Assembly (NCBI GenBank): GCA_014904985.1
Contig: MU128989.1
Span: forward strand, 160,299-224,298
Direction: 5' to 3'
Length of the DNA stretch: 64,000 bases
From: Hydnum rufescens UP504
Lineage: Eukaryota > Basidiomycota > Agaricomycetes > Cantharellales > Hydnaceae
Below, piece by piece: positions 1 through 64,000 of this stretch (position 1 is its first letter; each line of letters opens with the position of its first letter). Below the pieces are notes generated by a model. The model ran no database searches. It saw only the letters and a program-made list of their open reading frames with translations, and was not told the DNA's origin. The translations under genes and the position numbers were made by a program.

Positions 1-750
1 CCTCCCTTCTTCAAATCTTGCAGTTTCTTTTCTTAGTTTGATCATACGCCTTAGACCCGTGGGGTCCCTGGCGTGTTGGGCGTCATCGAAATCCTCGGTA
101 TCAGGCAAGCTCGTAGTTGGGGGCGCTGCACCCTCAACGATTTCCAGCGGTTCCCTGGTCTAAACCCACATGCCACATTTGGGGGATGGGTCCCTGATCG
201 TTCTATGGCCGAGACGGCTCGAAAACTGTATCGAAGCATTGAAGACCTCGCGTTGTATGTAGGCTTAGCCGCCGAGGAAGCGAGAGGTGTCATCCCAGGT
301 TCCAGGCTATGCCCTCCTTGTCAGTACACATTGCACGGTTGCCTCCTCACAAAATGAAATATATATATTGTCCCTCCTAGACACGACGGCCCGGGCCATT
401 GTTGCCAATGCCATCGTACTGGTGCGATATGGTCGTTATCTTACTTACGATTTCACACCCTTCAACCTCACGACGTGAGAATTCGCAGACACCAATCGCA
501 ACACCGAAAATGCTGCGTGGGGCGGTCAATTGGGGCCGCGTTCTCGCACGAGCCTCCAAATCATAGCGATGCCGAGTCTGTTTACACACACATTCCCCTC
601 ATTATTCCTACTTCGCAGCCACGCTCCATAGACAACATTCTAGAGAAAAATGGGTACGCGGGTCAATATTCGCTTGATCCTCCTGCAATCCAGCCCGTTA
701 CGAGGCTGTTCGTGGATCCAAATGTTATACGCGCAACTCTTCGCGATGAC
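1..750 (+). pseudogene. Ppo-type fatty-acid oxygenase fragment (copy A)
   Basis: This fragment of a Ppo-like (psi-producing oxygenase, linoleate diol synthase family) gene is cut by the window start. It covers the end of the heme dioxygenase domain (ARKLYRSIEDLALYVGL, then GSRLCPP) and the start of the C-terminal P450-like domain (TYDFTPFNLTT, NRNTENAAWGGQLG). An intron near 322-379 can be spliced to give the family signature CPPYTTARAI. It is broken: the Trp expected after FNLTT is a TGA stop near 476, and an extra G near 530 shifts the frame. Similarity to the other copies ends around 750, where unrelated sequence begins. It is a non-functional duplicate of the gene at 10909-15508. Confidence 0.85.
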
Positions 751-1401
751 TTCTTCGTACCCGCAGACGACATCATAGACGGCGACGGCATGCAGGACAC
801 AGAACATTCCCCCCCTCACCCTAGCAATATGGCGTCCAACCACCATGATACCCCCGTCGATCATCACATTCACAATTGCGACCATATCCATCACCATAAA
901 TATCCCGTTGTCGATGGGGTGGCACCATCCATTCTTCTAATGACGACAAGCGCAGAATCCATTGCGCATCGACCCACAGGCTCGCCTCCTCGAAGAGATT
1001 ACCCTTCTTCTGCTTCACTGCCTAGCGACGACGAATCTACGATTGCTCGCTCTAACGGGTGGGTCGACCCGCCCCGGCCGACCTCACCATCGGCTACTTC
1101 CTCTCGATCGACGTCCGTCGCGCCGACTGAACCATTGCCTCACAGCTCACCCTGAATTGTTTCTCAATTGCACCTCACCCCACCCATCCCAACACAATCT
1201 TCCGCGGCGGGGTCAGTACGTGGGCAAAATTCAACCCTGCGCCAGTTCTCTGGCTGGGACACTAATCGATTAGTCTGTGGGCCGCGGAGCGCTATCCCCA
1301 CTGGACTCAGTCTTGCTCAAGGGACGGATGATGAGGAACAGGACGGCAATGGGTCGGAGAAACGGACCTCCAATGGTTCAATGACGTCTGTGGATGATTG
1401 A
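751..1401 (+). CDS. unidentified C-terminal gene fragment, His/Asp- then Ser/Pro-rich
   Basis: Downstream of the Ppo breakpoint the plus strand stays open to 1155 with a His-rich stretch (about 840-900) and a Ser/Pro/Arg-rich disordered stretch. A second open frame from about 1200 ends at the TGA near 1399-1401 with an acidic, Ser-rich tail. This looks like the 3' part of a larger gene cut off by the duplication junction, with an unresolved intron near 1155-1200. I do not recognise the family. It lies tail to tail with the RRP17 gene on the other strand, 55 bp away. Confidence 0.3.
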
Positions 1402-1455
1402 ATGCAAAATATACACTAGCAAGGTGGCAGGAATGACATAATTCAATCGCTAGAC

Positions 1456-2021
1456 CTAACCCTCCTGCAGATTGAAGTCTTGGACAACAGTGACAGTGGC
1501 AAGGTGATCCTCATCTTCAAATGCAACTTGCTCATCTTGAGGGTGGGACGTTGGTCCCCAGTCCTCTAGCAATGGCTGGAATTGATCAAATGCATCACCT
1601 GGAAAACGTAAATCTCAACCTTTGTCCGCATTTCGGTATGAGCTTTCTACTGCTTCGTGATTTTGAATAGCCCTTTCCGTGAGTTCTCTGCGCTTCTAAG
1701 ATTGCGACGTGAGAGACTTATACAACAGCTGGGAATGAGGAGCTCTCACTTGGCGACGCAATTCTAGACGTTCAGTGCGCTGCTTTTCTTTGGCTCTCGC
1801 TATTTTGGCCTCCTTCTTAAGCAGGTTCCGCTTGTTAAAACCTGTCAGAAACTCCCTGTTGAAGAAAAAGCGTGGGTGTCGATGAGCGCGTGGGGCCTAA
1901 TAGGATTGACGTACCGCCTGGCATTGTCATCGAATACAATCTCTTTCAGTTCATCCTTGCGCTTTGTTTTCCGTTTAGCAGCAATGGCCCTTTTCTGCTG
2001 GGTGAGAATATTGACATTCAT
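1456..2021 (-). CDS. RRP17: Rrp17/Nop25-like nucleolar rRNA-processing protein
   Basis: Members of this family (yeast Rrp17, human NOL12) act in the nucleolus in pre-rRNA 5'-end processing for the large subunit. The chosen start gives MNVNILTQQKRAIAAKRK, then the family signature EIVFDDNAR, an intron that splices in phase (donor about 1910, acceptor about 1858), and REFLTGFNKR followed by a long basic, charged helix (KEKQRTERLELRRQ). A second intron leads to KRRELTERAIQNHEA, and a third of about 75 nt can be read in phase to an acidic tail ending NLQEG and TAG at 1456-1458. Length is about 135-145 residues, short for the family, and the tail is acidic where many homologues are basic. The gene is divergent from the HNH gene that starts at 2138. 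Confidence 0.75.
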
Positions 2022-2137
2022 TAACACCTGAAGGGTCGGTTGTGCGCTTTTGAGGGGGGATCCGGGCACTGCCGAGAATTGTGGCTGTACATAATCGAAT
2101 TGGCCATCACTTTGCATCATTCTCATCCCTATCCATC
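2022..2137. promoter_or_regulatory. shared divergent promoter, RRP17 / HNH copy 1
   Basis: Only about 116 bp separate the two start codons. A stretch of about 20 bp here (GGGCACTGCCGAGAATTGT) is repeated upstream of HNH copy 2 at about 7258-7277, so the duplicated block includes HNH upstream sequence. No clear TATA box is seen. Confidence 0.4.
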
Positions 2138-3670
2138 ATGTTCCCCCATGATCGCACCCCGTCCAACGCATCGCCATTGACTTCACTGTCGAGTCAGGAA
2201 GATGATCACAGTGCTTATGCCAGCTTTGGCTCAGAAGCTACTTGTATTTCGACTCGAAGCAGAGGATTCATGAATGGTGTTAAAAAAATCATGGATAGCT
2301 CGATGCCATTGGCTCAATTGGTGGATCAGGCCCAAGAATTGGTCAAAATGCTTTCCTCTAGTGACCAATTAAACCGATTGCCACCCGGCGCTCCCGAGTG
2401 CAATCTGATGCTTGATCGCGTCCTCGCGGCCATGCTCTCTAGTGCACGCGCTTGTGGCGGCGAAGGAGGCATGCGATACACTGCTTCTGCTATTTACGCT
2501 TGTTGTTATGAAGATAACGAGATGACTTTGAGGTATCTCCAATCTCTTGGGACCACCTGGGTTTCTCATCTGCTTTTTGTTCGTAAGTAGACCTGTTTGC
2601 TGTACGACGTGTTCTGAATCCTTGCAAAAGTCAAGGGAAACGGTTCTCCTCATAATGCGAATGAATTCGACTCCCCCGGAACACGCCACGCCGACTTGGA
2701 ATAGAAGAGCGGCGGAACTGGAGCCGGAACGCCAGAAAATCGCGAGGGCAAGTTCAAGGATGCGGCAAGCCAACACTTAATTTATTTAAACGCAGTCGCA
2801 TTCTGAATATCACTGTTCAGGTGTTGAAACGCGATGGATATCAATGTGTAGTAACTGGCCTTCGTGATAAATCGCACCCGTTGTTTCCCACCAGTCAAAA
2901 TCAGATCAAAACAAACGCGAGTCATATCTTGCGCCGTGCCATTGCAGTATACGATGCTCACGATCCTGACAGTAGAACAGTCCGTCTCCCAGTCGTATCA
3001 AGTGGTTCGTCTCTGATTAACTCTTGCGATTATATAGTCTAGATCAGCATTAGTAACGCTTGACATCCTTCGTCACTATGCCTCACTTCCGGAGAAATTC
3101 GTTGAGGAAATCGGTTCGATCATTGATGATCCCTCGAACGGTATGACACTTCAATATGATGCTCATGTTGGATTTGACGATTTTCGCTGGAGTCTTCGGG
3201 CGGTGGAAGGGGTGAGTAATTATTATGATATGCCCCCCTCCGCCTGAATCCAACGAATCCGTCAGGCCCCGAACACATACAGGATCATTTATCATGTGGG
3301 GGGAATCGGACATGGACTCTTCCTACCGCACAAGGAAGAGATTACTTTCGTGGATTCTAGTCCCAAATTCTCACAGTCATCCTCCCCTCACAAAGGGCAA
3401 GGATCCACCCGATCTGGCAATGCTGACGACGAGGTCCAGAATGTTGACCAAGGCATTCCTTTGCCAGATCCGCTCTTTTTTCGTATCCATGACGCGCTCG
3501 CTCGAGTTTTGCAGATGAGTGGGGCGGCTGAAGCCATAGACTTGGTTCTCAGGAGGTTGGATATAAGGAAACCTGGAGCGATTCTGATTGGAGCAGACTT
3601 CGAGGATATGTGGACACATGAAATGCTGCGGGAGAATATTGTCTCCATGCTGCAAATGAAGGTCCACTAG
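2138..3670 (+). pseudogene. HNH endonuclease-domain protein, family 1, copy 1 (frame-broken)
   Basis: The gene has an N-terminal acidic/Ser-rich helical region (149 codons from 2138), an HNH_2-type core and a C-terminal domain of about 120 residues. The core begins KRDGYQCVVTGLRD at about 2827 and continues with NASHI and, after an intron, DPSNGM and AHVGFD. The presumed HNH residues (His of SHI, Asn of SNG, His of AHV) are present. Compared with the copy at 7336, one A is missing near 2721 and the second exon shifts out of frame. The donor after that exon is GC (gcggcaagc) where copy 2 has GT, and the last exon carries extra bases near 3296. I infer a non-functional copy. Targets of such nucleases are unknown. 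Confidence 0.7.
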
Positions 3671-3960
3671 GTGCGAGTCTGTTGCGTGTCGTAGAAACGT
3701 TTGGCAAATCCGAAGCATGTACTTGAACTACAGTAGCCTTCGGAGAGGCCTCGCGAAACTTGTCTCCCCATGATCATGATCTTTTTCTGCCTCAATCACC
3801 CAAACGTCATAATTGTACAGTACACAAATTCGGGGACTAAACTGAGAGCCCACTCTGCAGTTCACCCTTGGCCACAGGCATAAGCCGACTCTGAATTCAG
3901 CATCCCTTGGAGGGTTAGGGTTAGGAAGATTCAAAGGATGAAAAAAAGAAATGCAACAAC

Positions 3961-4147
3961 CCTTTCACAACGCTTGCCGCGAGTGTAGTAGCAAGGTCAT
4001 AGCGCTCAAGGCCGTGCAAGCAGAGGACCAACAGCTGGGTGTCAAAAATACAATAACCTTTTAAGACCCCGGTGGGGTCGTTTAAGTGGTTAAACTTACA
4101 AGAACAGATACTACACTTGATCTAAGCCAAAAGGCCCGAGTGGTGAG
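3961..4147 (-). ncRNA. U2 spliceosomal snRNA (copy 1)
   Basis: Reading the minus strand gives the invariant U2 5' region GGCCTTTTGGCTTAGATC, the branch-point recognition sequence GTAGTATC, stem IIa (GACCCCACCGGGGTC) and an Sm-like site ATTTTTG, then two 3' stem-loops ending near GTGAAAGGG. U2 pairs with intron branch points in the spliceosome. This copy differs from the one at 43744-43928 by one base after the GTAGTATC region and by several in stem-loops III/IV. Those changes leave the main stems plausible, so it may be functional. Ends are estimated from family length. Confidence 0.9.
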
Positions 4148-4171
4148 GAGCCAAGAGTGGGGTACGAGTAG

Positions 4172-4179
4172 TTTATAAG
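4172..4179 (-). promoter_or_regulatory. TATA box of U2 snRNA copy 1
   Basis: TTATAAAC on the minus strand lies about 30 nt upstream of the predicted U2 5' end. Upstream of it, CGCACAGACATTGTCGCTGCC is conserved almost unchanged before the second U2 gene, so it is a candidate snRNA promoter element. Confidence 0.55.
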
Positions 4180-4260
4180 GCAGCGACAATGTCTGTGCGC
4201 AGGATGGGGCATCGCTAGCGTGACGCTCCTGATGTTGCACTCGCATTTCCCGTTTTCCTT

Positions 4261-7240
4261 GTGCACCACGAGCCCGTAAGTTTCAAGTATTCACATTACG
4301 CTCATAACCAATATCAATCTTTGTTTCTACTGCTATTGCCGGGCCGCTTCTGCTTCTTCATGCAGATCCTTGTAAAATTCAGGAGTCATCCCAGGCTTGC
4401 GACGACCGACTCGTTGAATGGTCCCTTGATAGCGCCATTGAAGTGTAGCCGCACCTGTTCGCGAAAAGTGGCTGCGGGATCCACACCTTCCGTTTCACAC
4501 ACCCATGAAAACCACCTATGGCCCGCGGTCACATGCTGTATCATGATTCACAACCGTTATGATTCATCCCTTCACAACCAAAAGCGGGACCGGTCACACC
4601 GGGGACGCACCATTATTTCATCGTGGTGTATGGCCTCAAGAACTTCCACACTTCCACACTGTCCAAATCTCCGGCAGCACGGAATTTCGCGACAGTCGGC
4701 GGGTTCACATCCAATCCTCGCGCTTCATGCACAGGGTGGATGATGCATAAGTGTGCTGAAAGAGAATGGGCAGTCTCCCGCCCCGCTTCCCAGAATCCCG
4801 CGTGGACGGACTGCGCCCCGTAGAAGGATCCTAATTCTTCAATACGTCGCAGAAGACTGAAATGTCTGCAGTATCACGCTTGTCGGGAAATCAATCAGGT
4901 CGGCCAGGAAGGAAGGTACGTGCCAACTTCGCTTCGTCTTCCGCTACTTTCGTGAAGTCAGAGAAGAATTGTTGAGGCAAAGGATGCCCATCGATTTTGA
5001 TATTCCTAAAGCGCACTCTAAGATCCCACGTAGAAACAAGGGCTAGTATGAGCAAGGATGTACCACGCATATCACGAGTGCATACTAACGCGAGATCCAA
5101 ACTGCAAAACGAGTCGGTGGGGATCAAAACCTTATAATAAAGCGGGTCGCCTTGAAGCAGGAACTCAGGCCCACTGCTCGATATTGGCTAATGCATGCAG
5201 TATCGCGATGCGATTTTTGAGGCTCCCCGCCTTGCCTCGTTTCACACCACCTTCCCAGGGGCAACAACCATTAGATCGGGTTCGCGAGGCGGAACTTCTG
5301 GAGGCACCGGAGGATCCGACAAGGCTCTTCCAATCGATTTCAACTTTCCGGTGCGGAAGATGGCTTCGCGTGCGTTCAACCTGTCCCGAAACGCTCAGAC
5401 CTTAGCACCGCAGGGGGGCGTGGAGGACATCGGTACCTTTAACTCTGGATTTGCAGTACTCCAAATGATCACGGATCAGCCAAGCAGTGTCATTGGTTCA
5501 GTGAATTCTGCATCGGCGGGAGAGATTCTTAAGTTGGGGTAGTCGCGCATTTTCCCGATCTTGGAATTTATGGTTGGGAGGGTCCGCGAAATCTAAGAAG
5601 TGGCAGTCGTAAATACGTGCTTATTACAGCCGTTTGCAAAACTGTTGGCCGCGACTTGAATTTTGGATCCGCACCACCTGCTCGCGCCAAAATCAAGCCA
5701 AAACTCGGGGAACGATAACTCCTCAACAACACAACGTAGCGACATATGGTTTGTTGCAACGTTCTCGCCTCGTCAATATCTAGGGCCCGGTGTGGTCAGA
5801 TTCTCAAAATTCTCAAAAATGCGTATTTCCACTTTCCCAATCTTCGGCGAAGGATTACGGCTGAACGGCTGCACCGTTTGGCTTCATTTTTTAATATGTT
5901 GTTAGGGTTAATATTCTCTAGGGCCCCATGGTCTTTGCAAGATTTTTGGATTAGTTTTGGGTCATCTGTGTATTTAAGGGTCTGTAGCCACAACATTATT
6001 CAATCCGTATTGCTTTCCTGGCTTCCCCAGAGCATGTCCTCACCCTACAATGATGTTATGTATGTCTAATGCAAGTTATTTACAATGATCAAGGCCTTGT
6101 GAGCCATGGAGAATTCGGATAATGCCGATGTCGAGTTGATCATACTTGTTCATGGGGAACAAAAAAGTGCAGAAAAATAGGCTCCCCAGGGACACAAGGA
6201 AGTCTACTAGGCCACCACCTCGCCGTATGGTGGATATTGATGTATCTCCTCCAGTCTCACCCACAATACTAGGTATTGTGGGTGAGACTGGAGGAGATAC
6301 ATCAATATCCACCATACGGCGAGGTGGTGGCCTAGTAGACTTCCTTGTGTCCCTGGGGAGCCTATTTTTCTGCACTTTTTTGTTCCCCATGAACAAGTAT
6401 GATCAACTCGACATCGGCATTATCCGAATTCTCCATGGCTCACAAGGCCTTGATCATTGTAAATAACTTGCATTAGACATACATAACATCATTGTAGGGT
6501 GAGGACATGCTCTGGGGAAGCCAGGAAAGCAATACGGATTGAATAATGTTGTGGCTACAGACCCTTAAATACACAGATGACCCAAAACTAATCCAAAAAT
6601 CTTGCAAAGACCATGGGGCCCTAGAGAATATTAACCCTAACAACATATTAAAAAATGAAGCCAAACGGTGCAGCCGTTCAGCCGTAATCCTTCGCCGAAG
6701 ATTGGGAAAGTGGAAATACGCATTTTTGAGAATTTTGAGAATCTGACCACACCGGGCCCTAGATATTGACGAGGCGAGAACGTTGCAACAAACCATATGT
6801 CGCTACGTTGTGTTGTTGAGGAGTTATCGTTCCCCGAGTTTTGGCTTGATTTTGGCGCGAGCAGGTGGTGCGGATCCAAAATTCAAGTCGCGGCCAACAG
6901 TTTTGCAAACGGCTGTAATCGCTCGGCAGGCAGAGCTACCATCCGCAACTGCTTTTAATTCGACCACTTTCCATTGCCCAGGACCAGGAGCCTCGACCCA
7001 AACTTGTTTCTCGGAAGAACCGTCCTTTCGTGGCGAGGACCTGATGTGTACTGCATACGTATATGCCTGGAGCCCAGTCTCACTCTTTCTCGTCTTCAGA
7101 TCGCAATCGTACCGATGCCAGGAGCAAACTGCATTTAGGCAACAGAATAAATCCATGTTCATGGCCCGGGGAGGATCGGTTCCAGGAACCAATACTGACC
7201 AGCCACTACAGAATCGGCCCCACAGACGTTGGAGCCTTAC
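4261..7240 (-). pseudogene. Rieske-DUF455 protein pseudogene, split by a palindromic insertion
   Basis: This is a decayed, inverted copy of the intact gene at 41758-43589. On the minus strand, 7240-6920 encodes the second half of a Rieske domain (CSWHRYDCDLKTRKSETGL, where the intact copy has CPWHRYDFD). The first Cys-His pair (CPHLG) lies beyond the 5' truncation at about 7240 and is absent. Similarity resumes at 5622 and runs to about 4261 through the DUF455 ferritin-like part (SDFTKVAEDEAK near 4950, KGPFNESVV-like tail near 4430), with many indels. A 1.29 kb element interrupts it between 5626 and 6916. With no N-terminal cluster ligands, broken frames and the insertion, it cannot encode a working enzyme. 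Confidence 0.85.
5627..6915. mobile_element. giant-palindrome DNA transposon derivative (643-bp arms, 3-nt spacer)
   Basis: Positions 5627-6269 and 6273-6915 are reverse complements, with TAG (6270-6272) as the only spacer. Four pairs of mirrored reading frames match residue for residue, differing only at the centre. The ends read CAGCCGTTTGCAAAAC in both arms and are flanked by TA (5625-5626 and 6916-6917). The intact paralogue near 42270 has GAGCAATTGATAAGC where this locus would read GAGCGATTAATAAGC once one TA and the element are removed, so the TA is a target duplication. TA duplication is the hallmark of Tc1/mariner/pogo (IS630) elements. The arms hold only short open frames that match no transposase I recognise. 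It appears non-autonomous. Confidence 0.9.
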
Positions 7241-7335
7241 GAACTGCAAACAAGTCCCGGGCACTGCCGAGAATTGTCATCGGATTGAGGTGAATTCACC
7301 ACCATCACTTTACATCACCGTCGTCCCTATCCATC
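7241..7335 (+). promoter_or_regulatory. upstream region of HNH copy 2, with duplication breakpoint
   Basis: Similarity to the Rieske gene stops near 7240. Sequence shared with the upstream region of HNH copy 1 starts near 7258. A segmental-duplication junction therefore lies in this short interval. Confidence 0.5.
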
Positions 7336-8868
7336 ATGTCTCCTCATGACCGCGCCCCATCCGACGAATCGGCACTGACCTCACTATCCAGCGAGAAAGA
7401 TGTTGCCCGCAGCGCTGATGTTAGCTTTGGCTCAGATGCTAGCTATATTTCGACTCGAAGCAGAGAATTCATGAACGATGTTAAAAAAATCATGGATAGC
7501 TCGATGCCATTGGCTCAATTGGTCGATCGGGCCGAAAAATTGATCAAAAAGCTTTCCTCTAGTGACGAATTCAACAAATTGCCACCCAACGGTCCAAAGA
7601 GCGATCTGATGCTTGATCGCGTCCTCACGGCCATGCTCTCTAGTGCATATACTTGTGGCGGTGAAGGAGGCAGGCGATATACTGCTGCTGCTATTTACGC
7701 TTGTCGTTATGAGGATAGCGAGATGACTTTGAGATATCTCCAATCTCTTGGGACCACCTGGGATTCTCATCTGCTCTTCGTCCGTAAGTAGACGTGTTTG
7801 CTGTAAGATGTATTCTGAATCCTTGCAAGAGTCAGGGGAAATGCTTCTCACAGAACACAAATGAATTCGATTCCGTCAGAACAGGCCACGCCGGCTTGGG
7901 ATAAAACAGCAGTGGAACTGGAAGCCGGAGCCCCAGAAAATCGCGAGGACAAGTTCAGGGCTGCGGTAAGCACAATGCTTAATTATATCTCAACGCAGTC
8001 GCATTCTAAATACCACTGTTCAGGTGTTGAAACGCGATGGATATCAATGTGTAGTGACTGGCCTACGCGATATATCGCACCCGTTGTTTCACCCCAGTCA
8101 AAATCAGATCCAAACAAACGCGAATCATATCTTTCGCCCTGCCACTGCAGTATACGATGGTAACGATCCTGACAGCAAAACTGTTCGTCTCCCAGTCGTA
8201 TCAAGTGGTTTGTCTCTAATCAGCTCCTGCGATTATATAGTCTAGATCAGCATTAGTAACGCTTGATATTCTCCGTCAGTATGCCTCACTTCCGGAGGAC
8301 TTCGTTGAGAACATCGCTTCGATCATCGATGATCCATCGAACGGTATGTCACTTGAATATAATGCTCATTTTGGATTTGATCATTTTCGCTGGAGTCTTC
8401 GGGCGGTGGAAGGGGTGAGTAGTTATTAACGATATTCCCCTCTTCGCTTAAATTCAACAAATTCGTCAGGTCCCGAACACATACAAGATCATTTATCATG
8501 TGGAGGGACACGGACTGTTCCTACCGCACAAGGAAGAGATTACTTTTGTGGACTCTAGTCCCAAATTCTCGCAGTCATCTTCCCCACCTCGCAAAAAACA
8601 ACGAACTACCCGATCTGGGAATGCGGACGACGAGGTGCAGAATGTGCAAGGCATTCCTTTGCCAGATCCACTCTTTCTTCGTATCCATGACGCGCTTGCT
8701 GGAGTTTTGCATATGAGTGGGGCGGCTGAAGCCATAGACTTGGTCCTCGAGAGGCTCGATAAAGGGAAACCCGGAGCAGTTTTGGTTGGAGCAGACTTCG
8801 AGGATATGTGGACACATGAAATGCTGCGGGAGAATATTATCTCCATGCAGCAAATGAAGGTCCACTAG
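7336..8868 (+). CDS. HNH endonuclease-domain protein, family 1, copy 2 (best preserved)
   Basis: This is the best-preserved of three copies. Exon 1 (7336-7783) encodes an acidic Ser-rich start and a helical region. After two introns, the exon from 8024 encodes KRDGYQCVVTG and NANHI, the next encodes IASIIDDPSNGM and NAHFGFDHFRWSL, and the last (about 8470-8868) a C-terminal domain with a PPRKKQR basic patch, possibly nuclear-targeting, ending MKVH. The ordered Cys, His, Asn, His residues fit the HNH_2 metal-dependent nuclease fold. The last three junctions splice in phase. I could not join exon 1 to exon 2 in frame, because two bases are missing relative to copy 3, so it may also be damaged. 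It abuts the Rieske pseudogene head to head. Confidence 0.6.
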
Positions 8869-9029
8869 GTGCAAGTCTGTTATGTGTTGTAGATACTTTT
8901 GATCGTGTACTTGAATTGGCTTTCTGAATGAACTTGCAAAATTAATTTGCCCATGAGCTTTTCCTGCCTCAATCACCCAACTTCAGGTATTGAATTGAGC
9001 CCACTCATTCTTTGCACATATTCAGCATC

Positions 9030-9095
9030 CTTTTTGGGGGTTAGGGTTAGGCGGATTCAAGGGTAAAAAAAGAAATGGAAAACCCTTCGCCACAC
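9030..9095. other. truncated U2 3'-flank remnant downstream of HNH copy 2
   Basis: The order seen next to both U2 genes recurs here: GTTAGGGTTAGG (about 9035-9052), GGATTCAAGGGTAAAAAAAG, and about 12 bp resembling the last bases of U2 (CCCTTCGCCAC, 9083-9093). It then stops. This is what remains where a third copy of the duplicated block was cut inside the U2 gene. Confidence 0.6.
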
Positions 9096-10908
9096 CTGAG
9101 ACGGCCGAGCATAGTCAGGCCGTGTTCTCCAAGATTTTCCATCACGTTCCGCCCAACCGAATCCACATATGGAGTGAGGTGATGTTTCTCCATGCGCAAT
9201 CTCTGGGTGGTTTCAACTTCACTCTCCCGATCTATATCTAGCGATATTCAACGGGACTCTTTGAGCGAATGTACACTAGAAATACGCTAAAATCCAGTTG
9301 TTCTGTACTGTGCTGTATGTGGAGCCATTGCGGACAGTGATGGGAATGTGCGGAGACCCCGGAACCAGGCCGACCGCATATGCCCCATGAGGTAGACCTT
9401 GGTGTCTGTCAGTCGCGATCGCCTGTCTCATATCCAGACCTCGTGACACCGCGAGGACAGCTGCAGCGCTCAATATTCTCCCCTCTGAAGCTAACCTCCG
9501 TGATTGCGAGAACGAGACGACAAATTGGATCTTGTGCGTGTTCTCACCAAAAATCACGACCTCAAGTGGTGCACCAAGTATTCCTGCAGCGATGAGAACG
9601 AACGAATGCATGTCAAAGTCACAATGAGATGAGAGAGGATCGCTTGAATTCTCCAAAGAACTTTCTGACAATCGATCTAAACCCACCACAGCCGGGGGCA
9701 TTCCCCTACATTCCTTGACATATTCCCGCATGCGGCAATGCAGTCCATGGCCGATGATCGCAGGGCCAGACTTCGGTTCCTGGAGTCCCTCAAATGCTGG
9801 GATCTCGTTTCTGCCAGAATGGCCTCTCATGAACTCATATTGCTATGCTTTTAGGCGGCCTGCAAAGTTCTACTGCCTCCCATCCCAGGTGTTGTTTGTC
9901 AGATTGGGTGTTGTGGGGGAGCCTTGACCATTTCACTAGACTCCAGTGAATGCCGTTTGGACGACTACCCCGGGACTGTTGCATTAGTTAAAAGTGAATT
10001 GGTCCTACCCTACGACAACCAACTGGCCAACAAAGAGCGGTATTCCGCAGACCCTGATATTCGTCATGACAGGAGAGTTATGCTGGCTCGCCATGATTTC
10101 TATGCTCATGTCTCCGATCGGACCCAGGCGCGCATATGGAAGATACATCAATTCCTGGGTTCTCTGATCCATCAGCAAACTGAATTGTACTTCGGAGGCT
10201 TCGAGGTCTTCGAAGTGCCAGAACCTGGACTTCCAAGACGTCGGAGCCTCCGAAGGACAATTGATTTTGCTGATGTCGTGCGTGATTTGACGGATGCATC
10301 AAGGCTGCGGTGCGCTGTGACTACGATAGGCACCGGTGGTCTGACTTTGGCCATCCCACGACGACGGACCTGTCTGACAGCTATTATGGACCCGATTATT
10401 CCCTCTGGGATCGTCAGCAAGAGCGGGACAAATCTCTAACTCTAGGGATGGAAATGGGTGTCGCAGCGAGTCTTCGAGGTCTAGCTCAAATTACCGCCAT
10501 CAAGGGACCCTAGGCTAGAGCTTAGAGTCTGGTGGTATTTACGGGAACACACAAGGTGTATTGCCTTCGTTATACCTAAATTCACCTCAGGCCCCCCAAT
10601 CAAGAAACAAGACGGCGACCAGGCGTTGGATTATCAAATTCATGACTTCACTCTGTTAGGCTCGATCAAGAATGTTCACAACAGATTGATAGATATATAA
10701 TTGCAGTAGATATGGCAAGGCACCCTCCCACCTTGGCACAGAAGGTAGAAAGAGAGAGCGAGTAAATACATGCTATGAGAACGCAGGAAGATTGTGCAAC
10801 TGGCAACACAAGTGACAATACACAGGCATGAGGAAGAAGCATGATCAGTTGGATAGGGACAGAGTGAAGAAAAGCAAGGAGTGCAAGTCAGACTTGAGAC
10901 ACGCAATT
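9096..10908. other. region with unidentified open frames
   Basis: I recognise no family here. The plus strand has a frame of 171 codons at 9924-10439. A one-base shift inside it leads to another stretch ending near 10513 (RQQERDKSLTLGMEMGVAA). The minus strand has a 184-codon frame at 9276-9830. Neither has clear splice context or motifs. The plus-strand pair looks more protein-like and may be a decayed gene. Confidence 0.3.
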
Positions 10909-13900
10909 TTAAGCTTCCGCCGCATACTGCACAAGAATACAGTCAAGTGGGTGTCAGTAACTTGATCGGGAAGTAGAGATACAAAGTGCGGATGACTGAC
11001 GATAAGACTGAGGCCCGTAGCCCACGTAGTGAGCCTGTTAGCGTTCTCGGGATCTTGGTACTGGTGCCGGAATGCCTTGTGACCTGGCCCAGGTTTCAAG
11101 ATATAGGTGTACGTGTCCGTGTATCCAATCTTCCCATTCCCGCCCGGTATCGGTACCTCCACCTCTTTCTTGGTTTCTTCAACAAAATCCGGAGATGGGT
11201 GAAACGGAATGAAGAATCTAAGCCCCATCAACGGTTAACATCATGAAGCGACGATCAAATCAAATAAACGCGAACCGTCGTAGTGTTCCAGCAACGCCCG
11301 TAGCTCGTTTGAGGTTTGGTCTGGAGAAAACGGCTCGAAGGACTTGTCCCGCGACCCTATACACAAAATCTTCCCCAAGGGTTTTGAACACACCATCACC
11401 GTGAAGGATCGAATAGAGTTCTGCAGGACGATTCGGCTCTACATCGTGAGGTCTCTCGAAAAGGTCACCGTTTAGACCCGCGGCTCGGAAGTCGAGCCAA
11501 AGCCTCTCGCCCTGGCTAGCTCCCTCCGTCCTCGTCTGGCGATAAACACCCTCGACGACAGGGTCAAGCCCTACATTGCCGTATTAAGAGATCCAGGTGG
11601 AAGACGATTAGGACATTAAACGTACTAAGGGCCTCCCGCACGTATCCTTCAAGGATGACAGTGGAATCATGTGTGTTACTGTGAGCGACCGTGACCAGTC
11701 GGTCATAGAGATCTGTGGCACGTTTGTGCGCCTCCTTTATGGGACCTTGAGCCCACTCGCTTGGGTCATTCGGTGGGAGATAAAAGTTAATAACGTGCGC
11801 GAAGACTGTACCACTGTCAATTTCTGAATGTTACCAGGGACGAACGAGCACGACGTACTTTGCGACAATTCGATGGAGGATGTCGAAATCACGGCCAAAA
11901 TATCATTGGCAACCTCGTCAATGGGAGACTGAAGCGCGAGGAGTCGCTTTAGGAGGGCGTCAAGGTACGGGCTGCTGTGGCCCAGAATCAAGTTTGATAT
12001 GGGCCCGATTAATGAGCCAGTGAGCTGCGAAATAAAGATGTTATTACGATAAACAGAAAATCAGGGACTGAATGGATTTGCTTACCCCGCCTTTGGCTTT
12101 GCTCAAACTGATTTTGATAAAGGGTAATAGGCTTTCAACGTGCTGCTTGGCTTCCCGTCGTTGCGGGATCTTTAAAGACGTGTCAGCCTCGAGGAAAATA
12201 AACCTGATTGGGTGAATGGGTCAGCCATATATACGAAAATAAGGCTGAATCCGGGAGTGCTTACGAGTATATGTCCCTCAATATTTGGTACATTTGCTGC
12301 TCGTAATATATCCCATGGGGTTCGGTTGCGGTCTTGAGGGGCAACCCGGCCTGAAAAATCCAGGTCAGGTGTGCACCACAGCAAGGAGAAATAAGATAAA
12401 CGGACAATCTGAGTCGAGGCCCAATGAACGGGGACAAGCCGGGCAACATCCTTCACAACATCGACGAAGTTAGGCACTTTATCGTTTAGGGAGAACGATT
12501 TCTCCCGAAGAAGTTGCAGCGTCTTCTCGTAGAAGTATTGCCCAATAACCCCCAGTTCCGCCTTCGGCACATAAATATCTTGAAGAGTCTTGGTGACGTG
12601 CTCATAGACGCCTGAGTCATCAATTACGTCCAAGAAACTTGGCGAAAGCTTGATATCCAGAATGTTCTTTGCGTACGTAGTCGCAAACTTCTTCTCCCTA
12701 TCATCGTGAAGAGCTTCCTGTATAGCACTCAGATCCACGACCAGCTTCGTAATGGGCTGGACTGCAGGAGGATCAAGCGAATATTGACCCGCGTAGCCTT
12801 TGTTCTTTAGAATGTTGCCTATGGACCATTCCTGCCCAGTAGGCGTGATGAGAGGAAAGTGAGTGTAAACAGACTCGGCGTCGTAATGATTTGGCAGGGC
12901 TCGTGCAAGAACGCGGCCCAGCTGACCTCCCCACGCGGCATTCTCGGTGTTGCGATTGGCATCCACAAATCCCCACGTCGTGAGGTTGAAGGGCGTGAAA
13001 TCGTAAGTAAGGTAACGATCACCTCGGACCAGTGCCACGGCGTCAGCGAGAATGGCCCGGGCCGTTGTGTCTAAGCGGATGACAAACATAGGTATATTTC
13101 ATTTTGTGAGGCAAGATGCGAAATGCACTGACAAGGAGGGCATAGGCCGGAACCTGGCTTGACGCTCTTCGCTTCCCCAGCAGCCAAGCCGACATACAAC
13201 TCGAGGTTTTCAATGTTTCGATACAGTTTCCGAGCCGCGTCGGCGATAGAACGATCGGGATTCCATTCCTCAAATGTGGTGTACGGTCTTAGACCAAGGA
13301 ATCGCCGGAAATCGTTGAGGGTGCAGCAGCCCCAACTGCGAGATTGGCTGATACCGAGGATTTCGATGACGCGCAGCACGCCTGGGATCCCGCGGGCCTG
13401 AGGTATATGATCAGATTAAGAAGAAAAGTTGCCAGATTCAAAAAGAGGATACTTACTCTGAAGGCGCCGGCAGGGACCGAGGTGGCTCTCTGGAGAATAC
13501 GTGCCAAGTCATCATCAGAGTAAAGCTTGGTGTGAGGATCACGTCGAAGGCCTGGGATCGAGAGTTGGAGGTAGTCTACGGGCTTGGAATCATCTCGTAA
13601 ATCATTGAGCTCTTCTTCAGTGAGGGAATCCATATTGGGTGAGGGAATGGGATTGCCATTTTTGTCGTGCAACTTCGGAGCCAAGAAACTGGTGAGTTTG
13701 CGCTCGAAGTTGTCTACAGTGATCTATGGGGTGGGGATGTGAGGAACGTACATCACTTCGAAGTTCCATCACGTACAGTATCGAAGTCGAATGGCTGGCC
13801 GCGGTTAAAAATACCTTCGAAGGCATGTTCTGACACATGTATATTAGAAATGCGACATACTCATGCTGATGCAGACAAATGGGCACATACCTATGTAAGT

Positions 13901-15508
13901 AGCGTCGTCTAGCGAGAGCGTAGCGTGCCAGCGGTAGAGCGTATTGAACTCCACTGAACATGAATTGCCCCGACCACGCTCAAGAAGCGTGCGATCCCCT
14001 TCGCGCCACTCACTGCCGATATCGAGACTCCAGCTCAAAGCATCCCTACGTGATTGAAAGTGTCAAATACTGCCGGGGCATCGCTGACTGGAGGAAATAT
14101 ACCGCTGTGTGCCAAGAATGCCGGCTAGATAATCGCTCAATACAACATTGGCATAAAATGCCGAATTGATGAGGCGCGCAGTCTGGAAGATCTCTTCATC
14201 TTGTTTCAATAACTTTTTCTTATTAGCAGCCAGACTCTTCAAATCCGCGGTCCAAGAACCACGCTGGTTGATGCTTAGTAGTATATCGGCTATGTACTAT
14301 GTAGAGGGATGTCATGGAATATAAGAAAGGGCAGGGTGATGATGACGTACGTTGTGATGGCGATTGAAGCAGACGATGAGCTAAGTCCATTGCGTAAGTG
14401 TACGATCCCTCAGTGAAGAAGCAATCAGCGTACCGTGGCAACGCCGGGAGGAAGACTAAGCAAACGCGTCTCAGCGAACACATCAGGTAGCAGCCTTCCA
14501 CGACCATCCTTGTAGCGAATCTTGTCTTGATGAGCCTGTGTATTCCCATAGAGAATGCCTAGGTCAACATAGGAAGAAGTTTCATTGATGTTCCAATCGT
14601 TTCGGCTGGTTCGGAAGACGCTATGAATGACGCTTGTCTAGGGAAGGGAGATCGAATATTATTCTTCACTGGGAAATTCCAGGAAGACAAGGGTAGAACT
14701 TGCCGCGAAGTTGAAGAACAAGCCACTCAGTCCATCGGGGTGAGGGACGAACTGATGGATTCATATTCAGCCACAAGACATCAAGGTATATGGAAGAACT
14801 TGCACTATTGACGCCTCGACGTAAGAGAGTGTCGAAAACCAGACCGGGATCAGGCAATTGGTCATCGGAGATTGAACGGGTGGTCGAGCAGCTCCGCGAA
14901 TACGGGGTGAAGGACTTTCCCAGGTCAGGATTGGTCAAACTGTTGCCGGAACCATCTGCGCTGCGAAATTGGAATTTTTGTCCCACATGTGTCGAGGGTG
15001 GGTGAGGGAGATCATGGTAAAGGAGAGAGACGACATTCTCCTCCACATCGTTGATGATAGGGCCATTGGGCGAATGGGAGAGTAGGGTGAGAATATCTTC
15101 AAGCTGAAAAGAATGTTGAGTAAAGAGGACCACAGATTGTTAGCTTGTTTTACGAACAGCATCATCCCTGTCATTAAGACCTTTGGTCAGTTGAAGTTTG
15201 GTGGCGATAGCATCGAAGGTAGCTTTCTGATGACAACATGAACAAGGATGCATCGACGACGAAATGTGCACACGCACTACGACTGTGGGGCTAACAGGCA
15301 GACCTCGCTGCACTTGTGAACGAAAAGCGTCTATTCCTTTGGTAACAAATGAAGACGGGACAGCCTCATTGTAGTCGGAAGTGACTGAAGGTAGTGGACT
15401 AAGGGAAGTATGAACGGCCTCGGCAGCAGATCCAACGCTTGCGAGGGTAGAGTCGACGGCCTTGAGAGTGGCTTGAATAGTCTGAGCGGGGGAGGGTATT
15501 CCAGTCAT
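10909..15508 (-). CDS. Ppo-type fatty-acid heme dioxygenase (10-DOX-like), copy B, apparently intact
   Basis: Members oxidise linoleic/oleic acid to hydroperoxides (oxylipins) with an N-terminal animal-peroxidase-like domain; many then rearrange them with a C-terminal P450 domain. The minus strand can be followed in frame through about fifteen GT-AG introns from MTGIPSPAQTIQ (15508) to TAA at 10909, about 1,000-1,100 residues. Landmarks in order: YHDLPHPPSTHVG, RSADGSGNS, LPDPGLVFDTLL, IHSVFRTSRNDWNINETSSY, SVEFNTLYRWHATLS (catalytic Tyr and proximal His, 13925-13936), ARGIPGVLRVIEI, CPPYTTARAI, DFTPFNLTTWGF, FPLITPTGQEWS, EGYVREALRLDPVVEGVYR and YSILHGDGVFKTLGED. The last aligns with the P450 heme loop, but the cysteine ligand is Thr (11380-11382), so P450 activity is unlikely. 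An upstream N-terminal exon cannot be excluded. Confidence 0.88.
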
Positions 15509-17219
15509 CGGAGGGAGTGAGGATTAGCAGGTAGGAATGTGCCTACTTATGGGCGGCAATCAATGGCGTATCCGTGATTGAATACAGCCTAGTTCCACAT
15601 GACCACACAGTGGTTATGGAGATTCCACCGCAGATGAAAAGTGAAGACAAATAGTTCGACTTGGCAATGGATAACGCAAATTACGGACGCCTAGTCGGCT
15701 GAAGCACCAGCAAGAGGCCTGGGTGTGCAGCTCAGCATCGGAGTCGGAAACCCGACGGCAAGAGCGGAAGAGCGTCGAAGACACTTCGGCACGCCAATCC
15801 CGAAGACTCAAAGGGCAGCAGCGCCTTTCTTGTGGCTTTCTATGGTGCTGAGAACATTAAATGCCATTAATAGGATACAGTAACAGAAATTGATCCTTAC
15901 GCCATACGCGAGTGCACAAGTGCACCGGAGCGGGAATCCAGATCCGTCCAATGGATGACAACACCGAGTACCCATCGGGAGATGCGGAGGACTGTGTCGC
16001 ACTTGAGCTCAGCGCTCATCTCGCGGTGATTGCCGCACTGCCATCTCGAGCTCATCTTCTGCCGCTGGCATTCAGAGTATATAATACACCTCAACTTTAA
16101 CAACACCATTTGTGAAGGGTTCTGTCAAAGTTAAGCGAAACTTCTTTTGCGAATCCCCCTAATAGATGCAAGTTGAGCGATAATTATACGTGCTCATGTG
16201 TGTACCTGGATGATTCATGTTGTTCCCCCAGGAAGCTCCTCACATCAATGATACAGAATCAACCTGAGAGAAGAACGTGAAACACCATGTCGACGTCTAT
16301 CATGACAGAACACTGAATTAGAATACCCGATTGCTTCTGCAGGTATTTATTTCTCTTCCTTGCTCGGCCCTCTCTCGTGTATCGCACTCATGATATAGTC
16401 GTTTGAATTCATGACCTGCGCTCACTACTAACACGCTTGCAAAGTGTGCATCTACTTCTCCTTATAGCTTGGTGGCCTCCAGCATTCAGCGTTACGTACC
16501 CACGAGAAACTTGGAACCGTTTCGCTTGCTGAAGTGTTGGCTAAGGGGGTAAAGCGAAGGGCACTGTACTAAACTAGGCATCTTCACGAAGACAACGGCG
16601 GTTGAATTGTCTTGTATCCACCAACGTGTTTTCTACACCGTGACCGTGGTCTTCGACTGATTGTAGTCGGGCCAGCCAGAACACTCTAGATCTGCTCGTA
16701 AGAAGGAGACATGAAGGTGTATTGGTTTACATGATATAGATGTTGGCTTTGCCGGCCGGTCCTAATAAGATTTTAGGGCTGCTCGACGGGCGCTTAATTC
16801 GCAACCCTTCTCTGAGCGCCCGTCATCTTCTCCAGAACACTGATGGAGATTCTGATATTTGGACTTGAACGCTCCTTTCCTCTTGTTCCTTTGGGATCCC
16901 CGGGGACTCTTGGTCATCGCCGAAAATTGGTCAACTGCCCATACCTAACATACAGCACCAGAAAATTTATACCTTGCCGATTTCTTGCTTGAACGTTAAT
17001 TAGGGAACACACCACCTGGCTGTTCTATCAGGACTTACGCAGGCTTCAACTGGCAGTGGCAACTGCGAAGCAAGCTTGCAGCTTGACGTCTTACGTAAGA
17101 TATACCGCAAAAGCAGCCACCGCCGCTCACGCTGCGAGGGCGAAGTGACTGACGGTGGACAAATCCCGCGGGGACTTTGGTTACGTCCTAATCGTCTCCA
17201 AATTTGGAGAGTCCCAACC
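15509..17219. other. intergenic region, no gene recognised
   Basis: Only short frames (all under 71 codons) without recognisable motifs are seen. The segment separates the head of Ppo copy B from the RasGEF gene, and it should contain the promoters of both since they are divergent. Confidence 0.5.
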
Positions 17220-20200
17220 ATGTTTCGACGATCAGCGGCCTCAGAAGACGAGGATGGACGCTCGTCTCGTTCGCGCTCGCGCTCTGCCACGAAGCGCAAG
17301 CAGGTGACTTGATTTCAATTCTGTCCTTTCTTCACGCCGTTAAGCATTCTAGCCACAGTCACCTTCGCAGAGAAGTGATTTTGGGGAACGTATCTCACGT
17401 ATCCTCAGAAGCACTCCCTCTCAACAACATCTCCCGCCTGTTCCATCCGTATCAGCCACCACACCTTCCACGCCCACTGCCGTCGCTTCATCCTCTCGTG
17501 TCGCAAACTCGCCCACATCTGCGAATCTTGAATCCACGCCCTTTCTCTCCAAGCTTTCAGGATCTTCAAGTGTACCACTACCACGTCCTTCTCCTTCAAT
17601 TGACTCTCTTTCGCGACGCCAATCTCTGGGTCCGCCCACGCTCACCTCACCCACCATCACCCACACGCCTGCTTCCGCTTCGGTTCTCCATGATGAATTC
17701 CCGACGACATCCACGGCGCCTGTTGTGTGGGACTCGGCTATAGCGGGTCGCCTCCGCGCCATGTCTTCCCATCAGCTTCCTACAGGTTATTTCAGTACGA
17801 CTGACGGTGACAATACCGAAACTGAGTGGGAAACGGATGCAGGTGGCATGTCACTTCCGCGATTCCAAGGCGCATCTTCTGACTACGGCATGCCTGGTTC
17901 GTCGGACGATGATGGCGACTCGAGCGGCCAGAAAGGAAAGGGACGACCTGCTAACTCTTTGCAACCTCCCGCTCGAATCCACACCCTCTCAAATGCTAGT
18001 TCTGCTTCTTCGCTTGGGTCTCCTCTTTCGCGTGTTCCCTCTAACCCACCCCCCGTTCCCTCTCTCCCTGCTGAATTTTCTTTCCCACGTTCGCGACGTA
18101 AACCACACCTCTCGGTGAACACGAGTAATCCTCCGCCACCAGCCGAAGACTTCCAAGAGCCTGTGGCTATCGCCGTCGTTGGGGCTCCTGGATGTGGGAA
18201 AAGCGACTTTGTTTGGAAAGGAATGAAGGATTGGGGTCTTAATCCCCATCAGAATGTATATGACTATAGTGGCATTCCCGGTGAATAATGCTTGCTATTC
18301 TACGTCGATAGTCGCGCCGTCCTGACCATTGATTGTTGGAAGTTTCAACTAGGTCAGCCTTACTCGCCGCAAGACAATCTTTTTTCACTCCTACCGACAG
18401 TGGTGGTGGCGGAGGCGCTGGCGCGACTCGGAAAAAGGAAAATGCGGCAGAACGCAAGAGGTATTTTCGGGTAACTATTCTTGAAGTCAGCAGTACACTC
18501 CTCCTAGGGAATGTCCCGTCCTCAATGGAAGAGTTCGCGCCGGAGATGGACTCTGGGCGTGGCCAACAACCCTCCCCAAAGTTGATGGCATCTTTGGTTT
18601 GCTACGATGCCAACGATCCCGCCAGTTTCCGCGGCGTAAATGAACTCTGCGGTGTGTACTTTCCTAATCAATCGATGTCTAGTCTTTGGTTCTGATCGAT
18701 CATTCTTAGCGGCATACTATTCCCTCAGGATCCCCACAGTCATTGTCCAATGTAAGTCAGATCTTGAACAGCTCGTCCCAGCAGAGCACGTAGCCACTCG
18801 TGCGAGCGGTTATTCTATCGGTCTCGTTGTGACTTCTACACGAACCGATGTTGGGAAGAAGAAGGCCAAGGATTCCTTTGGCTGGTTCATGAAAGCCATA
18901 TGGCGAAAACGCCGTACGTCCATCGTCACCTTTTCCCCTTAGTAATCACGGCTCACCACTATTCGTTTCGTTCTATTGCAGGAGGGAAAGAGTCTGATGA
19001 CACTTGGAATCCGGCTTCCCCAGACGTCTTGACTGCACAATCGTGGGAATTTGAAGATGCCGTGAATATACCCCCGTCCCCTCCACAGGCAAATTCGAAC
19101 ACCACTACGCGATCCGTCACACCCACACCCATGGGGATTACCCTCCTCTCGACGAATTCTATTCGTCGCGGAAGCGGCCAACATTCCGCAAATTCAGGCA
19201 GCGTCTCTTCAATCCGCAAACCCCCAAATGCGCGCAGTCCGTCCGAACCGACGGTAAATCCCCCAGCACTCCCTACCTCTCCTACCCTTTTGATCCATCC
19301 TAACTCGCCTGCCCGCGCCAAGTCTACACCAGACCTAGCCCGTCTTGCGAAGCGCACAAGTGCTGTTCGATTTACGGGCGTTGGTGATTCGGACCCCGAG
19401 AGTCCTGTCTGCCCCCCTCCTGCAGAGAGCGCCTCGCAGACTAGTGCTTCGGCTGTTGTAGCGCGAAATAGTATTGAACGATCATTGCGATCGAGCCTCA
19501 GCATGTCGGATTTACGCCAGTCTGAAACGCCAACGCCGACCCAGACTCAAACACCGCCCCGAACCGATTCTCTGCCCCACCTAACACAGGTAGAGCGTGA
19601 CGCCGCCGCTGAGGCCCAGGATGGAAGCGTGACCGTTGCGCTGTTGTTGCCAAAACTCCGACGACCGTTGTGAGTATTCTATTCACCAGAATAAGCATTA
19701 CCCTCCGTCATAACAAAAAATGACACCCTCCCTAGAAACCCCATGCAGTTTGCGACGTTTGACGAGATTATTACGAAACTCGCATATCTTGCAGTGACTG
19801 AGGAAGGTTCGTACTTGTTTGTGAGGCAGACGTCCTCATCTGATGATGCTTCGCATAGATCCGACCCCTATCGACGCATTTTTTGCTACCTACCGACGAT
19901 TTGCCACGCCGAGAGCCGTTCTCGTCGCCTTTAAGAAACGCCTTATCGTCCTGGCTTCCGAAACTAGAGATCCAACAACTGCTCGACTTGCCGAGATGAA
20001 GTACGTTGTTAATGTGATGCTTCACATGTACTTGTTGAACACTGAATTTTGTGGACACAGGATAGCTGGCCTCATTGAAAATTGGTTGTACCAGTATCCG
20101 AACGACTTTTCTGGTAAACCAGCCAACTCGATGTTCCTCGACATTATACGGCTTATGATGAAACGCCCGCATCTCGCTCATTATGGTTCTGATTTATACC

Positions 20201-21780
20201 CATGGGCCAGTAAGGTCCTCAACAGACGAGACTCTGACGTGTTCTGGACTGTCAGGGAGGATGAGCAGGGATATGGGGCTGAAGCAGAAGAGCCAGAAGA
20301 TGAGCATTCGCGCCGAAACCGTCGACAAGATGGGAATGACGGTGTTCGTGTTGCGGTCACGACGACGACGACGGTTGAGACGGATGACGAACAAGAGCTG
20401 TTACCATCCACGGCTGCAGTGCCCTCGACACCCCCGCGTAATCACCGCTCTGTCCGGTCCTCAGCCTTCGCAACCAAGGGTAGAAAACATGAGCCTCCCA
20501 CCACGACTCCCCTAAAGGGCGCCAAGCGTTCTCGCAGCACTCCGAACTTCAAGCCATCCTATATTGAGAATTTATTGGGTGCCTCAAGCTCGAGGCGAAT
20601 GATGGAACCACTCCCACCAGATGCGAGCACCAAGGCCATTTTGCGTGAATTGAACAAGGCGGCGGATCAAATCCTGAGGGCGAAAGCCCAAGAGGTGGCT
20701 GAAGAAATCACTCGCTTACATAGTGTGATGTTCCTTGCGATCAAGGTGAAACTCCCGATTCTCAACTGAAATGAATGAAGGTTTCCTTTAACTCTGGAAT
20801 CGTCATTTGTGCCATCAGCCAAGACACTGGTTACAACATGTGTTTCGACCTCAGATCGAATTGGCAGACGACGACCCTGGCCCACCGCCTGAGCCACCGA
20901 TGGACACCATTGATCGCATCAACTACAGATTCAATCGACTTGGTGAATGGTATGTGGTCCCTACCTTTCTTTCCTCGTATACTGTCAGACTGGTGACTGT
21001 ACGACAGGACAACATCAGTGATCCTCGGTCCTGATGGTTTCATGCGACGTGCCAAGGTGGCAGAACATTTCATCAGTATTGCACTAGCTCTCCGCCGGTT
21101 GAACAACTATTTCGGTGCACATGCGCTCACGAACGGTATCCGCGGCACCCTCGTGGATGGAGATACCCTCGAAATGAAAGTAGCCGAGACCCCAGACTTT
21201 AAATTGTTTTTGTCAATGGAGAAGCTCTTCAGCTCGCGCGGATCATTTTCCGCCTATCGTCTGGCTTTGCGCAATTCGCATGGTCCTGTCATCCCGGATT
21301 TGTACGTCGCATACAGTCCCCTCTGCTACCTGGTGCATCATTCTTATCCTCATTCTGTCAGGTCGATCCACACCCCCGATATGGGACGCACAAATGTCAT
21401 TCCGAACAGGAAGATTGGGGACCCTGAGCGCCTCAACTGGGGTAAATTTATGCAGCTCGGGCGGGGGATTCGACATATCCAGGCCTTCCAAAAGCGGTTC
21501 GAAGACTGGAGTAGTCACAACTTTATTGAGCGGCCGTTCATCAAGGCAATCCTGGAGAACTCTCCGGTGTTGGAAGATGAAGTCAGTTTTCCCGATTCTG
21601 CTTGTGCGTTGATGTTTCATGATTGATCCCTGTGAACTTGACCTTGCATTTCCTTAGATCAAGCATCGCCGCAGCAACCCTATGGTTCCCGAGGACGGCA
21701 GCGAGAACCCGAACAACAGAGAAGGTAAAAAGATTTCTCGGAATGTAAAGACGGTCTGGGTGCATGTGTTTGCACCTTGA
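17220..21780 (+). CDS. Ras guanine-nucleotide exchange factor with N-terminal Ras-like G domain
   Basis: Exon 1 (17220-17303) reads MFRRSAASEDEDG and an Arg/Ser run; later exons continue through a Ser/Pro-rich linker. A G domain follows: P-loop GAPGCGKS (near 18184), VCYDANDPASFRGVNEL, and VIVQCKSDL at the G4 position (18751-18762), where canonical NKxD has lost its Asn. After another low-complexity linker comes the RasGEF N domain (MQFATFDEIITKLAYLAV; IDAFFATYRRFATPRAVL, 19743-20220), an acidic insert, and the CDC25-type catalytic domain (INYRFNRLGEW, AKVAEHFISIALALRRLNNY, SHGPVIPDL, NWGKFMQLGRGI, 20890-21640). It ends VWVHVFAP and TGA. Such GEFs load GTP on Ras at membranes in nutrient, mating and growth signalling. 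The attached G domain could be regulatory. Exons appear intact. Confidence 0.88.
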
Positions 21781-22138
21781 GACTTTTTATTGGATTGGGT
21801 GTGCCAATGTAATACTGTACGACATGTTTTATGAGAAATTGGATTTCGGACACGATAGCTATACTGTGAAGAAGCTTCTGATTCAGGACTCGATGGAAAT
21901 GCGTTATTAGCCTGAATTAGACGACGAGCCAATGGATAAGTAGGCATCGTATGTGTGGTGCCATGGTCGAAGCCCAGCCGAGTGATTTTAGCTTTCCGCC
22001 CTGCCACCCATTTATTTTTTCTTCGCCGCTTGAAGCAACCGCAGCGGCCATGGACCACGTGATCTGCCGTGACTCGTCATTCAAGGTGAGAATATAATAA
22101 AGCCAAAAATCCAGGCATTTGCGCCCATTCCACCTTCT

Positions 22139-23900
22139 GATTCTGATGCTATGCCGCCAGAACAATAGCCCAAGGTCGTGTTATCCGCTCATCCCACTTG
22201 CTGCGACCCCGATTTGTCTCTTCGTTGCGACGCCTCCCGCCACGTTCTCGAAACGAAAATCGTGCCCAGGGTATATTCTTGCTGGTGCAGCAGGTGCAGT
22301 GACTGTTCTAGGCAGCGGGCTATGCATATTATCACTTTTCCGGTCTGAGAAATGTCGTCGCCACCGCGAAGTCTATACATGCTTCAGTCAAGTCCGCCAC
22401 TTCCGATTTTATAAATAATGAGGCCTCCACCTCCCCGTATGTAGCGCTCAGCTACCTCCGGATTGTTGCAAAATCATATGCTGCTGCCGTACCTGGTGCT
22501 GGATTCCTCGTTGACTCCGCATTCGATAACATAAACGATCTTGCTCGGACACATGGCGATGAGGTCAATCGTATCGTACAGCGTGCCCTGAATGAGCTGG
22601 CAAACATCGCAAAAGTGTGCACCTACACCCCCCCAATTCCGCATACATTCCATTCCTTGCCGTTCTGATCAAAAATGTATGGGCTATAGGACACTCGAGC
22701 AGACATCGCTACGGTCGTTAAAGTTGCCCAAGTTCTCAAATCGCGTGGAGAAGAGCTCACTTATCTAGCCATACGCGTCGCCTCTGCCGAATCCGCAAAA
22801 TTATTACGTCCCCTTTTCGAAGAACATCCCGTGTTAAAAGAGCAGCTAAGTGGCGCATGGAACGAGATGTGTCGCGTGGCACGGAAGAGCCGATCGCCTG
22901 AAACAGTAAAGATGGTGAAAGATGCGGCCGCTCAGGTCGTCGAGATTTTGAAACACGGTACGTTACGACTTTTACTGTAATTATTCCCCCTGCCTGGCTT
23001 CCTGACACATGACGTACCATAATCCTTCTCCTTCTTTGCATTCAATTTGGTGGAACAGGATTATCCGGTGAATCGATCGATCAAGCTCGTCGGGTACTGC
23101 GAGAGAAGTCCGATGAGATCAGGAAGACAGCAGTTGATAGTGCCTCGATTGGAGCTCGTCAAGCTCGAGACACCTGGGATAAGGCCGTCCAGGTGCGGTG
23201 TATTCGTCCGCACGGATCCACTTCTGTTCTCTGATATCCTTCACCCACCCCCTTTATGCACCGCACCACCATGCCCACGCATTGTTTTCCTTAATTTGTC
23301 AATGGTTTGGGCTCGTCAGTCCGCTCGACCGTACCTCGACAAAGTCCCCTCGATCAAATCCATCATCGAAGAAAATGCGCCGTTCCTCTCTTCACCCGCC
23401 GCTTCAGCTTCTGCGATATCCATATTGGATGAACTGAGGGAAAAGATGGCGTCGCATGCAGACAGAAGGGGATCCGGGGAGAGAATGAGCGATGAGAAAG
23501 TGCAGCGTTTGAGGGAATACGTAACGCGGAAGATAGATAAGGTGAGACAAAAGAATCAAGATCTAGATGATGATCTAGAGGAAGATATGATGGGGCTGGG
23601 TCCCTGGGAGGGCATGAAGATATACGTGGAGAGTGGCCCAGTCGATCAGCAAGAGGTATGTTCTTCCCCCCCTTGCCCCTTTGTGGTCTTCTGGGAAACA
23701 CCTAGCCTCCGACTTTATCTTTCCTCCCGAAGACTCCTGACTTGACCCTGTTGTCAACAATGGCCCAGCAAGACTCGGAAGAGGCGAAAAAGCTGGCGCG
23801 TGAGACGTACGCTGACGTGCTTACGGTTCTCAACAAGCGAATTGAAGAAGCGAATAGTGTAGCGAGCAGCGTACGAAAGGATTCGAAAGGAGATACTTAG
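22139..23900 (+). CDS. conserved helical protein, possibly mitochondrial, function unknown
   Basis: The N-terminal region is Arg/Ser-rich (frame near 22170-22260) next to a hydrophobic stretch YILAGAAGAVTVLGSG, suggesting a mitochondrial presequence and one membrane segment. The first exon joins are unresolved. From about 22350 several exons encode a mostly alpha-helical protein: YAAAVPGAGFLVDSAFDNI, VVKVAQVLKSRGEEL, VKDAAAQVVEILKH, DQARRVLREKSDEIRK, then SARPYLDKVPSIKSIIEEN and an acidic segment DLDDDLEEDMMGLGPWEG. It ends VASSVRKDSKGDT and TAG near 23900. Introns at about 22960-23050, 23190-23310 and 23655-23770 have GT-AG ends. Codon use is like its neighbours. I recognise no named family. 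Confidence 0.6.
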
Positions 23901-24368
23901 TGAAAGGGAGGAAACTACTTTCCGACCATCATAACTTACTATCCCCCAGTTTACGGGACTCGTTTAATTTTTGAGATACCAGAACATAGCTGATGTAGTC
24001 ATCGATACCAAGATCCCCACTCTTCTCCTTTGCGGTATGATTGATGTGTTGAATGGCGAGCAACGCAAGGATCCAGTGGCCCACGTCACCGTCTCCGCGG
24101 TGGGTCACGCGATTGTCACGCACCACGCACTTTTTGTACCACGATCCGTGGCTAGCGAGTTTGACGATGAACTTCCCTCGAAAACCCTCTCTTCGGGGAT
24201 CAATAAGATCTGTAGCTCCCACGGTACGCTCACCTGCGGCCGGAAGAGTACGTATACTGGTTGCTTACTATCTCCAACTGGGCTTTAACGCAAGCCATCG
24301 GAGGTCTAATTACGAGTCCACCCGCCAACCTTTCGGGCGCCTAGCCGAATAGTCTCCCATACAGTAGT

Positions 24369-26280
24369 ATGGCCCTACTTTCAAAGCTCTTTGCAGCGAT
24401 CCCCAATACGGCCAGATCTTACTTGGAATCTTCACTTTGCTCGTCTCGTACTTCGTCTACAACCTATTTTTTCACTCCCTATCACCACTTCCCGGACCCC
24501 TCTCTGCGCGGCTTGGACTCCCATTCTGGCAAATTTACCATACTTACGAGAGAGACTATGCCTGGGCTCTCAAACGTCTTCATGACACATATGGTGGCTG
24601 TGTTCGGATAGGACCAACATCTGTTAGCACAACGGACCCCGAGGCGGTCAAGGCCATATATGCCCACGGCAATAAATACCACAAGACAAACTTCTATACG
24701 GCTTTTCGTGAGTTTTTCTATGGGTACGGGAAAACTATACAGACAACCGGACTATTCTCAGAGAACTCCACTCCGAATATGTTTTCTCAAATCGATCCAG
24801 ACAAGCACTCCGCTCGGCGACGTCTGGTACCTATCAGCTGCCATAAATACGCGTCTTTTTTTTCTTCATCCTAACCATCATTCCAGTGCGCTCACGTATA
24901 CGCTTTGAATTCGATGATCAAACTGGAAGAATATGTCAACCCCTGCGTTCATAATCTGCTCAAGATCCTCGACAGCCGCATCGAAGCGTCTAATAACGAC
25001 AAGGCGTCAGTCGACATGAGCAAGTTCTTACAATTCTATTCTAACGATGTGATTGGAGAACTGGGTGTACGTGCCTTTGATTCTTGTTCAATGGTTTGGG
25101 CCTGAACCTGCCCCATTCCCAAGTTCGGACACGATTTCGACCTTTTACGAAGTGGAACAGATGCCGAGAACTTCCTCGAGGCCACAAGAACGGCGACAGC
25201 CTTCGCGTCTGTCGCGGCCATGATTCCCTCTCCATGGGCAAAACACCGAACGTACATCGGGCTGAGCATCTTATTCGCAAAACAGAGTCCTCGCGCAATC
25301 TTCTTACGAGCATTCAAGCTTGTCAGTGCACGATATGCTCAGACCAGTCAAGCTGGAGAAGATGGAGCCTCGGAACGGCAGGACATGCTCGCCCAATTCA
25401 TCGCTTTGAAGTATCCCGGCACCAATACCCCGTGGTCTGTTCATGATGTTATGATTGAGTGCGGCAATATCCTCACAGCCGGAAGCGACACGACGGCTGT
25501 GCTGCTTTCAGCGTTCTTCTACTTCTTACTCAAGCATCCTCGTGTGTATGAAAAGCTGCAAATCGAGATCGACGATGCAGTCGTGGACGGCAGGTTGGAT
25601 GGGGGCGGAGCGATGTATGCCCAGGCCGTCAAGCTCGAGTACTTCCAGGCATGCATAAAGGAGACCCTTCGAGTCATTCCGTCAGCTGGGATCAACCTGC
25701 CGAGATACGTTCCAGAAGGCGGTTTGGCCCTCGGAAAGTATGTCATACCGGAGGGGACGAGCGTGGGCGTTAGTCCCTTTGTCTTCCAGAGGACTCCCAC
25801 CGTATTTGGAGAGGACGCGGAGGTATACCGACCCGAGCGCTGGCTCGAGGCTTCGAATACTGAGAAGATTGCGATGGAGAGGAGTATCCTCACGGCACGT
25901 AGCGATTCAGAGACGCATCTCCAATACTCTGATCTCTTTTTTGTAGTTCGGAGCAGGAACACGGGTATGCTTGGTGAGCGGGGAGCAACATCATCCTCCA
26001 TGTCACGCACGCTGATATACCCGCATATTCCAGGGGAAAAATATCGCCCTGATGGAGACGAGCAAAGTTCTCCCCACTCTAGCTTTGGCGGTATTCCTTC
26101 AGGTTCACGCCACGTGCCTCTCTTGGCCGCAAATCCCCTCATGAATTCGCTCGGGGTGTTAGTCCGACGGGCGTGTTGTCCGTGGATGAACCATGGCAAC
26201 TTAGCTCCTCGTTCTTATTCATCATTTCTGTTCGTTCGCTTTTTATTATCCCTCCTGGTCTCCTTGTAGGGCTCAGAACT
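24369..26280 (+). CDS. cytochrome P450 monooxygenase, pisatin-demethylase-like
   Basis: A membrane anchor (FTLLVSYFVYNLFF) and PLPGP hinge near 24440-24500 precede a full P450 fold: SARRRL C-helix, SNDVIGELG, I-helix TAGSDTT (about 25480), ExxR as KETLR (about 25660), RPERW (about 25830) and the heme loop FGAGTRVCLG with the Cys ligand (about 25947-25975 plus the next exon). The intron before FGAGTR only keeps frame with a GC donor after SILT (gcacgt). The one inside the heme loop (CL/G) is canonical. The start is unclear: ATG 24369 is one base out of frame with the anchor, so a first exon or a frameshift is missed. The normal C-terminal strand pair after LALA cannot be found. It probably oxidises a small hydrophobic substrate at the ER. 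Confidence 0.8.
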
Positions 26281-26802
26281 CATGTGAGTACACTCTTCTA
26301 GGATTTCTGGTGTGATGTGTCGCACAGACATCCGAACGAATGAGCTTCAGGATACCAGCTCCACTCGGCTTAAACTGACCAGCACCATGTATGTCTTCTC
26401 TGATCGACCTCTTTTCTCGCCTATCAAACGCTGGGTTGCATAGTGAACCTTCTCCAATGTCATACTTTTGTTGCGCAGAGTTATCGACATTTGGAAACCA
26501 TCGATGTCCCGTCCCAGCGCTACAGGCCGTATAAGTACAAATTGACTACAACATAGCCGAACCCGCTAGCCCAAGATCCTACGTCTCAAGATATTGCTCC
26601 GTGAGAACGACCACAATTCTGCAAAAGAATAATGTGTGGATTCCAAGGTATCGTACACGAAGCCAATTGTTATTGTAAAAGCGAGGGGGGGTTAAGATTA
26701 TACCAAAGGTGGGAATTAAGGTAAGGTATATATTGCGCAGATATAATATATAATGTGGAAGTGGGGTGGGGCCATGGAGAATTTGAGACCCCGGTACCAT
26801 TA

Positions 26803-26901
26803 GGGTGTTTCACGATAGAGCTCAAAACGAACCTCAAAATACCGTTTTGGAGACCAACTGTATTTATTTTGAGTAGTTTTTGGTACTGTTTTGACACTGG
26901 C
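26803..26901. mobile_element. MITE, left copy (truncated or degenerate)
   Basis: GGGTGTTTCACGATAGAGCTC begins next to TA (26801-26802) and is the reverse complement of the right end of the element at 28534-28647. About 100 bp can be aligned between the two in inverted orientation, including CCAACTG and GTTTTTGGTAC. The other end is only weakly preserved (GTTTTGACACT). Confidence 0.65.
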
Positions 26902-26974
26902 CTCTGCTGCCGCGAAAGACCTTATTGTAAATCACGTTCGTTTCGAAATTTATACGGCTGTCAACATTTCCAAG

Positions 26975-28442
26975 TCAATAAACGAGCGAATACAGCAACA
27001 GACGCGGGCCACGCACATCTTTCTTGGAGGGGGGCACAGGTATAGGTACAGCCTGATATGCATCCAAGCCAAGACATTCTACCAATGTAACCATCTTGTA
27101 CCCGGCAGCTTTGAGTTTGGTAACAGCGTACGGTACGAGCTCATGAGCCATAGTATCGTATGCCTGTAGGGCTCCCCCGTCAAAGAGGGACATACCCAAT
27201 CTCAATCGATTCCAAGTTCGAGGAATTTGAGGAATACAGCGCACATCGTGGTTCAAAAAAAAATGCCACTGGTTTTCTTTGCGTTTACAGATGAATCGTA
27301 GCCGCTTCGTTGCTCACGCACGCTTGACGAGCTTCGGGCATTGAGCTGAGAGTCCCCAGAATCATATGACCAAATGACCAAAGCCTGTCCTCGAGAGGCG
27401 GCTATGGAGCGAACAGATTGGGGGGAGGATCCGAAGAGCGGGCGGAGGAATGAAGACTTGAGACCTGTTATTCGGAGGATGGCCTCTATAGAACCGGAGG
27501 GCAAATGAGTGTCCGTGGATTAAATTGGGCAGGATGAGATGAGGAAAGGAAGAATGTCGCTGCTTTCTTTGACTATTAATACAGTGGATGATGGGCTCAC
27601 CATGGATCTTGGAAAGCTCTTCTCGGACTGGACGTGCAAAGAGAATAAATAATTGCTTTGCGCGAAAGAAAACAGTGGCACCACTTGCCTTGATCATCCT
27701 TGAGCTATAGCGGTATGCAGAAGAAGCAAAGAAATCAGTACCGAAGTAGTGAACAACGTCCAATAGGGACTTGCATCTTCGAGGTGAGGATGGGACCATC
27801 TAGGCGCAACAAGGTAATTACGTCAGACACTAAGATGAATTTCGAAATTGCGAAATATACCCGCGTATGAGAGGCTATTTGGTGTCCTTGAGCCACAACA
27901 TACCGCAATCGTTTGATGTTCTCATCCGAATAGATGAATTGATAATTATGGCCCTACGACGTTCAGATGGGACCCCGATGTGGAAAGCCTTCTCAGGGGG
28001 GAGCGCTGCCCATACGAACTACAGATCACAAACTTACAATGACAAAGAAAGTACCCAGATAAACCGAGGGGGAGAAAGGATCGGGTCTTCGCTTGATGGG
28101 TTCCGCACGTCGAACACGTCGCGAGCCCAAGAAATCCAACGGGTGGAACGTACCTTTAGCGCCGTTAGCGGTCAGAGTATCAGAAATATTGTACATGAAG
28201 TCGTATGGCCCACCACCGAAGGCCAGTGCGACAGTATCGGGAGTTGTGCATTGTGCATAGATTGGCGGGAGAGAGTTTCTGCCAGCGCTATCGGATTCTG
28301 CGTGAAGATCACCGTGGGTGAATGAAAAGCTGGGATTCCACTCGTTCTTGCCAATGATTTTGGGTATGGAAAATGAGTGGGTGAATGCAGACAGGGCATA
28401 TGCACTTGCGAGCGTGGCGAGAAGAACAGCGAGCGTGAACAT
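26975..28442 (-). pseudogene. polysaccharide deacetylase (CE4, chitin-deacetylase-like) with catalytic Asp pair lost
   Basis: A signal peptide (MFTLAVLLATLASAYALS, from 28442) leads to a NodB-homology domain. Motif 1, normally TFDDGP with the metal-binding and base Asp, reads AFGGGP (28212-28217 encode Gly-Gly). Motif 2 is recognisable (GHQIASHT, near 27850) but an exon edge falls before the second His. Motif 3 reads RPLFGSS for RPPYG. The ending includes QALVIWSYDSGDSQ, FLNHDV and AAGYKMVTLVECLGL. Exons are separated by introns, one of which (after GAKGT) I could not splice cleanly. Active members de-N-acetylate chitin outside the cell. Without the Asp pair this is a pseudogene or a non-catalytic relative. 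Confidence 0.75.
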
Positions 28443-28533
28443 TGAAAGGGAGTGAGGAGTCACCCAGCGACAGTCTCTGTCGAACACGTGAGAGAAGCTG
28501 TTTGATAAGGCGAAGAGCTAGGGGTGGATAATA

Positions 28534-28647
28534 GGGTCTTCCACGATAACAAAAATGGTACAAAAATGGTACCAAAAACAACACAAAACCAATTCAGTTG
28601 GCCTCAAAGCTGTTTTTGGTTCATTTGAGCTCTATCGTGAAACACTC
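28534..28647. mobile_element. MITE, right copy (114 bp, TA-flanked)
   Basis: The inverted ends are GGGTCTTCCACGATA and its near reverse complement TATCGTGAAACACTC, flanked by TA on both sides (28532-28533, 28648-28649). The interior is A/T-rich with repeated ATGGTAC motifs. Size and TA target point to a miniature Tc1/mariner-type element. It lies 91 bp upstream of the deacetylase start codon, in its promoter. Confidence 0.75.
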
Positions 28648-31600
28648 TAATGATGTCGACTCGTGGTAAGCGTTTTTTTTTGATGAGATGAACACGGAGT
28701 TGACATAAGACGCGCCATTTATATTGCTGTGTTTGAATGTGTTTGGTGAGAGTCAAATTCCGCCGGTAACATATACGTGATACTATTCCCGGTCTTGCTT
28801 ACAATTAGAGGATTGGGGGATGAGGTTGTTTCCTCTGCCCCTTCGGGGTCTGTGGCATCATCGTGCAGTGACTTTGCGAGGTCCTACCCGCTCGATAATG
28901 TCGGATGATCCTTCTCTGTTCAATTACACGGCTGCGCGTTGGATATGTGATAAAGAAGCCCGTTAGGTCCCTTCGCCCCTCACACTAGCACTATTTAACC
29001 TCACATGTAAAAATCCACGCCTCATCTAGCCGCCCCGAACGTCTGGCACGAGAATGGATCGGGTAGCGGCGACAAGCGCCAATCCCGACTCTGAAGCCGG
29101 TCGTCATGTGGATATTTTCCATCAAGTTGGTTTGTGTATGCTCAAGGTATGAAGACAGGTTTCAATCGAACTCATGAGGAAGGAAAAGAAGGATGAAGGA
29201 GAAGAGAATATGGAGCTTAGCATCGGAAGATGAAAAGAAGAACCATGTATACTACCCAAAGGAAATCATGCATACGTCCTAGGTCGCGTACAAATGTCGT
29301 GCGACAGTATGATACACTCAATGGCAAAACGGCCATTACGTGCCCCACTGTAGACTATCTGCGATGCACTATCCTCACAGTGCCCGCGAACGTCGGGAAG
29401 ACAAGCTGCGGACCGCACAAATCGTCTTTGGCAAGCGGGAAGTTTCAGCCCACACTCTTGAATATCAAAGAGAGGAAGAACGTGGCGAGGAAACAAAAAG
29501 TGACGCAGCGTCGACAATATCGCGAATTAATCGACATAGCCAGAGTCATGGAGTCCTATTTGCGCGCTGCATATTCGCAGCCACATGGAGCCGAGAGACA
29601 CCCACAATCGAGGAACGTAAGGCACTCCTCCAACAAAGGATCATGGTGCTTATAGTCTCAGGAACAATGAGAACCGTATCCAACGTGTCCAATCCGAAAC
29701 GAGAAGGCGAAGCTGCATAATTCGATTTAAAGGACACTGTAGATTTGCCAATCATACAGAACCTCGTCGCCCCAGAACGTAGGGAAGTAGCCGCCGTCTG
29801 GAGCTTCGCCTCCAGAAAGACCAAATTAGGAGAGCATGGACACTACGACTCTGCTCAAGAGGGGTCCAAGTCGCGTACGGCAAGCTAGAAGGATTCGGAT
29901 CGGAGGTGTGCGCGAGGAGGATTTGGGTCCGGTTCGGCCCAAATGATCCCTCAACGATGGGTTCGAAATCGGCTATGGGGAGAGGCAATGGGAAAGGGTA
30001 GGCGTCGCACCCCACCAAAATTGCAGAGAACACGACTCCGAAAGGTACATCATAATTACACACAGCAGTAGTACGCACTCTAAAAACCGCCGAGTGAAAT
30101 TTCCGCAATCTTGCGCCCACCACATTTAGAGCATAAATGTTCTCGATGATAATGATAACTTGGGAGAGATTGATGTAATGTCGTCGTCCCACCCCTCTTG
30201 TGGTTCTCCCGTGTCATGTACACCATGTCTCGGGTGAATCTCGCATCTGCGGATTTTCCAGGGCCAGCTGCCTATATAATGCATTGGACGATCCATTCGG
30301 TCAGTGGCACAAAAAACGCGTCGTCCGAACTGAACCCTCCCATAGGTTATCACAGACCACTCTCAACTATGAATAAAAGAAGGCTTCAGATGAGGTGGGG
30401 GCCGAGATCCACCTTATCCACCTTCAGACCCAATCAGTGTGAATTGAACTTGGACCTCACAGGCACACAGGTCGTCGGGTCCGGCGAACTGAGACCATTA
30501 GTATGGTGTGACAAGAATTTTCCATGAACTTGGGAGCCGAAATGAGATAACATGTCTTGGATGGATCCAGCGCGTAAGTGGAATGTTCCTAGTCTAGGAA
30601 CACCCAATTTGGGATGTCAATTGACTGAGGCACAATCCAATTCATCAATTATTTACCTAGTGGTGCCACTGGTCTAAACCTTTCAGAGCGAAGGGACCCG
30701 GCCTTTCATATATCAAGAACATTTCCGAGATCCAATCAGGATAACCAGGTCCTGGGGATTTCAAAGGCAAGCTCAGTGCCAGATAAGCTAAATATGCACA
30801 AACTAGAATTCCAGCCCGATAAGGGGTTGGATTGGGATTTTAGCAATCTGTGCTGGAATTCGCGCAAGACTTGACCAATCCTAGGTCTCGTCTTGCGCCA
30901 GTGGGTGGAAGTTGCCGAAGCGGTCTGAGATTATGTGATCAATCGCATTCCCAGGGCGAGAGCATGGAATGGAGAAAGGGAGCTAGCAGGTAGCTGCAGC
31001 CCCCTTGTGAGAGTTACGGCGTTCGAGTAGAATTTCCCCCTGATTACTAAGCAGATGAGAACGAATTCAGATCGGCGAGACTCGAGGATTCAAGTGAAAT
31101 AAGCGGCGGCAGGAAGAACACAAGACAAGACCTTAGGATTTTTGTGGGCTCAAGCCCGTCTTTTATACTATTTACATGAGGCACAGAAACACATAAAATG
31201 GGGTAAAACATGAAGTAAAAGTCCAATTGTCAATGATGGCGGCAAGAAAGCAAAGGGTAAAAGATCGCCGGTGAAACCCAGCTATAAGATCCAAACAGTA
31301 GATTGGCGAATAACGAATGGCGAGGCCGTCGGCATAGCCTCACGGGGTCGCGCTTGTCTCCGTCAGCGCGCCCGGTCATTTCCGTAATTCCTCGCTCCAA
31401 CACCCCCTTACTCTGGGAACCGCTAAGGCAACTTTGGAGCGCATGAGAAACTGAGAGGCAAGACTATGCCACCCAAACTCAGGCGCAATGTTTTGGTCGA
31501 CAAAAGGGAAGGTGGGTGGGTGGGAATTTACGTGTTGCTTGGCCGTACAGCGCGCGTACAAGCAAGCTTGCGAGGAGAGGGGAGCGAGATGATGAAAGCT

Positions 31601-32751
31601 TATTTCGAAGCGTTCGTGATTGTATTACATAATCATTCATCAGTTGGCTTTATTTGCGCTTATCTGGCCTTTAAACGAGTTGCTCGTGCCTCGGACTCGT
31701 TTGGCAAACCCGGTAGAACAAAACCACTTGTCTATATCTGCTTTTATTACAGAGAACACAAAAACATTTACTGGGAGATCTGGGGACTGGCTAGGCTGTT
31801 GCATGGGTTTTGACCCCAAATGGATAATGCCACTACGGAACAGGGGTGATTTCTCTGTAAGATAAGCCCCCAAGTATTATGGCTTTTCTCTCACACAGGC
31901 GCCTGGCTGTGTGATGGTTTTTAGTGTACCTGTGCCCGTGTATGTGTTTGGGGCTTGATTAAATGGCGTATGAAGGCTTTACTTTATACTCAAGTTCGGC
32001 CTTATTTTTAAAATATCTACTGGGCCATGTGCTGGGTTTGGTGGTCCCGCAACGAATCCCGCGGGTTTAACCCCGCAGGTGGTGGGAAGGGTCTTCAAGC
32101 CTACGACCTAGGATCGGCAATCTGCGCCACGCTCGATCTGAAACAGCTCTAAGGCCTAGTTGCCGATACACGCACTATACGCTACCCTTCTGTCAATTAG
32201 ACTGTGATTTGAGATGCAAGCTTGTCTTTGGATGGTGCATTATTATTTATTTATGATAAGAACTGGACTTTCCTGTCTCGGCTTTTTTCATCATTTACAT
32301 AGGAACCTCCGACCTGCGGTGGATCTCAACCACTCTCCTTTCCTCTGGCTCTTACTACAACTTATGATGCACCCTGACCTCGCAGGAACCCCCCCCCCGT
32401 CCCGTGGTTGCCCAGCCTCGTCCTTCTTTACGCTCAGCTCCATATCGATACATTCTGGTATGAGGGCAAGAGGGCAGGGAAAAGATCTCACATGTGTCTG
32501 CTTGCCTCATTCCGGGGTCAAGGCTTCCCAGCTTTATCCGGCGTTCCTAATCCGTAACTGAAAGCGTGGTTGGCTTCGCTAACCGATATTCAGCCTGATG
32601 CTCGCCTTTGTACTTTCAGAACCCGAACCGGAAATGCCTTTGAAAATCGATCGTCGATATGGTGTGAACGCAGGGTGCGTGTGTGCCCCATGTACACAGT
32701 TCGTATAAGTAGCGGTAGTCGGATGGTTGCCTGGTTTCAGACGCAGAGGAG
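28648..32751. other. long intergenic region, no gene recognised
   Basis: Short frames occur on both strands, the longest being 29230-29655 plus and 29752-30192 minus (about 140-146 codons), with no recognisable motif. The stretch around 31090-31420, with a TATA-like TTTTATACTATTTAC at 31158 and a GC-rich edge, resembles an LTR in texture. I found no partner copy or target duplication. The 31860-32200 stretch holds a GC-rich imperfect hairpin near 32045-32090. Confidence 0.4.
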
Positions 32752-33822
32752 ATGCCTCTCGAAGTTGAGACTCTCCGGTTGTCGCGCGACGACCTCGAAC
32801 CGGGATCCGATGGGCGCGTTTGGAGGTTCAAAGCCCCGTATGCTCGCATAGGGCAGTATGGATATGGGCGAATGGATAGTTCGAGTCCCGGGAATGGCGT
32901 AGGAACGGACTCGGTTGCCTCGTGCAGTGTGGTTGTCATGCATTGTCCGACTACCGGACGCACCACCTTGTCGCACTCTCCAAACTTTCTCGATCTGAAT
33001 ACGTTCATTCCTATAGTCGAGTGGGTGACCGGAGGCCCTGGCGCAGGTGCTCATTGTCGTCCATCCTTTGCAGAGATTTCTCGTTTCGAGTCGGGAGTTG
33101 GTGCGGTGCCTTGTTCTCTTGGGGTAGTTGTGCTACGGGGTTCGCACTACGTCCTCCCGGCTGCATCGACCTTTGGCCACGAGGCATGGATGGATGACTT
33201 GCGGAAGTTTTTTGCCTCATTTGTCGAGTGGCGGCGCATAGCGTTAACCATACTTGATTTCCCGACGCCAATGAAATATGGTACCGTTCTCGTCGACAAG
33301 GGGACGGGGCATATTACCCAGGTCGAAGGGGCTCCTCATTTGAAAGGTCCATCGTTGGCCATTTGTCTCGTCCCGACATCGATCCCCGGCGCGTACTCGC
33401 TCGCGCAGGAACACCAGGATTTGTTTATGGGGAGCTTGTTCTGCGCTCGGCGGTCGCCTGACCCCATGCCCATAGTCCTGCACTACAACGTCAATAAGTT
33501 CGCCTTGCCCTATCCGCTGACCGACGAAGCGCGCCAATTGTTACGCTCCGCGAGACTCGGCGAAGCACCCTCGGCACAGAGCGCTATCATCGCCCACTTC
33601 GGATTTTCGGAGGATTGGATCAGGCAGCCGACGACGCTTTATTCGAGGGTGTTGGGCCCTCTGTTCGCCCGGGTGACGAGGCTGAAATCATGCGAGCGGT
33701 GCTCTAATGCTGGAGACATGATTTGCAGTGCGTGTAAGGGGGCATGGTATTGTGGGAGAACGCATCAGCAGCAGGATTGGAAGTCGCATAAGGAGTGGTG
33801 CAGGAGTCATACAATGCCGTAG
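32752..33822 (+). CDS. MYND zinc-finger protein
   Basis: This is a single uninterrupted frame of 356 codons, which is unusual for this window. The first 300 residues match nothing I can name. They are fairly acidic and end in ARQLLRSARLGEAPS and a helical stretch. The last 45 residues form a MYND finger: CERC-x6-MICSACKGAWYCGR, then HQQQDWKSHKEWC, with the Cys and His zinc ligands in the expected order. MYND fingers bind proline-rich partner peptides and are abundant in Agaricomycetes, usually as C-terminal tags on proteins of unknown function. The start at 32752 is the first ATG of the frame. No intron is needed. Confidence 0.85.
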   Translation: MPLEVETLRLSRDDLEPGSDGRVWRFKAPYARIGQYGYGRMDSSSPGNGVGTDSVASCSVVVMHCPTTGRTTLSHSPNFLDLNTFIPIVEWVTGGPGAGAHCRPSFAEISRFESGVGAVPCSLGVVVLRGSHYVLPAASTFGHEAWMDDLRKFFASFVEWRRIALTILDFPTPMKYGTVLVDKGTGHITQVEGAPHLKGPSLAICLVPTSIPGAYSLAQEHQDLFMGSLFCARRSPDPMPIVLHYNVNKFALPYPLTDEARQLLRSARLGEAPSAQSAIIAHFGFSEDWIRQPTTLYSRVLGPLFARVTRLKSCERCSNAGDMICSACKGAWYCGRTHQQQDWKSHKEWCRSHTMP

Positions 33823-36262
33823 TGAGTATTTTGGCGTTTGGCCTTGTATTATTTCCACAGCCTTTTCGCCCACTGATCGTTTATTGTAGGCTGATGGGCC
33901 TATGGCTATCGAAGGGGATGGATTCTAGAGTCGAATGAGCCCTTGGGGATCTATATCTTGGCTTGTTCTAGTTTCCCTCATCCAATGAAGATTCCGCACC
34001 ATAATACTAATTTTGTGCTGATGATCATCCACATCTTCCGAAGGTTCCGAACGCCACGACTCTGTCTGAAAAAAAAAAAGGCAACGAAAGCACCCGGTCA
34101 TCACATTCCGGATCTGTCAACTGTGAAGAATGTACATTGAACGCCCGACTGAGCGAGAGCAACGAGGCCGCAGAATCCGTGGCCCTGTCGCACATCTTGA
34201 TTGAATAGTTTCTGCCGAAATTAGGCTTTTGACCGTAGGTTCGTGTCACGCGTCACAGCAGGGTGGAAATGTGGGGGCTGTCACGCGAAAAATTTGTCCC
34301 GGGGGGTAATTTTGCCAGTTGTCGCATTTTTTCGGTCCTTGTGGCCAGTTTGTGTGTAGTATACTACGGGGGCCTCTGCCATGAATTTACACGAGAAAAA
34401 AAAAGCATTTCTAGTCCCGCCGGGCTCTCGACCACCATTCCATATCATTTTGATGCCGATTAGGTTTCTTTATCTGCCTCCCACGACCGCCTTCAAATGG
34501 CTCCTGGGACAGGCTTGTCTGCTGCTGGATCGGGAATGTTGATGTGTTCTGACTTGTAGTCCAAGTCTTTGGCTGTCATCCCCTGTTTCATCATCCGTTA
34601 TAGGTGTATTGGATCCAGAGACACCTGATAGAACACTTTCCATGATAGTGTCAATAGCAGTTCTTCACTTTATTATGCTGTGAGGGATTGGAGCTTTTGC
34701 ACAGCTGGATCTTGATCAGAGGGCCGCGGTGCGTATAGATCATGGCTGCATGAGGATGGACCAGAGCTTGCTATCGTAGTCGGAGCTCCGCAAGAATCTG
34801 ATTCTGGATCTCAGGTCGTACCAACTCGTGTGTCAGACGTCACGACGAACTGGGCGGAAGCAAAAAACAAAATATCACGTGATATTTTATCAAACCTGGA
34901 ACAGGAATTTGTCGAATGAGCTAATAAGTATTATGTATGCGGACCATCTTCCTACAAATGTCATGGCAGTGAGCCACATCAACTTGGTAACAGGGCCAAG
35001 GTGACGATTCCGTAACGGGGGCTCGGGCAACACTCGAAGAGTCGAAGGCGCCTGCGCCCCGAGAGGTGCTCTCCCTCGATCGGAGCCGAGTTGCGCACAC
35101 CCATTATGTAATGTTCTGTTCGTCGTCGGTACTGTATCGCGGCCGTGCAACGTGACACTCAAGCAAGTTAACACAACAATGGGGGTCGAATTGGGCGTGA
35201 CACCTACAAAAGTAACAAAATGCGAGAGTATTTCAGGTTTCTGACATCAATCGGACCACTAATTTGGCATTGTCCCCCCTCTCGCCTACCCCCTTCTTCC
35301 CCCCGGACACCCTAATATTGTTAACAACCCCCCAAAATGTGATGTTATTCATAGCTTTCGTAGCACTAAGAGCCTGGATATGACGTGACTGGTTTGTTAG
35401 ACTTAAGATGGATACAGTATTGCCTCGTTTTTCTCAATCCCAAGTTGGCCCCTTCCCGCATAGCAACTTGAACACGCGGTCGTTGTCTTGGGTTTCCCGA
35501 TCATTACCGTGGCTTGTGATGTGCGTGTGTAACCTGCGAAATTGAAGCAGTGGTGCATGTTGGTGGTGCGTGTGGGTTGTAGAGGTGCGTGTCCACGAGC
35601 TTCTATTCGTCACGAGCGGCCTCGAGTTGGTCCGGTGGGATCGGCTGTGCGCATGTTGTTGGGGTGTTGCAAATAGCTCCCGGCACGAAGCCGGGGTTGT
35701 TGGATTCTAGAAGCTCTGATGCGGGAAACTACGTACGACTGTTACGATGCCCTACGTACCTCGTTTTCGTCGGAGTGGCTGGGCGGATCATCGTCTCTAG
35801 CCCTGGGACGAGCCCTTTACACAACGGCGCCGAGGCAGAGGCTCAAAACGGCATGCAAGTGGCACGCGCAATTTGTTTTTAAGGCGGAATTCAAACCGAA
35901 CCGGAAACCCTGAGTTTCAGGAAGGCAGTGTAATTGAATACTAGCGTAAAAACATTAATTGAAAACCCACAAATAAAGGAGAGATCCACAGATGTGGTGA
36001 AAACTTGACAAATAAGTAATGAACATTGTCCGCAACATGAGATAGTCCAAACGGGTCACAGTCGGGGAGGGAGGCAGGGGAAGGGGAGTCAAGAAAAAAG
36101 AATGTAGAAAGAGCAAAAGGGCGAATCTACGGTAGCACGTTCGTCTGTGAGAAATTGATCGCAACTAAGGGTCGGACATTCGACTAAGAATAAAAAAAAA
36201 AAGGACCGCACAACGGCTCAAGATAGGAGACACACCTGGAGACCAAGGCACCATCCAAACGA
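33823..36262. other. intergenic region, no gene recognised
   Basis: Only short frames (under 98 codons) are present. A perfect 16-bp palindrome, AATATCACGTGATATT, sits at 34871-34886 around a CACGTG E-box core. Homopolymer runs occur near 34070 and 36190. I see nothing else. Confidence 0.45.
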
Positions 36263-36819
36263 TCAGTTTCGCGAAGTACGGCTCTTCTGGGCAGCGCGGC
36301 GCTTGTCACCCTTGCTCAATCCATCGTGACGCTTCCACCAGGTGTCATCGCCCCCTTTGTCCTTGCCACCGTCTTTGTCCTTGCCACCGTGACCCCAACG
36401 ATGTGTGGGTACAGGAGGTGGGGGGTTGCCTCCCGAGTTGCAGCATTGGCTGAACTCGTCCCAAAGCCCATCACCGCAGCGTGGTGGCGGCGGGTTCGGC
36501 TTAGTAGGGACGCAGCACGAGGATTGCGGATGCCAGTACCACTCCTCAGGAGGGCAGCTCTTCCCGCTCCTGCTCCGCCGTGAGGACACGCGGATGAAAT
36601 GAGGCGCTAGAGACTTACGGCGGCGAAATCACAGTCGACGGGTGGCCGAATGGCAGACAGATATCCGTATTCTTATTCCCTGAAAACACGCGTCAGCCTT
36701 TGATGTTCAGCAGTCGGTAGAAGAATGGTCATACAGGAGAATTGAGAACTAGAGCACTCCGCAGATGCGGAGAGCGCACTGAGGGCGGCAGTAAGGAGAG
36801 TAATGGAAAGAAAATGCAT
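36263..36819 (-). CDS. small cysteine-rich secreted protein (effector-like)
   Basis: Three exons splice cleanly. Exon 1 (from 36819) encodes the signal peptide MHFLSITLLTAALSALSASA and ECSSSQFSC. Exon 2 encodes NKNTDICLPFGHPS. Exon 3 starts SGKSCPPEEWYWHPQ and contains SSCCVP, a Pro run, GDGLWDEFSQCC, a second Pro run, then a Gly/Lys/Asp-rich tail (GGKDKDGGKDKGG) ending in a basic stretch. The mature protein is about 125 residues with two copies of a CPxxWxxxxxxCC-like unit, an arrangement common in small secreted basidiomycete proteins. The Lys/Arg-rich C-terminus is atypical. Function is unknown; extracellular location and disulphide bonding are inferred. Confidence 0.8.
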
Positions 36820-37316
36820 CGTTGGTAGTGGAGTAGTGGCGTTAAGTCAAGAGAATGATAAGGAGTCCTTTAAAGGAGGAAGAGAAAAAAGGGAACCAGA
36901 TGACACGAAGATTTGCTGATATGGCCTTTATATACAAAAACCGAATAAATTGATGCCTGATGCTAATGTTTTTTTTGTTTCGTGCAGGATTCTTCGTCCT
37001 TCGCACGCTGAAAACCACCTCGGTATCTAGGCAGCAGTGGTCTCCAACCTCCCCGGCCATGAAGTCCATGCCGATGATCCAGCCTTTGTCTCAGTATGAT
37101 TATTTGACAATAGCAACGGGTACGGCAATCCCCGCGGGCTAGGCCGCGGCAAATTCCGACGAGGACCTCTGTGGGTGCAGGGTTGGACCTAAACAAGACC
37201 CGCACCACTCCCAGTAAATAGAAAATTCACTCTCTCTCCACGTTCGCGTCGTCCCAGAGGGAGCGCTCGATAATCAGATATACTTTGAACAAGCGCTAAT
37301 CTACCCGCTCGCAGCC
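36820..37316. promoter_or_regulatory. divergent intergenic region, secreted protein / VTA1
   Basis: This is about 500 bp between two divergent start codons. GCCTTTATATACAAAAACC near 36930 holds a TATATA motif on the secreted-protein side. No other motif stands out. Confidence 0.35.
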
Positions 37317-39857
37317 ATGGTCCTCCCCATTTCCCAGTCGTTCACCCTTCCAGAGTTGCCTCAACCCCTAACACATCTCTCTCCGTATGTTCAACGCGCC
37401 CTCGAGCTCAAGACCAAAGATCCTATCATGTGCTATTGGTGTCAGTCTCCCCGGGCCCCCGCCTTGATCCCTCATTTACCATCGTTCCCTCTTCCAGGCC
37501 TCTATTTTTCCGCAAAACATGGCGTTGCAGCTAAAGGAGGCAAGGAATGCAGACCATTCTTATTCGATCTCATGGACACTCTTGAAAAGGTTAATCCATC
37601 TCTCCCCTCCTCTCTCTGCTCCTCACAGCAACCCGTCGCCCCGGACAGTTAAAACAGGAGCTTAAATCCAACGATGCCATTGCCACAGATGAAGCAGGCA
37701 GTGCCTACATCGAAAAGTAAGCCGGCCTCACGCCTGCTGCATGTCCACGTATTCAGCAGGTCCACTTCTAGCTTTGCTCTTAAAGTCTTTAATCTCGCCG
37801 ACAACGAGGACAGAAAGGGAAAAGCCTCCAGGTCCACCGCTAAAAAGTTTCTCGCCGCTGCCAACTTTCTCGAGCTCCTCACCATCTTTGACGTTGGTGA
37901 TCAATCAGAGGTGTGCATCCACTTTCCCTGTTCACGATTCCGCGCCTAATACCATTCCTTCGCGGGCAGAACGAAGAGAAAATACGTTATTCAAAATGGA
38001 AAGCTGCAGATATAGCAAAGGCGTTTCGAGAAGGTCGTCAACCCACTCCTGGACCAGCTGGCTCCTCTTTCCGGGACATGCAGCCTTCAGCCTCCGGCGC
38101 GGTCTCCCCGTCTCAGCAACACGAATCGTTGTCCGTCTTTGGATCGATTCCTCCATCCATCTCAGCTTCTCCTATTCGCGCAAGCCTCCTACCCCTACCC
38201 TCCTCACCTAATTCTCGTCCTCAGCCGCTCCCCTCTCCCAGTGACCTCACCCCAATCTCCTCCCCTCCATCCCGGACTGTGCCTTTACATAACGTTTCCC
38301 CCCCAAGTGTGTCTCCTGAACGGACGACCGCGGCTCATAATAATACCCACGATAGTAATGATATCCCCATACACCTACTCCAACCACTAAATCCTCTAAT
38401 CGTAGCCCTCCCAATCTTACTCCGGGGGGTTGGAGCAGCACCGCAACCCCCGGAAACGATGAACCCCGGTGGGTGTCATCGACTAGCACTCCTGAAACAG
38501 GAGCCCCAGCTGTGACTATGATCGGGCGTGGCAGTACAGGCGGGTTTTCGGGACGAGCTGTCTCTCCGTCCCCCGCCGATCGTCGGTTAGGTGGTGCACC
38601 CTTCATTCCGGAGCCCCGGCAGCAATACGAAGTCCAAGAAGTTGATCATGATGATGGGGACGTGGATGCTTACGACATCAAGACCCCTGTCCAGGCGCGT
38701 CCCAGCACTTCGGTCATTCACTCCAAGAATGAGAGAGTGGATAGCTGGAGCAGTACGGCCGCCATAAGGGGAGATGCCCCTTCTCGTTCGAGTAGCTTAG
38801 GCGCAACAACATGGTCCGACGAGCCAGACAGCATCGAGAATCTTCGTATCAAGCTACCCCTCTCCCGGCAACCTACCGTTTCAGCGGTGACAGAGGCGCA
38901 AACTCGCCTTAATAGTAACACCCTACCCTCAAATGCAGGGGACACGAATGAAGCCAGTGACGCGCTTGGACCTCTGCCGTCCACGAGTTCCGCATCAACA
39001 AACAAGAGAGTCCATTTTACTCCTTCCGTCGTTGGCGGATTATCATCGATTGCTAGTTCTTCGCCACCCCCCAGTCCTTCTAGTGTTGCAGATATTCCCC
39101 TGCCACCTTCAACAGACTCTGATGCTTCAGACGATACTTCCGCGTAACTGTTACTGTTGGGATGTCCCAGCCCTCTCAGCCTTGGCGTGATCAGGATCAC
39201 GTCGAGCACCGTCCATCCATGTCGTATGTACTCCCTAATGGTGCGGCCAACATTCATACTGGATCGTCTCTGGTAGCAGGGTCCAGCGCAGAGATCACAC
39301 CAGCAGCCACTGCGCGTCTCCCACCCCCTCCGATTCCCAGTGTTCCCAACGGCTCGACATCTTCAGGGTCAGCCTCAGGTGGACTTCAGGCGCGCCCGGG
39401 AACCGGGAACGGACTCGGAAACGTGAACGGGCTTACCTCCGCCAACCCGCGAGCAAACCGTCCAACTCTGCCTAGCGCACCCAGTCCCTCTCCACGACAA
39501 GGCACCGCTCCAATTCCTCCTATCTCAGCGATTCTCCCCGAGATTCCACCTCCGCCTCGGACTGCGCACTTAGATTTCCCATCTGTCCCCACCGATCGTG
39601 CTTCTAATTCCACCTCTCTACAGGGCCCCATACACCCAAATCCAGGCCTGCCACCTGTGCCCTTAGCACCCTTTTATCCTCCAACGCCCTATCCCCGTCT
39701 TCCCACTCTTCCTGATTCAATTGCACCCGAGGACAACGCGCGCGCGAAAAAACATGCCAAGTTCGCTATGTCTGCCTTGGATTACGATGATCTGAGTACG
39801 GCGAGACGAGAGCTCGTGTGGGCCTTGGCCGTCCTGGGTGTGGATGTTGCATTATGA
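37317..39857 (+). CDS. VTA1: Vta1/LIP5-like ESCRT-III cofactor
   Basis: Vta1 binds ESCRT-III subunits through N-terminal MIT-like repeats and activates the Vps4 ATPase through a C-terminal VSL domain, in multivesicular-body sorting at endosomes. Exons encode SPYVQRALELKTKDPIMCYWC (37317-37440), SAKHGVAAKGGKECRPFLFD, LKQELKSNDAIATDEAGSAY, FALKVFNLADNEDRKGKASR (37780-37910) and NEEKIRYSKWKAADIAKAFR (37970 on), all classic Vta1 N-domain. A long Ser/Pro/Thr-rich linker runs from about 38030 to 39700, with one or two short introns near 38310 and 39150. The end is the VSL domain: NARAKKHAKFAMSALDYDDL, TARRELVWALAVLG, then TGA at 39857. The linker is much longer than in yeast, as is usual for Agaricomycetes. 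It appears intact. Confidence 0.92.
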
Positions 39858-41757
39858 ATGTTTATGCATGAGCCCCAATAATGCCTTGTGGATGTCCATC
39901 CCTTGCTTGCGGCTGAGTAGTAGAAGGTGTGGATGTGCGTCGCAGAAGTGAGCGCACATTGACATTATTCGTTTGTGTTTTCTGCTTGTGGTCTCCTGGA
40001 GTGTACTGTAAGTGTAATGCCTCATTTCGCTACATTTCGCTTCTCGTGCTTTCAGTGATATCGCTGTGTTTTCTGTCTCGGATGGCTGTGTCGGCACCCT
40101 GTTCGTTCATTTAATTTTTTTTACTGTCTCCATATCTTTTCTTTTCGGTTCATCCCCCAAAAACTAGCATCCCCTCACTAGCTCTTCCCCCCTTCGTTTT
40201 TGACCATGCTAATCTTATTAGGTGCTTTTCTCCTCTTCTCTACCCTGATTACGTGCAGACTTTCGAGACCAATCTCCCATTGCAACCCATGTTAAACCAG
40301 GTGCTGAGGCATAGATAGATCCATGAGGCTTATCCCTACTCTTTTGTTCGAGCAGGGTAGTAGTTCAAAGTTGTTCCACCTACACCTAGCGACATCTAAA
40401 GATAACCACCCCTCGAACAAGCAGGAGCGTGCGTCTGTATGTATGTCATGACGGAGACCCTGTAGCAGGGCCTAGGCCTCAGGTGTATGGCCGCCCATGG
40501 GGTGATTGGACTGTTGACACGATTGGAAACTTCACTTTGCGTGGATTGTAGACAGGCGAAAGGGGATAATTACCTACCTCGATTCCAAGCCTCGAAATGC
40601 TTGAGTGCCGACTAAGCCGGTAGACAAAGTGAAGGGTAGGCCATTGTTTTTGTTTTGGTTTGGCTTCCAGCCCATGTAAATGTCTGGGCAGTGGGCACTA
40701 CCGAAGCCACAGAGACCACAGAGGGATCAAGAAGTGTCTATGGAGCTGGGTAAGTTTTTTCCCACCCTTGCAGGGGAACATGTACACGGTGAACACGGGT
40801 GAGTATCCCCACCACAGTGTTTGGGAAAAAACTCTCCCATGGGCAATTCTTGATACATAGTCCCCATGCTCAGAGTGACACTACTGCTCATGGTTCCCGA
40901 CTGGGTCCAGCACATTCTGAGGGTGCATTGGTCAGTTGAAGGCACAGATCGCTCTGTAGCGACTGTGTCTTGTAAGCCTGCCCGCAAGCACGCCGCTGGA
41001 GTTTGTTGTGTCCAAGGCTCTCTCTACATCCGGATATCTAGAACTGCGGTGCGGTGCGAGGCACGAGTGCTGCATACGCTGACTAGTGAAGGGGGGAGCG
41101 GAGACAGCCGGAGCTTGCTTCCGCCACTTCTTCGACTTTCGTCTCTGCTCTTGCGGCCTGGAGCCAGGGGGAGACACATCCATCTTTTCTTTTTCCCTCC
41201 CTCACCGAGCTTGCTAATAATAGTCCCCACCGGTGCTAAATCGTGAGTCCCGCCCACCGATCCCGATCCCGCCCGCCCGCACAGTCGGGCCGGGTGCTGG
41301 GTGCTCACGTGCCAATTGCCTTTGACAATTTCGCACTCCCGCACCAGTGGAGACTCAGCATGTTGGATTAAGTAAGAATATTGTAGCGACGACTTCACTA
41401 GTTCATACTTTTCGACGTTTTCGAAGATGACGGACGGAAATTACAATAATTACTTGTAAAAAGCTGAATTGATCTGGTTACAAATCATCCGCGTCGTCGA
41501 GATAAATTCCACCTACGACTCCTAGCCAGAGATAACCACCCCTCGATTGGGTAGCAGTCCGGTGCGACCGCGAATTTCAAGCAGTGTTTGAAATACTTCA
41601 ACAAACAGATGTGTACTGCCTCTAAATCTCTTGGCGACCGGTTTGTGTGGTGAGATGAGAGGGAGTCTGGCTCACCAGCCTTGGCTGAACTCTTGACAGC
41701 CTAGGGACACTCACCTCGCTTCTCTCACATACGAGGTTTCGGTTTACATTACGCTCT
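39858..41757. other. intergenic region, with a short repeated motif
   Basis: There is no recognised gene. GAGATAACCACCCCTCGA-like sequence occurs at about 40398 and about 41531, each preceded by TTCCACCTAC, so two diverged copies of a short repeat are likely. Frames at 40660-41246 carry no known motif. A CACGTG lies near 41309 upstream of the Rieske gene. Confidence 0.4.
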
Positions 41758-43589
41758 GTGGAAAGACCCTCGGACTATCACTCATTACTTTTATTTCGGT
41801 TATCTGTCTTGACGAGCACGGATGGACTAGACGCTTCGCTCTCGGCCTCTGGAGCAGTTGACCATGCTGTCAATAAGGAAGACAGAGAAGATGATCAGCT
41901 ATACGTGATGGAGTCCACCTGCCCGCATCTCGGTGCCGAGTTATCCCATGCCGATATCGAAGAGTGTGGGGCTGATTCTGTTGTGGCTGGTCAGTATTGG
42001 TTCCTGGAACCGATCCTTCTCGAGTCATGAACACGGATTTATTCTTTTGCCTAAATGCAGTTTGCCCATGGCATCGGTACGATTTCGATCTGAAGACGGG
42101 AAAGAGCGAGACTGGGCTCCGGGCATGTACGTATGCAGTACACATCAGGTCCTCGCTACCAAAGGACGGTTCTTCCGAGAAACATATTTGGGTCGAGGTT
42201 CCTGGTCCTGGGCAATGGGAAGTGGTCGAATTAAGACCAGTTTCGGAAGGTAACTCTATTTGTCGAGCAATTGATAAGCACGTATTTACGCTTCTTAGAC
42301 TTCGCGGACCCTCCCAACCCTAAATCCCAAGATCGGGAAAATGTGGGACTACCGCAACTCAAGAATCTCTCTCTCCCCGATGCTGAATTCACTGAACCAA
42401 CGACACTGCTTGGCTGGTCCGTGGTCATTTTGAATACTGCCAGTCCAGAGTTAAAGGTATCGAGGTCCTCCACGCCCCCCTGTGGTGCCAGAGCCTGAAC
42501 GTTTTGGCACAGGTTGAACGCACACGACAAGCCATCCGAAGCTTCCGCACCGGAAAGTTGAAATCGATTGGAAGATCCTTGTCGGATCCTCCAGTGCCTC
42601 CAGAAGTCCCACCTCGCGAACCTGATCTAATGGTAGTTGCCCCTGGGAAGGTGCTTAAACGGGGCAAGGCGGGGAGCCTCAAAAATCGCATCGCGATACT
42701 GCATGCATTAGCCAATATCGAGCAGTGGGCGTGAGTTCCTGCTACAAGGCGTCCTGTCTTATTATAAGGTTTTGACCCCAACCGACTCGTTTTACAGTTT
42801 GGATCTCGCGTTAGCATGCGCTCGTGATATAAATGGTGCATCCTTGTTCATGCAAGTTCTAGGTGGGATATTATAGCGCGCTTTGGGAATATCAAAATCA
42901 ATGGGCGTCCTTTGCCTCAACAATTCTTCTCCGACTGGACGAAAGTAGCCGAAGACGAAGCCAAGTGGGCGCGAACCTTCCTTCCTGGCCGACCTAATTG
43001 ATTTCCTGACAAGCGTGATGCTGCAGACATTTCGGTCTTCTGCGACGACGTCTTGAAGAATTAGGATCCTTCTACGGGGCACACTCCGTTCATGCGGGAT
43101 TATGGGAAGCGGGGCGGGAGACGGCCCATTCTCTTTCAGCACGCTTATGCATCATCCACCTCGTCCACGAAGCGCGAGGATTGGATGTGAACCCGGCGAC
43201 TGTCGCGAAATTCCGTGCAGCCGGAGATTTGGATAGTGTGAAAATTCTTGAGATCATACACCACGATGAGATAACGGTGCGTCCCCGGTCCTGCTTTTGG
43301 TTGTGAAGGAGTGAATCATAAACGGTTGTGAATCATGATGCAGCATGTGACGGCGGGCCATAGGTGGCTTTCATGGGTGTGTGAAGCGGAAGGTGTGGAT
43401 CCCGTTGCCACTTTTCGCGAACAGGTGCGGCTGCACTTCAATGGCGCTATCAAGGGACCATTCAACGAGTCGGATCGTCGCAAGGCTGGGATGACGCCTG
43501 AATTTTACACGGATTTGCACGGAGAAGGAGGAGGCGGCCAGCAACAGCAGTACAAACAAAGATCGATATTGGTTATGAGCGCAATGTGA
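41758..43589 (+). CDS. Rieske [2Fe-2S] - DUF455 (ferritin-like) fusion protein, intact copy
   Basis: The Rieske half carries both ligand pairs, CPHLG and, across an intron, CPWHRYDFDLKTG. The second half is DUF455-like: VAPGKVLKRGKAGSLKNR, NIEQWA, LDLAWDIIARFGNIKI (spliced), SDWTKVAEDEAKHF, GAHSVHAGLWEAG, HEARGLD, ILEIIHHDEITHVTAGHRWL and GPFNESDRRKAGM. The Glu/His residues in EDEAKH, HEARG and HHDEITH suit a ferritin-like di-metal site. Seven introns splice in phase. It ends at TGA 43589 after a Gln-rich tail. The region before DGLDASLSASG is open with no good ATG, so 41758 is only the frame limit and a first exon is probably missed. The reaction is unknown; electron transfer from the cluster to the second domain is inferred. 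Confidence 0.85.
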
Positions 43590-43711
43590 ATACTTGAAAC
43601 TTACGGGCCCGCGGTGCACAAGGAAAACCGGAAATGCAGCTGTGCGAGTGCAACATCAAGAGTGTCACGCTAGCGATGTGCCCCAACCTGCGCACAGACA
43701 TTTTCGCTGCC

Positions 43712-43718
43712 TTATAAG
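43712..43718 (+). promoter_or_regulatory. TATA box of U2 snRNA copy 2
   Basis: TTATAAG lies about 30 nt before the predicted U2 start. Upstream, CGCACAGACATTTTCGCTGCC matches the other U2 copy at all but one position. Confidence 0.55.
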
Positions 43719-43743
43719 CTACCTGTGCCCCATCTTGGCTCCT

Positions 43744-43928
43744 CACCACTCGGGCCTTTTGGCTTAGATCAAGTGTAGTATCTGTTCTTTTAAGTTTAAC
43801 CACTTAAACGACCCCACCGGGGTCTTAAAAGGTTATTGTATTTTTGACACCCAGCTCTTAGTCCTCTGCTTGCACGGCCTTGAGTGCCATGACCTTGCTA
43901 CTGCACTCGCAGCAAGCGTTGTGAAGGG
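43744..43928 (+). ncRNA. U2 spliceosomal snRNA (copy 2)
   Basis: GGCCTTTTGGCTTAGATC, GTAGTATC (branch-point recognition), stem IIa GACCCCACCGGGGTC, ATTTTTG Sm-like site, and stem-loops III and IV (CTTGCTACTGCACTCGCAGC) follow in U2 order. A run of about 16 T begins near 43937. The gene starts about 155 bp after the Rieske-DUF455 stop codon, the same order as in the inverted left-hand copy. Ends are estimated. Confidence 0.93.
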
Positions 43929-44209
43929 TTTTTCGATTTTTTTTTTTTTTTTCTTCTTTTTATCCTTGAATCCTTCTAACCCTAACCCTCCAAGGGATGC
44001 TATTTAGAGTTACGTCTATGGCTAAGGCTGAACTGCAGAGTGGGCTCTCAATTGAATTCCTGAATTTGTGTACAATGAACATTATGAAGTTGGGTGATTG
44101 AGGCACAAAAGGATCATGGGGAGATAAGTTTCGCCATGTCGCTCCAAAGGCTGGTTCAAGTACATGCTCGGATTTGCAATAGTATGTATCACACGCAACA
44201 GACTCGCAC

Positions 44210-45744
44210 CTAGTGGACCTTCATTTGTTGCATGGAGACAACGTTCTTCCGCAGCATTTCATGTGTCCACATATCCTCGAAGTCTGCGCCGACCAGACGG
44301 GTTTCCCTTTATCAACTCTGAACCAAGTCTATGGTTTCAGCTGCCCCACTCACGTGCAAAACTCTAGCAAGTGCGTCATGGGTACGAAAGAAGAGTGGGT
44401 GTGGCAAAGGAATGCCTTGCTCAACATTCTGTGCCTCGTCGTCCGCATTGCCAGATCAGGTAGTTCGGTGCTTTTTTGCGAGGTGGGGAAGATGACTGCG
44501 AGAATTTGGGACTAGAATCCACGAAAGTAATCTCTTCGTTGTGCGGTAGTATGAGTCCATGTCCCTTCACATGATAAATGACCTTGTATGTGTTCGGGAC
44601 CTGACGAATTTGTTGAATTTAAGCGAAGGGGGGAATATCATTAATAACTACTCACTCTTCCACCGCCCGAAGACTCCAGCGAAAATCGTCCAATCCAAAA
44701 TGGGCATTAGATTCAAGTGTCATACCATTCGATGGATCATCAATGATCGAACGGATCTCCTCCACGAACTTCTCCGGAAGTGAGTCATAGTGACTAAGGA
44801 TGTCAAGCGTTACTAATGCTGATCTAGACTATATAATCGGAACCACTTGATCAGAGGCGAAACCACTTGATACGACTGCGAGACGAACTGTTCTGCTGTC
44901 GGATCGTCACGATCGTATTAGGGCAATGGCATGCCGTAAGATATGACCCGTGTTTATTTTGATCTGATTTTGACTGGGTGGAAACAGCGGGTGCGATTTA
45001 TCACGTTCGCCAGTTACTACACCCTGATACCCATCCGCGTTTCAACACCTGGACAAGGATATTTAGAGTGCGCCCGCGTTTAAGTGAATTAAATATTGTG
45101 CTTGCCGCATCCCTGAACTTATCCTCGCCATTTTCTGGCGTTCCGGCTTCCAGTTCCGTCGCTATTGTATCCCAAGCCGGCGTGGCTTGTTCTCTGGGGG
45201 AGTTGAATTCATTCGTGTTATTATGTGAGAACCGTTTCCCTTGGCTTTTGCAAGGATTCAGCACACGTCGTACAGCAACGTCGTACAGCAAACACGTCTA
45301 CTTACGAACAAAGAGCAGATGAGAAACCCAGGCGGTCCCAAGAGATTGGAGATACCTTAGAGTCATCTCGTTATCTTCGTAACAGCAAGCGTAAATGGCA
45401 CAAGCAGTGTATCGCATGCCTCCTTCGCCGCCACAAGCGCGTGCACTAGAGAGCATGGCCGCGAGGATGCGATCAAGCATCAGATTGCACTTGGGACTAC
45501 CGGGTGGAAATTTGTTGAATTCGTCACTAGAGGAAAGCATTTTGACCAATTTCTCGGCCTGATACACCAATTGAGCCAATGGCATTGAGCCATCCGATGA
45601 CTTTTTTTAACTACCATTCATGAATTCTCTGCTTTGAGTCGAAATATAACTAGTATCTGTGCCAAAGCTAGCATAAGCACTGCGATCATCTTCCTCGCTC
45701 GATAGTGAGGCCAGTGCCGATTCGTTGGACGAGGTGGCAATCAT
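44210..45744 (-). pseudogene. HNH endonuclease-domain protein, family 1, copy 3 (broken)
   Basis: This is the inverted counterpart of the copy at 2138-3670. From 45744 it reads MIATSSNESALASLSSEEDD, then an inserted base gives a TAA in place of the GVKK seen elsewhere (near 45608). The frame resumes as SMPLAQLVYQAEKLVKML and reaches the first intron. The HNH segment near 44820-45050 has lost the CVVTG motif (the region reads through indels) and an extra CCACTTGATCAGAGGCGAAA-like duplication lies near 44845-44870. The last exon has a deletion near 44310. Not functional. Confidence 0.75.
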
Positions 45745-46049
45745 GAGGGCACATGAAGGATAGGGATGAGAATGATGTAAAGCGATGGTCAGTTCGCAGT
45801 GCCAGGTATTATAACAATACAATCCTACTACAGTACACACAAGCATGTACATTACTACTAGTACGATAGATAATGTCAAGTACAGAGCATCATGTAGTCG
45901 AACGCTCTTGCCCTGAGGAGCCTACACAGTATATAACGAGAATTCAACCAACAACCAACCTACTAGTACCGCCTCGCGCCTGCCGGCAGCCGGACGCTGG
46001 TATACAAACCAGATTCCTCCTCCTGCTACAGTACTGGCCTGACTCTATT
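45745..46049. other. short spacer, nothing recognised
   Basis: Between the HNH copy and the DUF6534-like copy I see only short frames. Confidence 0.4.
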
Positions 46050-48288
46050 CAAAGGGGTCCTGGACTAATCGGGCTGGCCCTTATGTGCATGTGGTGAGTG
46101 GGTGTGGAGACCCAAATCTGATGCAGGCCATCCTCCTGGGTGGCCAGCCGGTGAATTAATTTGAATGCATCATCATGTGAGCGAAGCAGGGGAAAAAAAG
46201 CCAGACGAACATGTTTCTTCAATGATGGCAGAGGGCGAGGTCCAGTTTCGCTGGATGATACCCGGGTGTGCTTCCCTGGCAGGCTCATATGGGGCGGCGC
46301 TATGTTATCCGCCAAGTGGAAGGCACCTGCCTTAGTGAGAGTACCCCGCTCGATTCAAGCTGTTAAAATTATATTCTCACTGATTAGAGATTTATCTGTG
46401 CTGAATCAAGGAGAGCAAGGGGAGCATCTCACAAAACAAGCAATGTGTTGCTAGTTTCAAATACGGTGGAGTAAACACGATTAATTACCCAGAGATTATG
46501 CTCTTTGGTCATGCTCACCTGTACAATTTAGTGAGTACTGTGTTCCAAGAATTAATCAGAGGAAGAAGGCCGAGTCCAACGAAGGGAGGCGTACCAATAT
46601 TGGCTGATAGGTGAATTAGACTCCGATTCTGGGCAATGAACTACGGGGATACAGCATTAGAAGCCCAATTGCATAGGAGACCAGGTCAACAAACTGTGAT
46701 AGCATCTAGCAGAGCGAAAGAGCTGAGTAAAGGCGAAGATTTAATCAGTGAATTACCAAGTGCATTGATGGAGATGGAACGAACGCTGGCAAGGCACCAG
46801 TATACACAGTCCACAGAGTTACCCTCACGAGGAGAATGTTGGTCCTGGGGATCACCAATCCCTCACGGGTCCGTAAGAGGTGTTAGTGGAAGTCAGAAAG
46901 AGATGACGCACTGTTTGAATCCTGTACGTGAGGAATATAGTGCCCAAGCCACGGGGACAGTGACGGCAATGTCACAGACAGCACATGTCACAAGCCCCAG
47001 AGTGACAAGCCCCTGTTTGCAAAAATTCAGGACGGGAGGGTGCGTGAGTCGGTCAGGAGACCATAACGAACCGTGTACTTTTTAGCTTCTGCTAAGAAAG
47101 GGAGGGTGTACCTATTCGAGCATGTCACAAATTAAGACTGATCGGGAAGGGAAACCAGCACTACGGACGTGAGGGCGGCGCAGGCTGGGAGGTCTCTATA
47201 TGTCAGCCGTCCAGTGATGGAAATGAAAGACCTGGCTTACCTTCTCCCACTGCTATTTAAATAAGGAAGTATTTTGTTACAAATATCCTTTCTCAAATGG
47301 GTTCCTCATCGTACCAAAAGCGACAAGAGAAAGTATCGCAGTAAGCGCGGCTAGGGGCCAAAGCTTTGGGTTGACTACGCGCGACAAAGCCCAAGGTCAT
47401 GAGGTGATTCAAACAAAGACAAATATGACAGACTCACCGAGATACAAACGACGCGTAAAGTACCTGTGAGGATCGGGCATGATAGATTCCAGTTTGTTGC
47501 TGCGGGAGTGCGGGCACATACATTTGGACTGTAAACGCTGGCAGTGGCTATGACGATATCTCAATGCATGCACGGTAATGTCACAGAATTAAAATACCTT
47601 CTGACCTGTAGCATGATGCAGACCTAGAATGGCCCATAGACGCCGAGTTCAACCACCCTTTGAGATCGTCACATCGAAACTTGGAAATCAGTTGGACGTA
47701 CCGAGACGAGCCTTGGGAGAAGACAATTAGCTACGGGGTGGAAACTGTGTGCGACAAGCCTTACCAACTGCTGCGTGGAAGATATTCGAAATTGCCATAG
47801 TGGTGCACCTTCAAAGAGAGGGATTGAGTACGCACGCGACAGCGCAAGTATCAGGCCTACAGTGTATTGGAAAATAAGGGCGCTGGCTGCAATCTGGTGG
47901 ATCGCGTCGATGATCCTTGAAGAAAAGGAACGGTGGGTATTGGTAAAATCTGTCCATGGCGGACAGGTCGTACCAAAGTGCAGCAACAACGCATTTAAGC
48001 CAGCCAGGATCCTGCTTGAAGCGAAGAGCATAATAATAGCATTGCGTTGTCAACTGTTCCGAAGTGTGCATTACGCATTGAGACTTGTTAAGGGCGTCAA
48101 GCCATGCTTGCTCACTATTCCGAATAATCTGAAAGGATGTCGCCAAACTAAGCGAGCAGGAACGAGACAGGATAATGAAGGGATTCCTACGAAGCCGACA
48201 CCATGATGCCAACAAAGATCACGCCCAAGGTATTGTCAAGTGCCACAGGCGAGGTACCTCCGCGAGTGTACTGTTTTTCCAGCTCCAT
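46050..48288 (-). pseudogene. DUF6534-like seven-transmembrane protein gene, copy 1
   Basis: On the minus strand the start MELEKQYTRGG (48288) leads to LDNTLGVIFVGIMVSA, a typical first helix. Next come CYYYALRFKQDPGWLKCVVA and, across an intron, IIDAIHQIAASALIFQYTV, then HHYGNFEYLPR. Near 46990 the helix DIAVTVPVAWALYSSRTGFK leads to VRVTLWTVYTGALPAF (near 46830). This pattern of YYYxxxF, an HxxxxY-like helix, and SRTGFK then TVNTGAL is that of the DUF6534 family, abundant in Agaricomycetes and of unknown role. Several joins are missing or contain stops, so I call it a pseudogene, but careful splicing might rescue it. Two diverged copies lie at 55490-56590 and 62550-64000. Confidence 0.6.
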
Positions 48289-49087
48289 GGCTATCAATGG
48301 TAGGGGGAGAAACTCCCCATTCTGCTCCAATCTCCTTTATCTGAGAGAATGAATCAAATCGGACATATCGCCACTGTATCCATAGCAGGTTGGCGGAACG
48401 CTCATGCTCGGATGAGATAAAGATCCGTGGGAGCTTTCAGACGAATCAGACGAATTGAAGGCCTCGGGTCAAAAGGCTGTACCGGCCCGCTGCAGCGGAA
48501 GCATCGTGCCCGCCCTCGGATCTCTCAAATTCACCATACTGCGGTTACGAGAAGACTAGCGTATTTCAGCCACTATTTAAACTTGATATAGACCCTGGAT
48601 CGCAGCCAGATATGACAATCATCGTAAGATGATCCACTCTCTCTTGCGTTCTGGTTACAATATCTCATCCACCTGCCGCTCTTACACTAGTTGCTGGGCG
48701 TCAATTCCAATTGTGTTCACTGACTGGATCTGGGGGTTGTCACTTCCTACGTAAAGATCGAATATATAACGTACCCAACATAGAAATGCGCTGCCCAGAT
48801 CATTGTAATGCGTGGGAGCGGAAGAAGCAAATTGGCTAGGCGACCATTCCTTTCATGTCGGCGCACTGGCTTCTGGGGCGTGTTCCAACCCTTGATAATA
48901 CGGGATGGGATCCTCCACGTCGACTACGCGCCGGCAATCAGTAATTTTCATTTTCCACTGCCATGCAAGACCCATGTATCTTCAATTCTCATACGTATCG
49001 GGTCTCCCAAGACTTTCGCGCTGTCATGTCAGGCTAGGTGGAGATATTCAATCCTGGACTCCTATCTTCTAATCCTCACTCCCTCCG
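48289..49087. other. spacer before Ppo copy C
   Basis: A plus-strand frame from 48808 runs into the Ppo N-terminal exon in the wrong frame, so I do not treat it as coding. About 20 bp just before 49088 (CTAATCCTCACTCCCTCCG) match the sequence upstream of copy B, so the duplication begins there. Confidence 0.45.
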
Positions 49088-52000
49088 ATGACTGGAATAC
49101 GTACTCCCCCGTTGAGACTATTCAAGCCAGTCTCAAGGCCGTCGACTCTACCCTCGCAAGTATTGGAGTAGCTGCCGAGGCTGTCCATACTCCCCTCAGT
49201 CCACTACCCCCCACCACTTCCGACTACAATGAGGCATCCCCATCTTCGCTCGTTTCCAAAGGTATAGATGCTGTCCGTGTGCAAGTGCAGCGAGGTCTAT
49301 TTGTCACCGCCACATCCCCTGAAATCATAGTTCGTGCACACATTCCATTGTCGATGCATCCTTGTGTTCATGTTGTTATCAGAACACGAGCCTCGATGGT
49401 ATCGCCGTCCAACTTCGATTAACCGAGGGTCTTGATGACAGAAAGGATACTGTTCGTCAAACACTCTAACAGCCAGTGATCCTCTTCGCTCGGCATTATT
49501 TTCACCTTGGAGATGTTCTCACTCTCCTCTCCTGTTCACCCAACGGTCCTGTCATCAACGATATAGAGTACAAAGCTGTCTATCCTTCTACCCTGATCTT
49601 CCTCATCCACTCTTGACACATGTGGGACAGGGATTCCTATTTCGCAGCGCAGATGGTTCCGGCAACAGTTTGTCCAGTCTTGGGAACGTCTTTACTCCGT
49701 ATTCGAGCTGCTCGACTACCCGCTCAATCTCCGATGACAAATTGTCTGATCTCGGTCTCATTTTTGGCGCTCTCCTACGTCGAGCCACAATGATGCAAGT
49801 TATCCATCAGTTTTCCCCTCACCCCGACGGACTCAGTGCTTGTTCTTCAACTTCGCGGTAAGTCCTGCCCTTGTCTTCCCTGGACATTCCGACTGAAGAA
49901 CAATATTCGATAGACAGGCATCATTCATAGTATCTTCCGAACCACCCGAACCGATTGGAACATCAATCAACCGTGTTCCTATGTTGGCCTAGGCATTCTC
50001 TATGGGAGTACTCAGGCTCATCAACGTAAGATTCACTGCAAAGATGTTCGCGGAAGGCTGCTGCCTGATGTGTTTGCTGAGATCGTTTGCTTAGTCTCCC
50101 CCCCGGCGTTGCCACGGTACATTGATTGTTTTTCACCGAGGGATCGTACACTTACTCAATGAATCCAGCTTATCGTTTACTTCGATCGCTATCACAACGT
50201 GCATTACCATCATCCTGACCTTCTTTATATATATCATGACATCTCTTTAAACAGTACGTCGCTGATATACTGCTAAGCATCAATCAACGTGGTTCTTGGA
50301 CCGCCGATCTGGAGACTGGGTGATAGTGGAAAAAAATTGTTGAAACAAGACGAGGAGATCTTCCAGGGCTGCACGCCTCATCAACTCTGCATTTGATGCC
50401 AATGTTACATTGAGCGACTATCTCGTGGCGATTCTTGGCACACAACGGTGTATTTAATCCAGTCAATCACATAGAGACGCTTTAAGCTGGAGTCTCGATA
50501 TCACCAGTGAGCGGCGTCAAGCGGATGACATCCTTCTTGAGCGTGGTCGGGGAGATTCGTGTTCGGTGGAGTTCAATACAATCTACCAGATGACGCTGCT
50601 TACGTAGGTACGGATCCATTTATTTCCATCAGCATGAGTATACGGCGTCTCTAGTATACATATTTCAGAAAATGCATTCCAACGTATTTTCAACCACGGC
50701 CAGCCATTCGACTTCAATACTGTATGTGGTGGATATTTCGAAGCGATGTATATCACTCACCTTTCGGCCCCATAGCACACTGTAGACCATTTTGAGCGCA
50801 CTTTTTTGGTTCCGGCAAAGAGGCAAACCCATCCCATCAGCTGATATTGATTCCCCCAGTGAAGAAGAGATCAACGATTTGTGAGACGATTCGAAGCCTG
50901 TAGACTGCCTCCAATCCTCGATTCCAAACCTTCGACGCGATCCTCACACGAAGCTTTACTCTGATGATGACTTGGCACGCATTCTCCAGAGAGCAGCCAA
51001 AGTCCCAGCTGGCACTTTCAGAGTCAGCACCCTCCCTTCTTCGAATCTTGCAGTTTTTTTTTCTCAGTTTGATCATACGCCTTAGGCCCGTGGGGTCCCT
51101 GGCGTGTTGCGCGTTATCAAAATCCTAGGCTTGGCTGCTGAGGAAGCGAAGAGCGTCATCCCAGGTTCCGGCCTATGTCCTCCTTGTCAGTACACTTCGC
51201 ATTTTGCCTCACGAAGTGGAATACGTATATCCATCGTCCCCCTTAGACGCGACGGTCCGAGCCATTCTTGTCGATGTGATTGCACCGGTCCGAGGCGATC
51301 GTTATCTTACGATTTCACACCCTTCAACCTCACGACGTGGGCATTCGTGGATGCCAATCGCAACACCGAAAATACTGCTTGGGGTGGTCAACTGGGCCGC
51401 GTTCTTGCACGAACCCTCTCAGATCATTACGATGCCGAGTCTGTTTGCACGCACTTTCTTCTCGTCACTCCTACTGGGCATCCATGGTCGATAGACAACA
51501 TTCTAGACAAAAATGGGTATGCGGGCCAATATTCGCTTGATTCCCCTGCAATCCGGCCCATTACGAAGCTGGTCGTCTATCCGAATGCTATGCACGCAGC
51601 TCTTCGCGATTATGTGGAGCAGAAGTTGGTAACCACGTACGCAAAGAACATTGAGGATATCAAGCTTTCGCCAAGCTTCCTGATCACAATTGATGACCCA
51701 CGCAGCTTGTCACCAAGTCTGTTCAAGATCTTTTTGTACCAAAGACAGAACTGGAGGTTATTGGGAAGCACTTCTACGAGAAGACCCTGCAACTTCTTCG
51801 GGAGAAATCGTTCTAGTTGAACGATGTAGTGACCAACTTTTGTCGATATTGTGAAGGATGTCCTCCGACTTGTCCTCGTTCATTGGGCATCGACTCAGAT
51901 CGCCCGTTTATCTCGCTTCTGCCTTGCTATAATGGAGGCCTGACCTGGATTGTCAGGCCGGATTGCCCCTGAAGACCGCTACCGAACCCCATAGGATATA

Positions 52001-53330
52001 TTACGAACAGCAAATGTACCACATATTGAAGGATATATACTCGTAGGCTCTCCTGGATTCAGCCTCATGTTCATGTTTACGGCTAATATCCTTTTTCCCA
52101 GTCAGGTTTATCTTTCTCGAGGCCGATACGTCTTTGAAGATTCCGCAGCGATGGGAAGCCAGGGACCACGTTGAACGCCTTTCCCCTTTATCAAAATCAG
52201 TCTGAGCAAAGCCAAGGGCAGGGTGAGCAAATCCATCCAGTTCCCGATTTTTTTTTGTCGTAATCGCTTCTTATTTCATAGCTCGCTAACTCGCTAATTG
52301 GACCGATATCAAACTTGATTCTGGGTTACAGTAGCCGGTACCTTGACGCCCTCCTAAAGCGACTCCTCGTACTTCATCCTCCCATTGGCGAGGTTGCCGA
52401 GGATATTTTGGGCGTGATTTTCGCATCTTCCATCGAATTGTCGCAAAGTATGTTATACACCTTCGTCCCTGGTAACATTCGGGAATTGACGGTGGTACAC
52501 TCTTTGCGCCGTCGTCAACTTCTATCTCCCACCGAATGAGCCAAGCAAGTGGGCTCAATGTCCCATAAAGGAGGGGCACAAACGTGCCACATATTTGTAT
52601 GGCCGAGTGGTCACGGTCACTCACAGTAACACTCATGATTCCACTGTCATCCTCGGAGGATACGTGCGGGAGGCCCTTAGTACGTTTGACGTCTTTGTTG
52701 CCTTCCACTCGGATTTCTTACTACGTGGATACAGGGCTTGACCCTGTCGTCAAGGGTGTTTATCGTCAGACAAGGACGGAGGGAGTTAACAAGGGTGAGA
52801 GGCTGTGGTTCGACTTCAGGGCTGCGGTCTAAACGGTGATCTTTTCGAAAGACCTCACGAAGTTGAGCCGAATCGTCCTGCAGACCTCTATTCAATCCTT
52901 CACAGCGATGGGGTCTTCAAAACCTTTGGCGAGGGTTTTGTCTCTAGGATTACGGGCAGGTCCTTCGAGCCGTTTTCACCAGATCAAACCTCAGACGAAC
53001 TACAGGCTCTGCTGGAACCCTACGACGGTTCGTGCTTACTTGGCTCCTAGCTTCATAGTACTAAGTACTGATAGATTCCTTGTCACCCATCTCCGGATAT
53101 TGCTGAAGAACCCAAGGCAGGGGGGGAGGTACCGCGAATGGGGAGGTAGGATACATGGGCGCACACACATGTCTTGAAGCCTGGTCCAGGTGACAAGGCA
53201 TTCCGGTGCGATTCCTAAGATCCCGACAACGCTAACGGGCTCACTACGGGGGCTCCAGGCCTCAGTCTTATCGTCAGTCATCCGCACTCTGTATCCCGGT
53301 CTCCCGATCAAGTTGTGAGAGGTATGATCC
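49088..53330 (+). pseudogene. Ppo-type fatty-acid oxygenase pseudogene (copy C, nearly full length)
   Basis: This is colinear with copy B from ATG 49088 to about 53330. Lesions seen: two extra bases after codon 4 (MTGI) shift the frame; a 22-bp deletion after 50587 removes the YRWH catalytic motif (SVEFNTIY then out-of-frame sequence); stops lie around 50860-50960; and about 130 bp are missing between VIKILG and LAAEEAK (near 51128), removing the end of the dioxygenase domain. The P450-like half is still readable (DFTPFNLTTWAFVDANRNTE, ITKLVVYP, DGVFKTFGEG near 52915). The heme-loop Cys is Thr here too. Its remaining frames overlap many shadow ORFs. Confidence 0.88.
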
Positions 53331-53759
53331 CGGTCAAATTGCAAGCCGAGTCCAGCGGATGCCTTTCATACCTTGATCAAGTACGAATCATGTACATGAG
53401 GCTTAATCTGGCAAATGGTGATGATCTGGAATGTGTGGAAACAAGCTTGGCATTTACATCAAACCCCCAAGGTAAATCTCTGCCACCGCTTTACAGTATG
53501 CCCTCATCGGGAGCTTGGTGCTTAGTCAGCAGTTGTTTTTCTGGGATGTACCGACTTTCTCTCCACTTGAGCTGTGTTCAAACCTGATTTGCTGCTGTCG
53601 CAGTTGAGTTGATCCAGAAGGCAAGTGACTTTCCAGTATATATGTACATGATAGTTACATACAGCTATTTGACGTGAGTCGATTTGGTGACTTCGGAGAT
53701 AAGCGAAAGAACGGAAGTCGCGCCGCCGAAGTTGAACCAAGCGGAGTCACGGCACCACT

Positions 53760-55150
53760 AATTCAGAGAACCTAAAGTTGCAAGAAGATTTGCTCAAAAT
53801 GCCACTGATAACAACAGGAGGCCACCTTCCGGTCAAACCCTTTGCAGCGGTCCCAGCTTTGGGAGGTCTACCTGAAATTCCCCGCCCACTTGCCACTGTC
53901 TCCAATCTCTCACCAGTTCGAGGCCCCAGTTGGGGGGTTGATCTTGCTGAGGGCTGCTTCCTTACAAAATCTGTTAAGTACACACACCAGCTTGCACACT
54001 GGGTCAGTTGTGGTCATTGTGGTGATGTTGATCCAATTGTGAGTGAAAATCTAACTTTGGAACATGAATGTGCTGAATCTTATGATATTATGAGGATGAA
54101 CTCATTGAGTGGGAATTGTGTATCATTCCATATGAGGGATTCTCTATTAGTGATCCATGTAACCTGGTTTACTGTAAGCTTGAAATTTGGGTGCAGTGAG
54201 ACTCCATCTAATTCCTAAACAGTTGAAGCCTTTGTCCACATATCACTCAACTTGTATGCATTCATTGCAATCACGGCCTCTTCCTCAACCCTTGACAATC
54301 TCATCATGATGGTGAAATCCAATAATAATTGCCGGCAGCAAGAGATGGATGAACGGGGAGTAGCAAGTCACCGTTTGCTCAATGTTCTTTATTCATCTCA
54401 CTGATGTTGCAGTTTCAGACCCTAACTTTGTCCATGATATAGTTTGCTGCCTTGGAATTCACCAATCCAGAATATGAGCTAGTTGCACTACACCCTGAAC
54501 ATTTTCTCCCCAATGGCAGCCTTCTCACTGTGTATGACCCAGCAACTGCAACACCCAAGCACTATGTCCCTGCTTGCGACCGATGCCTCCGTGAGTCATG
54601 TGATCCTAGGAGTGCACCCTTTCCACCCTTTCATCATTCTATGACACGTCCCTGTGCATTTCGCTCGAATGTTTTCCTCATTATCCTCAATGCGGAAATC
54701 AAATTCCATCGTTACTTCAAGATGATTGAAGAGCACCCTCCTCCAACCCCCCTCCCAGATGATGTCCTGGATCTCATGCATCGTACCATTGAACTTGTCA
54801 ACCTGCTCTACTGGGTGCCTGTGCCAGTGGAGGGGTCACAAGGGGAGGCAATCTATCTGAGTAGATCTATGGAGTCTGATCCTATGGGGGTGATTAAGAA
54901 TGGATCCAGTGAAAAAATGGAAATGGAAGGGGCTGGCATACAGCCTCCTACCTCTCCATGTGGCCAACAATCCCGGTGGGAAGACATGGATTTGGAGGAG
55001 CGGAAGGCATATGGGAGGGCACTGATGAGTGGCCACGGTCCTTTGCTTCATACCTCATTTCCTCAATTATGCATATTGAATATCTATTTGTCTAGACTGT
55101 GATTATGATCCAGCCTTGTTTGAGGATGCATTCCCAATCAATGACGGTAT
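53760..55150 (+). pseudogene. HNH-like protein, family 2, copy 1
   Basis: The copy encodes PLITTGGHLPVKPFAAVPAL, a conserved GCFLTKSVKYTHQLAHWVS (Cys and His ligands reminiscent of HNH_2), a decayed middle exon, and from 54452 a long exon EFTNPEYELVALHPEHFLPN, LNAEIKFHRYF, VLDLMHRTIELVNLLYW. In the sister copy at 58597-60140 the middle exon reads IPYKGFSINDPCNLVY, and both retain AFIAITASSS, which would supply the Asn/His part of an HNH site. The family assignment is by motif resemblance only. The frame between 54218 and 54452 contains stops and is not resolved. The two copies are inverted to one another. Confidence 0.5.
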
Positions 55151-55489
55151 GTGGGTTCTCATCCCTTTTCACTTCTGGCTCACTCTTGTCCTCAACCTAT
55201 ACTCCCATAACTGGGCTGTAGATTCATGGAATAAGGGTGTTGCACCCCAGTTAGAGGGTTGTGACTGAGAGACACTGAAGGGCACAATGGAGATACAAGC
55301 TCCAGTGCATACTGTCTGTATTGTGTTGGTACATCTATTGAACATCATGTTCTTCCTGATGCTGTGTATCATCACTTGTGTTACTACTAGCAATCTGCCC
55401 ACTTTTGCACCTTGCTGTACATCCCATACCTGTGAATCTGTCATGAGCATTCCTGATCAAGTATTTTCATCCAATAAAGCCCCAGCTCT

Positions 55490-56590
55490 CACACTAGTGG
55501 TGAGTGGATATGCTGAATCTGATGGAGCCCATCCTTCTTTTGAGGCCCAAAGGTATCATCAAGTAAGCCTAGGTGGTTCAGTGAGGAAAGAGGGACAGGA
55601 CAAACAATTTCCTTCAATGATGGAAAAGGGTAAGGTCCAGTTTCACTGGATGATTCTCGGGAATGGTTCCCTCGCAAGCCTAGGAAGGACGGCACCAGGT
55701 TATCTGAGAAGTGGAGAGTATCTGGTCTGCTCATAGTGAGAGTACCCCGCCGATTCAAGCTGTTAAAATCATATTCTCGCCGGTTAGAGATTTGTCTGCC
55801 TTGACTAAAGGAAAGCAAAAAGGCGCATCTCGCAAGGCAAGTAACGTATTGCTATGTTCAAATACGATGAATTAAAGACGCATTATCCAGGGATTACGGT
55901 CTTCGGTCATGCTCACCTGTGCAATTTGGCGAGTACTGTGTTCCAAGAATTAATCAGAGGGAAAATTCTGAGTTCAATGAAAGGCAGCACACCGATGTTA
56001 GCTGCTAGATGAATCAGTCTCATTTTCTATAATCAACTGCGGCGACTAGAAGCCCAATTAGATAGAAGACCAGGTCGACCAACCATGACGACTTCCAGCA
56101 GCGCAAAAGACCTAGTAAAGGTGGTGATTTAATTGGTGGATTACCAAGTGCGGTATGCAGGATGACACGAATGCCGGCAAAGCGCTAGTGTTTAGAGTCC
56201 ACAGAATTATGTTTATGGGAACATCTGTCCTGGATATCGCCAATCCCCTCGCGGGTCAGTAAGAGGTCTCAGTGGAAGTTGAAAAGAGATTGCGCACTGT
56301 TTGAATCCTGTACATGAGGTGTCCAATGTCCAAGCCACAGGGATAGTGACTGCAATGTCACTGCAGGTCACGAGCCATATCGTGACAAGCCACTGTTCGC
56401 AAAAATTTAGCACGGGAGGGTGCATTAGTTGCTCAGGACGCCATAAAGGACCGTGTAAGGTTTATACTCTGAAAAGCGTGGGAGTGTGTGCCTATTCGAG
56501 CACGTCAGAGATTGAGACTGATCGGGAAGGGGAATCAGCAGTACGGACATGATGACGGTGCATACTGGAAAGCCTCTATATGTCAGACAT
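55490..56590 (-). pseudogene. DUF6534-like gene, copy 2 (5'-truncated)
   Basis: It aligns with the 3' half of the copy at 46050-48288. It includes VTCSDIAVTIPVAWTLDTSCTG (near 56330) and the C-terminal region with RESSSETGPYPFPSLK (near 55640). The first transmembrane exons are absent, because Ppo copy D begins at about 56600. Confidence 0.6.
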
Positions 56591-56599
56591 CTAATGGTG

Positions 56600-58060
56600 A
56601 AAATGAAAGATCTGGCCGACCTTCGCCCGTACACATGTGAATTTGAACTCGAGGTTGAGGGAAAGCAAGATGAAATTGGATTTGAAACATGGAATGTTAA
56701 GTTTCCGCCATCTGCACAAGAATATAGCCAAGTAGGTGTCAGTAACTTGATCAGGAAAGAGGGATACAGAGTATGGACGACAGACGATAAGACTGACGCC
56801 CGTAGCCCAGGTAGTGAACCCGTTAGCGTTCTCGGGATCTTGGTACTGGTACCAGGATGCCTTGCCACCTGACGTGGGCTTCAAGACATGCGTCTAGGCG
56901 TCCGAGTGTATTGTCTTGCTATTCGTGCCCGGTATCGGTGCCTCCACCTGTCTTGTTTTCTTCAACAATATCCGAAGATGGGTGAAACAGAATCAAGAAT
57001 CTAAACCCCATCAACGTTAACACTATGGGGCTGGGGGCCAAAGAAAAAACAACGCGAACCGGCGTAGGCTTCCAGCAGAGCCTGTAGCTCGTGTGAGGCT
57101 TGATCTGGTGAAAACAGCTCGGAGGACTTGTCCCACAACCCTATACGCAAAATCCTCGCCCAGGGTTTTGAAGACATCATCACGATGAAGAATCGAATAG
57201 CAGCTCGACTTCACAAGGTCTCTCGAAAGGATCACTGCCCTGCAGCTCTGTCGAACCACAGTCTCTCGCCTTTCCTGGTTCCCATTGTTGTTGTCTGGCG
57301 ATAAACCCCCCCCCCCCATGACAGGGCCAGGCCCTATATCACCACAGTAAGAAATCCGGGTGGAAGACAATTATGACGCTAAACGTACCAAGAGCCTCCC
57401 ACACGTATCATTCAAGAATGACGGTAGACTCATCTGCATCATTGAGAGCGATCAGGGTGACTACTTGGCCATACAAAGCTGCGGCACATTTGTGCCCGTG
57501 CCTTATGGGGCCTCGCGCACACTGGCTTAGCCCCTTCGGTGAGAATAGAAGTTGAGGATGGGGGAAAAGACTGTACGGCCAAATGTCACCAGCGACGAAC
57601 GAGAAGCACATACTTTGCGACAATTTGATCGAAGATGTGGAAATCACTCCAAAATGCCGTTGGGAACCTCGTCAATGGGGGAATAAAGCCCGAGGAGTCG
57701 CTTTAGGAGGACATCAATTACGGGCTGCTGTAATTCAGGATCGATTTTGATGGGGGTCCAATTAGTGGGCCAGAAGGCTACGACGTAAGGTGTGATTATG
57801 ACAAAAGTTCGGTACAAAAAGATCCTGAGCAGACTTGGTGATGACCTCAGAAGCGCGTGAGTGATTAATTATGGTCAGGAAGCTTCAATGTTCTTCGCGT
57901 ACGCAGTCACCAACTTTTGTTCCTTATCATCGCGAAGAGCGGCATGTATAGCATTCGGATCCGCGACCAGGTTCGTAATGGGCCCGATTGCAGGAGGATT
58001 GAGCAAATAACGACCTGCATACCCGTCTTTCTCTAGAATGTGGTCCATAGACAAAACAGT
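56600..58060 (-). pseudogene. Ppo-type fatty-acid oxygenase fragment (copy D, C-terminal half)
   Basis: On the minus strand it starts at SMDHILEKDGYAGRYLLNPP (58040), continues to KLVTAYAKNIEA, then jumps by deletion to a segment matching GHSSPYLDALLKRLL and on to SILHRDDVFKTLGEDFAYRV (57180-57120). The C-terminal segment (57000-56800) is degraded. The whole dioxygenase domain is missing. The heme-loop position again holds Thr. Confidence 0.8.
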
Positions 58061-58470
58061 CAGCATGCCCCGTATCTTTCCTGGTCCCTCTGTCCCGGCA
58101 TTGAGCCCTCCGCAACTGTTGCCAACGGCAACAACGCCCAGATTTCCGAGTTGGACTCATCGACTGCATAGCCAGGGATGGGCGGGTGAGACTCGCGAGT
58201 AAGCACCGACAAAAACCACTTCATCAACAGCTATAGGTGGGACAAGAAAAGACACAACAGCAGGGTTTCCCCCCAAGAACTCCTGCTTGCAGGGACAGCG
58301 AGACGAGATGAAATGAAGTGGAAGCCAAAGTTTCGGCAGTCTTCACTCCTTCCACATGAGGCCCAAAGTGGTCCCACAGGAATATGTTGGGAGATCCCTG
58401 CACCAGGGATTGCAGAGAATTGGCTTTGAGAGACGAGACAAGCCCAAACAACCTAGAATTGAGGGAAAAA

Positions 58471-58590
58471 GTGACCAAGACAAGAGTGACCGAGGAAAGA
58501 GTGACCGAGACAAGAGTGACCGAGACAAGAGTGACCGAGACAAGAGTGACCGAGACAAGAGTGACCAAGACAAGAGTGACCAAGACAAGA
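58471..58590 (+). repeat. 8 x 15-bp tandem repeat (minisatellite)
   Basis: The unit GTGACCGAGACAAGA is repeated exactly eight times, with only A/G changes at two positions. The unit length is a multiple of three, so a frame through it stays open on both strands (SDRDK on plus). It lies between Ppo copy D and HNH-like copy 2. Confidence 0.95.
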
Positions 58591-58596
58591 ATGGAC

Positions 58597-60140
58597 TTAG
58601 ACTAGCGGTTCTTGGAGAAAAATCTGTGCCAAAACCGTGATTTTTTGATTTGGGGGGGGCCCTTGAGGTCCTGCTCTCCGCTCCTCCAAATCCATATCCA
58701 TGGGCCATTGGGCTTGTTGACCACGTGTAGAAGTAGGACGACCCCCTTCCATTTCCATTTCGTCACTAGATCCACTTTCAATCATTGTCGCGGGATCGGG
58801 CTTCGCAAATCGCCTTGGATTAATCCTTTTATTAGCAATCAATGCAGCGAATGTGGCCTTCCCTCGCAACCCCTCGGCCATGGTAGGGCACCAGTAGAGC
58901 AAGTCGACAAGCTCATTGGTATGATGCATAAGCTCTAGGACATCATTGGGGAGGGAGACTGGAGGAGGGGATGCTGCAATCATGGTGAAGTAACGACGGA
59001 ATTTGATTTCCGCATTGAGGACAACCAGGAACACATTTAAGGGAAATGAGTGTGGATGTGGATTAGAATGATGAAACCGTGGAAAGGGCGCGCTCATAGG
59101 ATCGCTCGACTCACGGAGACGTCGGTCAAGAGTGGGGATATAGTGCTTGGGTGTTGTAGTTGCCAAGTCGTACAGCGTGAGAAGGCTCCCATTGGGGAGA
59201 AAATGTTCAGGGTGAAGCGTGACCAGCTCGTATTCTGGATTGGTGAATTCCAATGCAGCAAACTAGATCATGGGTGAAGTTAGGGTCTGGAGCTGTGACA
59301 TCGGTGAGATGAATAAAGAACATTTAGCGAACGGAGACTTGCTATTCCATCTTCATCCATCTCTCGCTGGCGGCGAATTGTTATCCGATCTTACCATCAT
59401 GATAAGGTTGTGTAGGCTCGAAGAAGAAGCCGTGATCGCAATGAATGCATACAAGTCTAGGGATATGTGGACAAACGGTTCCACTGTTGATAAATTAGAC
59501 AAATTAGATGTAGTCCCCCTGCACCCAAATTTCAAGCTTACGGTAAACCAGGTTACATGGATCATTAATGGAGAATCCCTTATATGGAATGATACGCAAT
59601 TGTTTCTCAATGATTTCATTCTCATATTATTATATGATTCAGCACATTCAGTGTTCCGAGGTTAGATTTTCACTTACAATTGGACGGGCATCACCACCAC
59701 GAACAGCACTGACCCAGTGTGCAAGCTAGTGTGTGTACTTAACAGACTTCGTAAGGAAGCAGCCCTCAGTGAGATCAACCCCCCCACCGGGGCCTCGAAC
59801 AGCTGAGAGACTGGGGACAATGGTAGGTGGGCGCTGGATTTCAGGTAGGCCTCCCAAAGCCGGGACTGCTGCAAAGGGTTTGACCGAAATGCGGTCTCTT
59901 GTTATCAGTGACATTTCAAGCGAATCTTCCTCTGCAACTTTTGTGGGGCCAACTATAGGTGTTCTCCAAATTCTGGAATTTGGATCCGCTCCTCCAAGGT
60001 CCAATGTTGGACCCCGACTCAGGCTTCGACTTGAGTCACAAGTCAAGCCATGACAAGCCAAAAAATGCAGCACTGGACAGTGCGTGAGTCTTCTGACTGA
60101 AAAGTGATATTCAATCTCTCCTCCCAAAGCAAGCATTGTT
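58597..60140 (-). pseudogene. HNH-like protein, family 2, copy 2
   Basis: It reads on the minus strand from about 60136. SVKPFAAVPALGGLPEI and VDLTEGCFLTKSVKYTH precede a TAG where the sister copy has Gln. Then come WVSAVRGGDARPI, an exon IPYKGFSINDPCNLVY, AFIAITASSSSLHNLIMMV (near 59420), and the long exon EFTNPEYELVTLHPEHFLPN to DLEERRAGPQGPP (59253-58640). The GCFLT-SVKYTH, NLVY and H-LDLYAF elements resemble an HNH_2 core, but this is not certain. The in-frame stop suggests it is dead. Confidence 0.5.
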
Positions 60141-60143
60141 CAT

Positions 60144-62290
60144 ACTGTGTTCCGACGAGCCAAACCGATTGGAACATGAATCAAATGTCTTCTTATGTTG
60201 AGCTAGGCAGGATCTAGGGGAATACTTGGGCTCATCAAGATAAGATTCGCTACAAGGATGGTCGTGGAAGGCTGCTGCCTGGTGTGTTTGCTGAGACGCA
60301 TTTGCTCAGTCTTCTTCCCGAAATTGCCGCAGTATGTTGATTATTTTCACCGAGGGATCGTGTACTTACCTAATGGATCCAGCCCATTGTCAGCTTCAAT
60401 CATCATCACACCGTACATCACCATCCCCTCCAACTTCACAACCTGGGGATTCGTGGATGCCGATCGCAACGCTGAAATGCTGCGTGGGGTCAACTTGGTC
60501 GCGTTCTTGCACGGGCCTTCCCAAACCATTGCGATGCCGAGTCTGTGCTACACCCACTTTCCTTTGGTCACTCCTACTGGGCAGCGACGGTCCATGGACC
60601 ACACTCTAGAGAAAAATGGGCATGTAGGTCATTATTCACTCCACCCTACTGCAATCTAGCCCGTTTTACGAAGCTAGTCGTGGATCTGAATGCTATACAC
60701 GCAGCTCCTCGCGATGATACGGAGCAAAAGTTGGTGATTACGTACACGAAGAACATTGAGCTTTTTCCAAACTTCCTGACCGTAATTGATGACTTTCGCG
60801 CTGATGAGGTCATCACCAAGTCTGTTCAAGATTTTTTGTCCCGAAGACCGTTATTGGGAGGGACTTCTACGAGAAGACCCTGCAACGCATTCCTGCCTTG
60901 CTACGGTGGAGATCTGACTTGAATTGTCAGGCCGGGTTGCCCCTCAAGACCGCCACCGAACCCCATGGGATATATTACGAGTAGCAAATGTACCAAATAT
61001 TGAAGGATTTATACTCGTAGGCACTCCTGGATTCCACGTTATTTTTATGTTTATGGCTGAGCCTCTTACCCAATCAGGTATCTTCCTCGATGCTTAGACG
61101 TCTTTAAAAATTCCGCAGCGACGGAAAGCCAGGGAGCACACTGCAAGCCCATTTCCCTTTATCAAAAATCAGTTTGACCAAAGCCAAAGACAGGGCAAAT
61201 CCATTCAGCCCCCGATTTTTTTGTCGTAATCACTCCTTATTTCGTAGCTTGCTGACTCACTAATTGGATCGATATTAAACTTGATTCATCCTGGGTTACA
61301 GTAGCCCGCACGTTGACGCGCTCCTGAAGCGGCTCCTCACGCTTCATTCTCCCATGGACGAGGTTGCGAACGACATTTGGCCGTGATTTCCACAAATTGT
61401 GTCGGGGTCTGTCATGCTCGTTCGTCCCAGGTGACATTCAGAAACTGATAGTTGTACAGGCTTTGCGCACGTCATCAACTTCTATCTCGCCGACTGAACC
61501 AAGCCGGTATGCCCAAGGTCCCATGAAGGAGGCATAAAAGCGTGCCACAGCTTTGTATGGCCAAGTGCTTATGGTCGCCCTCAATAATACAGATGAGTCT
61601 ACTGTCATCCTTGAAGGGACGTGCGGGAGGCCCTTAGTACGTCCAATGTGTTAATTGTATTCCACCGGGATTTCTTGCTCGGTGATATAGGGCTTGACCC
61701 TGTCATTGAGAAGGTTTATCACCAGACGGGAGCCGGCAACGGCGAGAAGATGTGGTTTGACTTCAGAGCTGCAGGTCTAAACAGTGATCCGAGAGACCTC
61801 ACGAAGTCGAACCGAATCGTCTTGCACACCTCTATTCGATCTTTCACAGCAATGGTGTCTTCAAAACCCTTGGCGAGGATTTTGTGTACAGGGTCGCGGA
61901 ACAAGTCCCCTGAACTGTTTTCACCAGACCAAACCTCAAACGAGCTACCGGCTCTGCTGGGAGCCTATGACAGTTCACGTTTATTTTGAGTTTTGCCGCC
62001 GGCTTCATGGTGTTAAACCTTCATGAGGTTTGGATTCTTGATTTTGTTTCGCCCATCGCCAGACATCGTTGAAGAGACCGAGACAGGCCCAGGTGTTGAT
62101 ACCGAGCACGAATGGGAAGGTAGGATACGCGGACGCCTACATGTATGTCTTGAAGCCTGACAAGACGTTCCGAGACAAGTACCAAGATCCCGAGAACGCT
62201 AACAGGCTTACTACGTGGGCCCCAGGCCTCAGCCTTATCGTCGGTCATTCGCACTCGGAATCCCTGTTTTTGACACCCCCTTGACTATAT
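60144..62290 (+). pseudogene. Ppo-type fatty-acid oxygenase pseudogene (copy E, large internal deletion)
   Basis: It begins at VFRRAKPIGT, equivalent to FRTSRNDWN of copy B, and runs to CFN-like NHHHTVHHH near 60400. At about 60415 it is joined directly to the P450-like start FTTWGFVDADRNAE. The catalytic YRWH region and the rest of the dioxygenase domain are deleted. It continues with frameshifts through HFPLVTPTGQRRSMDHTLEK, LPLKTATEPHGIYYE, the heme-loop region (near 61860) and DPENANRLTTWAPGLSLIV to about 62285. Confidence 0.85.
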
Positions 62291-62549
62291 TCTTGTGCAG
62301 TATACGGCAGAAGCTTAACATTCCTCGTTTCAAATCCAAATTTGCTCTTACTTTCTCTCACCACGTCGTGTTCCTTCCCAATGCTGTGCATATCACTTGT
62401 GTTACTTGCTATATATGCTTCTATTGTGTAACTGTGAATCTGTTGCGAGCCTTCCCGATCAAGTATTTTCATCCAATGGTTTGATAACCCGATGCCGCTG
62501 TCATCTTGTTTCTTGATTTTTCACTCTGTGCTAAGTTAATCCAACCCCA

Positions 62550-64000
62550 CCATCAGACGTAAGCAAAGGGAAAAAAAAAAACTGGACAAACATTTTTCTT
62601 CAAAGATGGAAGAGGGTGAGGTCCAGATGATTCTCGGGCACGATTCCTTCTCGAGCCCACAGGGGACACTGCTAGGTTATCTGAGAGGTGGAGGGCATCT
62701 GCTCCGCCCTTAGTGAGGGTACCCCGCTGATTCAAGCTGTTAAAATGATATCCCCCCGCTGGTTAGATTTACCTTCCTTGAATAAAGGAGAGTAAAGGGA
62801 GTATCTCACGAAGCAAGTAACGTGTTGCTAGTTTCAAATACGGTAGAGTAAACACAATTACCCAGGGATCATCGTATTTGGTCATGCTCACCTGTATATT
62901 TTGGCGATTACTGTGTTCCGGGGATTAAGCAGAGGGAAAAGTTCGACTTCAATGAAGGGGGACGCACCAATATTGGCTCCTAGGTGAATGAAACTGTCCT
63001 TTCGTAAAAGGAACTACGGGGATACGTCATTAGAAGCCCAATTACACAGGAGACCAGGTCAACCAACTGTGAGAACTTCCAGCACAGCAAAAGCACTAAG
63101 TAAAGGCAAAGATTTAATTAGTGAATTACCAAGTGCATTGGGCAGGACGACACGAACGTCAGCAAAGCGCCAGTATTTACAGTCCACAGCATTAGCTTCA
63201 CAAGGAGAACATTGGTCCTGGATATCACGAATCCCTCGTGGGTCAGTAAGAGGTGTGAGTGGAAGTCGGAAAGATATGCGCACGGCTTAAATGCCGTACG
63301 TGAGGTGTACAGTGTCCGAGCCATAGCGATAGTGACTACAATGACACAGATGCAATCTATCACAAGCCATGTGGCGACAAGCCACTATCCGTAAAAATTC
63401 AGCACAGGAGGGTGCGTGAGTGACTCAGGAGGCCATAACTGACCGTGAACGATTGGGCCTTTCCTGCATACCTAGGGAAGGCATACCTATTCGAGCATGT
63501 CACAAATTAAAACTGACCAGGAAGGGGGATCAGCACTACGGACGTGATGATGCCACAGGCTGGGAGGCCTCTATATGTCAACCGTCCAGGGGCGAAAATT
63601 AAAGATCTGGCCTACCTTCTCCCATTGCTATTCAAATGTGGAAGTGCATCATTAAGAACATCCTTTCTCAGATGAGTTCCTTATCATACCAAAGGCGACA
63701 ATAGAAAGTATGGCAGTAAAGGCGGCCACCGGCCGAAGCTTCCGGCTGACTGCACGACCGAGCCCAAGAGTCACGAGGGGATTCAAACCAAGACAAATAT
63801 GGCAGACTCACGGTGATGGAAACGATACGTAAAGTACCTGCACAGATCAAAAACGATGGATTCAAGTCCCTTGTTGTGAGAGTGCAGGCACCTACAATTG
63901 GACTATGAGTGCAGGCAGTGGCTACGGCCCTATCTCAGCTCATGCGTGGCAATGCACAAAATTGAAATACCCTCTAACCTCCAGCATGATGGAGAACTAG
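62550..64000 (-). pseudogene. DUF6534-like gene, copy 3 (runs off the window)
   Basis: The minus strand shows the same order as copy 1: GTLRIVSITVSLPYLSWFES (near 63840), IAMARTLYTSRTAFK (near 63320), VLLVKLMLWTVNTGALLTF (near 63190), and the C-terminal RESSGPHPLPSLKK (near 62620). Frames are interrupted between exons, and the 5' part lies beyond position 64000. Confidence 0.6.

Follow-up and report, generated by a model that had tools for sequence, protein, structure and literature searches.

The palindrome at window positions 5623–6919 is most likely real and young, an inverted dimer that arose from one end of a DDE_3 transposon (the window is the whole 64,000-nt stretch of contig MU128989.1 that was analysed). 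We give a probability of roughly three in four to the reading that one end of an IS630/Tc1/mariner-type (DDE_3) transposon of Hydnum rufescens, with long terminal inverted repeats, is present here as an inverted dimer that was inserted at a TA. Hydnum rufescens is described as an ectomycorrhizal mushroom of the Cantharellales (PMC7550596). The observed part of this explanation comprises the anatomy of the element, the TA duplication, the empty site in a paralogue, and the collinearity with both ends of a related element on contig C110 (arm positions 468–647 plus the centre triplet at one end, 1–517 at the other).

Anatomy of the palindrome

Alignment of the two arms to each other showed that positions 5623–6919 form a perfect palindrome, with 647-nt arms, no mismatches and a 3-nt centre. 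Positions 5627–6269 and 6273–6915 had 0 mismatches in 643, with TAG as the centre, in line with the identical 643-bp arms and 3-nt TAG spacer of the preliminary description. Its palindrome of 1.29 kb also stood, as a perfect palindrome at 5623–6919, but the element proper is 5627–6915 (1289 bp), since the flanking TA duplication (5625–5626 on the left, 6916–6917 on the right, as read from the bases and the empty site) belongs to the target and lies outside the element. The palindrome reaches four bases beyond the element on each side because the target, ATTAAT, is itself palindromic. A scan of the window for arms of at least 40 nt and spacers of at most 10 nt found this palindrome and a weak one (49-nt arms, 86%) that was not counted. 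The same settings found no palindromes in a single shuffled window.

In each arm, three features point inward, namely a terminal repeat, eleven codons that start with an ATG, and the beginning of a second open frame. The left arm (5627–6269, plus strand) is one transposon end read from outside to inside, and the right arm (6273–6915, minus strand) is the same end inverted. Within the left arm, positions 5627–6139 (arm positions up to 517, plus strand) are probably a long terminal inverted repeat, which matches locus L010 and the left end of locus L013 up to arm position 517; its full length is discussed below. The eleven codons from the ATG (6106–6138, plus strand) fall within this repeat and were found in the translations of both ends of the C110 element, where they may be the start of a gene. 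The remaining portion (6140–6269, plus strand) is found at one C110 end only (L013:1132–1311, 97%) and holds the start of the second open frame. In translation, this frame begins at the ATG of the second gene, crosses the centre and continues into the opposite arm (6152–6466, plus strand, 104 amino acids), and it had no Pfam match. The complement CTA of the central TAG (6270–6272) continues the C110 sequence beyond arm position 647. The possible gene content of the palindrome is the start of the second frame, with unassigned function, and eleven codons that possibly begin the first gene.

Insertion site and the question of an assembly error

The two flanks, joined with one TA, were aligned to window positions 41900–42800 in reverse complement, and the junction showed no gap. 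The joined flanks read TTATTAATCG and the paralogue reads TTATCAATTG, with CA in the paralogue where the target has TA. Hence, the inverted paralogue retains the empty insertion site, as had been claimed for a TA-flanked insertion. The site lies at 42272–42273, beside paralogue sequence at 41965–42272 (plus strand), and its two-base position was taken from ungapped pairing. The TA duplication was observed at the palindrome itself; the matches to the terminal 20-mer elsewhere in the genome start with TA by the search pattern and are no evidence on duplication at other sites.

The identification of the host as a Rieske-DUF455 gene was supported by the intact paralogue, where the Rieske domain (PF00355) scored 20.3 bits, exactly at the cut-off, and the DUF455 part (PF04305; 43335–43586, plus strand) scored 71.8 bits. 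The interrupted copy keeps a DUF455 remnant at 4386–4541 (minus strand; PF04305, 55.4 bits). Two U2 snRNA matches in the window (3959–4146, minus strand, and 43743–43931, plus strand) lie one in each copy of the inverted segmental duplication, away from the element, which itself contained no known RNA families.

Assembly is difficult where there are long palindromes, inverted paths or long terminal repeats that are identical. An assembler might therefore have made the palindrome out of a full-length element with such repeats, by folding one end onto itself and losing the interior, and the long runs of N in the genome stretches examined, which may or may not be gaps, point in the same direction. 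The source on the genome names Illumina ALLPATHS-LG, hybrid or PacBio assembly routes (PMC7550596). We nevertheless consider such an artefact improbable. The flanks differ from each other and both match the paralogue at the TA, whereas a fold-back of a read should also have duplicated the flank. Moreover, the innermost 130 bp come from one end only, and other loci hold palindromes whose arms are just 95–98% alike. The recurrence of palindromes with diverged arms suggests a class that is more than a mere mirror made by the assembler, and favours a recurrent process. An assembly error at the centre is thus unlikely, and it is the main doubt that remains about the palindrome.

Relatives and the probable donor element

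A search of the genome with one arm yielded at least 23 matches on 16 contigs, two of which were the palindrome's own arms. Among the matches listed, the closest contigs were C516, C53 and C110, at 92–97%. The terminal 20-mer, with up to three mismatches, occurred 32 times in the genome (two of these in the palindrome) versus 5 times for a backwards control, which shows that the ends recur elsewhere. The proposed search for a full-length parent and further palindromic copies was successful in the first part only: C110 holds a parent-type element, in decayed form, but no second palindromic copy was found among the matches listed, the counts of which are lower bounds. This counts against our best explanation, as mobility of the palindrome itself is only putative.

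On the minus strand of C110, arm 1–517 comes first, followed by what is left of the transposase, by a second open frame that runs in the opposite direction, and by arm 647–468 inverted. The match to arm 1–517 is interrupted by a 1.5-kb insertion. The right end consists of arm 468–647 plus the centre triplet of the palindrome; a copia-like LTR truncates it on the outer side, and still farther outward the sequence is N. Arm positions 468–517 are directly present at both ends of L013 (C110), inverted and 96% alike, while positions 518–647 with the centre triplet are present at one C110 end only. A match on C500 that runs to arm position 532 (81%) is the sole other listed match past 517, and positions 533–647 occur among the matches listed only in C110 and the palindrome.

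We infer that the terminal repeat of the C110-type element is about 513 bp long; the length is an estimate because the outer right end of C110 is missing and is supplied by C53. Contig C53 has arm 1–472 followed by the start of an LTR, and C110 has the end of an LTR followed by arm 468–647. The copia-like insertion in L011 (C53) is the same one as in L013 (C110), and the 5-bp overlap between the two pieces (468–472) fits a target duplication of this insertion. C53 and C110 either descend from one copy or are halves that were parted by rearrangement, gaps or an assembly split. C110 holds the only full-length relative examined that closely matches the arm. That this model is decayed and nested, and lacks its outer right end, also counts against our best explanation.

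A related element on C138 has 323-bp ends that are 95% identical, with a DDE_3 match between them. A 741-bp element on C125 (L060; 75384–76124) belongs to a related terminal-repeat family. The results of a query with the interior of L013 were dominated by a repeat of about 1.37 kb that is unrelated and present in many copies, so that no count of parents was obtained. A plasmid search for relatives of the palindrome gave no matches, and a 20-nt match to a Nitrosomonas bin was dropped, being at about chance level in 257 billion bases.

The relatives support our assignment to the DDE_3 group. The remnants of the broken transposase of the C110 element matched PF13358 (DDE_3) with 31.7 and 31.5 bits (cut-off 28.6), and one open piece scored 31.6 bits. 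Furthermore, 6 of the 32 terminal 20-mer matches, on 5 contigs, were located within 7 kb of one of the 68 DDE_3 matches in the genome; in 2000 uniform random placements the mean was 0.46 and the maximum 4. Comparison of the C138 pieces with the HTH_23, Sleeping Beauty HTH and Tc3 HTH models gave matches that were all below their cut-offs. None of the three second-frame open pieces of L013 had a Pfam match above the cut-off, and the C138 open piece had no Pfam match at all. Judging from these sequence comparisons, the palindrome is one end of an IS630/Tc1/mariner-type (DDE_3) transposon, duplicated in inverted orientation. This agrees with the preliminary description, which had proposed an inverted dimer derived from a TA-targeting transposon: its ends recur, and the complete arm with the centre triplet can be pieced together from the two ends of the C110 element, which has DDE_3 remnants.

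Nine of the 68 DDE_3 matches, on nine contigs, lie in a stop-free open frame of exactly 351 amino acids. They probably represent a different DDE_3 family whose activity was more recent.

Possible formation of the dimer

The ends of the two halves are no more than 3 nt apart. This would be natural if one end were sealed on itself or if two identical ends were joined. We infer that a break or stalled copying may have occurred about 650 bp inside one transposon end. The broken end could then have been sealed by fold-back (hairpin capping) with a 3-nt loop, and replicated. In a variant of this route, the strand would have snapped back at the motif CTAA-AA-TTAG just inside the C110 end, and a few bases would have been lost later. 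Alternatively, two identical ends might have been joined at a small CTA/TAG motif. Either way, the product would be symmetric about its core and bounded on each side by an intact transposon end, and the dimer could have been made in place, by repair after excision, or made elsewhere and then transposed.

Abortive gap repair is a possible but rather doubtful alternative. After excision, both flanks would have copied the same end, one of them via the wrong terminal repeat, and the copies would have been joined. The shared repeat of about 513 bp estimated above would permit invasion of the wrong end, and abortive gap repair was reportedly proposed by Rubin and Levy in 1997 as a route to defective elements. 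However, two independent stops within 3 nt are needed, for which the layout of C110 gives a chance of about 7 in 4000 in an element of 4–5 kb, although joining at a short palindromic motif would make the coincidence less improbable. The sequence is compatible with fold-back, end joining and gap repair alike, and with an origin in place as well as with transposition.

Another explanation might be that the palindrome is an ordinary MITE, in which an internal deletion left a short element whose terminal repeats are long. The C125 element has such a form (256-bp arms, 88% identical). Yet only one palindromic copy of our element was found, in a search whose counts are lower bounds. A simple internal deletion is rejected because it should leave ends that differ past arm position 517, while both halves continue into the same end for 130 bp beyond the shared repeat. 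Hence, we regard a MITE origin as very unlikely. The inverted dimer does share with MITEs the lack of a transposase and the presence of terminal inverted repeats and a target duplication. It differs from MITEs in that one copy was found, it has no unique interior, and it is a dimer of one end rather than an internal deletion.

The inverted dimer resembles several other systems in part. Like IS630/Tc1/mariner elements, it has a TA target and terminal inverted repeats, and its relatives have a DDE_3 transposase. However, these relatives have long terminal repeats (323 bp in C138, and about 513 bp, as estimated, in the C110 type), and the palindrome itself is without transposase. In having inverted repeats that are very long and almost adjacent, it is reminiscent of Foldback and Galileo elements. 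Galileo is assigned to the P superfamily, with target duplications of 7 or 8 bp (PMC4168063), whereas the TA duplication and the DDE_3 relatives of the palindrome exclude a Foldback/Galileo element. The symmetric centre with its tiny loop also fits hairpin capping as described for fold-back inverted duplications after double-strand breaks (PMC10622511), but the palindrome is a transposon-sized unit with intact ends and not a dicentric chromosome.

Age and CpG content

The preliminary description had suggested that the insertion is young or that its arms are kept alike by gene conversion. With 0 differences in 643 positions, the upper 95% limit on arm divergence is about 0.5% by simple arithmetic. 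The arm contains 26 CpGs, with an observed/expected ratio of 0.79. In contrast, L010 has 2 CpGs and L011 and two of the three L013 arm pieces have none (ratios of 0.00–0.10), and the interior of L013 has 1 CpG in 3.1 kb. CpG loss was not uniform, as the outermost L013 piece keeps 8 CpGs (0.61) and the C138 end has a ratio of 0.59. Comparison of the arm with five pieces of L010, L011 and L013 showed that 62 of 99 differences were transitions at CpG; the numbers were 4 of 10 in piece L013 279–517 and 16 of 74 in the more distant L012. The insertion looks young because the arm retains CpGs that its closest relatives have mostly lost. Either the insertion is young or the arms were homogenised by conversion; CpG retention supports youth, and nothing demands conversion.

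Other palindromes in the genome

Instability is expected of long perfect palindromes. According to a survey of 118,019 genomes, perfect repeats whose arms reach hundreds of bases or more are rare but do exist (PMC13155455). We surveyed 47 loci, which contain 217,723 non-N bases in all (L027 consists of N throughout). Locus L009 had been set aside, as had 15 loci in which the window or another locus is repeated. Five of the 47 loci contained other palindromes, different from the element at 5623–6919, with arms of 63–537 nt, spacers of 0–6 nt and arm identities of 95–98%. These are L015 6391–6840 (C210), which extends to about 1 kb at 84%; L026 6839–7080 (C110); L045 243–570 (C181); L052 3845–3972 (C343); and L059 4–1083 (C64), which reaches almost to the end of its locus. 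One shuffle per locus by pairs of bases gave no palindromes in the 47 loci. The surveyed loci match or adjoin repeats and are thus a biased sample, from which no genome-wide rate can be derived.

Loss of a palindrome-processing nuclease was considered as a cause of the many palindromes, but absence is not indicated, as a profile search of the genome found one SAE2 match (27.8 bits, with one internal stop) and three Mre11 matches.

Possible hairpin RNA and silencing

The predicted fold of a transcript across the element is one hairpin of 647 bp (−1309 kcal/mol). Such a hairpin RNA would cover the terminal repeat common to the transposon family. In Mu killer of maize, which derives from MuDR, both termini are described as the same end, with two partial gene copies that meet in inverted orientation (PMC3440606). 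The palindrome has the same layout, as both of its termini come from one end of the parent element. It differs from Mu killer in superfamily and kingdom, being a DDE_3 element with a TA target and shorter arms. Its centre is resolved to the base in the assembly, while that of Mu killer is reported to have resisted sequencing and amplification, and silencing was demonstrated for Mu killer (PMC3440606), whereas it would be putative for the palindrome.

By analogy, a silencer role for the palindrome locus is plausible, in which it would act as a source of hairpin RNA that silences its own transposon family. The layout shared with Mu killer and the predicted hairpin are consistent with this idea, as are the profile matches in the genome to Piwi domains (8 rows on 3 contigs), RdRP (24 rows on 6 contigs) and DNA methylase (two). 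However, three unrelated palindromic repeats are CpG-poor too, so that the CpG loss of the relatives is no evidence for this locus, and a young insertion cannot account for an old CpG loss. We think it unlikely that the locus is a functional silencer. A broader conjecture, to which we give even less credence, is that in Hydnum rufescens recurrent fold-back repair turns transposon ends into spacer-poor palindromes, of which the young ones silence their own families via hairpin RNA. If true, the fungal counterpart of Mu killer would reflect a recurrent process and not a single accident.

The literature matches listed (titles and abstract openings, with few subscription journals) included no fungal Tc1/mariner derivative that is a palindrome of one end. 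The combination of a readable junction, an identifiable donor end and an empty-site control makes dimer formation testable. Likewise, it can be tested whether such dimers seed RNA silencing in this species, whose genome has matches to Piwi and RdRP domains.

Strong CpG depletion was observed in the repeats L010–L013, L026, L045, L059 and L060 (the last, on C125, being nearly CpG-free), compared to an observed/expected ratio of 0.89 for the whole window. This pattern is consistent with CpG methylation of repeats.
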